Shown here one piece after another: positions 1 through 64,000 of a stretch of 64,000 nt of DNA. Every line of letters begins with the position of its first letter. Positions within the stretch are counted from its first letter, which is position 1. Source of the DNA: Rhodopseudomonas sp. BR0M22 (GTDB taxonomy: Bacteria > Pseudomonadota > Alphaproteobacteria > Rhizobiales > Xanthobacteraceae); NCBI RefSeq assembly GCF_010907035.1, contig NZ_QUMK01000020.1:1-64000 (forward strand). Direction: 5' to 3'. Both the position numbers and the translations under genes were made by a program. The notes under the pieces were generated by a model. It worked only from the letters and a program-made list of their open reading frames with translations, made no database searches and had not been told where the DNA came from.

Positions 1-286
<286 letters not shown>

Positions 287-311
287 CCATCATCGCTCAC
301 GCCGAACGACA

Positions 312-351
312 GCCGCGAGCACGTTTGATCGTGCTCGCGGCCTTTCTTTTT
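312..351 (+). terminator. Intrinsic terminator after tuf
   Basis: A perfect 12-bp inverted repeat (312-323 with 330-341) encloses a 6-base loop and is followed directly by CTTTCTTTTT. This is the strongest intrinsic terminator in the window and sits 26 bases after the tuf stop. The TTG start of the following small ORF lies inside its loop. Confidence 0.85.
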
Positions 352-624
352 GCTCTGCTCGCGCCGGCGGCAGGTGAGGCGGCCTGCCCGGACCGGCCGC
401 CATGCAAGGGCTGCGGCTGCAAAGGCGGCACCGGCTATCGCGCGCCGGACGGGCATTGCGTCGGCTTCCGCGAGCTCGACCGGGTCTGCGGCGCGCCGCC
501 GACCCGCTGCGTGTTCGAGAATGCGCCGGGGACGGGCGCCAACCGGGATTGCGCGCTGGCGCCCCGATCACATCGCAAGTCCGGAACCGGTCCGGATGCC
601 GTGCCTGTGGAACCTGTCGAATAG
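325..624 (+). CDS. Small secreted cysteine-rich protein, function unknown
   Basis: A 99-residue ORF opens with a hydrophobic stretch (about residues 2-18) that looks like a signal peptide with cleavage near AGEAA. The mature part has eight cysteines, including a CKGCGCKGG cluster at about 27-35, spaced as in small disulphide-bonded periplasmic proteins. No enzymatic motif is seen. The TTG start at 325 is uncertain because it falls in the loop of the tuf terminator and has no convincing ribosome binding site; the true start may be further in. The signal peptide and cysteine pattern argue for a real gene, but the function is unknown. Confidence 0.55.
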   Translation: MIVLAAFLFALLAPAAGEAACPDRPPCKGCGCKGGTGYRAPDGHCVGFRELDRVCGAPPTRCVFENAPGTGANRDCALAPRSHRKSGTGPDAVPVEPVE

Positions 625-706
625 ACCAAAGCCTAAGCGCGTATCCCACTTGCCAGCAGGGCACCGCCTGTGCTTCAAACGGCCCGTTCGGCGGCGACGC
701 CGACGT

Positions 707-782
707 AGGAGTGTAGCTCAATTGGTAGAGCACCGGTCTCCAAAACCGGGGGTCGCAGGTTCGAGCCCTGCCACTCCTGCCA
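707..782 (+). tRNA. trpT: tRNA-Trp (anticodon CCA)
   Basis: A 76-nt cloverleaf. The acceptor stem pairs AGGAGTG (707-713) with CACTCCT (772-778), then G779 and an encoded CCA at 780-782. The D arm is at 716-731. The anticodon loop at 738-744 has CCA at 740-742, and the T arm contains GGTTCGAGCC. Its place after tuf and before secE is the conserved proteobacterial order, although here about 12.9 kb separates it from secE. Confidence 0.97.
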
Positions 783-950
783 GCGATCCGCTAAGCATCT
801 GAATTCTCTAAAATAGTCGGTTAACGCCGGGGCTTGCGGGGTCGATTTTGGTCGCGCTGGCGGCGGCCGATTGCGGGCGATGCGCTGACGGAAGCGATAG
901 CCTGGCCGTCGCGCGAGCCGGGTGTGCCTGATGCCTTTGCCGGGGCCGGG

Positions 951-2171
951 CTAAGCAGCCAACGTCTTTGCCTTGGCGCGGGGCTTTTCGTCGCGCGCCA
1001 GCCGCGCCTTGCGCTTCTTCCACCAGACATAGAGACCGGTATAGGCGCTGATCGCCAGCGCCAGCCCGACGAACGCGACGAAAACGCGATAGGGCAGGCC
1101 GAACACCTTGGCCATATGCAGCGATTGCAGCCAGCGGCTGACTGTGTCGCCGGAATAGGCGCCGGTCGGCATCCGGGAGCCGAGCAGGGCGCCAGTGCGG
1201 GCATCGACGAACACGCCGGTCTGGCCTCGGTCGCTCTGCACGTCTCGCGACGTGTTGGCGAAGTAGATGAACGCGTCGAAGCGGCGATTGTAGAACAGAT
1301 GGCTGCGGAAATTGACGACGAAGCCTTGCTGCGCCGCCAGTTCGTCCATCGCGCGGGAGGCGATGTCGTAGGCTTGCGGCCAGCCGAGCAGCGGCTTGCT
1401 GGTGTCCGCTTTGCGCGGCTCCGGCGTCTTGCTGAACTCGAGGAAGGTCGACATCACCGGCGTATAGACCTCCTGCCGCAGATTGAGCATCACGCTCGAC
1501 CACGCGAACAGGAACAGCACCGCCCACAGCCACAGGCCGGAGGCGCGGTGGACGTCATAATGCAGTCGATACGCGCTGGACTTGTGCTTGATCAGCCACG
1601 CCGGCAACCAGCGCTTCCAGAATGGTGAGATCCGCGGGAAGGTCGATACGATGCCGACCAGGCAGTTCACCGTCCACACCAGCGCGACGAGGCCGAAGAA
1701 CCATTGGCCGTAGGGGGCCGGCAGCGCCAGCGCATAGTGCAGCTTGTAGATGAAGCCGATCAGCGTGGTGCGATCGAACGGCGTGGCGCCGTACTTGCGC
1801 ACGCCGAGCAGACGCCCGTCATACGGATCGAGGAACGCCTGATCCGCATCGGGCTGTTGCGGATCGCTGCGCGTCAGATTGAACGGGACCGAACGATCCG
1901 GCGTCCGCAGAAACGGAAATCCGGTGACCTGATAACCCGGCAGTGCCGCAACCGCCCGGGCATGCAGCTCGAACGGATCGAGCAGCGCGGCGGGCCGTCC
2001 CTGTGCGTCGAGGCGCGGCTGCACCACATACTGCTCAGGATTGACGAGCGCCTCGAGCTCCTTCTCGAACGCCAAGAGGCTCCCGGTCACGCCGGCGACG
2101 ATCAGAAACGCCGCTGCGAACAGGCCGGTCCATTTGTGGATGAAGACCGAAAACGAGATCATGCGGGCCAT
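951..2171 (-). CDS. PepSY-associated membrane protein (FegB-like), iron uptake partner
   Basis: 406 residues with four clear membrane segments (about 15-38, 150-175, 212-230 and 362-385), the layout of PepSY-TM proteins. Such proteins sit in the inner membrane beside siderophore receptors and are thought to help release or reduce iron from the siderophore in the periplasm. The gene lies 82 bases downstream of a siderophore receptor on the same strand, the arrangement of the fegAB pair described in Bradyrhizobium. The start is ATG 2171; a second in-frame ATG at 2162 is possible. The tail is rich in Lys/Arg, suggesting a cytoplasmic end. Confidence 0.85.
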   Translation of the reverse strand: MARMISFSVFIHKWTGLFAAAFLIVAGVTGSLLAFEKELEALVNPEQYVVQPRLDAQGRPAALLDPFELHARAVAALPGYQVTGFPFLRTPDRSVPFNLTRSDPQQPDADQAFLDPYDGRLLGVRKYGATPFDRTTLIGFIYKLHYALALPAPYGQWFFGLVALVWTVNCLVGIVSTFPRISPFWKRWLPAWLIKHKSSAYRLHYDVHRASGLWLWAVLFLFAWSSVMLNLRQEVYTPVMSTFLEFSKTPEPRKADTSKPLLGWPQAYDIASRAMDELAAQQGFVVNFRSHLFYNRRFDAFIYFANTSRDVQSDRGQTGVFVDARTGALLGSRMPTGAYSGDTVSRWLQSLHMAKVFGLPYRVFVAFVGLALAISAYTGLYVWWKKRKARLARDEKPRAKAKTLAA

Positions 2172-2253
2172 GCCGCAGCCTGCGCGCAGGCTGAGCGTGG
2201 GCTCCGTCCGGCTCTGCGCGCATCATCCGTCATCGTTGTCGTCTTCTTCCGGC

Positions 2254-4554
2254 TCAGAACCGGAACGTTGTCGAAGCCAAATAGGTGCGCGGTGCGCCGA
2301 GATAGATCTGCCTGTCCGACGCACTGGTCATCCAGTAGCTGCTGTTGCCGACATTCTCGATGGCGAAGCGCAGCGTGATCGGCTTGCCGTTCCAGGGCGA
2401 GGCGAAGGTGTAGCGCGCACCGAGATCGAACCGCGTCCAGGACGGCACCAGGAAGCGGTTGGCAGCGTCGGCATAGGCCTCGCCGAAGTGGATCGCGCGG
2501 CCGGTCAGGGTCAGGCCATCGGCGAACGGCGTGTCCCACTCGGTGCCGAGGCTGACCTGCACCTGCGGAATGCCGAGTGAGCGCTTGCCGTCGTTGATGC
2601 CGTTCTGCGTCTTGACCTGACGGGCATCCATGAACGACGCGCCGCCGAGCACGCGCCAGCCGGTCACGAGTTCGCCGAAGGTGTTGATTTCAACACCGCG
2701 GTTGCGGTTCTCGCCGTCCAGCGAGAAGATCGGCAATGGTGAGTTCGGAAGCGTGATCTGTGCCGGCTGCGAGATGTCGTAAGCGGCGACGGTGGTGGTG
2801 AAGCGGCCCCAATCGACCTTCACGCCCATCTCGTGCTGGACCGATTTGTACGGCGGGAACACCTGACCCTGGTTCTGGAAGCCGGCGTCCACGATCGTGC
2901 CCATCATCAGGCCTTCGATGTAGTTGGCGTACACCGAGACGTTCTCCAGCGGCTTGATCACGAGCATATAGGCCGGCGACCATGTGCCGGCGCTGTAGCT
3001 CGATGTCGGGGCCCCCGTGATCGTATTGAACGCGTCCGACGCGGCTTCCTGCCGGCGGATGCCCATCGTGAACTGGATGCGCTTGTTCAGCACCGACATC
3101 GTGTCGGCGATGCCGTAGCTGTTGAGTGAACTCACATTGGCCTTGACGACGTCGACTTGCGGAATCGTCTGGAAGGGGACAGGAGCCGGATTGTAGATAT
3201 TGGAGGTCACCCGCGTGCCGACGCTCTGCGAGGCGTCGAGCTGGCCACTCCACAGCGTGGTGTTGAAGTTGACTTCATGCAGCACCGGACCAGTCTCGAC
3301 CGTGGCCCGGAAGCCTGCCTGTTCGGTGTGGTTGTGGCGGTTCTGCCGATTGACGAACGGCGTCGACGTGGTGTCGCCGAGGGCATTGACGATGGTCGGG
3401 TTGGAGATCGTCGAGGTGATGGAATTTTCGAAGAAGCCGCCGCCGCCATAGATCGTCAGCCAGTCGGTGACGTCGACTTCGGCCTGGAACAGCGCCGCGG
3501 TGTTGGTGCCCTTGATGCCGGTCCAGGTCGGAATCCAGAAATTGGTCGGGGAAGGCGGCGTCGGCACCGCAGTCAGGCTCGGGCTCAAGGTGTTGCGGCC
3601 GCTGAGGCCGTTGCCGCGGAAATCGTTGTAGAGCACGTCGGCGGAGACCCGCACGCGCTCGCCGCGATAATCCAGCGCCAGCGCGTGGCTCTGATCGCGC
3701 AGGCTCTGATTGTCCACCTCGGTGTTGCCGTCGCGATAGCTGCCGTTGTAGCGGATGCCGAATTCCTTGTGTTCGCCGTAGCGCTGGCCGACGTCGAGAT
3801 GTACGCCGCCTTGCCCGCGCGACGCGAACGACGTCGTCACTTCGGCGATCGGCTCGTTGCGGGCGCGCTTCATCACGTAATTGATCGCGCCGCCGATCGA
3901 ATCGTCCGGCGACTGACCATTGAGCAGGCCGCTGAGCCCCTTGATCACCTCGACGCGCTCGACCGCATCGATCAGGTTGAAGGTGTTGTTGCCCATCAGG
4001 CCGAAATAGCCGTTGATGCCGACCGCGGTGTTGCCGAGCAGGAAGCCGCGGATCACCGGTTGCTCGCGGCCGATATTGCGCGGCAGCGCCGAAGCGACGG
4101 CGGGGTCGTTGACCAGAACGTCCGCCAGCGTGCGCGCCTGCGTGTTCTCGACGAGCTCGCGGGTGTAGGTGGTCTGGTTGAACGGCGTATCGAGTACGCC
4201 GCGATTGCCGAGCAGACCGACCTGACCGCCGTTCGCGACCTGGCCGCCCGCATAAGACGGCGTCAGCGCACCGACTGTGCCGCGGCTGGGCACGACGTAG
4301 GGAACCGGAGCGACCGGCTGCAGCGGCGCCGCCGCAGCACGGCGGGGCGCGGCGCGAGGGGCCGATGCTTGGCGGGTGGGTTTGGCGCTCGGCTTGCTTT
4401 GCCGTGTCGGGGCTTCGACGCTGATCGCGGGGAGTGTCGACTGCGCCTGCGCCGGGCCGACGAAATCGATCGCAAGTGATACAGTCACGAATGACAAAGT
4501 GAGACGGCTCACAGCACCAAGGCACGCAACGCGAGCCACATTGTCGAGTATCAC
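2254..4554 (-). CDS. TonB-dependent siderophore receptor (FegA/FhuA-like)
   Basis: 766 residues. A signal peptide ends near residue 38 (GPAQAQ) and is followed by a TonB-box-like LPAISVEAP, a Pro/Ala/Arg-rich linker, a plug domain from about 120 to 245 and a 22-stranded barrel ending in the terminal aromatic motif TFRF. It should carry a ferric siderophore, possibly ferrichrome-like, across the outer membrane using TonB energy. The start is GTG 4554, supported by AGGGG about 8 bases upstream. There is no STN domain, so this receptor is not expected to signal through the FecIR pair next door. It probably forms an operon with the PepSY gene downstream. Confidence 0.92.
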   Translation of the reverse strand: MILDNVARVACLGAVSRLTLSFVTVSLAIDFVGPAQAQSTLPAISVEAPTRQSKPSAKPTRQASAPRAAPRRAAAAPLQPVAPVPYVVPSRGTVGALTPSYAGGQVANGGQVGLLGNRGVLDTPFNQTTYTRELVENTQARTLADVLVNDPAVASALPRNIGREQPVIRGFLLGNTAVGINGYFGLMGNNTFNLIDAVERVEVIKGLSGLLNGQSPDDSIGGAINYVMKRARNEPIAEVTTSFASRGQGGVHLDVGQRYGEHKEFGIRYNGSYRDGNTEVDNQSLRDQSHALALDYRGERVRVSADVLYNDFRGNGLSGRNTLSPSLTAVPTPPSPTNFWIPTWTGIKGTNTAALFQAEVDVTDWLTIYGGGGFFENSITSTISNPTIVNALGDTTSTPFVNRQNRHNHTEQAGFRATVETGPVLHEVNFNTTLWSGQLDASQSVGTRVTSNIYNPAPVPFQTIPQVDVVKANVSSLNSYGIADTMSVLNKRIQFTMGIRRQEAASDAFNTITGAPTSSYSAGTWSPAYMLVIKPLENVSVYANYIEGLMMGTIVDAGFQNQGQVFPPYKSVQHEMGVKVDWGRFTTTVAAYDISQPAQITLPNSPLPIFSLDGENRNRGVEINTFGELVTGWRVLGGASFMDARQVKTQNGINDGKRSLGIPQVQVSLGTEWDTPFADGLTLTGRAIHFGEAYADAANRFLVPSWTRFDLGARYTFASPWNGKPITLRFAIENVGNSSYWMTSASDRQIYLGAPRTYLASTTFRF

Positions 4555-5047
4555 TTCCTTCGCCCCTCCCAGAAGACGCCAAGCGCATGTGTGTCTGATA
4601 GGATGCGGTCTACGAAAACGATCGCGGTCGCAAGATGGCCACGATTAGAACGCTTCGAAGTCGCGATGGCGCCGGCGTGACTTGGATGAAGAAAGTTCGG
4701 CCGCGAACGCGCCGCCGCGCTCGCGAAGGGGATGGTGTTGCTGGAATCATTCCGATCGCGACGCGCGGCAGCTCGCACGATCAGGCATCAGATCGCTGCG
4801 ACCATCCGTCGCGTGTTGATGCGATCCGTCCGGTCGCACGCAGGCGCGGATGCGCCGATGTGCGCGCTGACATCGGCGGCGAGGTGGAGTGAGGCGCGCT
4901 ACTGCGATTGTCGCACGGTGGAATTCGCAGCGCTGCCGCTAGAGCCAATCTAATTCGCTGGGTTTGCGACGAAATCGGGCGGCTGGTAACCGGATTGGTG
5001 GAGATGGCGTTCGCTCGGGGGGCGAAAGGTTGAGTGGCGTTCGTTCG
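4555..5047. other. Divergent intergenic region between siderophore receptor and ECF sigma gene
   Basis: 493 bases without a convincing gene. It must hold the promoters of two divergent units. A perfect 9-bp inverted repeat with an 8-base loop lies at 4853-4878 (CGCCGATGT / ACATCGGCG) without a T-run; it may be a regulator site or an RNA hairpin. A possible iron-control element at 4644-4660 is listed separately. No clear -35/-10 pair stood out. Confidence 0.6.
4644..4660. promoter_or_regulatory. Possible Irr-type iron control element
   Basis: ATTAGAACGCTTCGAAG is an imperfect dyad that resembles the TTTAGAA..TTCTAAA-like iron control element bound by Irr in the Rhizobiales. It lies about 90 bases upstream of the siderophore receptor start, where an iron regulator would act. 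The match is partial (TTAGAAC then TTCGAA), so this is suggestive only. Confidence 0.25.
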
Positions 5048-5578
5048 ATGACCGATTTGACCGAGAGTCTGGCGCATCTCTATGCCGACGAGCATCGGCG
5101 GCTCCAGCGGTTTCTGATTGCCCGCGGACTGTCTGCGAGCGCTGCCGCCGATATCGTGCAGGAGGCTTTCCTACGCCTGCTGCGTGCGCCGCGCGAAGAG
5201 GTCCGTGACCTCCGCAGCTATCTGTTCCGAACCACCGACAATCTGGCGATCGACGAGGCCCGCCGGCGTCGCCGCAATATATTGGCAACGGCTGTCGAAC
5301 TCGACGAAGCGATCGCCGACCCGTCGCCGCTGCCCGATGCGGTGCTGATTTCCCATCAGGAATTCCGAGCGTTGCACGCTGCACTGGCCGCATTGCCGCC
5401 GCGCCCCCGCGAAGTGTTGATTCTCCACAAGTTCGAAGGAATGAGCTACGCCGACATCGCCGACCGGCTCGGAATCTCGAAAAATACCGTGATGGCGCAC
5501 ATGCTGAGAGCGATGCTTTGCCTCAAGGCCAGCTTCTCGGCAGAGGGGGGCGGTGCGGACGGCTCGTCGGTCCGGTGA
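5048..5578 (+). CDS. ECF sigma factor, FecI type
   Basis: 176 residues from ATG 5048. Region 2 includes the DIVQEAFLRLL stretch (about 37-47) and region 4 a helix-turn-helix (LHKFEGMSYADIADRLGISK, about 130-149). The size and layout are those of iron-responsive FecI-like sigma factors. It is followed by fecR and then a TonB receptor with an STN domain, so it should direct transcription of the haem uptake genes when the receptor is occupied. An upstream in-frame extension to 4964 is composed of low-quality sequence and was not used. Confidence 0.9.
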   Translation: MTDLTESLAHLYADEHRRLQRFLIARGLSASAAADIVQEAFLRLLRAPREEVRDLRSYLFRTTDNLAIDEARRRRRNILATAVELDEAIADPSPLPDAVLISHQEFRALHAALAALPPRPREVLILHKFEGMSYADIADRLGISKNTVMAHMLRAMLCLKASFSAEGGGADGSSVR

Positions 5579-5693
5579 TGCCATCCCCCTGACGGATGCG
5601 GTTTCGCTGTTTTTCCTTCACTTGAACGTCTTCCGTGCCTAGCTACGCCCCGCATCGGCGATGTCTCCCACCGCATGACGGCGCAATTCCTCA

Positions 5694-6686
5694 ATGTACG
5701 ATCGTGTCACACGAGGCCGCATGAACAGATTGGACGGACCTGCGTCCATAGACGAGCAAGCGGTTCAGTGGTTCGTTATCCTTCGCGATGACGAGGCCAC
5801 CGAGGAGGACCGCGCCGCCTTTGCGACGTGGCTGGCGGCTGATCCGGCCCACGAGGCTGCTTGGCGCTCGGTCGAGCGGATGTGGAGCGGCCTCGATGCC
5901 GTCGGACGGCGTCCGGCGCCGCGCAGCCCTCGGCGGCAGCGATCGAACCTGCCGAACCGCATCGCGGCGACTGTCGTGCTGTTGCTGGTGATGGCCGGTT
6001 TCGGCTGGCAGTTGCTGCCGGTTGGCCTGTTCGCGGACCATCGAACCGGCGTGGGCGAGCGCAAGACGGTCATGCTGCAGGATGGTTCGCAGGTCGAGCT
6101 GGCGACCTCGACGGCGATCGATGTCTCGTTCGGCGACACCGAGCGGCGCATCAAGCTGCTGACCGGAGAGGCATTCTTCGAGGTGGCGAAGGATCCCGGA
6201 AGGCCATTCATTGTTACGGCCGAAGGCGGCGAGGTGCGCGTGCTGGGCACCGCGTTCGACGTCAAGATTGCGAAAGACGTTATGGTCGCCGTCGCGCACA
6301 ACACGGTTCAGGTCGGAACGCCAACGGCGACGCCGGTGAAAGTCGAAGCCGGTCACGAGGTTCGCTACGGCACCGGCGGCGTATCTGGTGTCACTGCGGC
6401 GGATCTCGATGCCGTACAGGCGTGGCGGCACAATCAACTGATCTTCCGCGACGTGCCCTTGGATGATGTGCTGGCCGACCTCGGCCGGTATCGGCGCGGT
6501 CCGATCGTGCTGTTCGGCGGTGCGCTCGGCAAGCGGCACGTCACGGCGGTGTTCGACACCGACGACGTGGATGCGGCGCTCGACACCATCGCTCAATCGC
6601 TGTCGCTGCGGGTTTATCGTGCCGCCGGCCTTCTGACTGTAATGATTCCAGGTCCAGAATCGCAAAAAGACGCGGTAGTCGAGTAA
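5694..6686 (+). CDS. FecR-type anti-sigma factor / signal transducer
   Basis: 330 residues. The N-terminal DUF4880-like cytoplasmic part (about 18-65) has the typical AFATWLAADPAHEAAW motif. One membrane segment follows at about 90-108. The periplasmic FecR domain (about 120-220) includes FFEVAKDPGRPFIVTAEGGEV and VRVLGTAFDV, and the C-terminal DUF4974-like domain lies at about 255-318. The protein relays ligand occupancy from the STN domain of the receptor to the ECF sigma factor. The start may be ATG 5694 or ATG 5721; the later one begins closer to the conserved domain. It lies 115 bases after the sigma gene and 60 before the receptor. Confidence 0.92.
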   Translation: MYDRVTRGRMNRLDGPASIDEQAVQWFVILRDDEATEEDRAAFATWLAADPAHEAAWRSVERMWSGLDAVGRRPAPRSPRRQRSNLPNRIAATVVLLLVMAGFGWQLLPVGLFADHRTGVGERKTVMLQDGSQVELATSTAIDVSFGDTERRIKLLTGEAFFEVAKDPGRPFIVTAEGGEVRVLGTAFDVKIAKDVMVAVAHNTVQVGTPTATPVKVEAGHEVRYGTGGVSGVTAADLDAVQAWRHNQLIFRDVPLDDVLADLGRYRRGPIVLFGGALGKRHVTAVFDTDDVDAALDTIAQSLSLRVYRAAGLLTVMIPGPESQKDAVVE

Positions 6687-6746
6687 CTACTTTGTCCAAC
6701 TCCCCCGTCTTCATCGGAGCAGGCCGCTACACGCGGCCGAACGACG

Positions 6747-9700
6747 ATGGGGGCCTTCGGGATGAGTTTGGATACAAAGTGCGTATGCTCTAATGGGCGA
6801 CTGGCCGTTCTGTTGATGGCGGCGACGTTCTTGTCGACGGCCACGACGGTTGAACAATCCTACGCACAAGCTCCGCAACCATCACGCGCAGGCGCCGGCT
6901 CTCGCGAGCTCGACATCCAGGCTCAGCCGCTCGGGAGCGCGCTGATCGCATTCTCCCGTCAGTCGCGGCTGCAGATCTTCGTCGATCAAGCTCTGGTGGC
7001 GGGAAAGTCAGCGCCGGCGGTCCGCGGCGCGCTGACACCGTCTGCCGCGCTCGACCGGCTTCTGGTCGGGTCCGGGCTCTCCTATCGGTTCAAGCGTGGA
7101 GGCACCGTCACGATTGTCGGTCCGGTCAGCGCCAGCATGAACCAGATGCCGGCATCCGATGGATCGCTAATGCTCGATACGATCGACATCTCGGGTGGTC
7201 GCGGAACTCCGGCCGAGGTGCCATACCGCACGCCCGCGCCCGTGACCCAGATTACGCAGGAGAGCATCGAGCGCTTTCGGGGCAGCAGCCCGGCCGACAT
7301 CTTCCGCGGTACGCCGGGTGTGATGTCGGGCGAAGCCAGGAACGGCGGCGGTTCGATCGACGTCAATATCCGGGGCATGCAGGGCATGGGCCGTGTCGCC
7401 GTCACGGTTGATGGCGCTGAAAACGGGCTGACGGTCTATCAGGGCTATCAGGGCATCTCGAACCGGACCTACGTCGATCCTGATCTTCTGGCCGGCGTCG
7501 ACATCACCAAGGGCGCGGAGGTCTCGTCGCGGGGCATCGCCGGCACGGTGGCGATGCGCACGGTCGGCGCCGACGATGTCGTGAAGGCCGGTGAAAAATG
7601 GGGCGTGCTGGTCAAGAGCAGCTTCGGCACCAACACCGCCAACCCGCGACCGGGCGATCTCGGCGGTTATACCTGGCCGCGGCCCTATGTCAGCGATCCG
7701 CAGCCCTATCCGGTGCCGACGGCGCAGGCTTCCGGCCTCGACCGCCCCGGACTGTTCACTCCGACCAGTGGCTCGTTCAGCACCGTCGCGGCGATCAAGG
7801 AAGCAAACTACGATTTGCTGTGGGGCTACGCATACCGAAAGCAGGGCAACTATTTCGCCGGAAAGAACGGGCCGGGCGCGGGCGTCCTTGACACCGGGCC
7901 GCAGCCGCTCTGCTATTCGAGTGGCTTCTGCTATTACCCGCCGAGCCCGATCTCGTATGCACATGTCTACCAAAACACCGGTCTGACCAGCTATCGCGCT
8001 GGCGAGCAGGTCCTGAACACGCAACTCGAAACCGAATCGTATCTGGCCAAGGGCACTGTGCGATCCGACGACGGCCAGAGTCTGCAGATCGGCTACAACG
8101 GCTATCGTAGCAGGGCCGGTGACGTCATTGCCTCGTTGTTCTCCAGCGCTCAGAGCCAAGCGGTACAGCAGGCCCAGGAAGATGTGACCAAAGTCGATAC
8201 CGGCACCGTCCGCTATCGTTGGAAGCCGGAGGACAACGGACTCGTCGACCTCAAAGCCAACATGTGGATGACCAACCTGACGTTGCTGACGCCGCCTCGG
8301 GTCAGCTTGGGAACCAACGTCAAGCCTGAGGATTTCGGTCTTCCGTACAACTACCTGCCGGGCAATCAAACCACGATGGGCGGCGGCGACCTCAGCAACA
8401 GGTCCCATCTGTCGTTGGAGCGCTTCGGTTCGCTCGATTTCGATTACGGTGCGTCATATGTCCAGGAAGCGACCAGGCCGACGCCGTTTACAAATCAGCT
8501 CAATGCCGGCATCCCGTCCCGAGAAGGCGCCAGGCAGGAGATCGCCGGTTTCGGTAAGGTCGCGTACAAGCCGGTCGATTGGCTCACGCTGAACGGCGGT
8601 CTCCGGTATTCGCATTACTGGTCTCAGGATCGGAGCACGATCACCAACGCCTCACAGATGAATCCGCAGCCGTCGCGTGACACCGGCGGATACAGTCCGT
8701 CCGCCGGAATCGTGGTCGAACCGATCAAGGACGCACAGTTCTACGTCAACTACTCCAGCGCCCTGCGCATGCCGACCCTGTTCGAATCGGTTGCCGGCTA
8801 CAGTCTGATCCCCAACGCTGGTCTGCTTCCCGAGCGCTCCAACAATTGGGAGGCCGGCGTGAACCTCTTCAGAGAAGGGGGGTTCGCGCCCGCCGACAAG
8901 GCGATGATGAAGTTCGGCTACTTCAACTGGAATGTGTCGAACTACGTCGCCCGGATGAGCAAGTCGTTTGTGGATCCGACCTATGGCTACACCTATTCGG
9001 CCCTACAGGTTGTCAATATCGATCGTGCGCGCTTCGAAGGACTCGAATGGTCTGGCCGCTATCAGAGCGGCGGATTCACCGCAGAAGTCGCAGCGAATTA
9101 CTATCTCAACGTCGAATATTGTCCGACTGCGGCCAATTGCGCCACCTCGACTCTGTCCGGCGACTATTCGGCTAATCAGGTGCCTCCAAAATATTCGGCG
9201 AACATCACGCTGTCGCAGAAATTGCTCGACGATGATCTGACGGTCGGTGGTCGTGCGAGTTATATCGGGCCGCGCTCGATCGGATACGGGGCGGTGCAGT
9301 ATGGCGCGGCTGCCATCATCGCGCCGATTATCTGGCAGCCGTATTGGCTGGTCGATGTGTTCGCCGAGTATAAGCTCACAACGGATATCACCCTGCGTGC
9401 GACCGTCGAGAACTTGACGGATCAGTATTATGTCGACCCGCTCAGTCTGGTTCAGCAGCCGGGGCCGGGGCGCACGTTCCGCCTCGGTATGAGCGGGAAG
9501 TTCGGTGGCAGCGAGACGGTCACACCCGGATCTCTGACGCGCCTGTTCGCGCCGAGCGCAGCGGTTGCGAACTGGAGCGGCTTCCATGCCGGCATCAACA
9601 CAGCCTACAACTCCGCGAAATTCGGTGGGACCATGACCGCGTTGGACGGGGCGGCCGACGGTCATGCCGCGAACGAAGCGCCCAATCAGCAGGTCGGCGC

Positions 9701-10322
9701 GCTGTCGTTCGGCTTGCACGCAGGCTACGACTATCAGTTCGCCAACCGGTTCATCGTCGGCATCGAGGCCGATGTCGCCAAGACTGAGATCGGTGCGTCG
9801 CAGGTGACTTTCGCGTCCGAAGGCGCCGCCTGCAACTGCGCGAACAACCTGGGCAGGATGCGGCAGTTCGAAGCCGTGCAGCAGAGCGAGATCAAATGGC
9901 TCTCCACCGTGCGCGGACGGCTCGGCTTCGCCGTCAACGATAGGCTGATGCTGTTTGCCAGCGGCGGTGTTGCTTTCATGAGGCAGGACGAGTCCCGGAC
10001 GCAGTACCGTGCCGTCAATTCCGGAAACTTCGCGTGGCCGACGACGACCGTGGCGGCTTTCACCGAAGACAGTTCTCGTACCCGAGTGGGATATGTGATC
10101 GGCGGCGGCGGCGAATTCGCTGTGGGCGGTGCGTGGTCGATCAAGGCTGAGTATCTGCTAGCCCGGTTCACCGGCGAGGACTTCACCTTCGCCGACGCCA
10201 GAGCAGGCGTACTGCCGGGCAATTTCGTGACGCCGGCGACCTACGCGACGAACAACGGACGCAAGCTCAGCAGTAACGTGGATATCCCCATGGTCCGCGT
10301 CGGAGTCAACTATCGGTTTTGA
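6747..10322 (+). CDS. HasR-like TonB-dependent haem receptor with STN domain and fused C-terminal 8-stranded barrel
   Basis: 1191 residues, about 250 longer than signalling TonB receptors usually are. Order: export signal (to about 41), STN signalling domain (about 53-124), plug (about 163-275), 22-stranded barrel with a LRMPTLFES ... NAGLLPERSNNWEAG region like the FRAP/NPNL region of haem receptors, and a barrel end at about 912-920 (RLGMSGKF). A second domain then runs from about 938 to 1191: WSGFHAGINTAYN, GLHAGYDYQF, VRGRLGFAVNDRLMLFASGGVAF, then a terminal VGVNYRF. This is the pattern of Omp25/Omp31-type small porin-like barrels. Haem uptake is inferred from the receptor motifs and the haem oxygenase downstream. 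The start may be ATG 6747 or, with a better G-rich upstream site, ATG 6762. Confidence 0.88.
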   Translation: MGAFGMSLDTKCVCSNGRLAVLLMAATFLSTATTVEQSYAQAPQPSRAGAGSRELDIQAQPLGSALIAFSRQSRLQIFVDQALVAGKSAPAVRGALTPSAALDRLLVGSGLSYRFKRGGTVTIVGPVSASMNQMPASDGSLMLDTIDISGGRGTPAEVPYRTPAPVTQITQESIERFRGSSPADIFRGTPGVMSGEARNGGGSIDVNIRGMQGMGRVAVTVDGAENGLTVYQGYQGISNRTYVDPDLLAGVDITKGAEVSSRGIAGTVAMRTVGADDVVKAGEKWGVLVKSSFGTNTANPRPGDLGGYTWPRPYVSDPQPYPVPTAQASGLDRPGLFTPTSGSFSTVAAIKEANYDLLWGYAYRKQGNYFAGKNGPGAGVLDTGPQPLCYSSGFCYYPPSPISYAHVYQNTGLTSYRAGEQVLNTQLETESYLAKGTVRSDDGQSLQIGYNGYRSRAGDVIASLFSSAQSQAVQQAQEDVTKVDTGTVRYRWKPEDNGLVDLKANMWMTNLTLLTPPRVSLGTNVKPEDFGLPYNYLPGNQTTMGGGDLSNRSHLSLERFGSLDFDYGASYVQEATRPTPFTNQLNAGIPSREGARQEIAGFGKVAYKPVDWLTLNGGLRYSHYWSQDRSTITNASQMNPQPSRDTGGYSPSAGIVVEPIKDAQFYVNYSSALRMPTLFESVAGYSLIPNAGLLPERSNNWEAGVNLFREGGFAPADKAMMKFGYFNWNVSNYVARMSKSFVDPTYGYTYSALQVVNIDRARFEGLEWSGRYQSGGFTAEVAANYYLNVEYCPTAANCATSTLSGDYSANQVPPKYSANITLSQKLLDDDLTVGGRASYIGPRSIGYGAVQYGAAAIIAPIIWQPYWLVDVFAEYKLTTDITLRATVENLTDQYYVDPLSLVQQPGPGRTFRLGMSGKFGGSETVTPGSLTRLFAPSAAVANWSGFHAGINTAYNSAKFGGTMTALDGAADGHAANEAPNQQVGALSFGLHAGYDYQFANRFIVGIEADVAKTEIGASQVTFASEGAACNCANNLGRMRQFEAVQQSEIKWLSTVRGRLGFAVNDRLMLFASGGVAFMRQDESRTQYRAVNSGNFAWPTTTVAAFTEDSSRTRVGYVIGGGGEFAVGGAWSIKAEYLLARFTGEDFTFADARAGVLPGNFVTPATYATNNGRKLSSNVDIPMVRVGVNYRF

Positions 10323-10426
10323 GATCGACGAGAGCCGCAGCGACGCGGCAGCGCTGAGCGTTGCAGTGGTGCGGCTCACGAGATGCAAGGCGGGGTGGCC
10401 GCATCCTGCAGGTAGGAGAATTCTGA

Positions 10427-11110
10427 ATGACAGCAACTGATAGCGCACTTGTCCTCAGTCGCTCGAAGCGGCTGAAGGCCGCGACGCAGGCGACGCACGA
10501 ACGGCTGGACAGTGGGATCATGGCGCGGAGGCCGTTTTCGAGCCGCGAGCGATATGCGCTGTTTCTCCTTGTCCAGCATCGCTTTCACCAGGACGTCGAC
10601 GCATTCTATCGCAGCGCCGCGCTGGGCGAATTGCTGCCGGCTCTGCTGGAACGACGGCGGCTCGAACTGATCGAGTTGGACCTTCGTGATCTCGGCGTTG
10701 CACCCGAGAATTCGCGCGCGACGTTCATGTCGATCGGCGAGCAGCCGATCGACATCCCGACTGCGCTGGGTTGGCTCTATGTGGCCGAGGGCTCCAACCT
10801 CGGTGCTGCGTTTCTGCTGAAGCAGGCCGGCAGCCTCGGTTTGTCGGAGACGTTCGGTGCGAGGCATCTCACTGCCGCTCCAGAGGGACGCGGCCTCCAT
10901 TGGAGGACGTTCACCGCGGCCCTCGATGCAGCGCCGCTGTCGGCGATGGAGGAGGAGCGCGCGATCGCGGGCGCGCGTGCCGCGTATCAGCGCGTGCACA
11001 AGCTGGTGAACGAGGTGTTGGTCGTCGCCGCGGAATCCTCCCGAAGCCTTGAAACGGATGATGGCGATCCAACGAGGTCTCATCCTGACGTGAAGGAAGG
11101 TGAGGGATGA
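10427..11110 (+). CDS. Haem oxygenase, biliverdin-producing
   Basis: 227 residues of the bacterial HemO/PigA/BphO haem oxygenase family. The proximal histidine lies in the KAATQATHERLD motif (His 24), and the distal helix appears as LGWLYVAEGSNLGAAFLL (about 110-127). It opens the haem ring and frees iron in the cytoplasm, using electrons from a reductase not seen here. A good ribosome site (TAGGAG) precedes ATG 10427. Its stop overlaps the exbB start (ATGA), so it is translationally coupled to the TonB energising genes. A role in phytochrome chromophore supply is less likely, since no phytochrome gene is nearby. Confidence 0.9.
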   Translation: MTATDSALVLSRSKRLKAATQATHERLDSGIMARRPFSSRERYALFLLVQHRFHQDVDAFYRSAALGELLPALLERRRLELIELDLRDLGVAPENSRATFMSIGEQPIDIPTALGWLYVAEGSNLGAAFLLKQAGSLGLSETFGARHLTAAPEGRGLHWRTFTAALDAAPLSAMEEERAIAGARAAYQRVHKLVNEVLVVAAESSRSLETDDGDPTRSHPDVKEGEG

Positions 11111-12057
11111 CGGCAGTCCGTCGAATATCGATATGGGCATCACTTGCGCTGATCGGCGCATTGCTCGTCTGTGCGCCGGACGCAGCGGCACAGCAGCCCG
11201 GACCGGTACCTGCACCGTCTGCGCCGACGAGCGTGACCTCCCCGGAGAGTCCGAGCGTTGCGCCCGCCGCAGTTCCGGCCGGGGAGGGCGGTGGATCGGT
11301 GGCGCGGATCCCGCCGAAATCGGATCGCCACTCTGGTCTGCCGCACGATCTGTCCCCGGTTGGCATGTTCTTGGCAGCCGATTGGGTGGTGAAGGCCGTG
11401 ATGATCGCGCTGCTGCTCGCCTCGTTTCTGAGCTGGACGATATGTGTGGCCAAAGCCGTCGAGGTGGCGTGCGCTAACGCCAGGGCGAAGCGCGCATTCA
11501 GGATCGTCGATCAATCGCTCGATCTGGACGAGGCGGTGCATCGCCTCAGCAAGCGAGGCGGCCCTGCCGTCTTCATGGTGCGCTCGGCGAGCGACGAGCT
11601 GCACCGCTCGTTGCCGGTGCTTGCCTATGCCGGCGAAACTGGCCTGAAGGATCGCGTGGTGTCTCGTCTGGCGCGCATCGAGGCGCAGGCCGGGCGCAGG
11701 CTGATGCGCGGCACTGGATTGCTTGCGACCGTCGGCGCGGTATCGCCCTTCGTCGGCCTGTTCGGCACGGTGTGGGGCATCATGAACGCCTTCATCGGGA
11801 TTTCGCAGAGTCACACCACCAACCTCGCAGTGGTGGCGCCGGGCATCGCCGAAGCGCTGCTGGCGACGGCGTTTGGCCTAGTCGCCGCGATGCCGGCTGT
11901 CGTCATCTACAACGTCTTCGCACGCGCCATCTCCGGTTATCGCCAGATCTTGGCCGATGCTGCGGCCGGCGTGGAGCGGCTGATCAGCCTCGATTTGGAT
12001 TTTCGCAAAATCCCGGACGAGCGCCGGACATCTTCGTCGATGTTGGCAGCAGAGTAA
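11107..12057 (+). CDS. exbB: ExbB, TonB-system energising protein
   Basis: 316 residues of the MotA/TolQ/ExbB proton channel family. A signal-like N-terminus and Pro/Ala-rich stretch (to about 80) precede three membrane segments at about 92-118, 200-228 and 238-270; GTGLLATVGAVSPFVGLFGT and the following GIAEALLATAFGLVAAMPAV are diagnostic. The long N-terminal extension is common in alphaproteobacterial ExbB. With ExbD it converts proton motive force into TonB movement. It starts by a 4-base overlap with the haem oxygenase gene. Confidence 0.93.
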   Translation: MTAVRRISIWASLALIGALLVCAPDAAAQQPGPVPAPSAPTSVTSPESPSVAPAAVPAGEGGGSVARIPPKSDRHSGLPHDLSPVGMFLAADWVVKAVMIALLLASFLSWTICVAKAVEVACANARAKRAFRIVDQSLDLDEAVHRLSKRGGPAVFMVRSASDELHRSLPVLAYAGETGLKDRVVSRLARIEAQAGRRLMRGTGLLATVGAVSPFVGLFGTVWGIMNAFIGISQSHTTNLAVVAPGIAEALLATAFGLVAAMPAVVIYNVFARAISGYRQILADAAAGVERLISLDLDFRKIPDERRTSSSMLAAE

Positions 12058-12071
12058 GAGTGGAGAAGTCC

Positions 12072-12521
12072 ATGGCAGACAGCGTGAGAGAGTATGGCGG
12101 CGGCCAGTTCGATGACGATTGCGGGACCACGGTGCACCCTATCATTGACGTAATTCTGGTGCTCCTCATCATCTTCATGGTCGCGGCGCCACTCGTGACG
12201 GCTCATGTCGATCTTGGTTTGCTGACGTGGACATCGGAATCGACGCCGCGAGTCGGCAAGCCGCTCTATCTCACTCTGAACAGTGATCACACGCTGCGTA
12301 TCGACGACAGCCCGGTCGCCCGTAAGGATCTACGGGCGACCATCGATCGCGCGGCCGGCGGCGACAAGAAAACCCGTGTCTTCGTTCGCGCCGACAGCAG
12401 GGTCGATTATGGAAGTCTGATGGAGGTGATGAATTTGCTGCGCGGCGCCGGCTATCTCAAACTTACGCTGGTCGGTCTCGAGCAAGTGGCCTTGCTACCT
12501 GCGCCCGCGTCCGTGCCGTGA
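12072..12521 (+). CDS. exbD: ExbD, TonB-system energising protein
   Basis: 149 residues from ATG 12072. One membrane segment (about 22-44) holds the essential aspartate in IIDVILVLLIIFMVAAPL, and the rest is a periplasmic TolR/ExbD domain. It works with ExbB as the proton-conducting part of the TonB motor. It lies 14 bases after exbB, and its stop overlaps the GTG start of tonB, which supports one transcript for haem oxygenase, exbB, exbD and tonB. Confidence 0.93.
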   Translation: MADSVREYGGGQFDDDCGTTVHPIIDVILVLLIIFMVAAPLVTAHVDLGLLTWTSESTPRVGKPLYLTLNSDHTLRIDDSPVARKDLRATIDRAAGGDKKTRVFVRADSRVDYGSLMEVMNLLRGAGYLKLTLVGLEQVALLPAPASVP

Positions 12522-13363
12522 CCGACTTCAACAGCTCGATCAGCCGCCGGACCAAAGCTCTCGAAATGTTCGGTTGGTCGATGGCGGCGCTGCTGATGGT
12601 GGGGGCACATGCCGGCGCTGTGGTCTGGATGCTGCTGCCCGATCCGGTGGTCCCCGCGGAGAACTCGGCGCCGGCCGCCATCATGGTGGATATGGCGGCG
12701 GTGCCCGAAGCGATCGTCACGGCGAGAACCGATATCTCACCGGACCAGAAATCGGCCGATGACAGCCGGCCTCAAGCAGAGCAACGGCAGGAGCCGCCTC
12801 CGCTCGCCAAGCCGCCGGTCGAGCCGAATGAAACAGCACCAGCCAAGCAGACCAAGACGGAGGACAAGCCGCCGGTCGTCGAGACTGCGGAGGTGCCACT
12901 TCCGCGTCCCGAACCTCCGCGGGCGGTGACGCCCCCGGAGCCAAAGCCGACGCCGAAGAAGAAGCAGCGCCCACGCCCGCAGCGGGCTGCGGCCAATTCC
13001 CAGGCAATGCGGCAGGCGCAGCTCGAGGCGAGGCAGTCGGATCGGATAGCGGCTGCTCAGACCGCGTTCGGTGGGGCTTCGCAGTCCCCGGCGGATTGGC
13101 GGTCACGGCTGATGGCGCATCTGCAGCGCAGCAAGCGCTCGGTGTCGGCGGCCGCTGACCAAGGGAGGCGCCGGATCGCCTATGTGCACTTTGCGATCGA
13201 TCAGTCCGGCAATGTCCGGTCGGTGAGATTGGTGCGGTCGTCGGGCTTTGCCGAGATCGACCGGGAGGCGCTCGCGCTGGTGCAGCGCGCATCTCCGGTT
13301 CCGCCGCCGCCGCCCGGTGCGAGCCGGAGCCTGACGGTGCCGGTCGGATTTGTCTCGGACTAG
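12518..13363 (+). CDS. tonB: TonB energy transducer
   Basis: 281 residues from GTG 12518 (4-base overlap with exbD). An N-terminal membrane anchor (about 17-38) is followed by a long Pro/Glu/Lys-rich periplasm-spanning region (about 60-155) and the C-terminal TonB domain (about 205-281) with the YVHFAIDQSGNVRSVRLVRSSG and ALALVQRASPVPPPP motifs. It should energise both TonB receptors of this block. It is the last gene before the secE operon. Confidence 0.93.
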   Translation: MTDFNSSISRRTKALEMFGWSMAALLMVGAHAGAVVWMLLPDPVVPAENSAPAAIMVDMAAVPEAIVTARTDISPDQKSADDSRPQAEQRQEPPPLAKPPVEPNETAPAKQTKTEDKPPVVETAEVPLPRPEPPRAVTPPEPKPTPKKKQRPRPQRAAANSQAMRQAQLEARQSDRIAAAQTAFGGASQSPADWRSRLMAHLQRSKRSVSAAADQGRRRIAYVHFAIDQSGNVRSVRLVRSSGFAEIDREALALVQRASPVPPPPPGASRSLTVPVGFVSD

Positions 13364-13700
13364 GCTCTCGGGGACGCTGTCGCAATGCCGACGACGGCAG
13401 CGCGGCCCGTGTAGGAGATTGGAATATTACGGCTTTTGGGATACCTGAAGGGAAGGTGGGAGCCCGTCGGCGGGGGGAGCGACAGCCGTTCGCAGCTTGA
13501 CGTTCCAGCGATCTGGCCGTAAAAGGCCTCACTCGCTGCCGGCCCGTTTTGACGGATTTCCGGCGCGGCTTTGATTTCCCGAAAAACAGGGCCCGGTTGG
13601 CGGCTCATCCTGAAGCTGAGGGGTTCCTTGGCGAGGGTTGGGCGCAACAGGGCTGTCTGGCTTTCACAAACCCGATATCGAGACTGAACCGGATCACGCC
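13364..13700. other. Intergenic region between tonB and secE
   Basis: 337 bases without a gene. The right half holds the likely secE-nusG promoter (separate entry). No copy of the tRNA-Trp 3' end was found here, so there is no visible attachment-site duplication at this end of the iron block. No strong terminator for tonB was seen. Confidence 0.6.
13497..13525 (+). promoter_or_regulatory. Probable secE-nusG promoter
   Basis: TTGACG (13497-13502) and TAAAAG (13520-13525) are separated by exactly 17 bases, a good sigma-70 type match. The predicted transcript begins near 13532, giving a leader of about 170 bases before secE. This restores a promoter to secE, which is cut off from the tuf/tRNA-Trp unit by the iron block. 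Confidence 0.5.
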
Positions 13701-13889
13701 ATGGCCTTCAGCCCGTTCAAATTCCTGCAGGAAGTGCGGAGCGAAACCGCCAAGGTGACCTGGCCGACCCGCCGCGAGACCTCGATCACCACGATCATGG
13801 TGTTCGTGATGGTGGCGCTGGCTTCGATTTTCTTTTTTGCCGCCGATCAGGTGATCAGCATGCTGATCCGCCTGCTGCTCGGCGTCTAA
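13701..13889 (+). CDS. secE: SecE, protein translocase subunit
   Basis: 62 residues with the conserved amphipathic helix (FKFLQEVRSETAKVTWPTRRET, residues 6-27) and one membrane segment (about 30-55). SecE stabilises SecY in the translocon. The start ATG 13701 gives the family's usual length; an upstream in-frame extension was rejected. nusG begins 16 bases later. Confidence 0.97.
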   Translation: MAFSPFKFLQEVRSETAKVTWPTRRETSITTIMVFVMVALASIFFFAADQVISMLIRLLLGV

Positions 13890-13905
13890 CGGCAGGCCCC
13901 GCCCT

Positions 13906-14436
13906 ATGAGCATGCGCTGGTACATCGTCCACGCCTATTCGAACTTCGAGAAGAAGGTCGCCGAGTCGATCAAAGAGCAGGCCAAGCAGCGCGGCGTCGA
14001 GGACCTGTTCGAACAGGTGCTGGTGCCGACCGAGAAGGTCACCGAGGTGCGCCGCGGCCGCAAGGTCGATGCCGAGCGCAAGTTCTTCCCTGGCTACGTG
14101 CTGGTGAAGATGAACCTCACCGACGAAGCCTTCCACCTGATCAAGAACACCCCGAAGGTCACCGGCTTCCTCGGCGCCGAGAACAAGCCGATGCCGATTT
14201 CGGAGTCCGAGGCGATGCGCATTCTGCACCAGGTGCAGGAAGGCGTGGAGCGCCCGAAGGCGTCGGTGTCGTTCGAGATCGGCGAAAACGTCCGCGTCGC
14301 CGACGGCCCGTTCGCGTCGTTCTCCGGCGTGGTCGAGGAAATCGACGAGGCTCGCTCGCGCGTGAAGGTTGCGGTGTCGATCTTCGGCCGCGCGACCCCG
14401 GTCGAACTGGAATTCGGTCAGGTCGAGAAGGTCTGA
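13906..14436 (+). CDS. nusG: NusG, transcription elongation/termination factor
   Basis: 176 residues, the usual size. The N-terminal NGN domain starts with RWYIVHAYSNFEKKVAESI, and the C-terminal KOW domain includes GENVRVADGPFASFSGVVEEID (about 126-147). It binds RNA polymerase and links it to Rho or the ribosome. It is co-transcribed with secE and followed by a palindromic element, not a simple terminator. Confidence 0.98.
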   Translation: MSMRWYIVHAYSNFEKKVAESIKEQAKQRGVEDLFEQVLVPTEKVTEVRRGRKVDAERKFFPGYVLVKMNLTDEAFHLIKNTPKVTGFLGAENKPMPISESEAMRILHQVQEGVERPKASVSFEIGENVRVADGPFASFSGVVEEIDEARSRVKVAVSIFGRATPVELEFGQVEKV

Positions 14437-14476
14437 TCGTTCGAGGTCGTGGCAGGGCCTTGGCTCTCGCCATGAC

Positions 14477-14563
14477 GTCATTGCCGGGCTTGACCCGGCA
14501 ATCCATCTCCTTCGCGAGAGTTTTGCGAAGAGGATGGATGCCCGGATCAAGTCCGGGCATGAC
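14477..14563. repeat. REP-like palindromic element between nusG and rplK
   Basis: Two 31-base arms (14477-14507 and 14533-14563) are inverted repeats matching at 25 of 31 positions. Each arm contains its own smaller palindrome (TTGCCGGGCTTGACCCGGCAA and its counterpart). This double-hairpin form with CCGGG..CCCGG cores and ATCCATC ends is typical of dispersed extragenic palindromes in Bradyrhizobium and relatives. It may attenuate readthrough between nusG and rplK. Confidence 0.75.
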
Positions 14564-14688
14564 GGGAGAGAGCGGGGCGAGCGCCTTGCTCTGAGAAACG
14601 TGGGAGGCGTGCCGGTGATCGCCAGTCATCGGAAATCGCCCGACCACGAAACCTGAAACCGCCGGCTCGCCGGCAACAGGAGAGTTCA

Positions 14689-15117
14689 ATGGCAAAGAAA
14701 GTGACCGGATACCTGAAGTTGCAGGTGCCGGCCGGAGCGGCGAACCCGTCGCCTCCGATCGGTCCCGCGCTTGGTCAGCGCGGCCTCAACATCATGGAGT
14801 TCTGCAAGGCGTTCAACGCGCAGACCCAGAAGGAAGAGAAGAACACGCCGATTCCGGTGGTGATCACGATCTACGCCGATCGGTCGTTCACCTTCGAGAT
14901 GAAGACCCCGCCGATGTCCTACTTCCTCAAGCAGGCGGCCAAGATCCAGTCCGGCTCAAAAGCGCCGGGCCGCGACGTCGCCGGCAAGGTGACCTCCGCC
15001 CAGGTGCGCGAGATCGCCGAGAAGAAGATGAAGGATCTCAATTGCGACACCGTCGAGTCGGCCATGCGCATGGTCGAGGGTTCTGCCCGCTCGATGGGCC
15101 TGCAGGTCGAGGGGTAA
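14689..15117 (+). CDS. rplK: 50S ribosomal protein L11
   Basis: 142 residues, standard length. The N-terminal motif [26 protein letters not shown] and the C-terminal RNA-binding domain (GTPase centre of 23S rRNA) are present. A good site (CAGGAG) precedes ATG 14689. rplA follows after 6 bases. Confidence 0.98.
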
Positions 15118-15123
15118 CGGATC

Positions 15124-15813
15124 ATGGCAATCGGTAAGCGTCTGAAGAAGATCCGCGAAGGCATCGATCGCACCAAGCTGTATCCGCTCGACGAGGCGGT
15201 GAAGCTGATCAAGGAGCGCGCGATCTCGAAGTTCGACGAGACCATCGAGGTCGCGATCAACCTCGGCGTAGATCCCCGCCACGCCGACCAGATGGTCCGC
15301 GGCGTGGTCATGCTGCCGAACGGTACCGGCCGCACCGTGCGCGTCGGCGTGTTCGCCCGCGGCGCCAAGGCGGACGAAGCCAAGGCTGCGGGTGCCGACG
15401 TGGTCGGCGCGGAGGATCTGGTGGAGCAGGTTCAGGCCGGCAACATCAACTTCGACCGCTGCATCGCCACCCCGGACATGATGCCCCTGGTCGGCCGCCT
15501 CGGTAAGGTGCTCGGCCCGCGCGGCATGATGCCGAACCCGAAGATCGGCACGGTGACCATGGACGTCGCCGGCGCGGTCAAGGGCGCCAAGGGCGGTTCG
15601 GTCGAGTTCCGCGTCGAGAAGGCCGGTATCATCCAGGCCGGCGTCGGCAAGGCCTCGTTCGAAGCCGACAAGCTGGTGGAGAACATCAAGGCGCTCGCGG
15701 ACGCGGTCAACAAGGCCAAGCCGAGCGGCGCCAAGGGCACCTACATTCAGCGCGTCGCGGTGTCCTCGACGATGGGCCCGGGCGTGAAGGTCGAGCCGGG
15801 CACCGTCCACTAA
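15124..15813 (+). CDS. rplA: 50S ribosomal protein L1
   Basis: 229 residues, standard length, with the signature [22 protein letters not shown] (about 123-144). L1 forms the mobile stalk at the E site and in many bacteria represses the L11-L1 mRNA. A terminator follows, so the L11-L1 unit ends here instead of running into rplJ. Confidence 0.98.
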
Positions 15814-15845
15814 GTCCGTGCCCGGACGATCGACGATTTGAAAGA

Positions 15846-15880
15846 GGGCGGACGGGGCAACCCGTTCGCCCTTTTTGTTT
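15846..15880 (+). terminator. Intrinsic terminator after rplA
   Basis: An 11-bp stem (15846-15856 with 15861-15871, one G-U pair) with a 4-base loop is followed by TTTTTGTTT. It closes the rplK-rplA transcript. Confidence 0.8.
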
Positions 15881-15916
15881 GCTCGCAAACCAACAACAAC
15901 AAACATGAGGGCAGGA

Positions 15917-16867
15917 ATGGCCGACAAGGTTCTGGTGACGTCGCGGTTCGGCAGGTCGATGCTGGGGCGGTTCACCGAGCGCTTCGAACTGCTCGAGACC
16001 GCCGGCAAGCCGGCCGATCAGGTGTTCGGCGCCGCCGAGCTAGCCAATGTCCGCGCGCTGCTGACGATGGGCGGCCAGCCGCTCGGCCGCGCGACCTTCG
16101 ACATGTTGCCGGCGCTCGGGGCGGTGGTCTGCTACGGCACCGGCTATGACGGCGTCGATCTGAAAGCCGCCGCCGAGCGCGGCATCGTGGTCGGCAACAG
16201 CCCGGCGGCGAATGCATCCGCCGTTGCTGATCTGGCGCTGGCCTTGCTGCTCGCCTTGATGCGCCGCGTGCTGCCGGCAGACGCTTATGTGCGCGCCGGC
16301 GGCTGGTCGGGCGCCAAGCCGTCACCGATGCTCAAGCCGCCGCGTGGGCTCACCGGCGCCAAGGTCGGCGTCTATGGCATCGGCGAGATCGGTTGCAAGA
16401 TCGCTGCGCGCGTCGCCGGCTTCGAGACCGAGGTCGCTTATCACAGCCGCAGCCGGCACGACGTGCCGTATCGCTACATCGGCGACCTCGGTGAATTGGT
16501 CGACTGGTGCGACGTCCTGCTGGTCGCGGTCCGCGCCGGCCCCGACACCGAGAACATCATCGACGCGAAGATGCTGAAGCGGCTCGGGCCAAGTGGCGTG
16601 CTGGTGAACATCTCGCGCGGCTCGGTGATCGATCAGCCGGCCCTGATCGAAGCCCTTCGTGAGGGGGCCATCGCCGGCGCGGGCCTCGACGTCTACGCGC
16701 AGGAGCCTTACGCGCCGGATGCGCTGGCGGAGTTTCCGAACGTGGTGCTGACGCCGCATATCGGCGGCCATACCCTGGAGGCGCACGTCGCCATGCAGGA
16801 TTGCGTAATCGCCAATCTGGCAGCGTATTTCGAGGGAAGGCCGCTGCCCTATCCGGTCGAAGGATAG
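15917..16867 (+). CDS. D-isomer-specific 2-hydroxyacid dehydrogenase
   Basis: 316 residues. The NAD-binding motif is GVYGIGEIGCKIA (about 149-161). The catalytic residues are the Arg in VNISRGSVID, the Glu in LDVYAQEPY and the His in LTPHIGGHT, all in the order of the family. It interconverts a 2-keto acid and a D-2-hydroxy acid with NAD(P); glyoxylate/hydroxypyruvate-type substrates are plausible but not provable here. ATG 15917 was chosen because GAGGGCAGGA precedes it; ATG 15905 and 15875 are upstream in frame. It stands alone after the rplA terminator. Confidence 0.88.
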   Translation: MADKVLVTSRFGRSMLGRFTERFELLETAGKPADQVFGAAELANVRALLTMGGQPLGRATFDMLPALGAVVCYGTGYDGVDLKAAAERGIVVGNSPAANASAVADLALALLLALMRRVLPADAYVRAGGWSGAKPSPMLKPPRGLTGAKVGVYGIGEIGCKIAARVAGFETEVAYHSRSRHDVPYRYIGDLGELVDWCDVLLVAVRAGPDTENIIDAKMLKRLGPSGVLVNISRGSVIDQPALIEALREGAIAGAGLDVYAQEPYAPDALAEFPNVVLTPHIGGHTLEAHVAMQDCVIANLAAYFEGRPLPYPVEG

Positions 16868-17008
16868 TACCTAACGGCAGGTCCTCTTAACGCAACAGAC
16901 CCGCTTTCGTTCCGTCGCGACGCGAGCATTTCGTCGCAACTTGATGTGAGTTGTAGTTGCTAATTCGTCGCAGTTAGGTTCGCTCCCTGATTTCAGGGAG
17001 GCGCGCCG

Positions 17009-17473
17009 ATGGCGGCGTTTACACTTTCCATCAACGGACAGGCGCACGCGGTCGACGTCGATCCCGACACGCCGCTGCTGTGGGCGATCCGCGACGGCGC
17101 CGGACTGACCGGCACCAAATACGGTTGCGGCGTCGCGCAATGCGGCGCCTGCACCGTGCACATCGATGGTCAGAGCACACGCTCGTGCTCGTTGCCGGTG
17201 TCGGCGGTGGGGGATCGCAAGATCACCACGATCGAGGGGCTGAGCAGCAAGGAAGGCCGCGCGGTGCAGGCCGCCTGGGCGGCGATCGACGTGCCGCAAT
17301 GCGGCTACTGCCAGTCCGGCCAGGTGATGAGCGCCACCGCTCTGCTGGAGCAGAACAAGGCTCCCACCGACCGCGACGTCGACCTGGCGATGAACGGCAA
17401 CATCTGCCGCTGCGCCACCTATGTCCGCATTCGCGCCGCGATCCATCAAGCCGCGAAATCGCTGGAGGGCTGA
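17009..17473 (+). CDS. iorA: Molybdenum hydroxylase small [2Fe-2S] subunit (IorA-like)
   Basis: 154 residues. A plant-type ferredoxin domain has [17 protein letters not shown] (first cluster, about 38-54) and the second [2Fe-2S] domain has QCGYCQSGQ and ICRCATY (about 97-136). It passes electrons from the Mo cofactor in the large subunit. The large subunit starts 3 bases later. The arrangement is that of isoquinoline 1-oxidoreductase and related aldehyde dehydrogenases, without a FAD subunit. The true substrate is unknown. Confidence 0.9.
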
Positions 17474-17475
17474 GC

Positions 17476-19641
17476 ATGACCATGCACGATCGCAGCCTTT
17501 CCCGTCGCAGCGTTCTCAAAGCCGGCGCGGGCCTCGTGATCGGCGCCTACGTCGCCGCGCGCACGCCGGCCTTCGCCCAGAACCAACCGGCGCCGCAGCA
17601 GGTCAACATCGCGCCCAACACTTTCCTGATCATCAAGCCGGACTCCACCGTGACCGTGCTGTGCAAGCACATCGAGATGGGGCAGGGGCCGCTCACCGGG
17701 ATGGCGACGCTGGTCGCCGAAGAGCTCGACGCCGATTGGGCGCAGATGCGCGCCGAACATGCACCATCGAATCCGGTGCTGTACAAGAACCTGCTGTTCG
17801 GCTTGCAGGGCACCGGCGGCTCCAGCGCGATCGCCAATTCCTACGATCAGATGCGGAAAGTCGGTGCTGCGGCCCGCGAAATGCTGGTCGCCGCCGCCGC
17901 CGAAAGCTGGGACGTGCCGGCCGGCGAGATCACGGTCGAAAGCGGGATCATGCGCCATCGCTCCGGCAAACAGGGGCGGTTCGGCGAGTTCGCCGACAAG
18001 GCGATGCAGATGGCGGTGCCGTCGGATCCGAAGCTGAAGGATCCATCCGAGTTCAAGCTGATCGGCAAGGAAGGGGCGGTCAAGCGTCTCGACAGCGTCG
18101 AGAAATCAAACGGCTCGGCAGTGTTCACGCTCGATATCAACGAGCCGGAGATGTTGACCGTGCTGGTCGCGCGGTCGCCGCGGTTCGGCGGCAAGGTCGC
18201 ATCGTTCGATGCGAGTGCGGCCAGGAAGGTGCCGGGCGTCGTCGACGTCAAGCAGGTGCCGACCGGCGTCGCGGTTTATGCCACCGGCTTCTGGCCGGCC
18301 AAGCAGGGCCGCGACAAGCTGAAGATCAGCTGGGACGACTCCGCCGCTGAGACCCGCAGCACCGCCGACATCCTCGGCGAGTTCCGGGAGCTGTCGACCA
18401 AGGCCGGCCGTGTCGTCAAGGCGAAGGGCGATTTCGACGCCGCGGCCGCCGATGGCGGCCAGCTCGTCGAGGCCGAGTTCGTGTTTCCGTATCTGGCGCA
18501 TGCACCAATGGAGCCGCTCAACAGTTTCATTCACTGGCAGGGCGAGACCGCTTCGGCGCGCTACGGCTGCCAGTTTCCGACCCCCGATCACGGGGTGATC
18601 GCCGAGGTGCTCGGCATCGGCGTCGACAAGATCAAACTGCAGACCATTCTGGCCGGCGGCAGCTTCGGCCGCCGCGCTCAGCAATCGGCGCAGGTCGCTC
18701 GCGAGCTTGCCGAGGTCGCCAAGGCGTTCGGGCCGGGCCGGCCGATCAAGCTGGTGTGGACCCGCGAGGACGACATGCGCGGCGGGTTCTATCGGCCGTT
18801 CGGCCTGCACCGCATGCGGGGCGTGGTGAAGGACGGCAAGATCGCTGCCTGGAGCGACACCATCGTCGGCCAGTCGATCATGAAGGGATCGGCGTTCGAG
18901 GCGATGATGAAAGACGGTCTCGACCCCACGCTGGTCGAGGGCTCGAACGAGTTGCCCTACGAGATCGCCAATTTCAAATGCGAGGCGCATCAGGTCGAGA
19001 TCGGCGTTCCGGTGTTGTGGTGGCGCTCGGTCGGCCACACCCACACCGGCTATGCGGTCGAGGCGTTCGTCGATCAGTTGCTCGAAGCCGCCGGCCAGGA
19101 CCCGGTCGAGGGACGGCTGGCGATGATGGACAAGCATCCGCGTCACGCCGGCGTGCTGCGGGCGGTGGCCGAGAAGGCCGACTGGAAGGGCGCCAAGCTG
19201 GAGACCGGCCGCGCCCGTGGCGTTGCGGTGGTCGAGAGCTTCAACACGTTCGTGGCGCAGATCGTCGAGATGTCGGTCGGCGACAGCGGTCCCAAGGTGC
19301 ACAAGGTGTGGGTCGCGGTGGACTGCGGGGTGGCTGTCAATCCGGACATCATCCGCGCCCAGATGGAGGGCGGTGTCGGCTTCGCGCTCGGCCACATCCT
19401 CTATGCCGAGCAGCCGATCGACGCCGGTCGCCCGGTCGCCGGTAATTTCGACACCTACCGGTCGCTGCGGATCGACGAAATGCCGGAAATCGACGTCACC
19501 ATCGTTCAGTCCACCGAGAAACCCACCGGAGTCGGCGAGCCCGGCGTGCCGCCGCTCGGGCCGGCGGTGGCCAACGCGATGGCCCGGCTCGGCCTCGGCC
19601 GGCCGCGGCAATTGCCGATCGTGCCGGGAGCGGCCGCATGA
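17476..19641 (+). CDS. iorB: Molybdenum hydroxylase large subunit (IorB-like), Tat-exported
   Basis: 721 residues from ATG 17476. The N-terminus carries a twin-arginine signal (LSRRSVLKAG, then a hydrophobic stretch ending in TPAFAQ), so the enzyme acts in the periplasm. Molybdopterin-binding motifs include ILAGGSFGRRAQQS and the C-terminal GVGEPGVPPLGPAVANA, whose Glu is the catalytic base of this family. It hydroxylates an N-heterocycle or oxidises an aldehyde; which one cannot be read from sequence. The stop overlaps the cytochrome gene start (ATGA). Confidence 0.9.
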   Translation: MTMHDRSLSRRSVLKAGAGLVIGAYVAARTPAFAQNQPAPQQVNIAPNTFLIIKPDSTVTVLCKHIEMGQGPLTGMATLVAEELDADWAQMRAEHAPSNPVLYKNLLFGLQGTGGSSAIANSYDQMRKVGAAAREMLVAAAAESWDVPAGEITVESGIMRHRSGKQGRFGEFADKAMQMAVPSDPKLKDPSEFKLIGKEGAVKRLDSVEKSNGSAVFTLDINEPEMLTVLVARSPRFGGKVASFDASAARKVPGVVDVKQVPTGVAVYATGFWPAKQGRDKLKISWDDSAAETRSTADILGEFRELSTKAGRVVKAKGDFDAAAADGGQLVEAEFVFPYLAHAPMEPLNSFIHWQGETASARYGCQFPTPDHGVIAEVLGIGVDKIKLQTILAGGSFGRRAQQSAQVARELAEVAKAFGPGRPIKLVWTREDDMRGGFYRPFGLHRMRGVVKDGKIAAWSDTIVGQSIMKGSAFEAMMKDGLDPTLVEGSNELPYEIANFKCEAHQVEIGVPVLWWRSVGHTHTGYAVEAFVDQLLEAAGQDPVEGRLAMMDKHPRHAGVLRAVAEKADWKGAKLETGRARGVAVVESFNTFVAQIVEMSVGDSGPKVHKVWVAVDCGVAVNPDIIRAQMEGGVGFALGHILYAEQPIDAGRPVAGNFDTYRSLRIDEMPEIDVTIVQSTEKPTGVGEPGVPPLGPAVANAMARLGLGRPRQLPIVPGAAA

Positions 19642-20288
19642 GCCGGGTTCGTCAGGCGGTCCTGGCTGGCTTTGCTGGGGTGTTGGTCGCGAGCCTGGTC
19701 GCGGTCGCCGGACCATTGCTGCCGGGGGAAGCCGATGCCGCCAGCCGCGCGGCCGATTCCACCCAGCTTCGGCCGGTCTCGGACTTCGCCAAGATCCGCG
19801 ACAAGCAGAAGCGGGCGATCGCGCTGTTCGAGGAGGCCGGCAAGGTCATCACCTCGCCGCGTTGCATGAACTGCCATCCGGCCGGCGACCGGCCGACCCA
19901 GACCGACGCGATGCGGCCGCATCAGCCGCTGGTGGTGCGCGGCGAGCACGGCCTCGGCCCGCCTAGCGGACTGGCTTGCACCACCTGCCACCACCAGGCG
20001 AATTTCGATCCGGCCGGCGTGCCGGGCAATCCGAAATGGGCGTTGGCGCCGCTCGAGATGGCGTGGCAGGGCAAGACGCTGGGCCAGATCTGCGTTCAGA
20101 TCAAAGACCGAACCCGCAACGGCGACAAGGACATGGCCGCACTGGTGCATCATATGGCTGAGGATGAGCTGGTCGGTTGGGGCTGGCATCCGGGCGAGGG
20201 CCGTACCCCGGCGCCGGGAACTCAGAAGCAGTTCGGTGCGCTGATCAAGGCGTGGGCGGAAGCCGGCGCTGCCTGCCCGAAGGGGTGA
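19638..20288 (+). CDS. Dihaem cytochrome c, electron acceptor of the IorAB-type enzyme
   Basis: 216 residues with an N-terminal signal or anchor (about 5-28) and two haem-binding motifs, CMNCH (76-80) and CTTCH (114-118). Its 4-base overlap with iorB argues that it takes electrons from the molybdenum enzyme and passes them to the respiratory chain. Many IorAB-like periplasmic enzymes are paired with a c-type cytochrome. The rest of the protein is not recognised as a standard cytochrome fold. Confidence 0.82.
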
Positions 20289-20368
20289 CGGAGTCGCGCC
20301 GGCATTTGACCTCGAAGGCTTGCGCAGGCCGAGCCGATCCGGCAGGATTCCCGAAGTCGCTGTCGCTG

Positions 20369-20392
20369 AGCGCGCCCCGTGCTGGGCGCGCT
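20369..20392 (+). terminator. Hairpin after the ior operon
   Basis: A perfect 9-bp stem (AGCGCGCCC at 20369-20377 with GGGCGCGCT at 20384-20392) and a 6-base loop. There is no U-run, so it is a weak or Rho-assisted stop. Confidence 0.4.
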
Positions 20393-20426
20393 ATGCCAAA
20401 ATCGTGCCGATTGGCCAAGTTTGCTC

Positions 20427-20455
20427 TTGGCAAGCGCATTAAGACTCGCTAAACA
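20427..20455 (+). promoter_or_regulatory. Probable rplJ-rplL(-rpoBC) promoter
   Basis: TTGGCA (20427-20432) and TAAACA (20450-20455) with exactly 17 bases between them. It lies upstream of the long L10 leader, where the L10 promoter is found in other bacteria. Confidence 0.5.
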
Positions 20456-20967
20456 CCCCGCTCCGGACGTGCCGGCTGTGGCTGGCGCGCCCGTGCGCGC
20501 ATTCCAATGACCTGATCGATAGGAGACTGTTCCTTCAACTCATCCATCCGGATCGCTGAAGGACGCAGAACACTGTCGCTCGATCGGAATGCGAGCAGGG
20601 ATCGAAAGGTCGATGGGCCGGCTTGCCGGACTGTCTTCCAGACGATCTCGGTCCTGTCCGAGACTGCAGGCGCCGAAGCGGAAGCGATCGTTTCCTCAGA
20701 GGCTTAATCATACAGCCTGCATAGACGGGTGAAGACCGGATTTTGTGTCCCGACGCTGCGTGCGGCGGGATGCGGATAGGGTTCGAACCTCGACACCCCG
20801 TTCGGGCGACGGCGTCAGCCGGAGTCGGTTCGGGAGGGCAGGCAATTCACGATCGTCTCGCCCTACGTGTCCTTGGAGGCTTGTGCCTCGGGGTCGGGTT
20901 GGAGCGGGACGGTGGGTGCAACCCGGTGGTCCTGCTCGTAGGGACCGCCAACCGGAGAGAGCTTGCT

Positions 20968-21486
20968 GTGGAAAGAGCGGCAAAAAAAGAGGCGGTCGAA
21001 TCGCTGAATGGTCTGTTCCAGACCACCAGCGTCGCGATCGTCGCTCACTATTCCGGCCTCACCGTTGCCCAGATGCAGAAGCTGCGTCAGCAGATGAAGC
21101 AGGCGGGCGCCTCGGTGAAGGTTTCGAAGAACCGTCTCGCCAAAATTGCTCTTGAAGGCACCGACGTCGCAGCCATCGGCTCCCTGCTGAAGGGGCCGAC
21201 TGTGATCGCTACATCCAGCGATCCGGTCGCGGCGCCGAAAGTTGCCGTCGAATTCGCCAAGGCGAACGAGAAGTTCGTCATTCTCGGCGGTTCGATGGGC
21301 ACAACCGTCCTGAACGTCGATGGTGTGAAGGCTCTGGCCTCGCTGCCGTCGCTCGATGAACTGCGCGCCAAGCTGGTCGGCCTCGTCCAGGCCCCGGCGA
21401 CCAAGATCGCGCAGGTCACCACTGCTCCGGCTGCCAAGCTGGCCCGCGTGGTTCAGGCCTATGCCTCCAAAAGCGAAGCGGCCTGA
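20968..21486 (+). CDS. rplJ: 50S ribosomal protein L10
   Basis: 172 residues from GTG 20968, preceded by CGGAGAGAG. The start [18 protein letters not shown] and the [15 protein letters not shown] region match alphaproteobacterial L10. L10 anchors the L7/L12 stalk and, with L12, usually represses its own mRNA. An in-frame extension to 20743 was rejected because it is longer than the family and lies in the leader. Confidence 0.97.
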
Positions 21487-21541
21487 CGCTTCACTCCCAA
21501 TCAACCCTGGTTCGAACTGATACCCGTAAGGAACTGATTCA

Positions 21542-21919
<378 letters not shown>

Positions 21920-22384
21920 GTCGATCGGTTTGGCCGGGCCCGGGTTTCCCGGGTCCGGCATGGTCGCGGTTCGGACCATTGGTCCGGGCGGCAACGGTGA
22001 GGCGGGCTGCGGTGTGCCCGGGCGAGCCGTCACAGGAATGTGTGGAAAGGCGGGGGTGCAACCCCTCGAATCTCCACATTGCCGTCCCATATTGGTGCGG
22101 CAGCACGAAAGCGCAGGCGCGATGGGCGTGGTAACGTGTCCGCGCAGCCTTTAGGAGAATCGGCAATTTCGGGCTTTTTCGGTCTGTGACGACGAGGTTT
22201 TCGACGGGCGGGTGCGGCAGCGCCCCGCGCGTCATTTTGCGTTCGGAATTAGTGCCGAGCCGACTTAGGATTTAGTTCCTGAAATCTGGCTCCTGAATTT
22301 CGGATGTTCGGTATTCAACCCGGGGGCGAGGCGGCTCGCGCTCCGGAAGGTTCGCCCAACCGGGCGACGAAACGAGAGGCCACG
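21920..22384. other. Intergenic region between rplL and rpoB with strong hairpin
   Basis: 465 bases with no gene. A 12-bp hairpin with a TTT loop (21933-21944 with 21948-21959, one G-U pair) lies 14 bases after rplL and lacks a U-run. In other bacteria a partial terminator at this place lowers rpoBC expression relative to ribosomal proteins, and this hairpin could do the same. Confidence 0.55.
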
Positions 22385-26509
<4,125 letters not shown>

Positions 26510-26523
26510 CTCAATGCGTGAAG

Positions 26524-26556
26524 CCCGGCGGCGTGCGCTTTGCGCCGGCCGCCGGG
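26524..26556 (+). other. Hairpin in the rpoB-rpoC gap
   Basis: A perfect 9-bp stem (CCCGGCGGC with GCCGCCGGG) with inner GCGC pairing. There is no U-run, so mRNA processing or pausing is more likely than termination. Confidence 0.4.
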
Positions 26557-26650
26557 TGTCCCCGCCGCGCCGGCGTCACGCGCGCGACGGGGAGGGCCTC
26601 TGGAATTCCGATTTTGCGGCCGGTGACGACCGGCACGCGAGGAGATGGCG

Positions 26651-30853
<4,203 letters not shown>

Positions 30854-30878
30854 CCGCTGCGGAGTACTCGTAAAATCG

Positions 30879-30907
30879 AAAGGCCGGGAGCGATCCCGGC
30901 CTTTCTT
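30879..30907 (+). terminator. Intrinsic terminator after rpoC
   Basis: An 11-bp perfect stem (AAAGGCCGGGA with TCCCGGCCTTT, 30879-30889 with 30894-30904) and a 4-base loop. The stem itself ends in TTT, followed by CTT. It closes the rplJL-rpoBC unit and separates it from the cargo genes. Confidence 0.8.
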
Positions 30908-31051
30908 GCGTTTGGAGGCTCCTCGGCCGGCGCGCGACGGCGCGAGGGCGTCGAGGGCTTCAAGTTCCGATTCCATCCGCCGGGAAACTACTCTAGGTTT
31001 CAGAATACAGTTTATTCGCGATACTCTCGGTGATTGCCCGGAGCCCAGGCG

Positions 31052-32131
31052 TTGGACCTTCTGCAGTACATCGACGGGATTTACGAAGCCGCTGTCGTTC
31101 CGGAGAAGTGGCCGGACGTACTTGGATCGTTGTCGCAGGAGGTTTCGGGTGACGGCGGTGTGTTGTTCACCTTCGCGCGGAAAGACATGTCATGGACGAC
31201 CTCGTCCGGCATCCGCGACCTCTTCCTTGAGTTTCTCAACGATGGCTGGGCCGCGATCAATCCGCGGCCGGTCCGGCTGTCGGCAGGCAATCATCCCGGA
31301 TTTGTCCGCGACAGTGATGTCTTCACGGCTGAGGAGTTAGCCAACGATCCGGTTTACGCGTTCTATCGGCGCAAAGGCATTGGTTGGGCCGTCGGCACGA
31401 TGCTCGATACGCCGTCCGGTGACTCGATCGTCTTTTCGTTCGAGCGCGCCTACAGCAAAGGGCCGGTGCCGACCGAAGTCGTGCAGGCGTTCGACCGGAT
31501 CCGTCCGCATCTTGCGCGCGGCGCGCTGCTGGCAGCGCGGCTCGGGTTGGAGCAGGCCAGATCGATGGCCAATACCCTTCTTGCGCTGGGCCTCCCCGGG
31601 GGCGTGCTCGATCGCCGTGGCCGGCTGGTTGCCAGCAATGCCCTGTTGGATGCGCTGGTCCCGAGCACAATGCAGGATCGACGAGATCGGTTGATGCTGT
31701 CCGATCCGCTCGCGGACCGGCTGCTCGAAGGGGCCTTGAGCTATCGCGGCCTGCCAGGAGCTGGCAGCCGTTCGATCCCCATTGCCGCGGCGATCGGCCG
31801 GCCGGCGATGATCGTGCATTTGTTGCCCATCCATGGCGTCGCCAATGATGTGTTTTCGGTGGGCCGATCGTTGGTGGTCGTGACTCCCGTGGATCGCTCC
31901 GCGGTCCCCAATGCGGAAGTCATTCAGGGGCTGTTCGACCTCACGCCGGCCGAGGCCCGGGTCGCCCGGAGCATCGGAGAGGCGCGTTCGGTCGAGGACA
32001 TCGCGGCTGCCCAAGGCATCTCCCGCGAAACCGTCCGCGCCCAGTTGAAGGCGGTGCTGGCGAAAACCGGGCTATCGCGCCAGCAGGAGCTCGTGAGCTT
32101 GCTGGCCGGCCGGCATCTGCCGTGGGCGTGA
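31052..32131 (+). CDS. LuxR-family transcriptional regulator
   Basis: About 359 residues. The C-terminus has a LuxR/GerE helix-turn-helix (LTPAEARVARSIGEARSVEDIAAAQGISRETVRAQLKAVLAKTGLSRQQELV). The N-terminal 290 residues do not match the acyl-homoserine-lactone-binding domain that I know and may bind another signal. TTG 31052 is preferred because GGAG lies 8 bases upstream; TTG 31034 is also in frame. It is followed 112 bases later by a GNAT-like gene on the same strand, a layout reminiscent of a regulator/signal-synthase pair. Confidence 0.85.
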   Translation: MDLLQYIDGIYEAAVVPEKWPDVLGSLSQEVSGDGGVLFTFARKDMSWTTSSGIRDLFLEFLNDGWAAINPRPVRLSAGNHPGFVRDSDVFTAEELANDPVYAFYRRKGIGWAVGTMLDTPSGDSIVFSFERAYSKGPVPTEVVQAFDRIRPHLARGALLAARLGLEQARSMANTLLALGLPGGVLDRRGRLVASNALLDALVPSTMQDRRDRLMLSDPLADRLLEGALSYRGLPGAGSRSIPIAAAIGRPAMIVHLLPIHGVANDVFSVGRSLVVVTPVDRSAVPNAEVIQGLFDLTPAEARVARSIGEARSVEDIAAAQGISRETVRAQLKAVLAKTGLSRQQELVSLLAGRHLPWA

Positions 32132-32243
32132 CGACGACGAAGTCCGCCAGGGCGGGCGGACGGGCGATGTAACCCAAACGGGTGATGCAGATGTACCGCT
32201 ACCGTCGCAAGCTGCGTTTCGACGCAGAAGCGCGAAAATCCGC

Positions 32244-32957
32244 ATGAGAACCTCAGACGTTGTCGCCGATTTGTGGGTCCGGGCGCATGCCCCCAACCCG
32301 AGGCTCCAGTTCCTGAGCGATCGCTGGCCGCAACCGGCGATGGTCACGACGGACAGTTCGATCCGTGTCGTTAGGTCGGAGCTCGAATTGCAGGACGTCG
32401 GCCGTCTCCGCAATGACGTACGGGCAGCCCGCGCCGGACAGCCGCATGCCGGCGGCGAGGTCGGCGACCGGACGGTGGTCGATGAAATCGATCGTTGCAG
32501 TCTGGTTTTCGTTGCCGAACATCAGGGCCGAGAACTCGCAACCGTCAGGCTGTCGCGCGCCATCGACGCGCTCGGCGATTCCCACCTCGCGCCCCTGATC
32601 GAAGCCGTGCAGCCGGCGGACCTTGCCGTCACCGTCGTCGTGTCCCGGTTCGCCGTGATTCCCGAGCGCCAGGCCCGTGCCCTGGCGCTCCCGATGTTCT
32701 TTCAGGCCTATCGCAGTATGCATTTGGTCGGCGCGCGCTGCGCCTTGATGACGATTCATGCCACGATGGTCGAGGTGTTCGCGCAGTTCGGCTGGAAACA
32801 GACCGGCGAGGTGGTCCATGACCCGTTCGCCGGCGAGATGCAGATCCTGCGTCACGATCTGCTGGATATGACCCTGTTGCGCGCAGCCGACTCGCCGCTG
32901 GCCAGCATCGCCAGCGATTTCTTCCGGCACGAGGGCCGCGCCGCGACGCCGCGCTGA
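32244..32957 (+). CDS. GNAT-fold protein, resembling N-acyl amino acid synthase / LuxI-like enzymes
   Basis: 237 residues. The central region (RLRNDVRAARAG..., then CSLVFVAEHQGRELATVRLSRA, then VVVSRFAVIPERQARALALPMFFQAYRSMHLVGARCALMTIHATMVEVFAQFGWKQTGEVV, read in pieces at about 54-197) follows the N-acyltransferase plan of FeeM- and LuxI-type synthases: acyl-donor core, then an RFAV-type strand, then a helix leading to a late aromatic motif. The assignment is by general pattern only. It may make an acylated amino-acid signal sensed by the LuxR-type protein upstream; a plain acetyltransferase is the alternative. Confidence 0.6.
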   Translation: MRTSDVVADLWVRAHAPNPRLQFLSDRWPQPAMVTTDSSIRVVRSELELQDVGRLRNDVRAARAGQPHAGGEVGDRTVVDEIDRCSLVFVAEHQGRELATVRLSRAIDALGDSHLAPLIEAVQPADLAVTVVVSRFAVIPERQARALALPMFFQAYRSMHLVGARCALMTIHATMVEVFAQFGWKQTGEVVHDPFAGEMQILRHDLLDMTLLRAADSPLASIASDFFRHEGRAATPR

Positions 32958-33241
32958 TGCGACTGAGCCTCGCAAGCAGCCGTCTCGACGTCAGGCTTTT
33001 TCGTTTCGGAACAGCGTTTTACCTCCGGATCGAGGCGCTGTTCATCTTTCCTTCAGGTGCAAAGGCCCTTCCTATAGGTTGAATCCACGGTTCGGAACCG
33101 GGACGCGCGTTTCGACGTCAAAATCAGCCTCAAGCCATTGAAGCCACGCTGGTTTTCTCAGAGAATCACGGCCCGGACGGGAGCCGCGGGGCGAACCGGC
33201 ACGCGTGGCGGATGCCGCGGCGATGTTTCTGAAAGAACACG

Positions 33242-35305
33242 ATGTTTGATCTTGCAATCGTTGGTGGCGGCCCGGGCGGGCTGATGAGCGCCTGGTATCT
33301 CAAACGCAAGCTCGGGGGCCTGTGCAAGGTCACCATCTTCGAAGCCTCCGACCGGCTCGGCGGCAAGATCGTCACCCAGAAATTCGAAACCGCGCCGGCG
33401 ATGTACGAGGCCGGCGTCGCCGAGCTGTACGACTACTCGATGACGGGGCCGGATCCTTTGCGGGAGCTGGTGCAGCATTTCGGCCTGCAGACCATCCCGA
33501 TGGACGCCGAGCAGGTGCAGCTCGACGGCGAGCTGCTCAACGACGTGCCCGGCATGCGCAAGAAGTACGGCGATAAGACCGCCGAGGCGATCCTGGCGTT
33601 CCGCAAAAAGTGCACCGAGCAGATCACGCCGACCGAGTATTACGAGGGCGTCGGCGCGCACGACAACGAGCACCCCTGGGCCTGGACCAATTGTGAGCAG
33701 TTGCTCGACAAGGAGATCGAGGACCCGACCGCCAAGCGCTTCTTCAAGGTAATGGCGCGGTCCGACATCGCCACCGAGAGCCACAACACCAACGGCCTCA
33801 ACGCGCTCAAGAATTTCGTGATGGATATCGACGGCTATATCGGCCTGTATTCGATCCAGAACGGCAACGAGCAACTGATCGAGTGCCTGCGCTCGGAGAT
33901 CGACGCCGAGATCCAGTTCAATCACCGTGTCCTCAAGGTCGGCAAGACCGAAAGCGGGCGCTATGAGCTGAACATGATGAACGGCAAGGGGCCGGAGACG
34001 CGCGACTTCGACCTCGTGCTGATGTGTCTGCCGCACAACTGGCTCGCCACGCTGAGCTGGGGCAACGAGCAGCTCCGCAAGGCGATGGTCAAGCACGTCG
34101 CCTATTTCGACCGCCCGGCGCACTATTTGCGGATCTCGCTGCTGTTCGATTCCCCGTTCTGGGGCGACAAGATCCCGGGCTCCTGGTTCATGTCGGAAGC
34201 GTTCGGCGGCTGCTGTGTCTACAATGAAGGTTCGCGCCACGACGTCGGCAAATACGGCGTGCTCAATTTCCTGGTCGCCGGCTCGGACGCGCTGGCGTTC
34301 TCCAATCTGACCGACAAGGAGCTGATCGAGCTGGCGCTGAAGTCGCTGCCGGCCTCGCTCGGCGACGTCCGCGGCCATTTCCTCGAAGGCAAGACCCATC
34401 GCTGGCTGTCGTCGGTGAACTGCATCCCGGGTGGCCTGCCGGTGCGCGACGTGATGACCAATCATCGCCCCGAGCCGAAGAACCATCCGGGCTTCGTCAT
34501 CGTCGGCGACTATCTGTTCGACTCGACGCTGAATGGTCTGCTGGATTCCTCGGACGCCGCCACCGACATCATCGTCACCGAGACGATGAAGCTGCGCCGG
34601 GCTCGCGCCGCCGACGGCAAGCCGGTTTCCGACAAGATCGACCGCGACTATTTCGAGAACTATCGCAACCAGGGCCCGTATCGCGAGGTCTGGAGCAAGT
34701 TCACCGATCCGGACTATCTGATCCAGACCATCAAGACGGTGTGGGACACGCCGCACGGCTACAAGCTGCTGGTCGCCGGCTCCGCCAGCGGCGAGCTGGT
34801 CGGAGCACTGCGGCAGCGCGGCGTCGATGCTTACGGCGTCGAAAACAACCGCTTCATCCACGGCAAGACGCCGGAAGCACTGAAGCCCTACAACAAGCTG
34901 GGTTCGATCGCCGAGCTGCCGTTCGCGGACGAGGAATTCGACTTCGTGTTCGAGACCAGCCTGTGCCATGTCTCGGAGAACCGCGTGGTCAAGGCGATCC
35001 GCGAGCTGCACCGCGTCGCCCGCACCGGTCTGGTGTTCGGTTCGGTGACCAGCGACATGGATGCCGGCGTCATCGACCGCTACGACCTGCTGCGCGGCAT
35101 CAAGAAACTCGGCACCTGGTGGGAGTGGTCGGAACTGTTCTTCTCCAACGGCTTCGACCTGTCGGTGAACCGCAACGATTGCGGCGACGTGCTGTGGGAG
35201 CTCGCGGTGAAGGCCGGGAAGGGCCCCGGCCACTGGTACAGCGACGCCGACAGCCTTCGCTATTCGTTTTTCGACAAGGTCGATGACGAGGATGACGACG
35301 ACTGA
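33242..35305 (+). CDS. FAD-dependent oxidoreductase fused to a SAM-dependent methyltransferase
   Basis: 687 residues. The N-terminal half (about 1-450) is an amine-oxidase/phytoene-desaturase-like flavoprotein, with the dinucleotide motif AIVGGGPGGLMSAWYL (residues 5-20), the EASDRLGGK continuation and a C-terminal VIVGDYLFDSTLNGLLDSSDAA that should contact FAD. The second half (about 475-670) resembles a class I methyltransferase: LLVAGSASGELVGALRQRG, then acidic GVENN, then LPFADEEFDFVFETSLCHV. Its motif I is degenerate (no GxGxG). The protein ends in an acidic tail (DDEDDDD). The substrate is unknown. The fusion suggests two successive tailoring steps on one molecule. Confidence 0.8.
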   Translation: MFDLAIVGGGPGGLMSAWYLKRKLGGLCKVTIFEASDRLGGKIVTQKFETAPAMYEAGVAELYDYSMTGPDPLRELVQHFGLQTIPMDAEQVQLDGELLNDVPGMRKKYGDKTAEAILAFRKKCTEQITPTEYYEGVGAHDNEHPWAWTNCEQLLDKEIEDPTAKRFFKVMARSDIATESHNTNGLNALKNFVMDIDGYIGLYSIQNGNEQLIECLRSEIDAEIQFNHRVLKVGKTESGRYELNMMNGKGPETRDFDLVLMCLPHNWLATLSWGNEQLRKAMVKHVAYFDRPAHYLRISLLFDSPFWGDKIPGSWFMSEAFGGCCVYNEGSRHDVGKYGVLNFLVAGSDALAFSNLTDKELIELALKSLPASLGDVRGHFLEGKTHRWLSSVNCIPGGLPVRDVMTNHRPEPKNHPGFVIVGDYLFDSTLNGLLDSSDAATDIIVTETMKLRRARAADGKPVSDKIDRDYFENYRNQGPYREVWSKFTDPDYLIQTIKTVWDTPHGYKLLVAGSASGELVGALRQRGVDAYGVENNRFIHGKTPEALKPYNKLGSIAELPFADEEFDFVFETSLCHVSENRVVKAIRELHRVARTGLVFGSVTSDMDAGVIDRYDLLRGIKKLGTWWEWSELFFSNGFDLSVNRNDCGDVLWELAVKAGKGPGHWYSDADSLRYSFFDKVDDEDDDD

Positions 35306-35349
35306 GCATGAAGTCGTCGTGGACGGCTCCCGTTCGCTTGAGTAAATCC

Positions 35350-35380
35350 GGCGCCGTGGCTTGAACCAAGTCACGGCGCC
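35350..35380 (+). terminator. Hairpin between the fusion gene and the ABC transporter gene
   Basis: An inverted repeat with a 9-bp outer stem (GGCGCCGTG with CACGGCGCC), a one-base mismatch and a 4-bp inner stem around AAC. There is no U-run, but it is strong enough to affect readthrough, so the two genes may be only partly co-transcribed. Confidence 0.5.
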
Positions 35381-35425
35381 GCTCATTGTAGTCGTGCGGT
35401 CCGGCCCCCCAACGGTTTTCGAGTC

Positions 35426-37576
<2,151 letters not shown>

Positions 37577-37682
37577 GGCGCGGGGCGCCCGGCATCCCGC
37601 GGGACGCCGGCTTGTGCCTGGCTTGATTGCTCGGACTTGGTCCGCCGCTGATATCAGCGTGATCCGGAAGGCCCAGACCACC

Positions 37683-38135
37683 TCAATCGGCTAGGCGGCC
37701 GAGCACGTTCAACTCAGCGCGAAGTCCTTCGGCATCGGCGAGGTTGGCTTCGATCTCCGCGTGCAGCTTGCGCCAGATCGGCACCGCTGCGGCCAGCGTC
37801 TTGCGCCCTGCAGGCGTCAGCCGCAGCAGCCGCGCGCGCCGGTCCGAAGGATCGGTCAGAACTTCGAGCAGATTGCGCCGCTCCAGCGGCTTGAGGTTCG
37901 CCGTCAGCGTGGTGCGGTCCATCGCCAGCAGCGCGGCGACGCTGCCGAGCGAGGCGGGCTGCGGCCGGTTCAGCGACATCAGCAAAGAGAACTGACCGCT
38001 GGTGAGGCCGGCCGGCTTCAGCGCGAGATCGAACCGCCGCGCCAGCGCCCGCGCGGCGCGTTGGGCGTGCAGGCACAGGCAACTGTCGCGCACCAGCAGC
38101 GTGGTTTGGAAACTCGGTTCGGCCGACGGGCGCAT
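37683..38135 (-). CDS. MarR-family transcriptional regulator
   Basis: 150 residues with a winged helix: helix region LTSGQFSLLMSLNRPQPASLGSVAALLAMDRTTLTANLKPLERRNLLEVL and the wing DPSDRRARLLRLTPAGRKTL. It is divergent from the VOC gene at 38264, and a perfect palindrome lies in the shared promoter region. Three cysteine or near-cysteine positions near the N-terminus (CLCLHAQRAAR) could serve as a redox switch, but this is only a guess. It probably represses itself and the VOC gene. Confidence 0.9.
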   Translation of the reverse strand: MRPSAEPSFQTTLLVRDSCLCLHAQRAARALARRFDLALKPAGLTSGQFSLLMSLNRPQPASLGSVAALLAMDRTTLTANLKPLERRNLLEVLTDPSDRRARLLRLTPAGRKTLAAAVPIWRKLHAEIEANLADAEGLRAELNVLGRLAD

Positions 38136-38148
38136 CTGAGAACGGCTC

Positions 38149-38186
38149 TTGACAAGCGGGAAGCAATATAGGTTGATATCAACCTA
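38149..38186 (+). promoter_or_regulatory. MarR-type operator over the VOC gene promoter
   Basis: TAGGTTGATATCAACCTA (38169-38186) is an 18-base perfect palindrome. TTGACA at 38149-38154 may be a -35 element with TTGATA (38173-38178) as -10, spaced by 18 bases, so a bound dimer would cover the -10 box. It lies between the MarR gene and the VOC gene, as expected for a shared operator. Confidence 0.7.
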
Positions 38187-38263
38187 ACTGCTCGGGATCA
38201 AGCGTCGCCGCGCAGGCGGGGCGCGACATCGGTCGCGCCGAGTGAAACGGGGAGGAGTATCGG

Positions 38264-38692
38264 ATGAAGATCGTGACCAGCCTGAGCTTCCAGGGGCAGT
38301 GCCGCGAGGCGTTCGAATTCTACGCCAAGATGCTGGGCGGGAAGATCACCGCGGCGCTTCCCTATAGCGACGCGCCGCCGGAGATGCCGATCACCGATCC
38401 GAAGTACAAGAGCTGGCTGATGCACTGCTGGCTCGAGGTCGGCGACCAGGCGCTGATGGGCGCCGACATGGACACCGCCTGGGCTCCGAACGTCGACAAG
38501 CCGAAGAACGGCTTCGATGTCACCTTGCACACGCCCGACAAGGCCCAGGCGCAGCGCTGGTACGAGCAACTGTCCGAAGGCGGCAAGCCGATGATGCCGT
38601 TCGCCGAGACGTTCTGGTCGCCGGGCTTCGGCACGCTGATCGACCGCTTCGGCATTCCCTGGATGATCAACACGGTGCCTGCTGCGGCCTGA
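38264..38692 (+). CDS. VOC-superfamily protein (PhnB/glyoxalase-like)
   Basis: 142 residues of the PhnB-like branch of the vicinal oxygen chelate fold: starts MKIVTSLSFQGQCREAFEFYAKMLGGKI and ends with FGTLIDRFGIPWMIN. Two beta-alpha-beta-beta-beta repeats are expected. Metal ligands are not obvious, so catalytic function is uncertain; some members bind antibiotics or other small molecules. It is divergent from the MarR gene and likely under its control. Start ATG 38264 has GGGGAGGAG upstream. Confidence 0.85.
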   Translation: MKIVTSLSFQGQCREAFEFYAKMLGGKITAALPYSDAPPEMPITDPKYKSWLMHCWLEVGDQALMGADMDTAWAPNVDKPKNGFDVTLHTPDKAQAQRWYEQLSEGGKPMMPFAETFWSPGFGTLIDRFGIPWMINTVPAAA

Positions 38693-38729
38693 GAGCGGCG
38701 CGAGCCTTTCAACGTGATTGCGAGCGAAG

Positions 38730-38768
38730 CGAAGCCATCCAGCTTCGCGCCTGAGCTGGATGGCTTCG
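38730..38768. repeat. Small dispersed palindrome
   Basis: Perfect 14-bp arms (CGAAGCCATCCAGC with GCTGGATGGCTTCG) around an 11-base loop, flanked by GCGAGCGAAG. This form is a familiar extragenic palindrome in Bradyrhizobium-like genomes. It lies 38 bases after the VOC gene and could act as a transcription end. Confidence 0.6.
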
Positions 38769-38822
38769 TCGCTTCATACGGCAGGCTCACGCAGCCATCG
38801 CTTGCGCAACACGGAAGCAACC

Positions 38823-40031
38823 ATGAACCAGTCCTATCGGTGGGTGATCGTGGCGGCCGGCGGCGTGCTCGGCTGCGTCGCTGTCGGCGCGATGTTCTCG
38901 CTGCCGGTGCTGCTGCGGCCGATGTCGCAGGACACCGGCTGGTCGGTCACCGGCATCTCCACCGCGATGACGATCGGTTTTCTGGCGATGGCCGCCGCCA
39001 GTATGCTGTGGGGCAATCTGTCGGACAGGTTCGGCCCGCGCCCCGTCGTGCTCACCGGATCGGTGGTGCTGGCCATCAGTCTTGCGCTCGCCAGCCGCGC
39101 GACGTCGTTGATCGAATTCCAACTGCTGTTCGGCGCGCTGGTCGGCGCTGCGACAGCCGCGGTGTTCGCTCCGATGATGGCCTGCGTCACCAGCTGGTTC
39201 GATACCGGGCGCGGCCTCGCCGTGTCGCTGGTCTCCGCCGGGATGGGGATGGCGCCGTTGACGATGGCGCCGCTGGCGGCGTGGCTGGTGACGATCCACG
39301 ACTGGCGCGGCGCGATGCTGATCATCGCTGCGATCACCGCCGCGACGATGATCCCGGCCGCACTTCTGGTGCGGCGGCCGCCGGCGCTGGAGGCCGGCGG
39401 CGCGGAGGCGGCGCCCATCGGAGCCGACGACGAGATGACAGTCGGGCAGGCGGTGCGCTCGCCGCAATTCGTCACGCTGATGCTGGCCAATTTCTTCTGC
39501 TGCGCGACCCATTCCGGCCCGATCTTCCACACCGTCAGCTACGCGGTGACCTGCGGCATCCCGATGATCGCGGCGACCTCGATCTACAGCGTCGAGGGGC
39601 TGTCCGGAATGTTCGGCCGGATCGGCTTCGGGCTGGCCGGCGACCGCTTCGGCGCCCAGCGCGTGCTGGTCATCGGCCTTTTGGCGCAGGCGCTCGGCGT
39701 GCTCGCTTACGCCTTTGTCGGCGGGCTCGGCGGCTTCTACGCCGTCGCGGTCGCCGTCGGCTTCATCTACGCCGGCACCATGCCACTCTATGCGGTGATC
39801 ATCCGCGAGAACTTTCCGCTGCGGATGATGGGCACGATCGTCGGCGGCACCGCGATGGCGGGCAGCCTCGGCATGTCCACCGGCCCGGTGCTGGGCGGGC
39901 TGATCTACGATGCCTATGGCAGCTACGCGCCGATGTACGTCGCCTCCTGCGGCATGGGGCTCGCCGCGATGCTGATCCTGGCGACGTTCCGACCGTTCCC
40001 GCCGCGGCGGGTGGCATTGGCGGTGGCGTAG
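38823..40031 (+). CDS. MFS transporter
   Basis: 402 residues from ATG 38823 with about 12 membrane segments. The MFS loop 2-3 motif appears as GNLSDRFGPRPVVL and its repeat in the second half as GRIGFGLAGDRFGAQRVL. The pattern resembles the monocarboxylate/oxalate-formate-type branch. The substrate is unknown. The in-frame upstream extension lies in the palindrome and was not used. Confidence 0.9.
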   Translation: MNQSYRWVIVAAGGVLGCVAVGAMFSLPVLLRPMSQDTGWSVTGISTAMTIGFLAMAAASMLWGNLSDRFGPRPVVLTGSVVLAISLALASRATSLIEFQLLFGALVGAATAAVFAPMMACVTSWFDTGRGLAVSLVSAGMGMAPLTMAPLAAWLVTIHDWRGAMLIIAAITAATMIPAALLVRRPPALEAGGAEAAPIGADDEMTVGQAVRSPQFVTLMLANFFCCATHSGPIFHTVSYAVTCGIPMIAATSIYSVEGLSGMFGRIGFGLAGDRFGAQRVLVIGLLAQALGVLAYAFVGGLGGFYAVAVAVGFIYAGTMPLYAVIIRENFPLRMMGTIVGGTAMAGSLGMSTGPVLGGLIYDAYGSYAPMYVASCGMGLAAMLILATFRPFPPRRVALAVA

Positions 40032-40109
40032 GAGGGGCGAGGCCTCCCCGCGGGTGGTGCAAATGGGGATGTTACGACGGGTAAGCCGCGCCAGACGCCT
40101 GTTCTTCCC

Positions 40110-40583
40110 TCAGGGTAGTTCGATTGCCATAACTGTGCGCATGCGTCCGAGGTATTCGACTTCCTCGATTGGTTTCCACCCTAGCGCAGCGTAGTATGTT
40201 GGCAACGTGCCAGACGTGAAGAGATGGACGCGGCGAAATCCTAATTCAACAGCACGCGTCGTCAGTGCACGGATCAGCCTGATCCCGATCCCGTGCCCTC
40301 GCGCCGATTCGACCACGAAAAGCTGAGCCATCCACGGTGAAAGCTCGGGGCGTATCGTCATTTCACTCGCTAGCAAATTGACTGAGCCCATGTAAATTGG
40401 GCCGCGCCTGGCGACCAAAACTGATGGCAGTCGAGTTGATCGGGCTGCTTTCTTCAGGAAGTTCTCGTAATCGAGCTCAGTGTCGTGGCCGGTTAGCGCG
40501 CCCCAGTGCGCAAATTGAAGCGCGGCAATTGTAGTTACCAAATCGGGCCTATCGACCAAGTTCTCGATAAATGGATCGCTCAT
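40110..40583 (-). CDS. GNAT-family N-acetyltransferase
   Basis: 157 residues. The acetyl-CoA-binding signature is RGHGIGIRLIRAL (Q/RxxGxG/A type) preceded by AQLFVVESA, with the late YYAALGWKPIEEVEY motif. The target is unknown. Base composition is lower in G+C than the MFS gene beside it, marking the entry into the more foreign-looking patch. Confidence 0.88.
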   Translation of the reverse strand: MSDPFIENLVDRPDLVTTIAALQFAHWGALTGHDTELDYENFLKKAARSTRLPSVLVARRGPIYMGSVNLLASEMTIRPELSPWMAQLFVVESARGHGIGIRLIRALTTRAVELGFRRVHLFTSGTLPTYYAALGWKPIEEVEYLGRMRTVMAIELP

Positions 40584-40689
40584 GACAAACTGAAGCCTGC
40601 TATTTGGCAGGCCAGCCTAGTGTTCAGTGACCCGGATTTCCATTCACGCATTCTTACATTCGTTGAGTTCTGTTTTTTCAGGGGCGGTC

Positions 40690-40898
40690 CTCTGCGTGGC
40701 GGCGGGATCCGGCGCGATCGTGCCGCGGGCGTCTTCGATCAAGCCGCTTTGGGCTCGGCGGTGGATCGCCATGCGCTATCGGCCAAGCTGCGCAAGAACC
40801 GGAGGCATCTGGTGTGGTCCGGCGACCCAGGTTCGCCGCTGCAAGCCTTGATGGCGCTGCTTCCGAGTGCGGGCGCGAGGCGGCGGGCTGTTGGATAG
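40690..40898 (+). pseudogene. Frameshifted remnant of a LysR-type gene 3' end
   Basis: One frame reads VLCVAAGSGAIVP and, after the loss of about one base near 40721, another reads AAGVFDQAALGSAVDRHALSAK and on to the C-terminus. The intact LysR gene has CVAAGSGIAIVPAGVLDHAALGMAV in one frame. The N-terminal 225 or so residues are absent. The homology continues past the stop codon to about 41022, so DNA was copied, not just a gene end conserved. Confidence 0.75.
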
Positions 40899-41022
40899 CA
40901 GAAGGTCGTCCGACCGGGGCGCAATCTGCGTAACGCTAGTTGTTCGACCGCTTTGAGATTGAAGCAGGCTAGCGGCCTTGCTTGCGTGAGAATGGGGCGG
41001 CTGCTTGTGACTCTAAGCGGAC
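40690..41022. repeat. Direct repeat R1 (partner of 47640-47966)
   Basis: About 330 bases that align in the same orientation with 47640-47966, including noncoding sequence such as TTCGACCGCTTTGAGATTGA identical in both. The two copies flank the reverse transcriptase, metal-efflux, MFS and LysR genes. Confidence 0.75.
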
Positions 41023-41131
41023 GTTCTCATCATGCGCTCCCATATGCTCGATTTGGCGGCCTGCCGGTCCAATATCTTGAGACCAAATAATTCTCTCTTT
41101 GTTCAAAATCGACGACGAGATGGTGTCGGTG

Positions 41132-42751
41132 CTACTTCTTGCTAATTGCGATCGTTAAAAGCCTATTTAATGGCGTGTGGCTCCCCCAATTGGTCTTTGC
41201 ATTTTGCTTCTCAACCTTCGGCCATTTGCGCGAAGAGAAATAGATGGCGCTCTGAATGTAGGGGGAGGACGTAGTGTAAATGCCTTGTAAAGTGATCCTT
41301 CGGGAATGATCTCCATAACGTCCGACGAATATCGCCGCGACTGCCCGGAGCGTCTCGTGACGATTGGCGTCCTGAAGGATGTCAAGCGCGATCTTAACGG
41401 ACGTATCGTTGTGCTCGTCCGCTTGAGAGAGCGCAGCAAGAATCCACATTTTCTGCCAGTCGGTCAGCTCCGAGTCCACTAGCAGGGCCAAGAGCGAATT
41501 CAGAACGCTCTCACATTTCAGGAATTTGGCAACGTAAGATGCATATATCTGGGCCATTGATGGGCGCTTCTTGAATGACTCCAGCACATGTTGAAGTGCG
41601 TGGTCTGATTCAGCTTTCGCAAGCAATGGTAGGCAGAACCGCTCAATGTTCTCCTCTTGCCCGAGATAAATTCCGATGGAATCGAAGAGCTGCTTCGTTG
41701 CCTCCAGACTAAGTTCGTCCTCTTCTTGGTCGTCTTCCTCTTCGTCGTCATCGTCCCATTCGGACTGAAATCCGTAGTCGGCGTCGAAGTCCTCATCGTT
41801 GAGTTGTTCCCGGATCTCTTCGACCGCTTCGTCGAACAGCTCCTGCAGATCCGGCTCCTCTGAATGAAGCTGATTTTTTGGAATGATCTTGCACTTCGCT
41901 TCATTCAGAACAAGATCGTAGCTGCGCAGACGGGGGATGAGCTGTCGCAGCAAGGTCTCAGCAGCTTCGACGCTCTCGATAAAAACGTACAGATCGTCGA
42001 CGTAACGAGCTGCCAACACATCATTATCTTTTAAGAAACGATCGATTGGCTCCATGTAGAAATTTCCGAAGAGGTCTGATGGAAACATTCCCTGAAGTAT
42101 TCCACGCGAAGAACGGTTGCTTGTGTAGCTGGTTAAGAGCGTTTCGAGTCGAGTCAGCAGCTCGCTCGGATATCCAGAGTCGTTTAGCACGTTGATCAAC
42201 GTGTGAAGATTCATGGAGCCGAAGTAGTTGGCAACATCGATCTTGAGTATATATTTGATGCCCTGCTCCTGCGAATGCTTCACTAGGGCGCTCTGCAGCG
42301 CACTCCAGCAGGTCCTGGTAGGTGTGAACATCGCCGGGCTGTCCAGCGCCGCAAGTTGGTGACTAAACGAGCGTGAGTGGTCAGTCTTCTTCTCAACGAT
42401 AGGGGCCGCTTGGTCTGCCAGAATCTGATAAAGTAATCGATCGTGGGGGAGAAGAATGCTTCCTGGTCGTGAAAAGCTAGGCCCCAGTCGTACAGGATGC
42501 GCAGCGACCTGTATGCGAAAGGACTTTGGGACTTCGATCGTGACAGGCAGGCCCGGGCTGTATGCGCCCTTGGATAACGCCGCCTTCACCTCCAAAATGA
42601 GTTCATCGCCTGCCTTTGCATAGATGAAGCCGATGTGGGGAGCGTAGATGAAGTCGGATCGAAGGTCGTGAATAATCCGCGTGAGCGCGAGTTGCCAATC
42701 GATCTTGGCCATAACCGCCCCGTCTAGGCCGAAAGGTATCTTATCTGACAT
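41132..42751 (-). CDS. Reverse transcriptase of unassigned class with C-terminal helical extension
   Basis: 539 residues from ATG 42751, which has GGAG 8 bases upstream (a TTG at 42802 is also in frame). RT motifs: LKIDVANYFGSM (motif A, about 169-180), RGILQGMFPSDLFGNFYM (motif B, about 216-233), ARYVDDLYVF (catalytic YVDD, 250-253) and LVLNEAKCKI. An acidic linker (about 331-345) is followed by about 170 residues predicted to be mostly helical and repeat-like. There is no maturase domain, HNH nuclease or intron-like flank, and it is longer than retron RTs. A defence-associated (DRT/Abi-like) RT is the best guess. G+C is clearly below that of neighbours. Confidence 0.85.
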   Translation of the reverse strand: MSDKIPFGLDGAVMAKIDWQLALTRIIHDLRSDFIYAPHIGFIYAKAGDELILEVKAALSKGAYSPGLPVTIEVPKSFRIQVAAHPVRLGPSFSRPGSILLPHDRLLYQILADQAAPIVEKKTDHSRSFSHQLAALDSPAMFTPTRTCWSALQSALVKHSQEQGIKYILKIDVANYFGSMNLHTLINVLNDSGYPSELLTRLETLLTSYTSNRSSRGILQGMFPSDLFGNFYMEPIDRFLKDNDVLAARYVDDLYVFIESVEAAETLLRQLIPRLRSYDLVLNEAKCKIIPKNQLHSEEPDLQELFDEAVEEIREQLNDEDFDADYGFQSEWDDDDEEEDDQEEDELSLEATKQLFDSIGIYLGQEENIERFCLPLLAKAESDHALQHVLESFKKRPSMAQIYASYVAKFLKCESVLNSLLALLVDSELTDWQKMWILAALSQADEHNDTSVKIALDILQDANRHETLRAVAAIFVGRYGDHSRRITLQGIYTTSSPYIQSAIYFSSRKWPKVEKQNAKTNWGSHTPLNRLLTIAISKK

Positions 42752-43058
42752 GCTGACCGCTCCGTATCCGGGCAGGATGCGGCTCTGCTGGTTGCAATTC
42801 AACCCCTAGTTGGCGATGGGAGAGCTTGTATTCATGAACTGGCTGATGCGTCCTTATGGGAGAATGTCCGCTTGTGGCCCCTTGCAGCATCCGTCGCGCT
42901 CCCGCTTCGGTGCCGGTTCGAAGCGCAAGCGGACGTGCCCAATCAGCTCTTGGTCAGATGCAGCGGTGTCTGAACCAAAGGCTGATTGACCGGCTTCAGA
43001 ATTGGCAGTGGCGTAAGAGAGGGCGACGGCTGCTGTGCCGGCAGCACAGCGGTCGCCG
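42752..43058. other. Intergenic region between reverse transcriptase and MerR gene
   Basis: 307 bases without an intact gene. It holds the reverse transcriptase ribosome site, the remnant listed at 42886-42990, and a pair of G+C-rich hairpins near 43022-43068 that could end the MerR transcript. An upstream noncoding RNA for the reverse transcriptase, if it exists, would lie here. Confidence 0.55.
42886..42990 (-). pseudogene. Remnant A of the outer-membrane protein gene 3' end
   Basis: Read on the - strand, the end translates as VQTPLHLTKS then stop, matching VRTPLYLSSK then stop at the end of the intact gene 52814-53731. Its flank past the stop (GCAGCATCCGTCGC...) is shared with remnant B near 50829. 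Only the last few dozen codons remain, with much decay upstream. Confidence 0.55.
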
Positions 43059-43460
43059 CTACGGCGACAGCGCCTCGATAATGCGGCAGTCGGCGACAGT
43101 GCCGCAGTCACACTGCGTGATCATGTGATTCAGCTCCCGGCGCAGCGCCTGCAGGTCTGAAATCTTGCGGTCGACTTCGGCCAGATGCTGCTTGGCGATC
43201 GTGTCGATGGCATCGCAGGAGCGTTCCCGCTCGTCAGACAGATCCAAAAGCGCGCGGATCTGGTCGAGCGAGAAGCCGAGGTCGCGGGCGCGGCGGATGA
43301 AGCTCAGCCGGTTGAGATGCTCCGCCGTGTAGGCGCGGTAGTTGCCCGGCGTGCGCGCCGGGGCCGACAGCAATCCGATCCGCTCGTAATACCGGATGGT
43401 TTCGACCTTGGTGTCGGTTTGACGCCCGAGATCCCCAATCGCGAGATGGCCGGCCTGCAT
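43059..43460 (-). CDS. MerR-family heavy-metal regulator (CadR/PbrR-like)
   Basis: 133 residues. The N-terminal winged helix (LAIGDLGRQTDTKVETIRYYERIGLL) and coiled-coil dimer helix are typical. Metal-binding cysteines are seen at ERSCDAID (about residue 82) and in the tail CDCGTVADC. This pattern fits Cd/Pb/Zn-sensing members. It is divergent from the P-type ATPase gene and, by analogy, twists the overlong ATPase promoter to activate it when metal binds. Confidence 0.9.
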   Translation of the reverse strand: MQAGHLAIGDLGRQTDTKVETIRYYERIGLLSAPARTPGNYRAYTAEHLNRLSFIRRARDLGFSLDQIRALLDLSDERERSCDAIDTIAKQHLAEVDRKISDLQALRRELNHMITQCDCGTVADCRIIEALSP

Positions 43461-43463
43461 GCC

Positions 43464-43494
43464 TTGACCCTGTAGTTGCTACAGGGTGCATATG
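43464..43494 (+). promoter_or_regulatory. MerR-type promoter/operator for the P-type ATPase gene
   Basis: TTGACC (43464-43469) and CATATG (43489-43494) are 19 bases apart, the overlong spacing of MerR-controlled promoters. Between them sits a 9-bp inverted repeat (ACCCTGTAG / CTACAGGGT, centre TTG, 43467-43487), the usual operator position. Confidence 0.8.
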
Positions 43495-43526
43495 GGGGCG
43501 TGACGAAGCTTTGTCGAGGTGATGCT

Positions 43527-45656
43527 GTGGCGACCGAGGCCTATAAAATTCGTGTGGAAGGCATGGACTGCGCCTCCTGCGCGCTCAAGATCGAGACCGC
43601 GATGCAGCGGCTGCCCGGCGTCGCGGACGTCCGTGTCAACTATTCGGCCGGTACTCTGGCGCTCCAGCTCGATCAGGATCGAACCCCGCCACAGATCATC
43701 GAGGAGCAGCTCCGATCGCTCGGTTATCAACCGCTGGCGGCTGCGTCGTCTCCGAACAGCGTCCCGGCCGTGCGGGAGCGCTCGCCTTGGTGGAAGGACG
43801 CGAAGCTGCGGTCCATCCTGATCACTGCCGCGATGTTTGTCTTGGCGTTCGCGCTGTCGCAGATCGTCCCGCCCCACGAACGGTGGTTCTATTCGGCGGC
43901 GGCCGTGGTCAGCCTGATCCCCATTGCCCGCCGGGCGTTGATGGGCGCCGTTGCGGGAGCCCCGTTCAGCATTGAAACGCTGATGACCGTTGCGGCGATC
44001 GGCGCAGTCATGATCGGTGAGGCCGAGGAAGCCGCCGTGGTCATCGTTCTGTTCAACGTTGGTGAGTGGCTGGAGACGTTTGCGGCGGGGCGCGCGCGCG
44101 CCGGGATCGAAGCGCTGATCGAGGTCGTGCCGCGCACCGCGTGGCGGCTTCGCGGTGGTTCGGGGGAGGTAGAGGAGGTTCCGGCTGCCGACCTGAAGAT
44201 CGGCGACGTCGTGGTGGTGCGTGCCGGCGACCGCATCCCGTCGGACGGCAAGGTGATCGAAGGCCGTTCCGATGTGAACGAAGCACCGATCACCGGTGAA
44301 TCCGTTCCGGTCGCCAAGGCGATCGGCGATCAGGTTTATGCCGGCAGCATCAACGCGAACGGCGAGCTGCGCATCGAGACGACAAGTGCTGCGGCCGACA
44401 ACACGATCGCGCGCATCATCCATCTGGTCGAACAAGCGCAGGAGAGCAAAGCGCCGACGGAACGGATGATCGATCGTCTCAGCCGGTGGTACACGCCCGC
44501 CGCCATGCTGGTGGCGCTCCTGGTCATCATCGTGCCGCCGCTCGGCTTCGGCGAGGATTGGTCGACCTGGATTTATCGCGGACTCGCAACGCTGCTGATC
44601 GCGTGTCCGTGCGCTCTGGTGATTTCGACGCCGGCCGCGATTGCGTCCGGGCTTGCGGTGGGGGCTCGCAAAGGGCTGCTCATCAAGGGCGGCGCGGTGC
44701 TGGAGACGCTGGGCAAGGTGAAGACCGTCGCCTTCGACAAGACCGGCACGCTGACGCTGGGACAGCCTCAGGTGACCGACGTGGTTGCCGTCGTCGGCCA
44801 GGACGACGCTGTGCTGGCGCGCGCCGCGGCCGTCGAAGGCAACACCAGTCACCCGATCGGACAGGCGATCGTCCGCGCCGCGAAGGCGCGCGGATTGCAG
44901 CTGCCCGTCGTGTTCGGCGGGAGTCAGGCGGTGCCGGGCAAGGCGATCTCCGCGCGTTTCAAGGACGGCTTTGCTTGCGTCGGATCTCCGCGCTTTGCCG
45001 CCGAGCGGACCACGATCCCGCCGGAGCTTGCGACGACGATTTCCAGCCTCGAGCACGAGGGCAAGACGGTTGTCGTGCTCATTTCCGGAAAGACCTGCGA
45101 GGGCGTCATTGCGCTGCGCGACGAGCCGCGTCCGGATGCGGCAGGCGCCATGCAGCAACTGACCTCCAAAGGCATCGCGGTGGTGATGCTGACCGGCGAC
45201 AACGCACGAACCGCTCGGGCGATCGCCGGCCAACTCGGCATGGAGTCCCGCGCGGAGCTTTTGCCCGACGCCAAGCTCGCCGAGATCAGCCGCCTGAAGG
45301 ACGTATCCCCGGTGGCAATGGTCGGCGACGGCATCAATGATGCGCCGGCGCTCGCGGCTGCGTCCGTCGGCATCGCCATGGGGGGAGGAACGGACGTTGC
45401 GCTGGAGACCGCCGATGCGGTGCTGCTGAACGACCGCACCCGCGGCGTCGTGGAATTGATTGCGCTGTCGCAGGCGACGCTCGGCAACATCTGGCAGAAC
45501 ATCTCGATCGCGCTCGGGCTGAAAGCGGTGTTCCTCGCCACCAGCCTGCTCGGCGTGACGACGTTGTGGATGGCGATCCTCGCCGACACCGGCGCCACCG
45601 TCCTGGTCACCGCGAACGCCCTTAGACTGCTGCGGTGGCGGGCGTCGGAGTCATGA
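43527..45656 (+). CDS. Heavy-metal P1B-type ATPase (ZntA/CadA-like)
   Basis: 709 residues from GTG 43527, with GAGG 7 bases upstream. One N-terminal metal-binding domain has GMDCASC (about 12-18). Six to eight membrane segments include the CPC metal site in LLIACPCALVIS. The phosphorylation site is DKTGTLTLG, and the hinge GDGINDAPALAAA is present. The CPC motif with one HMA domain fits Zn/Cd/Pb efflux. It overlaps the convergent MFS gene by 6 bases. An earlier in-frame start at 43476 lies inside the promoter and was rejected. Confidence 0.93.
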   Translation: MATEAYKIRVEGMDCASCALKIETAMQRLPGVADVRVNYSAGTLALQLDQDRTPPQIIEEQLRSLGYQPLAAASSPNSVPAVRERSPWWKDAKLRSILITAAMFVLAFALSQIVPPHERWFYSAAAVVSLIPIARRALMGAVAGAPFSIETLMTVAAIGAVMIGEAEEAAVVIVLFNVGEWLETFAAGRARAGIEALIEVVPRTAWRLRGGSGEVEEVPAADLKIGDVVVVRAGDRIPSDGKVIEGRSDVNEAPITGESVPVAKAIGDQVYAGSINANGELRIETTSAAADNTIARIIHLVEQAQESKAPTERMIDRLSRWYTPAAMLVALLVIIVPPLGFGEDWSTWIYRGLATLLIACPCALVISTPAAIASGLAVGARKGLLIKGGAVLETLGKVKTVAFDKTGTLTLGQPQVTDVVAVVGQDDAVLARAAAVEGNTSHPIGQAIVRAAKARGLQLPVVFGGSQAVPGKAISARFKDGFACVGSPRFAAERTTIPPELATTISSLEHEGKTVVVLISGKTCEGVIALRDEPRPDAAGAMQQLTSKGIAVVMLTGDNARTARAIAGQLGMESRAELLPDAKLAEISRLKDVSPVAMVGDGINDAPALAAASVGIAMGGGTDVALETADAVLLNDRTRGVVELIALSQATLGNIWQNISIALGLKAVFLATSLLGVTTLWMAILADTGATVLVTANALRLLRWRASES

Positions 45657-46868
45657 TGCCGGATGAGGGGCGGTTGGCTCGGCGTCGCGGCAGAGCCAGG
45701 CTGTGCTGATCGCCAGCAGCAGGGTGGAAGCGGCGCTGGCCCAGGCCATGCTGTCCCAGCCGGCCCAGGTGCCGGTGCCGAGAAGGCGAATGGCGACCGG
45801 CCCGATGATCTGCCCCACGGCGAACGCCACCGTCATCCGCGCCAGCAGCGGCGTCGGATTGGCGGGACGCAGCTCGCGGGCAAGCTGAAGTCCGGCCATC
45901 GTCGCGACCATGAAAGTGCCGCCGACCAGCACGGCGGAGGCGGCGAGGGACCACAGCGCGTGGCTGATCAGCGGCAGCGCCGTGCCGACCGCCATCGTCC
46001 CTTGGGCCAGCGCCCACACCCGCCGCCGCGGCCAGCCGTGGAGGCGATGAGCCGCCAGCGCCACCGACACCGCGGCGGCCAGCCCGAACAGCGGCCAGGT
46101 GATGCCGAACACCAACGGGTTCGCGGTCAACTCCCGCGCCATCGCCGGCAGGAAGGTGGCCGGAATGATGTAGCCGAAGCCGAAGACGCCGTAACACGCC
46201 ACGATGCCCCACTGACGATCCGCACGCTTCGTCGTGAGTTGCGCGTGCGCAGGCGTGACTGCCGCCGGCGGCGCGCTGGTGCGGCGTCCGAGGCCGGCGG
46301 CGACGATGATCGTGCCGAGCGTCGTGATCGTTCCGAGTTCGAGCCACAGCGCGGACGCCGTCTGCTGCCCGCCGAGCCAGGCGATCGTCCCGGCCAGCGC
46401 GATGCCGAGGCCGACGCCGCAATAGATCCAGGCGCCGAGCTGCGCGCTGTGGCGCCGCGCGAGTTCAGTGAGGCACCAGCTGCTGGCGCACACCAGCGCC
46501 CATGCGCTGCAAACCCCGGACACCGCGCGCAGCACGGCGCCGACAAGCTCCATCGAGCCGCGATCGATCCACGCCGGCGCCATCGTCGACAGCACGATGC
46601 CGATCAGGGACAAGCGCAGGCCGCGCTGCGGATGGCCGGCAAAGATCGAGGCGGTCAGCGCGCCCACAAGATAGCCGGCGTAGTTCGCCGCCGCCCATTC
46701 GGCGCCGGCGGCGGCACTCAAGGTGCCGTCGCGCATCATCAGCGGCAACAGCGGCGTGAACGCGAACCGGCCGATCCCCATCGCGGCGGCGAGCGCCACG
46801 GTGCCGCTTGTGACGATCAGCCAGGTCGGCGGATGAGGGGCGGCAGCTTCGACGGAAGTGCGGTGCAT
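45651..46868 (-). CDS. MFS transporter, YbfB/YjiJ-like
   Basis: 405 residues with about 12 membrane segments. The start WLIVTSGTVALAAAMGIGRFAFTPLLPLMM is characteristic of the YbfB/YjiJ group. It is divergent from the LysR gene (90 bases apart), which probably regulates it. Many such pairs are seen in proteobacteria, but the substrate is not known. Confidence 0.88.
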   Translation of the reverse strand: MHRTSVEAAAPHPPTWLIVTSGTVALAAAMGIGRFAFTPLLPLMMRDGTLSAAAGAEWAAANYAGYLVGALTASIFAGHPQRGLRLSLIGIVLSTMAPAWIDRGSMELVGAVLRAVSGVCSAWALVCASSWCLTELARRHSAQLGAWIYCGVGLGIALAGTIAWLGGQQTASALWLELGTITTLGTIIVAAGLGRRTSAPPAAVTPAHAQLTTKRADRQWGIVACYGVFGFGYIIPATFLPAMARELTANPLVFGITWPLFGLAAAVSVALAAHRLHGWPRRRVWALAQGTMAVGTALPLISHALWSLAASAVLVGGTFMVATMAGLQLARELRPANPTPLLARMTVAFAVGQIIGPVAIRLLGTGTWAGWDSMAWASAASTLLLAISTAWLCRDAEPTAPHPAS

Positions 46869-46958
46869 CAGGTTGCCCGATCAAGCCAAGTGGGGCGTCG
46901 ACACCACCAGATCGGGCCAGCATTGAAAACTGAATTATTCTGAACTACCGTTCTCGAT

Positions 46959-47846
46959 ATGAGAATGATGGACCTCGACGACCTCGAGATCTTCCGCGCC
47001 GTCGTCAGGGAGGGCGGGGTCACCCGCGCGGCGGACCGGCTGCACCGGGTGCCGTCCAACGTCACCACCCGCATCAAGCAGCTCGAGGAGCGGATCGGGC
47101 ACAGCCTGTTTCGCCGGCAGGGGCGCGGTCTGGTTCTCACCGATGTCGGCCGCACCCTACTGAGCCACGCCGAACGTCTGCTGCAATTGGCCGATGCCGC
47201 CGAGCAGGAGTTGCGCAGCGGCAAGGCGAGGGGCGTGCTGCGGCTGGGGTCTCTGGAAAGCGCAGCCGGGGTGCGGCTGCCGCCGCTGCTGTCGCGCTTT
47301 CATGCGCGTTACCCCGATATCGCGATCCAGATGACGACCGACACCACCGCCGCGCTGCTTCGGCAGTTGGAGCGGTTCGAGATCGACGCCGCCTTCGTCT
47401 CAGAGCCGTTCGAGCCGGGACGTTTCACCTCGGTCGCGGCGTTCGACGAAGAACTGGTGCTGATCACCGCCAAGGGCGACCGCCCGCTGCGCCGCTCCGC
47501 CGACCTCGGCGGCAAGACCGTGGTGGCGTTTCCGCACGGCTGCTCCTACCGCCGGCGCCTGATGGAATGGTTGGCATCGGAAGGCGTATCACCCGACCGT
47601 ATTCTCGACCTCGGCTCGTATCACGCCATCGTCGCCTGCGTCGCGGCCGGCTCCGGCATCGCCATCGTGCCCGCAGGCGTACTCGATCACGCCGCTTTGG
47701 GCATGGCGGTGGATCGCCATGCACTACCGGCCAAACTGCGAAACAACCGGACGCATCTGGTCTGGTCCGGCGAGCCCGGCTCGCCGCTGCAAGCCTTGAT
47801 GGCTCTGCTTCCGAATGCGGGCGTGAGGCGGCGGCGCGGTGGATAG
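46959..47846 (+). CDS. LysR-family transcriptional regulator
   Basis: 295 residues. The N-terminal HTH is DLEIFRAVVREGGVTRAADRLHRVPSNVTTRIKQLEERIG (about 5-44), followed by a periplasmic-binding-protein-like effector domain. It is divergent from the YbfB-like MFS gene and likely controls it. Its last 70 codons and downstream flank are duplicated in degenerate form at 40690-41022. Confidence 0.93.
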   Translation: MRMMDLDDLEIFRAVVREGGVTRAADRLHRVPSNVTTRIKQLEERIGHSLFRRQGRGLVLTDVGRTLLSHAERLLQLADAAEQELRSGKARGVLRLGSLESAAGVRLPPLLSRFHARYPDIAIQMTTDTTAALLRQLERFEIDAAFVSEPFEPGRFTSVAAFDEELVLITAKGDRPLRRSADLGGKTVVAFPHGCSYRRRLMEWLASEGVSPDRILDLGSYHAIVACVAAGSGIAIVPAGVLDHAALGMAVDRHALPAKLRNNRTHLVWSGEPGSPLQALMALLPNAGVRRRRGG

Positions 47847-47966
47847 CAGGGGGGCGTTTGAGCGGGCACTATCTGCGTGACGCTGGTCTTTCGACCGCTT
47901 TGAGATTGAAGCCGGCGTGCAGCCTTGCCTGCGTAAGAGTGGGGGTGCTTGTGAGCCTGAGAGGAC
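47640..47966. repeat. Direct repeat R2 (partner of 40690-41022)
   Basis: Covers the 3' end of the LysR gene and about 120 bases beyond the stop. It aligns with R1 in the same orientation with substitutions and short gaps. This copy keeps the reading frame, so it is the likely original or the better-preserved copy. Confidence 0.75.
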
Positions 47967-48941
47967 ATGACGTGTTTAGCCATATCGACGCGTTGAGTAG
48001 AAGTTAGCCTGCTTTCCTCAACCGGAGATGCACTTGTATCATCGGTCGGCGAAACTGCGGCTTGCTATATCCCGGATTGCGGGGGGTGGGGCATTGTTTT
48101 GCGTCCGATGTGGTATCGCGTCGGCGATATGAAGTAGAATCGACTTGAACGGTGCTGTCGTAGGCTTAGTCGCAAGCGGCATTTGTGCCGTGGCGGCCGG
48201 CCTTCCACCTCAGCATGATCTCCAAAGCGCAGCGCTGGTCTTGAACCTTTCAGACCGTAGAGATCTGGTCAAGATTCCACTATTCGAGCTGCCTCCTCAG
48301 AGCAACTAATGGATGCGGCGGGCTTGCAATGCAAGTATTTCCGCTTAAACTAGCCTGCCGTGCTTATCAGCATGGCAACGATCGGGCGTGAAAGTCTCGT
48401 TTTCATGTGAGGAACGGCGCATGGCTTTTTAGCGCGGACGCATATTCAGATTCACTCCGCTCGCGGTGATCCTGATCAAGCAAGGGGATGCAGCATTGCT
48501 GAGTTGGTTGGGAGGCTCGCCGAGGTCGACGAAGTTGTTCCGGCGAAGTGTCTGCCGTTCCATGCGTCTAGACTTTTCTGACTTGAGGGTGAGTATCTAC
48601 GTGGGGTCGGCGCGGTGGCGCTTCTTCGCAAAGCTATCCGGGCATGGTCAACCTGTCACCGACCCGCAATCGGGGAGCGCTACGCTTTTAGTGACGTGAG
48701 AGACGGGATGCACGGACGCATTGGTCTTTATTGCTCCGCGACCCGGCTATGGAGTTGGAGAGAACTGGGTGGAGAATCCGAACAAATTACGGCGCAGCAT
48801 ATCGCAAGAGCTCTTGGAACTGCGTGTATTCGGATTTATCCCGGCGAGGATGGAAGTTTAGAGTTCCAAGCGTATGAATAGCAAAATAAAGCGACCCACG
48901 CGTTAACGCTTGTTCATCAACAAGCAAGGGGATCTGGGAAT
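47847..48941. other. Gene-poor stretch between LysR gene and orphan secreted protein gene
   Basis: 1095 bases with lower G+C than the backbone. Past repeat R2 I see no reliable gene. Two short ORFs near 48466-48881 are weak. The second, ending at 48881 with IARALGTACIRIYPGEDGSLEFQAYE, could be a remnant of a lost gene. No tRNA, transposase or terminal repeats were seen. Confidence 0.5.
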
Positions 48942-50552
48942 ATGGAAACGTTCAGAAGCGTGCTCTGCAGCTGGCCCAGCCGCAAGTCGGTATACTTCAA
49001 GTATGCCTTCGCCCTCTTTGTAGCGCAAATCGGAAGTGGTTTTGCTCATGCTGAGATTGTCGGGGATCCCGGTGACGACTGGCGCCTTAACTTGAACGCT
49101 CAATTCAGCGCGCCTGGTCCTCACCAGTCGAGGCAGGACCACCACCTCTACCGCATCGATTTCAAATGCAAAGCGACGGCTGCGCTTCCGATGAAGAAGG
49201 TCGTCGATTTATTAGTCATGCGGTCTGTAACGACAAGCCACTCGGTTATCATTAGTAAAGACTATGTTGCTCCGGATGCCTCCGGAAAATTGAAGATTCC
49301 TGAAAAACCTCTCAGCTTGCTTACGCCGTATGCAGTCAATGCTCAGAATATTTCAGATAACCGGGCCATCTGTCCGAAGGTGCCGATTATCGTTTCCGGT
49401 ACACAGCCGATCTATATTGTCGCGATGGTCAACTATTCGACCACTAACGCGCCCGGCGCAATCATCAAGATTGGCTACTCCATCGCCAAGCTGATCCCTG
49501 CCTTGTGGTCTGTTTTCGAACCAGCTGCAATGCCGGCGAGTATTGGCAATAAGCTGTCCGGCGTCGGCGACACGAAGGGGCCGATGGAAGATATTCTTTC
49601 GACGTTCAACGACGATAAGAGCTTTGGGAAAGGTTTCGATCTCGACGTCGGACGGTATCTTGTGAAGACTGATTACAATGAGATCGAAGTCACGGTAGCC
49701 AAGCTCGACTCGGTTGTGTTGGCAAAGCCAAGTTCTTTGCAGGAGACCTTTCGGACACAGATTCGAGCTGCGCCGGATCAGATCAAGCCCGACAGTGTTG
49801 GATCGACTTGCGCCAATGTTGCTGGCGCCTTGAAAGACGCGGGATTTTCGGAGGGCGAGGATATACCTTACGCGCTCGTCAATTTGGCGAGCCGCCTCGG
49901 TAGCAAGCCGAAACTAATAGAATGCTTGGAGGCTACCGGTACGACCGATACTGCACTCAAGCTTGGGCCCGTACTTTGGAAGTGGATTATCAAAAAGCTT
50001 GTGATTACGGATGATGACCTAGCCAACATTCAGCCATCATCATTCGCCGATGCCAAGCGTCGAATTTACAACTTCATTGTCGCATTATCGCGGATAACCA
50101 AGGGAGATACGGCCCGCGCCGCAGAGGGAGTGGCACAACTTAAGATGATTACGACCGAAAAGGTGAATCTTGTAGATACGATTGATGACCTTTTAGGCGG
50201 TTCTGGGAGCCTTCAGCCCAATGAATTGGCGCAGCGCCTTGTCAGCAAAGGTTATCTCCGCTTCGGCTGCATGGCGCCGGTGGGAGATAAGAACGGGGCT
50301 GGCATGTCGAACGGCGTGGGCTCATTCCTGATGATCAGGGCGTCAGCCGACGTAAACTCTGCGAAACTCGCAGATGCGCTACCTGTGCACGTCGTGTTCA
50401 AGCGCGGGCTGATCTCAAGCATACTCGCATTTCAAGAGCCTGGTTGGGTGAAGACGAACCTGGACGCCAATGAAGGTAACTGCAATGGCTTTAGGGTGAT
50501 CGATGGTGCAGTGGCCGAAAGCAGTGGAGGTCGTCTGCTCGCTACTCAATAG
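48942..50552 (+). CDS. Orphan secreted protein, function unknown
   Basis: 536 residues with an N-terminal signal peptide (hydrophobic about 20-36, cleavage near FAHAE). The mature protein is soluble-looking, with few Cys and no repeats, lipobox or known catalytic motif that I can see. The only hint of a second hydrophobic part is near 165-185 (IIKIGYSIAKLIPALW). G+C is well below the ribosomal genes beside it, and no functional partner adjoins it, so horizontal origin is likely. The ATG start has no strong ribosome site but leads straight into the signal sequence. Confidence 0.75.
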   Translation: METFRSVLCSWPSRKSVYFKYAFALFVAQIGSGFAHAEIVGDPGDDWRLNLNAQFSAPGPHQSRQDHHLYRIDFKCKATAALPMKKVVDLLVMRSVTTSHSVIISKDYVAPDASGKLKIPEKPLSLLTPYAVNAQNISDNRAICPKVPIIVSGTQPIYIVAMVNYSTTNAPGAIIKIGYSIAKLIPALWSVFEPAAMPASIGNKLSGVGDTKGPMEDILSTFNDDKSFGKGFDLDVGRYLVKTDYNEIEVTVAKLDSVVLAKPSSLQETFRTQIRAAPDQIKPDSVGSTCANVAGALKDAGFSEGEDIPYALVNLASRLGSKPKLIECLEATGTTDTALKLGPVLWKWIIKKLVITDDDLANIQPSSFADAKRRIYNFIVALSRITKGDTARAAEGVAQLKMITTEKVNLVDTIDDLLGGSGSLQPNELAQRLVSKGYLRFGCMAPVGDKNGAGMSNGVGSFLMIRASADVNSAKLADALPVHVVFKRGLISSILAFQEPGWVKTNLDANEGNCNGFRVIDGAVAESSGGRLLATQ

Positions 50553-51170
50553 GGTTGCCGGTTTGTAGACGGATTCGGTTGTCCGTCGCACCCGAGCCGC
50601 TCCGCGGAAGCGCTTCGGCGGCTTCACATCTTCGAATGGAGATCATGGTTCTATCACCGGCAAATCGTTCTGCAATCAAGCCCATGTTCGACAAAGGGGC
50701 TCATCTCGTTCTTATGGGCGACTCTTCGGTTCGATCTGCGCGTCACGCCGGAGTTAGGTTTAAGTTGCTGAGAGGGCGACAAATTCGCTATGAGGGATAA
50801 GGTGTCGCGATGTCCGCTACTGACCCATCGCAGCATCCGTCGCCCGCTTTGGTGCCGGCGCTAAGCGCAAGCTGAGGTGACCTGTCCGGCTCTTCATTAT
50901 ATGCGGCGGCGTCTGAACCAAAGGCGGATCGGCCGGCGTCGCTGTCCACGATACCTGCGCGGTGATGCAGAATAGGTGGTTGTCGGTGTCGTCGATCTTG
51001 CAATGATCGAGCGTAGCCAGTCTCGGCGTGGCGACCGGCTCGGTGCTCGCCGCGCTGATCAGCGATTGCGCTGGCAGCTAAGTGGCGGTCATTCTTGCTT
51101 CCGGCGCCGCGGCCCAACGCCGCGATGCCGAGCCGCGCGGCGTTCGGGTCTGTCGCTCCGCCCGCTGGCG
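50553..51170. other. Intergenic region with outer-membrane gene remnant
   Basis: 618 bases. Apart from remnant B (50829-51010) no gene is convincing. A short + strand ORF at 50555-50800 has no recognisable features. Confidence 0.5.
50829..51010 (-). pseudogene. Remnant B of the outer-membrane protein gene 3' end
   Basis: The + strand here (GTCCACGATACCTGCGCGGT then a run to GGTGGTTGTCGGTGTCGTCG) aligns with the intact gene at about 52875-52925 (GTCCACGACACCTGTGCGGT, then GCGGTTGTCGTTGTCGTCC). The 3' flank is shared with remnant A. Frame is lost in several places. Confidence 0.6.
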
Positions 51171-51866
51171 TCACTCGATCCGCACGGTGAATTCGTTGCC
51201 GCGGCCTTGGTCGATGTCGAGGGAGCGGGAGAAATAGCCATTGGCGGGGGCGCGGACGTAATCGAGATAGTCCTGCGCAAAGGCGTTCTCGCCGAGGATG
51301 ACGGCGCCGGGTGCCAGCCGCGGCTCGATCAGTTTGAGCACGGGCAGGTACAGCGAGAACGCGCCGTCGATCGAGAGAACATCGACGTCGCCGCCGACGT
51401 CTTTCAGCGTGTCGAGCGCATCGCCCTCGCGGATCTCCACCAGGTCGGCCAGCCCCGCCGCTTCGAGGTGAGCCCGCGCTCGCGCGACCTTGGTGGGCTC
51501 GATCTCGGAGCCGATCAGCCGGCCGCCGCCATTGTCGCGCAGCGCAGCCGCGAGGTAGATCGTCGAGATCCCCATCGAGGTGCCGAACTCGACGATCCGG
51601 GTCGCCCTGCGGGCGCGCGCGATCGCGTACAGGAAGCGGCCATAGGTTGGAGAAATCGCCAGAAAATGGTCGGCGTGCTCTCGATACGTGGTTCGATAGT
51701 TGAGACGTTCCTCATCGACAAATCTGGCGGCCAAGTCCTTCAGCGTTTCACCGGACCTTTCGGCCTGCGCCATCATCTCGGCCACCAGGGTGCGATCCGC
51801 GGCCTCGGCCTCGGCGTGGAGTTTGTCGAGCGTCGCTGCGACGCGCTTGCTGCTCAGCGATGTCAT
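51171..51866 (-). CDS. SAM-dependent O-methyltransferase (class I)
   Basis: 231 residues. Motif I IVEFGTSMGISTIYLA (about 89-104), an acidic residue in LIGSEIEPTKV, and the metal/cofactor loop in VDVLSIDGAFSLYLPVLKLIEPRLAPGAVILGENA (in pieces about 161-195) resemble catechol or caffeoyl-CoA type O-methyltransferases. The substrate is unknown. It is divergent from an AraC-type regulator gene that may control it. Confidence 0.85.
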   Translation of the reverse strand: MTSLSSKRVAATLDKLHAEAEAADRTLVAEMMAQAERSGETLKDLAARFVDEERLNYRTTYREHADHFLAISPTYGRFLYAIARARRATRIVEFGTSMGISTIYLAAALRDNGGGRLIGSEIEPTKVARARAHLEAAGLADLVEIREGDALDTLKDVGGDVDVLSIDGAFSLYLPVLKLIEPRLAPGAVILGENAFAQDYLDYVRAPANGYFSRSLDIDQGRGNEFTVRIE

Positions 51867-52002
51867 GCAAGTCCCTTTCGGTCATGCCGAGACCGGTTCG
51901 GCCTCGGCTGTCCGGGTGAGTAAAGGGAGGCGGCATTGGCGTCATTACGCAGCTTAGACAGATTGTTATCCGTTCACGCCAAGCGGCGCGGTAGGCTGGC
52001 CC

Positions 52003-52851
52003 ATGCCCATTCTCACCGACAGCTCCACTGCGGCCGACTGGACCGAACCCGACGAGGTCGCGCGGCCGGTCGTGGCCTATGGCATGGCATCGGAGATGAT
52101 CGGCTCGTTCGAGATCGATCTGCACTGCCATGCCAAGGCGCAGATCCTGCTGGTGCAGCGCGGTGCACTGAGTTGCCGGGTGGACGGCGGATTGTGGATC
52201 GTGCCGCCGCGCAGCGCGGTCTGGATCCCAGGCGGCACGCTGCATGCGATCACCGCGACCGGCAGGCTCGAAGGCTATGCGGCGTTCGTCGCCGCTGGCA
52301 TCGATGTGGGACTGCCGCAGCGCTGCTGCACCGTCTCGGTGACGCCGCTGCTGCGTGAACTGCTGTTCCGCGCCGCGAGGCTGCCGCTGCTGTACCACGA
52401 GGGCGGGGCGAGTTCGCGTCTGATCGCGGTGCTGCTCGACGAGATCGCGGTTGCCAGGATCGAGGATCTGCATCTGCCGATGCCGTCCGATCCGCGGCTG
52501 CGCGCGTTGGCCGACCTGATGATGGCGGCGCCCGCCGATCGCGGCTCGCTGCAGGGCTGGGCAGCGCGCGCCGGCCTCAGCGAGCGGACGCTGGGGCGGC
52601 TGATCAGCCGCGAAACCGGGATGAGCTTCGGCCGCTGGCGCCAGCAGCTCGGCGTCATGCTCGCGGTGCAGTGGCTGGCCGGCGGCGCCTCGATCCAGCA
52701 GGTCGCCGCCGATCTGGGTTACGAAAGCGTGCCGAGCTTCGTCACCATGTTCCGCAAGACACTCGGCACGTCGCCGGGCAGATACATGGCGGAACGCCAT
52801 GCCGGCGCCCGAGTCACTTGCTGCTCAGATACAGCGGCGTCCGCACCGTGA
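52003..52851 (+). CDS. AraC-family transcriptional regulator with cupin sensor
   Basis: 282 residues. The N-terminal cupin-like domain (HCHAKAQILLVQRGALSCRV, VPPRSAVWIPGGTLHAI) is followed by a C-terminal double helix-turn-helix (about 180-268) including SERTLGRLISRETGMSFGRWRQQ and VAADLGYESVPSFVTMFRKTLGTSPGRYM. It is divergent from the O-methyltransferase gene by 136 bases. Its 3' end overlaps the convergent outer-membrane gene by 38 bases. Confidence 0.92.
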   Translation: MPILTDSSTAADWTEPDEVARPVVAYGMASEMIGSFEIDLHCHAKAQILLVQRGALSCRVDGGLWIVPPRSAVWIPGGTLHAITATGRLEGYAAFVAAGIDVGLPQRCCTVSVTPLLRELLFRAARLPLLYHEGGASSRLIAVLLDEIAVARIEDLHLPMPSDPRLRALADLMMAAPADRGSLQGWAARAGLSERTLGRLISRETGMSFGRWRQQLGVMLAVQWLAGGASIQQVAADLGYESVPSFVTMFRKTLGTSPGRYMAERHAGARVTCCSDTAASAP

Positions 52852-53731
52852 GCTGATAGGCCGGCTTCGGCGTCCACGACACCTGTGCGGTGATGCCGAA
52901 CAGGCGGTTGTCGTTGTCGTCCATCTGGTCGAGGTCGATCCGCAGGATCGGTTGGGTGAAGGGCGCGATCGGGGTGAAGCGCAGCAGCTCGGCGCCGCCG
53001 AACGACTGCAGGCCGGCGCGCCCCGTCAGCTTCCAGTTGCTCTCCCACTGGTAATAGCCGCCGAGCCAGCCGACCGTATTCGGATGGATTTCGGCGCGGT
53101 CGGCGTCGATCGCCGTGGTGGTGAACTGCACGCCGGCGAGCACGCCGCGGGTCTCGTCGGCGTCGAACGCGTAGGACGCCTCCAGCACGGTGTTGAGCGA
53201 GGTGGTGGCGAGCGGTCCGCTCGGCACCGAGCGGGTGAGGGTGGTCTGGAGTGTCAGGCTCGGCAGCGATCCGCCGTCCTGGCGATAGAGGTCGGCCTGG
53301 ACGCCGACGTTCCAACTGGTGATGTCGACCGAGCTCCAGCCTGATCCGCCGTTGCTGGTGGTGGCGCTGAAGCCGCCATACAGCGAGACGCGGTCGTTGA
53401 CGTCGATGGTCAGCGGCACGTCGAGTTCCGCGCTCTGGCTCGCCGGCAGCGTCGGCACCTGCAGCGGCGGCAGCGCCGCCAGCTCGCGCAGGCGCGACAG
53501 CACCGCGAGGGTCGGGCTGGAAAAGCCGATCGACAGCACGCCGGCCGGGGTGCGGCCGTAGCTGGTGCGGAGGTCGAGGTAGATATTGGGGTAGGTCTGG
53601 GCCGGCGCGTCGTCGTCATCCGCGTCGGCCGCGCGTGCGGGCAGGGCGAGGAGCTGCAGCGAGACCACGGCTGCGGCGATCGCCGCCATCCGGCGTCGCG
53701 GCACCGCCCGATCTCGCCCCGAACCCGCCAT
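52814..53731 (-). CDS. Predicted outer-membrane or exported protein, unknown function
   Basis: 305 residues from ATG 53731, preceded by GGGAACGAG. A signal peptide (hydrophobic about 16-28, cleavage at ARA-AD) is followed by alternating-hydrophobicity strands with many aromatic/Gly ends (YPNIYLDLRTSYGRT, DRVSLYGGFSATTS, LGGYYQWESNWKLTGRAGLQ). This suggests a small beta-barrel, about 8-14 strands, although the C-terminus (YLSSK) lacks the usual terminal aromatic. The family was not recognised. Its 3' end has two decayed copies to the left, at about 42.9 and 50.9 kb. Confidence 0.7.
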   Translation of the reverse strand: MAGSGRDRAVPRRRMAAIAAAVVSLQLLALPARAADADDDDAPAQTYPNIYLDLRTSYGRTPAGVLSIGFSSPTLAVLSRLRELAALPPLQVPTLPASQSAELDVPLTIDVNDRVSLYGGFSATTSNGGSGWSSVDITSWNVGVQADLYRQDGGSLPSLTLQTTLTRSVPSGPLATTSLNTVLEASYAFDADETRGVLAGVQFTTTAIDADRAEIHPNTVGWLGGYYQWESNWKLTGRAGLQSFGGAELLRFTPIAPFTQPILRIDLDQMDDNDNRLFGITAQVSWTPKPAYQLTVRTPLYLSSK

Positions 53732-54213
53732 CTCGTTCCCACGCCTCTGCGGCTGGCCGACCACGTCGCCCGCTCGGCACTTAGCCACAGCGGTTCCGCC
53801 GCCGGCAATCAGGATCGACCGGCTTCTGTGGATCGCGCCGCCACCGGACGCGATCGTCCTTGAATCGGGCGGCGGTCGTTGGTCGAATAGGTCCAGTCTC
53901 AAAGAGGTGTTTTAATACCGTATTGTGCGGCGACGCGCAGGGAGTTCCGGTCTGTGCCGAATCGAGACGGCGGGCAGCGGTCGATTCTCCCCCGACTCGG
54001 GGCCGGAATCGGTTGGGCGACACCTGACGATTCTATGAATCCTGCCCGGCGGACCCCGGATCGGGCCGCTGCGGACTACGCCCGGAGTCGGAAATCGGGG
54101 TCCCGGCGCGATCCTGCCGCAAGGCGATAACGCCCCATTCCATCGGCATTTCATGCCGGTCGGACAGAGTGCGAAAAGTCGTCGCCGAACCGTCATCTGG
54201 TAGCGGTTTTGCC

Positions 54214-54242
54214 TTGACTTGGGGGGTGTGCGCCGATACAAC
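54214..54242 (+). promoter_or_regulatory. Probable str operon (rpsL-rpsG-fusA-tuf) promoter
   Basis: TTGACT (54214-54219) and TACAAC (54237-54242) have a 17-base spacer. This would be the first promoter to the right of the cargo region for the str and perhaps S10 operons. Confidence 0.5.
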
Positions 54243-54443
54243 CCGCCCACTTCAAGACAGGCGGTGAGCGTCGCCAACGTCGGAACGGACAACCCGGGCC
54301 GTCCTTTCAAGGACTTACGGGCACCACCCTCGACCCAAGACGCTCAAACGCTGTCGACATAAGCCAGGCAATGCCAGGACATTGAGCGTTCTTTCGAGGC
54401 TCTTTCTCGTCGGGACGGTTTTGGAAGCATGACCTCGGTAAGA

Positions 54444-54472
54444 ACCGGTCAGTGGAAACTGCCCGGTCTTTG
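54444..54472 (+). promoter_or_regulatory. Hairpin in the rpsL leader, possible attenuator
   Basis: ACCGG (54444-54448) pairs with CCGGT (54463-54467) and CAGT with ACTG inside, around GGAA, followed by CTTT. It resembles a weak terminator within the leader, or a binding site for S7, the known str repressor; neither is proven. Confidence 0.4.
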
Positions 54473-54652
54473 CTGCGGTCCTCTGTTGCGTGGAAGCGCT
54501 TTCCGCTCAGCGATGGGCGGCTGGCGCGATTTCGCTTTGCGTGATCGGGCATTGGTTCGGTCGGGCAGGGCGGCCGCTGGGGCGGGTAGCTCCGAACGAA
54601 TTTGCGAAGCCGACTGACCGGTTTCGCGCGAAGCTTGAGGGTGAAGGCGAAG

Positions 54653-55024
54653 ATGCCGACGATCAACCAGCTGATCGCAAATCCGCGCGTGGTGCAGAAG
54701 TCGCGCAAGAAGGTTCCGGCGCTGCAGCAATCGCCGCAGAAGCGCGGCGTGTGCACTCGCGTCTACACCACGACGCCGAAGAAGCCGAACTCGGCGCTGC
54801 GTAAGGTCGCCAAGGTGCGCCTGACCAACGGCTTCGAGGTCATCGGTTACATTCCTGGTGAAGGTCACAACCTGCAGGAGCACTCGGTGGTCATGATCCG
54901 CGGCGGCCGCGTCAAGGACTTGCCGGGCGTGCGCTACCACATCCTCCGCGGCGTCCTCGATACCCAGGGCGTCAAGAACCGTAAGCAGCGCCGTTCGAAG
55001 TACGGCGCGAAGCGTCCGAAGTAA
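54653..55024 (+). CDS. rpsL: 30S ribosomal protein S12
   Basis: 123 residues. The decoding-centre motifs [18 protein letters not shown] and [10 protein letters not shown] are conserved. The streptomycin-site lysines (K43-type in TTPKKPNS and K88-type before LPGVRY) are in the sensitive form. ATG 54653 gives the standard length. Confidence 0.98.
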
Positions 55025-55510
<486 letters not shown>

Positions 55511-55540
55511 CGGCAAAGCAACGGAATCAAGGAAGACGCT

Positions 55541-57613
<2,073 letters not shown>

Positions 57614-57651
57614 TTGTCGCCGGTTTAAGCCGCGACTGAACGGAGAGAGCG

Positions 57652-58842
<1,191 letters not shown>

Positions 58843-58866
58843 GCGGGGAATAGCGAATAGAGGGCG

Positions 58867-58887
58867 GCGGACGGAATGTCCGTCCGC
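58867..58887 (+). other. Hairpin between tuf and rpsJ
   Basis: Perfect 9-bp stem (GCGGACGGA with TCCGTCCGC) around ATG, inside a wider imperfect palindrome with GCGAATAG / CATTCGC ends. It has no U-run and may be a dispersed palindrome or an mRNA processing site. Confidence 0.45.
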
Positions 58888-58931
58888 TGCTCACTACTCA
58901 CCATTCGCGACACGAAAGAAAGAATACGGCA

Positions 58932-59240
58932 ATGAACGGCCAGAATATTCGCATTCGCCTCAAGGCGTTCGACCATCGGATTCTCGATACGTCGACCCGT
59001 GAGATCGTCAACACCGCGAAGCGAACCGGTGCGCAGGTGCGCGGGCCGATCCCGCTGCCGACCCGGATCGAGAAGTTCACCGTCAACCGTTCGCCGCACG
59101 TCGACAAGAAGAGCCGCGAGCAGTTCGAGATGCGCACTCACAAGCGCCTGCTCGACATCGTCGACCCGACCCCGCAGACCGTCGATGCTTTGATGAAGCT
59201 CGACCTGGCCGCCGGCGTCGACGTCGAAATCAAGCTCTGA
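58932..59240 (+). CDS. rpsJ: 30S ribosomal protein S10
   Basis: 102 residues ([31 protein letters not shown]...). First gene of the S10 operon; also NusE in antitermination. The usual length and start are seen. Confidence 0.98.
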
Positions 59241-59290
59241 GATTGTAACGTCCGGTTATCGAACGGACAGAAAGAACAGGAAGCACGCCG

Positions 59291-60016
59291 ATGCGCTCCG
59301 GAGTGATCGCACAGAAGGTCGGGATGACGCGGGTCTTTACAGAGGCCGGCGAGCACATCCCTGTGACCGTGCTGAAGCTTGGCAACTGCCAGGTGTTGGG
59401 CCACCGCACCAACGAGAAGAACGGCTACGTGGCGCTGCAGGTCGGTTCCGGCTCGCGCAAGACCGTGTACATGCCGAAGGCCGAGCGCGGCCAGTTCGCC
59501 GCCGCCAAGGTCGAGCCGAAGCGTAAGGTCGAAGAGTTCCGCGTGTCCGAGGACGCGCTGCTCCCGGTCGGCGCCGAGATCCAGGCCGACCACTTCGTCG
59601 TCGGCCAGTTCGTCGACGTCACCGGCACTTCGACCGGTAAGGGCTTCGCCGGCGGTATGAAGCGCTGGAACTTTGGCGGCCTGCGCGCCACGCACGGCGT
59701 GTCGGTGTCGCACCGTTCGATCGGTTCGACCGGTGGTCGTCAGGATCCCGGCAAGACCTTCAAGAACAAGAAGATGCCGGGCCACATGGGCGTCGATCGC
59801 GTCACCACGCTGAACCTGCGGGTGGTGCAGACCGACGTCGAGCGCGGGCTGATCCTGGTCGAGGGCGCTGTGCCCGGCACCAAGGGCGGCTGGATCCGCG
59901 TGCGTGACGCGGTGAAGAAGGCGCTGCCGGCGGATGCGCCGAAGCCGGGCAAGTTCCGGCTCGCCAATGGCGATGCGGCTGCGGAAGCGCCGGCCGCCGA
60001 GCAGGAAGGTGCGTGA
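59291..60016 (+). CDS. rplC: 50S ribosomal protein L3
   Basis: 241 residues. [30 protein letters not shown] start and the [19 protein letters not shown] signature are seen. The C-terminal Ala/Glu-rich tail is typical of alphaproteobacteria. rplD begins immediately after. Confidence 0.98.
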
Positions 60017-60017
60017 G

Positions 60018-60638
60018 ATGGAACTGAAAGTCACCACCCTCGAGGGTAAGGAAGCCGGTTCGGTCCAGCTCTCCGACGAGATCTTCGGTCTGGAGCCGCG
60101 CACCGACATCATTCAGCGTTGTGTGATCTGGCAGCTCGCGAAGCGGCAGGCCGGCACGCACAAGGCCAAGGGGCGCGCCGAGGTCTGGCGCACCGGCAAG
60201 AAGATGTACAAGCAGAAGGGCACCGGCGGTGCTCGTCACGGTTCGCAGCGGGTGCCGCAGTTCCGTGGCGGCGGTCGCGCCTTCGGCCCGGTGGTGCGTT
60301 CGCACGCCATCGACCTGCCGAAGAAGGTGCGTGTCCTGGCGCTGCGTCATGCGCTCTCGGCCAAGGCCAAGGGCGGCGGTCTGATCGTGCTCGACAAGGC
60401 CGAGCTCGAAGCCGCCAAGACCAAGACGCTGATCGGTCACTTCTCGGGCCTCGGCCTCGAGAGCGCGCTGATCATCGACGGTGCCGAGGTGAACAACGGC
60501 TTCGCCGCGGCGGCCCGCAACATCCCGAACATCGACGTGCTGCCGGTTCAGGGCATCAACGTCTATGACATTCTGCGCCGCAAGAAGCTGGTGCTGACCA
60601 AGGCGGCGGTCGATGCGTTGGAGGCGCGCTTCAAATGA
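60018..60638 (+). CDS. rplD: 50S ribosomal protein L4
   Basis: 206 residues from ATG 60018, one base after the rplC stop. The long loop with [22 protein letters not shown] (in pieces) lines the exit tunnel. In enterics L4 represses the S10 operon; whether that holds here is not known. Its stop overlaps rplW by 4 bases. Confidence 0.98.
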
Positions 60639-60934
60639 AATCCATCGATCCGCGCCATTACGACGTGATCGTTGCGCCGGTCGTGACTGAAAAGTCCACG
60701 ATGGCGTCCGAACACAACAAGGTCGTGTTCAAGGTGCAGGGCGGCGCGACCAAGCCGCAAATCAAAGAAGCCGTCGAAAAGCTGTTCGACGTCAAGGTGA
60801 AGAGCGTGAACACGCTGGTGCGCAAGGGCAAGACCAAGGCCTTCCGCGGCACCTTCGGCACGCAGTCGGACGTCAAGCGTGCGGTCGTGACCTTGGAAGA
60901 GGGCCACCGCATCGACGTCACCACCGGACTGTGA
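60635..60934 (+). CDS. rplW: 50S ribosomal protein L23
   Basis: 99 residues ([28 protein letters not shown]...). It sits at the exit tunnel and docks trigger factor and SRP. 4-base overlap with rplD. Confidence 0.98.
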
Positions 60935-60947
60935 GGCGGGACCGACT

Positions 60948-61784
<837 letters not shown>

Positions 61785-61795
61785 GGAAGCCGGAC

Positions 61796-62074
61796 ATGGT
61801 TCGCTCAGTCTGGAAGGGCCCGTTCGTCGAGGCCTCGCTGCTGAAGAAGGCCGATGCCGCGCGCGCGTCGGGCCGTCACGACGTGATCAAGATCTGGAGC
61901 CGTCGCTCGACTATCCTGCCGCAGTTTGTCGGCCTGACCTTCGGCGTCTACAACGGCCAGAAGCACGTCCCGGTGTCGGTGAACGAGGAAATGGTGGGTC
62001 ACAAGTTCGGCGAGTTCTCGCCGACCCGCACCTTCCACGGCCACGCCGGCGACAAGAAGTCGAAGAAGGGTTGA
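61796..62074 (+). CDS. rpsS: 30S ribosomal protein S19
   Basis: 92 residues ([20 protein letters not shown] ... [19 protein letters not shown]). Standard length and position after rplB. Confidence 0.98.
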
Positions 62075-62084
62075 GGACGAGACG

Positions 62085-62468
62085 ATGAGCAAACCCAAGC
62101 GCGAACGAAGCCTGCCTGATAACGAGGCGAAGGCTGTCGCCAGGATGCTTCGCGTCTCTCCGCAGAAGCTCAACCTGGTCGCCCAACTGATCCGCGGCCG
62201 CAAGGCGTCGGCGGCTCTCGCCGACCTCGCATTTTCGCGCAAGCGGATCGCGGTCGACGTGAAGAAGTGCCTGGAATCGGCTATCGCCAACGCCGAGAAC
62301 AATCACGATCTCGACGTCGATGCGCTGGTCGTCTCCGAGGCCCACGTCGGTAAGGGCATCGTGATGAAGCGTTTCACCCCGCGCGGCCGTGGTCGTTCGG
62401 GCCGTATTTTCAAACCCTTCGCGCAGCTGACGATCGTCGTTCGTCAGGTCGAAGAAGCAAGCGCTTAA
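62085..62468 (+). CDS. rplV: 50S ribosomal protein L22
   Basis: 127 residues with the tunnel loop near [19 protein letters not shown]. Start ATG 62085, 10 bases after rpsS. Confidence 0.98.
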
Positions 62469-62490
62469 GCGAAGGCGCGGGAGACTTTCG

Positions 62491-63198
62491 ATGGGTCAAA
62501 AGATCAATCCGATCGGGCTGCGGCTGGGCATCAACCGGACGTGGGATTCCCGTTGGTACGCCGGCAAGAACGAATACGGCAGGCTGCTGCACGAGGACGT
62601 CAAGATCCGCGAGATCCTGCACAAGGAACTGAAGCAGGCGGCGGTCGCGCGAATCGTGATCGAACGTCCGCACAAGAAGTGCCGGGTGACGATCCATTCG
62701 GCGCGCCCCGGCGTGGTGATCGGCAAGAAGGGCGCCGACATCGACAAGCTTCGTAAGAAGGTCGCGGACATCACGTCGTCGGACGTGGTGATCAACATCA
62801 TCGAAATCCGCAAGCCCGAGCTCGACGCGACCCTGGTCGCGGAGTCGATCGCTCAGCAGCTCGAGCGCCGCGTGGCGTTCCGGCGTGCGATGAAGCGGGC
62901 GGTGCAGTCGGCGATGCGTCTCGGCGCCGAAGGCATCCGTATCAACTGCTCGGGCCGTCTCGGCGGTGCTGAAATCGCCCGCATGGAGTGGTATCGCGAG
63001 GGCCGCGTGCCGCTGCACACCCTGCGCGCCGACATCGACTACGGCGTCGCGACCGCGTTCACGACTTTCGGCACCTGCGGCGTGAAGGTCTGGATCTTCA
63101 AGGGCGAGATCCTCGAGCACGATCCGATGGCCCAGGACAAGCGCATGGCTGAAGGCGATGGTGGCGGTTCGTCCCGTCCGCGCCGCGACGCCGCCTGA
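62491..63198 (+). CDS. rpsC: 30S ribosomal protein S3
   Basis: 235 residues, with the KH domain motif [17 protein letters not shown] and the [31 protein letters not shown] region (in pieces). Forms part of the mRNA entry site. Confidence 0.98.
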
Positions 63199-63230
63199 TC
63201 GCGCAGAATTCGAATTGAGGGCGTAAAGCC

Positions 63231-63644
63231 ATGATGCAACCAAAGAGAACCAAGTTCCGCAAGGCGCACAAGGGCCGCATCCACGGCGTTGCGTCCTCGG
63301 GCGCGACCCTGGCTTTCGGTCAGTTCGGCCTGAAGGCGATGGAGCCGGAGCGGATCACCGCACGTCAGATCGAAGCCGCCCGTCGCGCGCTGACCCGTCA
63401 CATGAAGCGTGCCGGCCGCGTCTGGATCCGGATTTTCCCCGACCTTCCGGTGTCGAAGAAGCCGGCCGAAGTCCGCATGGGCTCCGGCAAGGGTTCGCCG
63501 GAGTTGTGGGTGGCGCGGGTCAAGCCGGGCCGGGTGATGTTCGAGATCGACGGCGTCAACCAGCAGATCGCCCGCGAAGCGCTGACGCTCGCCGCCGCCA
63601 AGCTGCCGATCAAGACGCGCTTCGTCGCGCGTATCGCGGAGTAA
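63231..63644 (+). CDS. rplP: 50S ribosomal protein L16
   Basis: 137 residues ([19 protein letters not shown] ... [24 protein letters not shown] in pieces). Binds near the A site of 23S rRNA. Confidence 0.98.
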
Positions 63645-63649
63645 TCGTG

Positions 63650-63859
63650 ATGGCTGAGATGAAGACCGCCGATATCCGGGCGATGAGCGAAGACCAGATG
63701 GACGACGCGATCCTGAACCTCAAGAAGGAGCGCTTCAACCTGCGGTTCCAGCGCGCCACCGGTCAGCTCGAGAACACCTCTCGGCTGCGCGAGGCTCGTC
63801 GCGACATCGCCCGCATCAAGACCATCGCCGCGCAGAAGCGCGCCGGCAAGACGAAGTAA
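63650..63859 (+). CDS. rpmC: 50S ribosomal protein L29
   Basis: 69 residues from ATG 63650 ([19 protein letters not shown]); GTG 63647 is also possible. Two long helices expected. It follows rplP by 5 bases. Confidence 0.97.
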
Positions 63860-63871
63860 GGACCTTTAGAC

Positions 63872-64000
63872 ATGCCGAAGAGGACCCTGCAGGGCGTGGT
63901 CGTCAGCGACAAGCAAGAAAAGACGATCGTGGTGCGCGTCGACCGCCGCTTCACTCACCCGATCTACAAGAAGACCATCCGGCGCTCGAAGAACTACCAC
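63872..64000 (+). CDS. rpsQ: 30S ribosomal protein S17, 5' part
   Basis: 43 residues are visible ([21 protein letters not shown] ... [11 protein letters not shown] in pieces) before the window ends. The OB-fold start and the position after rpmC are conclusive. Confidence 0.97.

Follow-up and report, generated by a model that had tools for sequence, protein, structure and literature searches.

Class 1 defence reverse transcriptases (RTs) combine an RT domain with an alpha-helical repeat (alphaRep) domain and are described as synthesising DNA in a template-independent and sometimes protein-primed manner (PMC13174585, PMC9508834). According to the individual reports, the priming residue sits in different parts of the protein. 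In AbiA, the primer is Y298 or Y303, within a partly disordered loop (residues 290-310) between the RT and helical domains (PMC11077055). Similarly, DRT1 primes from S402, within a stretch (residues 382-478) lacking resolved structure (PMC13275509). AbiK uses Y44 of an N-terminal loop (PMC9508834), and DRT3b and DRT9 are reported to prime from C-terminal tails (PMC13174585 for DRT3b). DRT4 (PMC13213688) and AbiK (PMC9508834) are presented as template-independent enzymes encoded by a single gene. For DRT8, antiphage activity is reported, with no mechanism established (PMC13213688, PMC13314766).

The window analysed here is a stretch of 64,000 nucleotides from Rhodopseudomonas sp. BR0M22 (contig NZ_QUMK01000020.1), and it carries an RT gene that a preliminary description had presented as unclassified and as a possible new member of the defence-associated (DRT/Abi-like) RT groups. 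By its profile match, the protein is instead an ordinary full-length RT_UG20, a family already modelled in PADLOC (PDLC03758), from which it shows no difference: it scores 781.9 bits over positions 1-511 of the 511-position profile. Among the best 25 of 81 PADLOC families, the runners-up are UG21 (207 bits), UG22 (170 bits) and DRT8 (142 bits). The NCBIfam models Drt5, group II, Drt3a, Drt4, AbiA and St85 retron all fall far under their cut-offs; for example, the group II RT model gives 66.2 bits against a cut-off of 300 and the St85 retron model 32.8 bits against 235. AbiA shares the succession of an RT and a helical domain with UG20, whereas its longer profile (615 positions) yields only 36.7 bits against a cut-off of 250. 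In an RT-core tree of 33 rows, built without L070 (in which the YxDD motif was not found), UG20 forms a single clade (support 97/96) that holds the window RT and is separate from the group II and retron rows. Within it, the window copy adjoins that of Bradyrhizobium rifense (100/99). The same tree does not unite the DRT8 rows, and its retron, group II, UG21 and L037 rows sit on long branches. The looser proposal of an RT of the UG/DRT kind was thus sound, given the profile match and a helical domain resembling those of protein-primed, untemplated polymerases.

The gene is real, intact and under purifying selection. A GGAG is visible 8 bases ahead of its ATG, and the frame listing also holds a longer, TTG-started version extending to 42802. 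Pfam RVT_1 covers residues 142-290 (E 1.6e-17; 64.4 bits, cut-off 29.6), and Y250-V251-D252-D253 together with D172 is invariant in 9/9 UG20 proteins, which bears out the core RT motifs, YVDD included, that had been read from the sequence. Two further Pfam hits lie below cut-off and are neither maturase nor HNH; with the retron and group II scores, they agree with the reported lack of maturase, HNH and retron hallmarks. DRT1 is described as having a nitrilase effector domain, whereas the Pfam scan of the window RT found no fused nitrilase or phosphohydrolase domain, the feature of class 3 UG/DRT proteins. The dN/dS ratio between the window RT and the B. rifense copy (L011) is 0.086, with 0.04 for the linker alone; for L014 and L028, both rhizobial, it is 0.051, with 0.10 for the linker. 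Two further pairs had saturated dS across the full gene.

The AlphaFold2 model of the protein (pLDDT 81.9, pTM 0.81) was built from 17 sequences, 7 of them UG20, and an earlier model from 7 sequences (pLDDT 52) was set aside. In this model the RT domain, ending near residue 300, is followed by an alpha-helical repeat domain, which is the class 1 layout. The C-terminal repeats suggested from the sequence are helical in the prediction as well; their length, put at about 170 residues, comes instead to about 200. Comparison by VIA-align showed that, among the 50 entries listed, both domains are matched only by class 1 enzymes, over 392-455 residues: DRT6, DRT4 (two entries), UG15, AbiK (three entries), AbiA and Abi-P2. 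Individual values were Z 21.1 with 447 residues aligned for DRT6 9wy8 (rmsd 4.5), Z 20.3 with 448 for DRT4 9vdo, Z 17.9 with 392 for AbiA 8oz7, Z 17.4 with 447 for AbiK 7r06 and Z 16.6 with 393 for Abi-P2 7r08. Group II, DGR, retron, DRT2, DRT9, CART-CAPP, R2 and LINE-1 enzymes align over 185-293 residues, mostly of the RT domain; ranked by Z alone, group II and DGR RTs come out on top, with a group II enzyme first at Z 23.0 over 258 residues. The first five Foldseek matches are DRT4, UG15 and DRT6 chains, and the 12-helix domain resembles those of DRT6, DRT4 and AbiK. Collectively, the predicted fold is good evidence for a class 1 mechanism. Between the two domains, pLDDT drops below 50 at residues 312-314 and 316-340.

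Table 1. Features of the UG20 locus, in coordinates of the window.
Feature	Position	Strand	Basis or remark
UG20 reverse transcriptase gene	41132..42751	-	539 aa; ATG at 42751, stop 41132-41134
RT domain, about residues 16-295, catalytic D172/D252/D253	41867..42706	-	RVT_1, model elements H16 to E291, invariant columns
Disordered acidic linker, residues 312-338, including Y326	41738..41818	-	Low pLDDT
Y326, candidate priming residue, motif YGFQSEW	41774-41776	-	Tyr conserved in UG20 linkers
Predicted alpha-helical repeat (alphaRep) domain, residues 339-538	41138..41737	-	12 helices in model
Inserted segment holding the RT gene, 2,958 bases	40041..42998		Empty site in G125, G199, G170
Left copy of imperfect 25/26-bp direct repeat bounding the insertion	40016..40040	+	Single copy at empty sites
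Right copy of imperfect 25/26-bp direct repeat	43001..43026	+	Single copy at empty sites
Second copy of LysR gene 3' end and downstream DNA	40723..41002	+	Other copy 47671-47949
Second copy of fragment 50810-50940	42864..42997	+	78% similar
GNAT-like acetyltransferase ORF (named by eye) on the insertion	40110..40583	-	Frame listing

A low G+C content, a position between repeats and mobility had all been claimed for the gene, and all three hold. Its G+C content is 51.5%, against about 64% for the window (the latter read by eye). Of 15 further congeneric genomes searched, three have window positions 40040 and 42999 adjacent, and none of the 15 matches the RT part of the query (Table 1). Within the insertion, the copied LysR end matches its counterpart (85 and 83%), the whole LysR gene standing at the counterpart, and the DNA on the other side of the RT gene is likewise a copy of a fragment found elsewhere in the window. 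The copied flanks match DNA that bounds another low-GC gene, at 48942-50552. This 536-aa ORF (GC 52.6%) has no Pfam or PADLOC match at thresholds of 1e-5 and 1e-10, and it sits between the LysR end and the fragment that are copied around the RT, so that it marks a second cargo slot. At that slot, G125 carries other cargo (56% GC) and G028 and G181 carry almost none. The GNAT-like ORF that shares the insertion with the RT gene has no Pfam match at 1e-5 and is absent beside the other UG20 genes compared.

The acidic hinge of the preliminary description is borne out, with 27 D/E and a single K/R across residues 296-345. Within it, Y326, G327, F328, Q329 and W332 are kept in nine UG20 proteins of identity down to 36%, and the acidic run behind this motif differs in length among them. 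Wherever the linker can be read, which is in 15 UG20 copies with the broken ones counted, the tyrosine is present; a sixteenth (L021) starts just past the position, at a contig end. The YGFQ..W core differs in two of the 15, being YGFEVEW in Rhizobium acidisoli and YGLQSEW in the broken second copy of B. rifense. The acidic codon tract, varying in length between relatives, may be prone to slippage.

A tyrosine at a similar spot of the linker also occurs in DRT8 (PDLC03783) and RT_UG21 (PDLC03759), which are among the next-best families, resemble UG20 in length and layout and are about 15-22% identical to the window protein. It lies 68-87 residues past the last Asp of YxDD in 28/28 UG20, UG21 and DRT8 proteins listed (68-77 in 26 of them), a count that omits L013 and L016 (partial UG20), L065 (partial DRT8, linker tyrosine visible) and L066 (DRT4). 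Ten DRT8 proteins, 21-37% identical to the first, have 24 invariant columns, of which the linker tyrosine Y300 is the only one beyond the RT core; in a 17-protein DRT8 alignment, this column drops off the list of invariant and near-invariant positions. None of the linker columns is invariant in the mixed alignments (A3, A6 and A7). The acidic tract is regular in UG20 and uneven in DRT8, with 8-18 and 3-10 acidic residues, respectively, in the 25 residues after the tyrosine.

The linker tyrosine was tested against shuffled sequences. In a first column test of 12 rows, five of which were UG20, tyrosine reached 8/12, against at most five in 200 shuffles. With 16 more independent UG20, UG21 and DRT8 rows, the best tyrosine column reached 6/16 and was matched by 23 of 300 shuffles, which is not significant. 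An alignment-free test, devised after that outcome, found a tyrosine 34-53 residues past the LNxxK of the RT in 16/16 proteins (20-residue width; 0/2000 shuffles). Narrowing the width to 16 residues gave 15/16 (0/2000 shuffles), and widening it to 24 gave 16/16, equalled by 5 of 2000 shuffles. Tyrosine alone of the twenty amino acids stands out (0/300 shuffles), the next being T (18/300). The shuffles overstate the evidence because the 16 proteins are related (up to 47% identical). Further, the linker tyrosine is not exclusive to UG20, UG21 and DRT8, because four controls (two UG9 and two DRT4) have one in the same test window, at offset 44-45.

Elsewhere in the protein, no invariant tyrosine precedes Y108 among the nine UG20 proteins, and their last 40 residues have none either. 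An N-terminal loop of the AbiK type, with its reported primer Y44, and a C-terminal tail of the DRT3b or DRT9 type would therefore hold no candidate. Given the precedent of AbiA, whose priming tyrosine is reported from the equivalent flexible interdomain loop, and of DRT1, whose S402 lies in the stretch lacking resolved structure, and since the two terminal regions hold no invariant tyrosine, Y326 is the best candidate primer, with S32 as runner-up.

Based on these comparisons, we infer, with a probability of roughly 0.6, that UG20 is a one-gene defence RT that works like AbiA, AbiK and DRT4, by protein-primed, untemplated DNA synthesis from Y326. The RT palm (D172, D252, D253) would add deoxynucleotides without a nucleic-acid template, and the alphaRep domain would take the place of both thumb and template and grip the growing strand. 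Synthesis would be primed by the Y326 hydroxyl, located in the flexible acidic linker that joins the lobes, and the single-stranded DNA would remain covalently bound to the enzyme, which may act as an oligomer. In normal cells the DNA would be low; phage entry would stabilise it or cause it to be made in quantity. It would then poison or sequester replication functions, so that phage spread is halted in a toxic-DNA or abortive form of defence.

A bolder extension, which we regard as doubtful, would make UG20, UG21 and DRT8 one branch that primes from a linker tyrosine, with the UG20 acidic tract as a built-in DNA mimic and switch. The tract would fill the product channel and keep the enzyme quiet until it is displaced, as the tyrosine moves into the active site or phage factors bind; the hinge would thus serve as primer and switch at once.

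Of the competing explanations, the one that survives best, itself rather unlikely, keeps the class 1 enzyme and gives Y326, or the whole YGFQSEW motif, the task of stacking on or guiding the DNA, with another hydroxyl such as that of S32 as primer. Aromatic residues that stack on DNA are reported for AbiK (Y142, Y245 and F299) and for AbiA (Y363), whose helical domain carries some of them, and the tyrosines in the linker windows of the UG9 and DRT4 controls would suit such a general task. S32 is invariant in 9/9 UG20 proteins and sits, in the model, in a loop between H16-29 and H38-60. However, Y326 lies where pLDDT is below 50, unlike a fixed stacking residue, and the DRT8 residue aligned to S32 is T, N, S or G, whereas the linker tyrosine recurs.

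Much less probable is a class 2-like enzyme for which an unrecognised noncoding RNA (ncRNA) templates a defined product, as DRT2, DRT3, DRT9 and DRT10 are reported to rely on ncRNAs of such a kind. The closest pair, the window RT and L011 (86%), does share DNA similarity for 91 bases upstream and about 35 bases downstream of the gene. However, the similar DNA of L014/L028 (81%) spans -12 to the stop; in L015/L028 (72%) it begins with the start codon and goes on for two bases after the stop, and in L012/window (71%) it ends within the gene. At gathering scores, Rfam reported only a distant tRNA-Trp in the whole window and no intron or retron RNA, the retron check being limited to Rfam, which need not hold all retron RNAs; a permissive search of 40584-43058 gave one weak, chance-level match, inside the RT gene. 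Further, DRT2 and DRT9 structures align essentially to the RT half of the model. No linked ncRNA is thus indicated, because the compared pairs lose their similarity at the ends of the gene or close to them, a measure of DNA-sequence conservation only; the ncRNA earlier proposed for the flanks gains no support. A linked ncRNA was accordingly rejected as the default, three of the four close pairs being similar only to the gene ends and Rfam giving nothing above gathering scores near the gene. A separate ARAGORN tRNA-Trp call at 39332-39425 (minus strand), inside an MFS-like ORF and with no Rfam call there, is probably false.

Slightly less probable again is protein-templated synthesis of a defined repeat in the style of DRT3b, instead of random DNA. 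DRT3b is described as a class 1 alphaRep RT with side-chain gates, which speaks for this reading; its primer, however, is a tyrosine of the C-terminal tail, a region in which UG20 has no invariant tyrosine. Finally, the chance that the gene is a retron, group II intron, DGR or domesticated RT outside defence is very small: the RT domain does align well with those of the retron, group II and DGR families, but the retron and group II scores lie far under their cut-offs, Rfam at gathering scores shows no matching RNA in the window, UG20 is a separate clade in the RT-core tree and the model contains an alphaRep domain.

UG20 is rare and patchy in the genomes searched. At family level (E <= 1e-30), 6 of 391 genomes match, the window's own included. 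At order level (E <= 1e-25), 7 of 397 do, three of which (L022, L023, L024) are DRT8 or UG9 by PADLOC; at phylum level, 4 of 398 pass, two of them (L025, L026) DRT8. None of 14 control genomes matches the window RT. A copy that Candidatus Manganitrophus, a Nitrospirota MAG, carries on a plasmid (63% identity) falls within the rhizobial UG20 proteins (94/96) and is nearer the window copy than is the G327 copy from the window's own family, and this grouping suggests horizontal transfer. A phage-borne gene was considered and rejected: pattern searches of viral contigs for UG20 returned 10, 49 and 5 matches with no relative among them, a UG21 query found nothing there, and a phage collection gave one weak partial RT match, so that UG20 was not confirmed in either source.

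Among 16 UG20 loci, nine are intact, six broken and one cut at a contig end. The broken copies comprise a split gene (SZCCT0138), two frameshifted ones (G329 and R. acidisoli), one with an internal loss (G088), the second B. rifense copy (frameshifted and truncated) and a Hoeflea MAG copy with an early stop; assembly may account for some of these. Decay of this sort agrees with a fast turnover of defence genes, though it is not specific to them. In the G329 copy (L006), the frameshift falls in the acidic linker. The two pieces in Bradyrhizobium SZCCT0138 (L013, L018) are opposite in orientation and about 11 kb apart, the genes between them resembling a type I restriction system by eye, which is either a rearrangement or an assembly effect.

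Gene neighbourhoods (ORFs of at least 90 aa around 14 UG20 pieces) revealed no neighbour recurring across distant copies, a transposon helper shared by G329 and R. acidisoli excepted, and an operon partner was therefore rejected. Other common neighbours are confined to near relatives, namely B. rifense with SZCCT0138 and Ai1a-2 with the second B. rifense copy. In contrast, DRT8 has a PD-(D/E)XK partner at one locus (L038). PADLOC, run on hand-picked ORFs, placed defence genes beside three of the five foreign UG20 loci scanned: Lamassu LmuA/LmuB in Sinorhizobium medicae, GajA/GajB-like genes in Bradyrhizobium Ai1a-2 and HerA in R. acidisoli, where SIR2 and DarT are also annotated. It gave none for two ORFs each at L011 and L014, nor for the window ORF 48942-50549. 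Around the Manganitrophus copy, toxin-antitoxin genes are annotated. With defence neighbours at some loci only, a role in phage protection is a candidate function on this genomic evidence.

Some neighbourhoods are of interest in themselves. Directly upstream of the S. medicae UG20 gene is a 1281-aa CHAT-domain protein (L028:1950-5792), LmuA/LmuB being downstream. In Aminobacter (L036:2995-6677), a DRT8 gene is followed by a retron-type RT-DUF3800 gene, two RTs in tandem, with a DUF87 protein upstream. UG9 RTs (L042:2764-4476 and L043:2776-4476) adjoin a DNA polymerase gene and end in EVSGYD and EVSEYD; this tyrosine tail recalls the reported priming tails of DRT9 (a peptide ending NYDYE) and DRT3b.

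UG20 is a catalogued but little-studied RT group; the literature searched, which does not extend to the main UG/Abi survey (Mestre et al. 2022), contains nothing on UG20 RTs. The prediction of a linker tyrosine is the new part. The probable role of the UG20 RT is protection against phages through DNA built on an amino acid of the enzyme itself, and to judge from the sequences compared, that amino acid is most likely the tyrosine in the acidic hinge. With a predicted primer, a confidently modelled fold and a layout of one gene, UG20 is readily testable.
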